7,561 bases of DNA from Acidobacteriaceae bacterium (GTDB taxonomy: Bacteria; Acidobacteriota; Terriglobia; Terriglobales; Acidobacteriaceae), in contig PLSH01000022.1 of assembly GCA_003165095.1 (NCBI GenBank), positions 1-7,561 of the forward strand. The letters are read 5' to 3'. Positions 1-7,561 of this stretch are shown piece by piece (position 1 is the stretch's first letter; every line of letters starts with the position of its first letter). A program made the position numbers and the translations under genes. A model generated the notes under the pieces. That model was given only the letters and a program-made list of their open reading frames with translations. It was not told the origin of the DNA and ran no database searches.

Positions 1-2027
1 GCGCGCTGAATCAGCGCATTCCGCTCGTTGACCGCCGCTTGTGCCTTGCGCTCAAAGAACTCCCGCGGTTCATGGCGCGAAAACAGCCATAAACTCAGCG
101 AGGGCAACCCCAGCGCGCCCGCCGCGATGCGAACAGCTTCGGCCTCGTCGAGATCGACGATCAGGCTCAAATGCTCTGACTGCGGGTTCGCTGCCAGTTG
201 TTCAAGCTCCTGAGCTGCGGCCGCCAGATGTTCGCCATACAACCTCACCGTGCGCACGGAATGCAGCTCGATTCCCAGTCCTGCCATGATCTCCGGCAGC
301 CTGGCAACCTCTTTCCGGTTCCAGTTCTTCTGCTCCTCGGTGAGCTGGTTCCAGTCTTCCAGGTGCGGATTGTGGTGCTGGGTGGCGCGCCGCGCCGAGC
401 CGTGACGGCTGTCGATGAGCCGCCGCTCCATGGTGTAGCGGCGGTGTTCGAGCTGGGCCAGCAACTCGATCTGCTCCGCAGTCAGTACGGCCACAGCCGG
501 CGGCTTCACATCATGCACCAAGTGAAGGCCGGCCAGCTCCATCAGCAGCGGCGTGTGGTCCGCGCGCCAGCGATTCGACATCTGCATGTATTCCGGCAGT
601 TCATGCCAGGCAACATTGGCCTGCGGATTGATCTGGTCTTGCGAGCGATGCCGGTAATCGTCGTGCAGGGCCTGCGCAAAAGCGTCCAGCCGGGAGCCGA
701 ACAACACGTCCGGGCTGAGCGTTTCTTCGAGCGTTCCAAAAATCTGCAGCCGGTCGCCGAAGCGCGCGATGCTCTCAATATCGCTCACCAGCGCGCCCAA
801 TTGGAGATAGTACTCGAGGCGCACGTAGATGGGCACGTGGAGGTAACCGCCGCGGTCGAGCAGCGATCGCATCTCGAGCGCGGCGCACAGGCTCACATCG
901 TCGTTTCCCAGCGCCAGCGCAACGCCCAGCAGCGGCCCTGCCGATTCCAGCGTTTTTTCAATCACCTGCCTCAGGTCCGGCGAGCCCGCCGTCACCGATG
1001 CTGCCACAAACTCGACCGAGGCCATCTCCGCGGCAGCCGGATCGGTAATCGAAAATCTCTCTCTTGACCCGTCCGCCTTTTGATCGAACACGAGTATCTT
1101 CAGGGTCTGGTTCAGAGCCACAGGCGAAGAGCGGATCAGCTCGATCGCGATCTCCCGGCCATAGGCGCCAAATCCGATCACCACAAAGGTCCGCGCTGCA
1201 AACTCAGGGCTGGGCGGCAGATGCAGGCGCTTGATCAACATGCGCGCCGCGTTTGTAAATGGATTGAACAGCCGCAGATCCACATCGGCTGAGCCCAGCG
1301 AAGCCTTGGTGCTGGCCATCAATCTCTTGTGCATCCAGTCGTTCCGCATCTGCGCCAGCACCTGGAGCCGGCGTGACTCGAAGCTGAACCGCTTGCGGTG
1401 GATGGCTTTGATCTGCAGCGCGATGTCCATGTTTTCACTATCCGACCCGGTGGTCACGACCACCGTTTGCGCATGCCGGATGCCGGAGGCGAGCAGCACC
1501 TGCGGGTTCTTGGCGTCGCCCTGCACCACCGGGACTCCGCTGTTCTCGCAGGTTGCCGCGCCCGGCGATTCGCTCATCAGGTCGATGGCCACGACGTGAT
1601 GACCCGCGCTGCGCAGGTTCTGAACCACCTGCATGCCCACGTCGCCGATGCCACAGACGATGGTGTGATTGGTCTTGTGGCGCGCCAGCGCGGTGCGGAT
1701 ATTCTTCCTCACTCCGCTGAGAAACAGTTGTACCGCCGACAGCAGCGCCACGCCCGGCACCGCCAGTTGCGCGATCACCAGTTGCCAGGGGTCTTTGCCC
1801 GGCTGAAACAGGTCGTAGAGCCGCAGCAGCCCGATGGAGGAGATAAGACACCGCAGCGCCTCAATCCAGGTAAAAGGACGGATCGGATTCAGCGGCCCAA
1901 AGCAGTTTGGAACGCAGCACGCTGAAGCCGTGTAGTTGCTTCCGGCGATTGCATATCCCCAGAAGCCCAATCCAAGAGCGAGCACGGCGAAGACCACAAG
2001 AAACATATTTTCGAAGCGCTTATACAT
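1..2027 (-). CDS. Membrane-anchored double TrkA-N (RCK-like) NAD-binding protein with RyR domain, 3' end outside window
   Basis: An uninterrupted frame of 675 codons runs from an ATG at 2027 off the left edge with no stop, so the C-terminus is missing. Residues 9-29 and about 82-104 are hydrophobic and probably span the inner membrane; residues 54-72 are weaker. A first Rossmann domain (about 120-240) starts at HTIVCGIGDVG, has an acidic residue ending beta-2 (VVAIDL) and the GDA motif (170-172) typical of TrkA-N domains. A second (about 278-400) starts at FVVIGFGAYG with VFDQ at the end of beta-2. Both glycine motifs fit NAD(H) binding. Residues about 515-587 match an RyR domain: LAQLEHRRYTMERR, then a conserved NW and a closing LPEIMAGLGIEL. 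Residues 590-675 are unassigned. No TVGYGD-like selectivity filter is visible, so it is not an evident potassium channel; it may regulate transport or sense nucleotides. The start is preceded by GGAGG at 2031-2035, only 3 bases away; Met8 is an alternative. It lies 31 bases downstream of the SLOG-SLATT gene, so co-transcription is likely. Confidence 0.85.
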   Translation of the reverse strand, partial: MYKRFENMFLVVFAVLALGLGFWGYAIAGSNYTASACCVPNCFGPLNPIRPFTWIEALRCLISSIGLLRLYDLFQPGKDPWQLVIAQLAVPGVALLSAVQLFLSGVRKNIRTALARHKTNHTIVCGIGDVGMQVVQNLRSAGHHVVAIDLMSESPGAATCENSGVPVVQGDAKNPQVLLASGIRHAQTVVVTTGSDSENMDIALQIKAIHRKRFSFESRRLQVLAQMRNDWMHKRLMASTKASLGSADVDLRLFNPFTNAARMLIKRLHLPPSPEFAARTFVVIGFGAYGREIAIELIRSSPVALNQTLKILVFDQKADGSRERFSITDPAAAEMASVEFVAASVTAGSPDLRQVIEKTLESAGPLLGVALALGNDDVSLCAALEMRSLLDRGGYLHVPIYVRLEYYLQLGALVSDIESIARFGDRLQIFGTLEETLSPDVLFGSRLDAFAQALHDDYRHRSQDQINPQANVAWHELPEYMQMSNRWRADHTPLLMELAGLHLVHDVKPPAVAVLTAEQIELLAQLEHRRYTMERRLIDSRHGSARRATQHHNPHLEDWNQLTEEQKNWNRKEVARLPEIMAGLGIELHSVRTVRLYGEHLAAAAQELEQLAANPQSEHLSLIVDLDEAEAVRIAAGALGLPSLSLWLFSRHEPREFFERKAQAAVNERNALIQR

Positions 2028-2058
2028 GTGCCTCCATCGGAAAAACGCCTGCGGCGGC
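2028..2058 (-). promoter_or_regulatory. Short intergenic spacer with ribosome binding site for the NAD-binding/RyR gene
   Basis: Only 31 bases separate the TGA of the SLOG-SLATT gene (2059-2061) from the next ATG (2027). The spacer holds GGAGG at 2031-2035 on the minus strand, with 3 bases to the ATG, which is tight but usable. No terminator hairpin is visible in it. This arrangement supports transcription of both genes as one unit. Confidence 0.55.
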
Positions 2059-3858
2059 TCAGCCGGGAAGGTTCAACGAGCGATACCGGAAGACAACGCT
2101 CCAGTCATTCGTTTCGGAGATCATGATCTCCGCAATTTTCTCTGCAACGATGCGCAGGTTCGCAAAGCTCTCGTTCCCCGAGGAAAGCGCCTTTTTCAGA
2201 TCGTTTTCCCGCAGCGACGCAAACTCACGCCGCATGGCAAGGGACCGGTCGGCGCTGCGCGCGAATTCTCCCTGGTTCGCAATACCGTAAAATGCTGCGC
2301 CGAATGCCGGTGGCGCGGTTGCCAGCACCAGCAGCCACGCCGCCTCGCGGCCCACCCATACATGGTAGATGCAGGCCAGCAGGGTGATCCCGAACAGCCA
2401 TGTGCCTGCCTGATGCAGGTGATGGTTCAGCTTTTCCATCTTTTCATGATTGCCCTCGTGATAAACGATCTGCCCTTGGAGGATGTTGCCGATCAGTTCT
2501 CCGATCGATGCAAGATACGGCTGCTCTACTCTGCCCGGAGCGATTCCGATGTCGCGCGCGATCGAGTGAAACATGCCGTCAACCCAGGCTTGACTGGGAT
2601 CGGAGCCGGAGTGCGCCACGTGGCGGGGCGTGGGCAGAGAACAACCTAGCGGGGCCAGGAAGCAGTATTGGCGCAGCCGCTCTCCCAACTGCCGGTAATT
2701 CAACCAGCGCTCATGCCACCTTCGATGCCGGCCCCAATACGTAATCGAGAGGATGGCGGCAATGAGCACAAACTCGACCACGGAAGGCTTGCGGTTCATT
2801 TTTGGAATGTGAAGACTGTCACTGAGCGGGCCCAGCAATGCCACGAACACAGCCAGCGCACTGAGCAGATTCGTGGCCAGGGAACCGCTGCGGAGAAGCC
2901 CTCCATAATAGGTTGACAATCCGTCAGCCCATGCGTAATGAGGGCAAAGCTTGTCGAGCAGGTAGCCCTCGGTGGCCCGGGGCAGCTCAGGTTTGCGCGG
3001 CATTGTCTTCTGCCAGTCGTCGCGCGCGGTGGTCTCGAAGTCGGCGATGAACAGCGAACCTATCTTCAGTTTTCCTTTGGCCACCAGATCGCGAAAGAAC
3101 GTAAACGGCCGGCCTCCATTGAAGCGCGGATGCTTCTCGGCGAAGTAAGCGTGGCTCAGGTCGAAGGCTTTCTTGTCCTGCTTCGGCGTTTCAGGCCGCC
3201 GGGCAGCGAATAACGACGGAAGATTGTCGAGGGGCCGCAAGCTCCGATCTCCGTTCTCGTCCGCCTGCAGAATTTGCGGCTCCGCGGCCTCTGAAGCATG
3301 CAGCCAGACAATCGGCACAGCCTGCTCCAGCGCCTCGCCGACCATCTGCGCCGTGCCGCCTCTCCCTGCCGCCGGCGCTCCGTCCCAGATCACAATCAAG
3401 AGGTCGGATTGTTCAATTACCATTTGCCCCACGCGCTCGTAGGCAATCGCCTCCGCACTGCGCCGGCCATCGGCCTCAAATACAGAGGACGCCCGGGCCA
3501 GCAATGCGTTGAACTCATCCTTCGATGCGGCGGTTTTGAAGTCGCGGCTGTACTCGCCGGCATGAAAGGGCAGCGGGCACTGCAAGTCCGCGCCCACGGC
3601 CAGGCCGGCCGCGGCCACAATGCGATCCGCCCCCTCCGCAAGCGGCGAGATGATGCGAAGAAGGGGTGCTCCCGGCGCATGAAGCAGAGGATCGTTGGCT
3701 TCAGCCGCCAACTGGGAGATCGCGGTCAGAACCCGTTCGCACTGTCGCGGCAGGCCAACCGCTATCTCCGGCGATAAACGGTTGGGCCGATGACCGATCA
3801 CCCCGATTTGAACCACCTGGCGGGGCCGCGGCGGCGATGATGACTTAGGGGCGATCAT
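2059..3858 (-). CDS. SLOG-domain protein with C-terminal SLATT-like transmembrane modules
   Basis: 599 aa. Residues 16-190 form a SLOG/LOG/DprA-like Rossmannoid domain: VQIGVIGHR at 16-24, SPLAEGADRIVAAAGLAVGAD at 71-91 (the glycine/alanine-rich LAEGAD element of the superfamily), SDLLIVIWDG at 151-160, GRGGTAQMVGEAL at 165-177 and IVWLHA. SLOG domains bind or process nucleotides or derivatives. After a charged linker comes YAWADGLSTYYGGLLRSG, then four hydrophobic helices at about 327-345, 359-376, 484-501 and 505-524. Each pair is followed by a charged helix (HRRWHERWLNYRQLGERLR; QGEFARSADRSLAMRREFA). That 2TM-plus-helix pattern resembles SLATT, a proposed pore or membrane-perturbing effector. 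The frame is open upstream to an ATG at 4122, but those 88 residues look non-coding and homology begins near residue 14, so the ATG at 3858 is preferred. The only AGGAG (3878-3882) is 19 bases away, leaving the start moderately uncertain. Exact family names need a profile search. Confidence 0.85.
   Translation of the reverse strand: MIAPKSSSPPRPRQVVQIGVIGHRPNRLSPEIAVGLPRQCERVLTAISQLAAEANDPLLHAPGAPLLRIISPLAEGADRIVAAAGLAVGADLQCPLPFHAGEYSRDFKTAASKDEFNALLARASSVFEADGRRSAEAIAYERVGQMVIEQSDLLIVIWDGAPAAGRGGTAQMVGEALEQAVPIVWLHASEAAEPQILQADENGDRSLRPLDNLPSLFAARRPETPKQDKKAFDLSHAYFAEKHPRFNGGRPFTFFRDLVAKGKLKIGSLFIADFETTARDDWQKTMPRKPELPRATEGYLLDKLCPHYAWADGLSTYYGGLLRSGSLATNLLSALAVFVALLGPLSDSLHIPKMNRKPSVVEFVLIAAILSITYWGRHRRWHERWLNYRQLGERLRQYCFLAPLGCSLPTPRHVAHSGSDPSQAWVDGMFHSIARDIGIAPGRVEQPYLASIGELIGNILQGQIVYHEGNHEKMEKLNHHLHQAGTWLFGITLLACIYHVWVGREAAWLLVLATAPPAFGAAFYGIANQGEFARSADRSLAMRREFASLRENDLKKALSSGNESFANLRIVAEKIAEIMISETNDWSVVFRYRSLNLPG
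2115..2132. repeat. Perfect 18-bp palindrome near the 3' end of the SLOG-SLATT gene
   Basis: The bases CGGAGATCATGATCTCCG read identically on both strands, with no spacer and no mismatch. It encodes the AEIMISE part of the SLOG-SLATT protein (around residues 576-582), about 90 bases before the start of the downstream gene. It could be a chance consequence of the codons or a protein-binding site inside the operon. No function can be assigned from sequence alone. Confidence 0.5.
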
Positions 3859-3877
3859 GGCGCGGCAATTGGCAATG

Positions 3878-3925
3878 CTCCTGTGTTCTGTCGTTGAGCA
3901 TACCACGGCGTCTAAAAGAGATAAC
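3878..3925 (-). promoter_or_regulatory. Weak candidate promoter and AGGAG upstream of the SLOG-SLATT operon
   Basis: On the minus strand, TATGCT (3902-3897) lies 16 bases after TTATCT (3924-3919), a poor match to a sigma-70 promoter (4/6 at -10 and 3/6 at -35). An AGGAG at 3882-3878 follows, but it is 19 bases from the chosen ATG, longer than normal for a ribosome binding site. The match is too weak to be more than a candidate. Confidence 0.2.
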
Positions 3926-4475
3926 CGGAAGATACTGGGCTGCGTCCTCAAATCCGCTGGTATTGACGCCGCGGAGATGGATCCTGCGCGCTCTGGAGCA
4001 AATAGTCCTGAGAATCGGAATCGGACGGCGTTAACGACATAAATCGGTGGATCCTGAAGCTGAAGGGCGCCCTCCACCAGGATTACCGGGATGCCGTGCA
4101 CGCTCCGCCGGCAATTCGGCAACGGGTACGTTGCGGCAGTGAAAACGGATACCGATTCCTGCCGGCCTCAAAGCAAAGTTGCTTGCAATGTTTCCTCGCG
4201 ATGGGCGCTGTTGCTTTCATTCCGCTCCAGGCAAAACCGGATGAATCTTCCTCCGTGTTCATGCCTTCTTTATTCGCCCCATTTCATCCTGAGTTCAACA
4301 CCGCTGTTGTTTTCCAGGTTCAAGGGAGTGCTGCGCAGCTTTGTACGCACGGCAGCGCCCCCGCTCACAAGCAAGAGGCCGTCACCACAATATAGGCCAG
4401 CGCAGAAAGTCGAGTTGTTTTTTCACACTCGATCCGCGTACGGGAGAGTCTTGTCTCAAAAATGGACTTATCCGC

Positions 4476-4512
4476 GTTCATAAGTGAGTTTTAAGTAAAA
4501 CAACTTATGAAC
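4476..4512. promoter_or_regulatory. Nested inverted repeat, possible operator upstream of the porin gene
   Basis: Outer arms GTTCATAAGT (4476-4485) and ACTTATGAAC (4503-4512) are perfect 10-bp complements. Inside them GTTTTA (4488-4493) and TAAAAC (4496-4501) form a second perfect dyad, with only GA and A left between inner and outer arms. It is AT-rich inside GC-rich surroundings and has no following T-run, which argues against an ordinary terminator. The right arm overlaps the -35-like part of a weak porin-facing promoter, so an operator for a dimeric regulator is a reasonable reading. Confidence 0.5.
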
Positions 4513-4533
4513 ATCCTACAGATGCTTTATGGT
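4505..4533 (+). promoter_or_regulatory. Weak sigma-70-like promoter candidate for the porin gene
   Basis: TTATGA (4505-4510) and TATGGT (4528-4533) are separated by exactly 17 bases, pointing toward the porin. The -10 matches 4 of 6 consensus bases and the -35 only 3 of 6. Its -35 lies within the right arm of the inverted repeat at 4476-4512. If used, it would give an untranslated leader of about 200 bases. Confidence 0.25.
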
Positions 4534-4743
4534 TCCCTAACGGCAAGTCGGTTGCAATGGAACATGTAACCGGGGCGCTGGGTTAAACAGGCCGCGGCTG
4601 CAGGGAGTCTTACCAAGTTTCGACCGCAAGTTACAAGCCGGCGGCGCGACGGTCAGCCGGAGTGTATCCATCACATGATTGCTGTCTTCACTTTCGATCA
4701 CTTCACTCATCCACCGATTTCCCGCGGAAAGCGAGAGGTAAAC

Positions 4744-6669
4744 ATGAGAGGTGTCTTTTGGAATGCCATGACGCTGGCGGCAATCGCCGCCGGTATGTGT
4801 ACTGCAGGACATGCGCAGACGGCCGCAGCCGCTCCAACGCAAACGGCTGCTGCCAAGCCGGTGCTGGTAGCTAACTCCGATCCGCCCGCGGATCCAAATA
4901 CAAAAGCTACGGTGGCCACCGGGACATCGAATGCCGCCCAGCCGGAGACGCATCTCACCGTGGAGCAGGAGATTGCGCTGCTCAAGAACCGCATCGAGCA
5001 ATTGGAAACAGAAGTAAAGGAAAACAGTGCGGCCGCTGTTGAAAGCCGGAACGATGCCGCCGCGCTGACTGCCGCTGAAAAAGAACTGGTGAGCGCAAAC
5101 GGCGCGGCAATGCTGCATTCCGCAACTCCGGATGCATCGGCGCCAGGCGCGGGGCAAACCGTGAACCCGCAGGCCGTTGCCCCAGCCGCGCCGCCGACCC
5201 CGGAGATCAGCGCGGAGAGAACCACCAAGGATGCGCCATTTCCCGGCGACTGGACCTGGCTTAACAGCAACGGGCACCAGACCGACAGCCCCATGGCCAC
5301 CAAGTACTTCACGCCGGAGTTCCGCGCCGACGCAAACTACACGCTGGACATGAACCACCCGGACGATGACTCACTGGGCGGATCGACGGAAACTTTTCGT
5401 TCCGACGAATTCCAACTGGAGCAAGTCAGCATCGGCGGCGACATCCGCATCGACAACGTGCGCGGGCGAATTCTCTTCATGGATGGCATGTTCGCGACCA
5501 CGACCCCGCGTAATGACGGCAGCGTCAATCGCGGCCAGTGGGATCTGGCCGACGCCTACAAATACATCTCCGAGGGGTGGGGCGGCTATCACTGGGATGT
5601 TGCCCACGGCCTGAACGTGGATGCAGGCATCTTTGTTTCTTACATCGGCCTGTTCAGCTACTATAACTTCGACAACTGGACCTACCAGCCCTCGTTTGTC
5701 TCCTCTAACACGCCGTGGTTCTTCAACGGTCTTCGCATCCAGTATTTTCCGACAACCAAGCTCAAGATCGAGCCGTGGATTATCAACGGCTGGCAATCCT
5801 ATGGCCGCTACAACGGCCACGGCGGGTTGGGCGGACAAATTCTATGGCGTCCCAATCCGAACACGGACATTGTTTTCAACGACTATGGAATGGGCGAGGA
5901 CGACGCCGGCTATCCCGGACGCTCGCGTGTCCACGCCGACTACAGTGTGCAGCAAAGGTTCTACAACAATCCAAAGAAATACTTGGATCAGATCGCCTGG
6001 ACGATCACCGGCGATGCCGGCTGCGAATACGGCGGCGGTCCCGCGGCCGGATACTACAACCCGAAGGGCCTCTCGCCTGAAATGGGTACAGCCGACACTT
6101 ACTCTGGCGGCGTGAACTGCCACAGCAGCAAGGATGGCAGGCCCAAGCAGATGTTCATCGGTTGGATGAGCTATTTGCGATTCTGGTGGGACAAGAATCT
6201 CTTCGCGATGACGCTGGGCGGCGGCGAGATGAACAATCCCGGCCGCTACCTGACATTGCTGCCTCCCATCGACGGCGCCACGGCTGTCACCGGCACCCCG
6301 TACTATACGGAGAATGCCGGCGACCGCGCTCAAATGCACGATGGCACCATCACGCTCGATTACATGCCCAGCCAGTTCATTACGTTCCGTCTTGAGTCCG
6401 GCTACCGTTACTCCGACACGCCATACTGGACCGGCCGCGGCGGCATCACGCCTCCCGGCGGGAACAACGGATCTCCGTCCCAGTATGCCTGCGCCAGCGG
6501 CTCTCCAGCCGGAGTGGGCTACTTGCCGAACTTGCCGGGGTTTGCCACCGGTCTGGCCCAGGCAGAATATTCCTGCGGCGGCGCGGGCGCGGGCTCCAGC
6601 GCGATCTGGTGGCCCGATCTGCGCACCAACCAGACCGTCGTCACGGGCGCGATCATGGTGAGGTTCTAA
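4744..6669 (+). CDS. Outer-membrane beta-barrel porin, OmpL-like/BBP2-type, with N-terminal coiled coil
   Basis: 641 aa. The ATG at 4744 is chosen over the in-frame ATG at 4675 because AGAGG (4734-4738) sits 5 bases before it and it begins a clean signal peptide: a hydrophobic stretch (residues 9-18) and a probable cleavage after AGHA (24). The mature N-terminus is Ala/Pro/Thr-rich, with a short coiled coil at about 71-98 (VEQEIALLKNRIEQLETEV), as in porins that reach toward the cell wall. Residues from about 165 on alternate aromatic and polar strands (for example FTPEFRADANYTL, LKIEPWIINGW, FITFRLESGYRY) and the chain ends in the strand TGAIMVRF with a terminal Phe, the usual signal for barrel insertion. 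Overall this resembles the putative beta-barrel porin-2 family; the substrate is unknown. The mature barrel region has four cysteines (427, 459, 583, 611) in loop-like stretches, which could form disulfides. A strong hairpin follows the stop. Confidence 0.85.
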   Translation: MRGVFWNAMTLAAIAAGMCTAGHAQTAAAAPTQTAAAKPVLVANSDPPADPNTKATVATGTSNAAQPETHLTVEQEIALLKNRIEQLETEVKENSAAAVESRNDAAALTAAEKELVSANGAAMLHSATPDASAPGAGQTVNPQAVAPAAPPTPEISAERTTKDAPFPGDWTWLNSNGHQTDSPMATKYFTPEFRADANYTLDMNHPDDDSLGGSTETFRSDEFQLEQVSIGGDIRIDNVRGRILFMDGMFATTTPRNDGSVNRGQWDLADAYKYISEGWGGYHWDVAHGLNVDAGIFVSYIGLFSYYNFDNWTYQPSFVSSNTPWFFNGLRIQYFPTTKLKIEPWIINGWQSYGRYNGHGGLGGQILWRPNPNTDIVFNDYGMGEDDAGYPGRSRVHADYSVQQRFYNNPKKYLDQIAWTITGDAGCEYGGGPAAGYYNPKGLSPEMGTADTYSGGVNCHSSKDGRPKQMFIGWMSYLRFWWDKNLFAMTLGGGEMNNPGRYLTLLPPIDGATAVTGTPYYTENAGDRAQMHDGTITLDYMPSQFITFRLESGYRYSDTPYWTGRGGITPPGGNNGSPSQYACASGSPAGVGYLPNLPGFATGLAQAEYSCGGAGAGSSAIWWPDLRTNQTVVTGAIMVRF

Positions 6670-6692
6670 AACAGTTCCACAATGCCTCAACC

Positions 6693-6730
6693 GGGCAGCA
6701 CCGGGGTCTCATGCAGTCCCGGTGCTGCTC
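6693..6730 (+). terminator. Strong hairpin after the porin gene
   Basis: GCAGCACCGGG (6695-6705) pairs perfectly with CCCGGTGCTGC (6718-6728); a G-T and a G-C pair extend the stem to 13, with a 12-base loop. It begins 24 bases after the porin stop codon. No T-run follows on either strand, so it is not a textbook intrinsic terminator; it may end transcription inefficiently or protect the mRNA 3' end. Confidence 0.6.
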
Positions 6731-6827
6731 AAGATCATCCGTAACTTCCGCGTAGCCGCTACTCACCAGCGCATAAGTGCCGACACATGTTCGCCAGAAT
6801 GAAAGTGGAATGCAAGGGTAATCACTG

Positions 6828-7217
6828 ATGGAGTTGACCCTCAATCTCGGCTGGATGGCGATGGCCACAGCGATGTGCTGGCTGTGGGTGCGCCATGCGC
6901 GGCGCGAGGGCCCGGGACGCTCGGCGCAATTCGTCTCCCTGGCATTAGTTCTCTTCATCATGTTTGGTGTCATCACGATGTATGACGACATGGCGATGGC
7001 ACAGAATCCTGCCGAGACACGCTGTTTCCAGCGCGAGGATGATTTAGGCGCGCATGCGCACGCCCCACTTCATCCGGTCGTGGCATCGACTCCCACGCTT
7101 GCCGCGGAGCTTCCTTTCGACACGTTTCGCTTTACTGTGCCGGGTAGCCTCCTTGTCCCGACTGTGAAGGTTCACGCTCTCTCCTCCATTCAGAATCGCC
7201 CGCCTCCCGCGGCCTGA
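6828..7217 (+). CDS. Small predicted two-helix membrane protein of unknown function
   Basis: 129 aa, starting at ATG 6828 with AAGGG (6814-6818) 9 bases upstream. Hydrophobic helices lie at about 5-22 (LNLGWMAMATAMCWLWV) and 33-51 (AQFVSLALVLFIMFGVITM), joined by a basic loop RHARREGPGR. By the positive-inside rule that loop is cytoplasmic and both ends face the periplasm. The tail after residue 52 contains Cys66 and a cluster of histidines (76, 78, 82) in GAHAHAPLHP, then ends in the proline-rich IQNRPPPAA. Similar small proteins seem to occur in Acidobacteriota genomes; this is recollection, not a search. It lies between a porin and an RND adaptor, so a link to envelope transport or metal handling is possible but unproven. 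No enzyme motif is visible. Confidence 0.7.
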   Translation: MELTLNLGWMAMATAMCWLWVRHARREGPGRSAQFVSLALVLFIMFGVITMYDDMAMAQNPAETRCFQREDDLGAHAHAPLHPVVASTPTLAAELPFDTFRFTVPGSLLVPTVKVHALSSIQNRPPPAA

Positions 7218-7400
7218 TCCACTCCTCTCATTCGATCAAACTCCAGGCAGGTTTACTTCCTGCAGTTGCTGTGCGCAGCAATGCACAGTGGCCGCAGAAA
7301 GGGACTTGTTTCACAATCCGGCCATGTTAACAACCGCTGCCGCTATTTGAAGTTATCTGGATGTCCAGATGGCCGGAAGGCACAAGGGGGTGCAGGAATC
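7218..7400. promoter_or_regulatory. Intergenic region with candidate operator palindromes upstream of the efflux adaptor gene
   Basis: This 183-base gap holds a 16-bp palindrome, ATCTGGA-TG-TCCAGAT (7355-7370), and a wider perfect inverted repeat, TCCGGCCAT (7317-7325) with ATGGCCGGA (7369-7377). The palindrome size and its position 30 bases before the next ATG suit a TetR- or MarR-type repressor site, as is common for efflux genes, though no regulator gene is in the window. A promoter-like TTGTTT (7306-7311) has only a poor -10 (TAACAA, 7328-7333). Confidence 0.5.
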
Positions 7401-7561
7401 ATGATGAAAAGCAAAGTTATGGGATTGGCGCTGCTGCCGGTGGTGTTGGGCGTATTTCTCACTCTCAGCGGCTGCAAGAGCGATAAGGTCAACGCGGACG
7501 CAGAGGCGCCGCCGCCGGCCAAGGTGGTTTCCGGAGTGGACGTCTCCTTTTTCGCGGTCGA
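7401..7561 (+). CDS. RND efflux periplasmic adaptor lipoprotein, N-terminus only
   Basis: The first 53 codons are present; the rest lies beyond the right edge. Start ATG at 7401 is immediately followed by a second ATG at 7404. AGGA at 7394-7397 is 3 bases from the first and 6 from the second, so the second may be the real start. The N-terminus is a lipoprotein signal: MKSK, a hydrophobic core (MGLALLPVVLGVFLTL) and the lipobox LSGC, so the mature protein would be lipid-anchored at Cys25 (counting from the first Met). The following acidic, proline-rich linker (DAEAPPPAKVVSGVDVS) is typical of membrane-fusion (adaptor) proteins of RND tripartite pumps in this kind of bacterium. These link an inner-membrane pump to an outer-membrane channel. 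With no biotinyl-lipoyl or barrel domain visible, the call rests on the leader and linker alone. Confidence 0.6.
   Translation, partial: MMKSKVMGLALLPVVLGVFLTLSGCKSDKVNADAEAPPPAKVVSGVDVSFFAV

Follow-up and report, generated by a model that had tools for sequence, protein, structure and literature searches.

A pair of adjacent genes from a soil bacterium of the Acidobacteriaceae was found to encode a protein in which a SLOG domain is fused to SLATT-type membrane helices (gene 1) and a channel-like membrane protein carrying two TrkA-N/RCK domains and a divergent RyR domain (gene 2). We tentatively read this pair, as a plausible rather than a probable interpretation, as the effector arm, acting at the membrane, of a Thoeris-like immune module based on TIR and NAD to which an RCK-RyR channel-like sensor would have been added. 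The operon-like linkage of the two genes is strict in their own clade, scattered elsewhere and patchy across genomes, and across the SLOG-SLATT family TIR is a more widely found partner than TrkA-N/RyR.

Both genes lie on the minus strand of the window, that is, the whole 7,561-nt stretch of DNA analysed (Table 1), and the domains, helices, spacing and shared strand that an earlier note had described were all confirmed. The gap between the genes contains a GGAGG on the minus strand (2035-2031). By comparison with the database entry P0121 (686 aa, 100% identity over 99%), which starts seven residues downstream of the gene 2 start, about 18 aa at the C-terminal end of the gene 2 product fall outside the window. 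The nearest named homologues of both proteins belong to Terracidiphilus and other Acidobacteriaceae, and 263 protein database matches to the gene 1 product, its own entry included, were obtained at E≤1e-3. A porin-like outer-membrane protein gene (4744-6669, +; BBP2, 2.2e-33) is probably unrelated to the pair. A tRNA search of the window returned none, and an Rfam scan of it returned no family at gathering score.

Table 1. Positions of the two genes and their parts in the window
Feature	Position	Strand	Basis or remark
Gene 1, SLOG-SLATT membrane protein gene	2059..3858	-	599 aa, ATG at 3858, stop at 2059
SLOG domain, aa 9-225	3184..3834	-	Rossmann-like; motifs GxxGHR, SPLAEGAD, GGT
SLATT-type helical membrane part, aa 294-590	2089..2979	-	sub-cut-off profile matches, predicted helices, hydropathy
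Gap between gene 1 and gene 2	2028..2058	-	31 nt
Gene 2, TrkA-N/RyR membrane protein gene	3..2027	-	675 aa present; runs off base 1
Channel-like membrane part	1677..2003	-	TM helix, short inner helix, TM helix; no TxGYG filter
First TrkA-N/RCK domain	1215..1670	-	GxGxxG Rossmann; TrkA_N 2.2e-21
Second RCK-like Rossmann domain	693..1190	-	GFGAYG
RyR domain, divergent	264..473	-	PF02026 4.1e-5, below cut-off; alignment to RyDEP
Small conserved alpha/beta C-terminal domain after RyR, no name	3..269	-	predicted secondary structure, conservation

The AlphaFold2 model of the gene 1 product (pLDDT 91.5) has the Rossmann-like fold of the SLOG superfamily, and a fold search with the predicted SLOG structure placed YpsA and DprA near and EcThsA, BcThsA and TRPM2 at weaker similarity, with LOG folds also among the matches. 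Residues G19, G22, S71, G167, G168 and T169 were invariant in all 67 aligned rows, and the conserved glycines together with the GGT motif form what we take to be the nucleotide site. In LOG-type phosphoribohydrolases the catalytic Glu sits in PGGxGTxxE; here 66 of the 67 rows carry I, M, T, V or S at the equivalent site (GT+3), the window having M. In the SLATT part, hydropathy on a crude scale and the AlphaFold2 helices outlined hydrophobic helices near aa 327-345, 358-376, 484-502 and 509-527. Neither SLATT profile exceeded its cut-off, NCBIfam SLATT_1 matching aa 299-399 at 1.5e-6 (28.2 bits vs 41) and DUF4231 matching at 0.009 (16.9 bits vs 24.7); because listed homologues of this protein carry PF14015/PF18181, its helical part is likely a divergent SLATT member. 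The SLOG and SLATT-type parts proposed in the earlier note were thereby recovered, the former by fold and motifs and the latter by sub-cut-off profiles and helices. A possible tandem-SLATT organisation was considered: the helical halves showed no sequence homology (hhalign probability 0.9%), although the second half of a divergent relative (L092) gave a weak Pfam SLATT_1 match (0.0035). A sequence-profile search of the PDB with the SLOG-SLATT protein returned no match at E≤1.

For gene 2, an AlphaFold2 model was obtained on P0121 (pLDDT 87.5), and in a fold search its predicted RCK tandem and TM helices resembled GsuK, MthK being also a match and no RyR structure standing among the matches listed. 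The protein shares with GsuK and MthK the combination of TM helices and Rossmann gating domains, in tandem as in GsuK, that marks RCK-gated K+ channels, and NAD- and ADP-bound forms of GsuK are found among PDB titles. It differs from them in its added RyR and C-terminal domains and in its missing filter: no TVGYG-type K+ selectivity filter was found in the gene 2 family, in which the pattern [TS]xG[YFL]G occurred within the first 130 aa of a single row out of 50, that of P0207, at residue 17 inside TM1. Both TrkA-N/RCK domains and the RyR domain are present as had been noticed earlier, the window RyR scoring 24.2 bits against a PF02026 gathering score of 27.4; close relatives, including P0156 and P0162, are listed with PF02026. 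The proposed link to animal calcium-channel families stands as a distant domain homology, but the channel-like part itself resembles the GsuK and MthK K+ channels, without their filter.

As described in the available text of PMC13232231 (bioRxiv 2026), the phage RyR protein RyDEP cuts 2′/3′cADPR with H75 and D117, its adenine being braced by W78 and its phosphates contacted by H100, and six of eight tested phage RyR homologues bind 2′/3′cADPR without cutting it, that is, sequester it. With RyDEP (DyoEdafos gp78) as reference, the pocket was aligned over 50 rows, the window plus 49 relatives: H75 was kept in 47 rows and an aromatic residue at the W78 position in 45, the phosphate histidine H100 was kept in 12 and absent in 38, and D117 occurred in none, Asn taking its place in 42. 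The residues of the window at these four positions are H, Y, N and N, so that the catalytic dyad reads H and N. A signal-cleaving enzyme of the RyDEP type was rejected on the 0/50 count for D117. Judged from this alignment, the window's clade has a partly eroded pocket and the window family should not cleave such signals by the RyDEP route, while binding of an ADP-ribose-type ligand by the window RyR is possible. Apart from its replaced D117 and mostly absent H100, the family, which shares H75 and the aromatic residue with RyDEP and the phage RyR sponges (PF02026; PMC13232231), differs from them in being encoded by the host and in its fusion to a channel-like protein. Most RyR proteins found close to other SLOG-SLATT genes come nearer to the intact RyDEP residue set: those at L043 and L028 have all four pocket residues, those at L020 and L096 are without H100, that at L102 has F at W78 and is without H100, and that at L013 is without H100 and D117.

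These residues bear on an alternative, which we judge unlikely, that the RyR protein is an off-switch, serving as a sponge for basal ADP-ribose-class signal or holding SLOG-SLATT closed, and so preventing self-damage. Such a role would suit a family that has no catalytic Asp and keeps H75 and the aromatic residue, would be in line with the phage proteins, one of which acts as an enzyme whereas binding without cleavage was seen for six of the eight homologues tested (PMC13232231, available text), and would fit the tight pairing in the clade; however, the phosphate histidine is absent in 38 of the 50 rows, and a sponge would not need gene 2's own membrane part and RCK pair. If the pair is instead the effector arm of a TIR-based module, the RyR of protein 2 would bind an ADP-ribose-like ligand without cutting it.

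A genome-contig scan with gene 1 recovered 383 relatives, the best 80 of which were taken as the surveyed loci; genes in these loci are our own ORF picks (≥150 aa in the near/far count), not annotations. Seven neighbour genes served as seeds for the local TIR profile, which went through one iteration, and L013, L020, L043 and L028 themselves were included in building the RyR profile. By these profiles, whose counts lean towards such genes because they were seeded from the survey's own loci, a TIR gene lay at most two genes from SLOG-SLATT in 37 of the best 80 of 383 relatives, TIR accounting for 37 of 279 near (≤2) genes vs 10 of 548 farther ones (Fisher p 9.5e-11) and RyR for 11 of 279 vs 1 of 548 (p 4.7e-5), with 7 of these 11 belonging to the window's clade. 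In the same best 80 of 383, RyR was found within two genes in 4 of the 73 non-clade loci (L013, L020, L028 and L043), and 36 of the 80 had neither TIR nor RyR within that distance. Because the loci lack independence, with groups of Sphingomonas and Marinicaulis among them, cluster counts were used as well: at 50% identity these 80 loci form 37 clusters, 17 with TIR, 5 with RyR and 19 with either. By Pfam only, TIR_2 was detected in 14 of the 33 genes that come directly downstream of SLOG-SLATT on its own strand and no more than about 250 bp away, a set that leaves out L001-L007 and a 152-aa ORF at L059.

The TIR partners are varied, comprising TIR-DUF4189 (L008), TIR-WD40 (L022), SIR2-TIR (L014), TIR-PDZ (L020) and TIR-TPR (L062) proteins, and the partner at L023 is an FGE-sulfatase with a weak N-terminal TIR match (4.4e-5). 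In Marinicaulis and its kin (L023, L029-L032, L035, L039, L047 and L053) the gene after SLOG-SLATT falls into one cluster (c4), of which this FGE-sulfatase/weak-TIR protein is the examined member; FGE-sulfatase occurs in 9 of the 33 downstream neighbours. Non-TIR neighbours include NAD synthase (L033), aminotransferase (L016), MoeA (L034) and histidine kinase (L072). In two Dadabacteria loci (L008:1860-3710 and L012:8126-9976) an additional, divergent SLOG-SLATT-like gene lies immediately upstream of the main one; the TIR-DUF4189 gene follows in L008 and a gene of the same cluster in L012. A RelA/SpoT-LSDAT(SLOG, weak)-RyR fusion lies near SLOG-SLATT at L028:6365-8896. DUF4062-AAA/NACHT-TPR proteins stand beside SLOG-SLATT in L009 and two genes off in L013. 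DUF4062 is described as a TIR-like NADase (Swarozyc) in the available text of PMC13174449, from which these loci differ in the fusion to NACHT/AAA and TPR, and DUF4062 is absent from the window. The guess in the earlier note that an NAD- or ADP-ribose-derived nucleotide is involved gained strength from the TIR neighbours and from the binding of ADP-ribose signals by phage RyR (PMC13232231, available text).

RyR, SLOG-SLATT and TIR or TIR-like genes were found together in at least six loci. These are L020 (SLOG-SLATT, TIR, TrkA-N/RyR), L043 (RyR and TIR on the strand opposite SLOG-SLATT), L013 (DUF4062 protein, TrkA-N/RyR, SLOG-SLATT), L092 (RyR protein, SLOG-SLATT, TIR and a sub-threshold TIR, on a single strand throughout), and L002 and L004 of the window's clade, where an opposite-strand TIR gene comes after gene 2 (Pfam 9e-15 and 4e-14). 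Together with L001, which has a TIR gene about 5 kb upstream, 3 of the 7 clade loci contain a TIR gene; no TIR was found in the fetched stretch of the other four, nor among the five window proteins scanned. TIR_2 proteins occur in all 7 clade genomes (2-11 each), which discriminates nothing because 72 of the 77 genomes searched have TIR_2 too. That TrkA-N/RyR sits where TIR does in other loci, that SLOG enzymes exist and that LOG folds are among the fold matches would be compatible with a self-contained two-protein system, in which SLOG makes or trims a nucleotide and the TrkA-N/RyR channel-like protein, replacing TIR, is the true effector. We consider this improbable, given that 66 of 67 rows have I, M, T, V or S at the LOG catalytic position and that a TIR gene is still present in 3 of the 7 clade loci. 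In the scheme that we prefer, in which the pair acts downstream of a TIR-type enzyme, many lineages would have the gene for this enzyme next to that of the effector, and in much of the window's clade it would probably be located at another place in the genome.

Gene 2 directly follows gene 1 in all seven Acidobacteriaceae clade loci (L001-L007) that stand among the top matches of the contig scan. Among 80 genus genomes, gene 2 was found in 8 (E≤1e-60) and a close gene 1 in 7, the two being adjacent in all 7, and five further genus genomes have divergent gene-1 relatives only; in G278 gene 2 occurs but gene 1 does not, and an SDR and an EAL/HDOD gene come next. Of five divergent gene-1 loci, L092 has RyR and TIR, L093 has TIR-WD40 and L096 has an RyR-STAND gene, neither RyR nor TIR being the immediate neighbour in L094 (a 4.4-kb contig) and L095. 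With at most five candidates scored per genome, gene 2 at 1e-60 was found in 200 sampled family genomes in G004 itself only, and with at most three, a relative at 1e-30 was found in 9 of 396 phylum genomes, absences that may reflect gaps, as completeness is not given for the genomes. SLOG-SLATT was nearby in none of 10 TrkA-N/RyR loci outside the genus. In the protein database, comparing P0001-P0080 (79 sizes) with P0121-P0230 (110), 19 of 79 SLOG-SLATT entries share their source-sequence size with a TrkA-N/RyR entry, which was taken as the same contig. The pairing of the two genes thus holds for the clade, with 7/7 loci adjacent, but not beyond it, where RyR is near 4 of 73 other SLOG-SLATT loci (best 80 of 383) and the reverse is found in 0 of 10. 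Among those 10 loci outside the genus, a TrkA-N/RyR gene lies beside a TIR gene and near a RelA/SpoT-LSDAT(SLOG, weak)-RyR fusion (L118:8205-15006), and at L122:8668-12933 (-) a STAND-NTPase-RyR gene is followed by TrkA-N/RyR about 3 nt past its stop, with no SLOG-SLATT found nearby.

The flanks of the clade loci look largely housekeeping, except for the TIR genes and two strong MzaA-model matches. PADLOC models gave no match to either pair protein, and the idea of a defence island was set aside; in the flank set (54 proteins of L001-L007 from genes ≥180 aa, minus the pair and a ~1,400-aa gene) the matches were TIR/ThsB, DRT-labelled models, MzaA, PDC-S66 and a few singles. DRT-labelled models matched 3 flank proteins, the same set having 3 DnaG-type primases by Pfam, PDC-S66 matched 3 of 54, and MzaA matched 2 of 54 (best 9.9e-75). 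Phage cargo was likewise rejected, viral contigs giving 7 matches to the SLOG part only and no TrkA-N/RyR relative, as was plasmid cargo, a distant gene 1 relative being found on 3 plasmid records at E≤1e-10. Largely housekeeping flanks, the RCK/GsuK-like architecture and TrkA-N/RyR relatives outside the genus without SLOG-SLATT would also be expected of a housekeeping ion or osmotic regulator, in which NAD(H)/ADP-responsive K+ flux is served by SLOG-SLATT as an accessory membrane subunit with no immune role. This appears quite unlikely to us, as the patchy occurrence (8 of the 80 genus genomes and 1 of the 200 family genomes sampled) is unlike a core K+ system, the filter is absent, and relatives keep the company of TIR, STAND, NACHT, RelA/SpoT and LSDAT.

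In all seven clade loci the next gene after gene 2 on its strand is one of 1,322-1,487 aa, the ~1,400-aa gene mentioned above (e.g. L005:13910-17944, +); at L002 and L004 the TIR gene of the opposite strand stands between the two, and in the window the ~1,400-aa gene would fall left of base 1. Eight of the 80 genus genomes have it, the seven with the pair among them. By eye it has a signal peptide, UshA-like 5′-nucleotidase motifs and a barrel-like C-terminus; Pfam 5_nucleotid_C reached only 0.039, and a PDB sequence-profile search gave no match at E≤1. It is possibly a third component of the module.

Burroughs, Aravind and colleagues reportedly predicted SLOG-TIR and SLATT conflict systems in 2015; in our literature search, outside which that work lay and where a prior mention is possible, the pair of SLOG-SLATT and TrkA-N/RyR was not found described, nor was a host-side function of bacterial RyR domains, and the available parts of PMC7016017 and PMC8195603 hold nothing on bacterial RyR. 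Already in print, in the available texts, are the prediction of SLATT as an effector regulated by ADPr derivatives (PMC9503650) and the naming of SLOG-TIR as immune systems (PMC7824862). The pair resembles these conflict systems in its SLATT as a nucleotide-gated membrane effector and in the TIR association (PMC9503650, PMC7159879, PMC7824862), and differs in that neither "RyR" nor "TrkA" appears in the main texts of PMC9503650 and PMC7159879. Thoeris effectors are of two kinds, SIR2-SLOG and TM-macro ThsA, in the available text of PMC11204291, and the likeness lies in the TIR-type partner in related loci, the SLOG ligand domain and a membrane effector as in TM-macro ThsA. By analogy, the SLOG-SLATT protein seems to combine the two kinds, with a SLOG sensor placed on a membrane effector. 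Here, however, SLOG is fused to SLATT helices rather than to SIR2, no macro domain was found in the pair, and there is an extra TrkA-N/RyR protein. The pair was not classed as Thoeris because neither a TIR (ThsB) gene in the window nor a SIR2 or macro match of the ThsA types was found.

Because TIR or TIR-like genes adjoin many relatives, an ADP-ribose-class trigger and membrane permeabilisation are likely. In the proposed mechanism, a TIR-type enzyme would make an ADP-ribose-class nucleotide upon phage infection, and the SLOG of protein 1 would bind it, whereupon the attached SLATT helices would cluster or open and the membrane be permeabilised. In this possible division of labour, the TrkA-N/RyR protein is most readily seen as a further, channel-like membrane partner that responds to nucleotides, whose RCK pair would read NAD(H)/ADP and which would set the response threshold or add its own ion flux. 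We counted in favour of this mechanism the SLOG and GsuK-like folds, the TIR neighbours, the three-part loci, the clade adjacency, the RyR pocket and the literature, and against it the absence of TIR from the window and from 4 of 7 clade loci, the H100 loss, the absent filter, the lack of a PADLOC match, the gene 2 relatives without SLOG-SLATT, G278, the housekeeping-like flanks and the 36 of 80 loci (best 80 of 383) without TIR or RyR. The overall interpretation of the earlier note, a nucleotide-responsive pair altering membrane permeability or ion flux under stress or infection, is therefore supported in part.

With parts that look suited to sensing NAD-like nucleotides and with relatives often found next to NAD-cutting enzymes of immune type, the pair may be the membrane-damaging end of an anti-virus alarm. 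That RyR shares loci with SLOG sensors, SLATT effectors and TIR genes suggests that a host side of the phage-RyR contest exists, and a testable question is opened as to whether ADP-ribose signals are bound by the RCK-RyR proteins of bacteria or control their gating. The finding also touches on the reason for which domains with bacterial relatives occur in TRPM channels (SLOG) and in ryanodine receptors (RyR). A bolder proposal, which we regard as doubtful though conceivable, is a new type of immune module in which one ADP-ribose-class signal drives both a SLOG-SLATT pore and an RCK channel-like protein, with RyR as the host-side sensor. If this were true, bacterial RyR domains would be receptors for the very nucleotides destroyed or sequestered by phage RyR proteins, and the nucleotide control of animal RyR and TRPM channels would gain a plausible ancestral logic.
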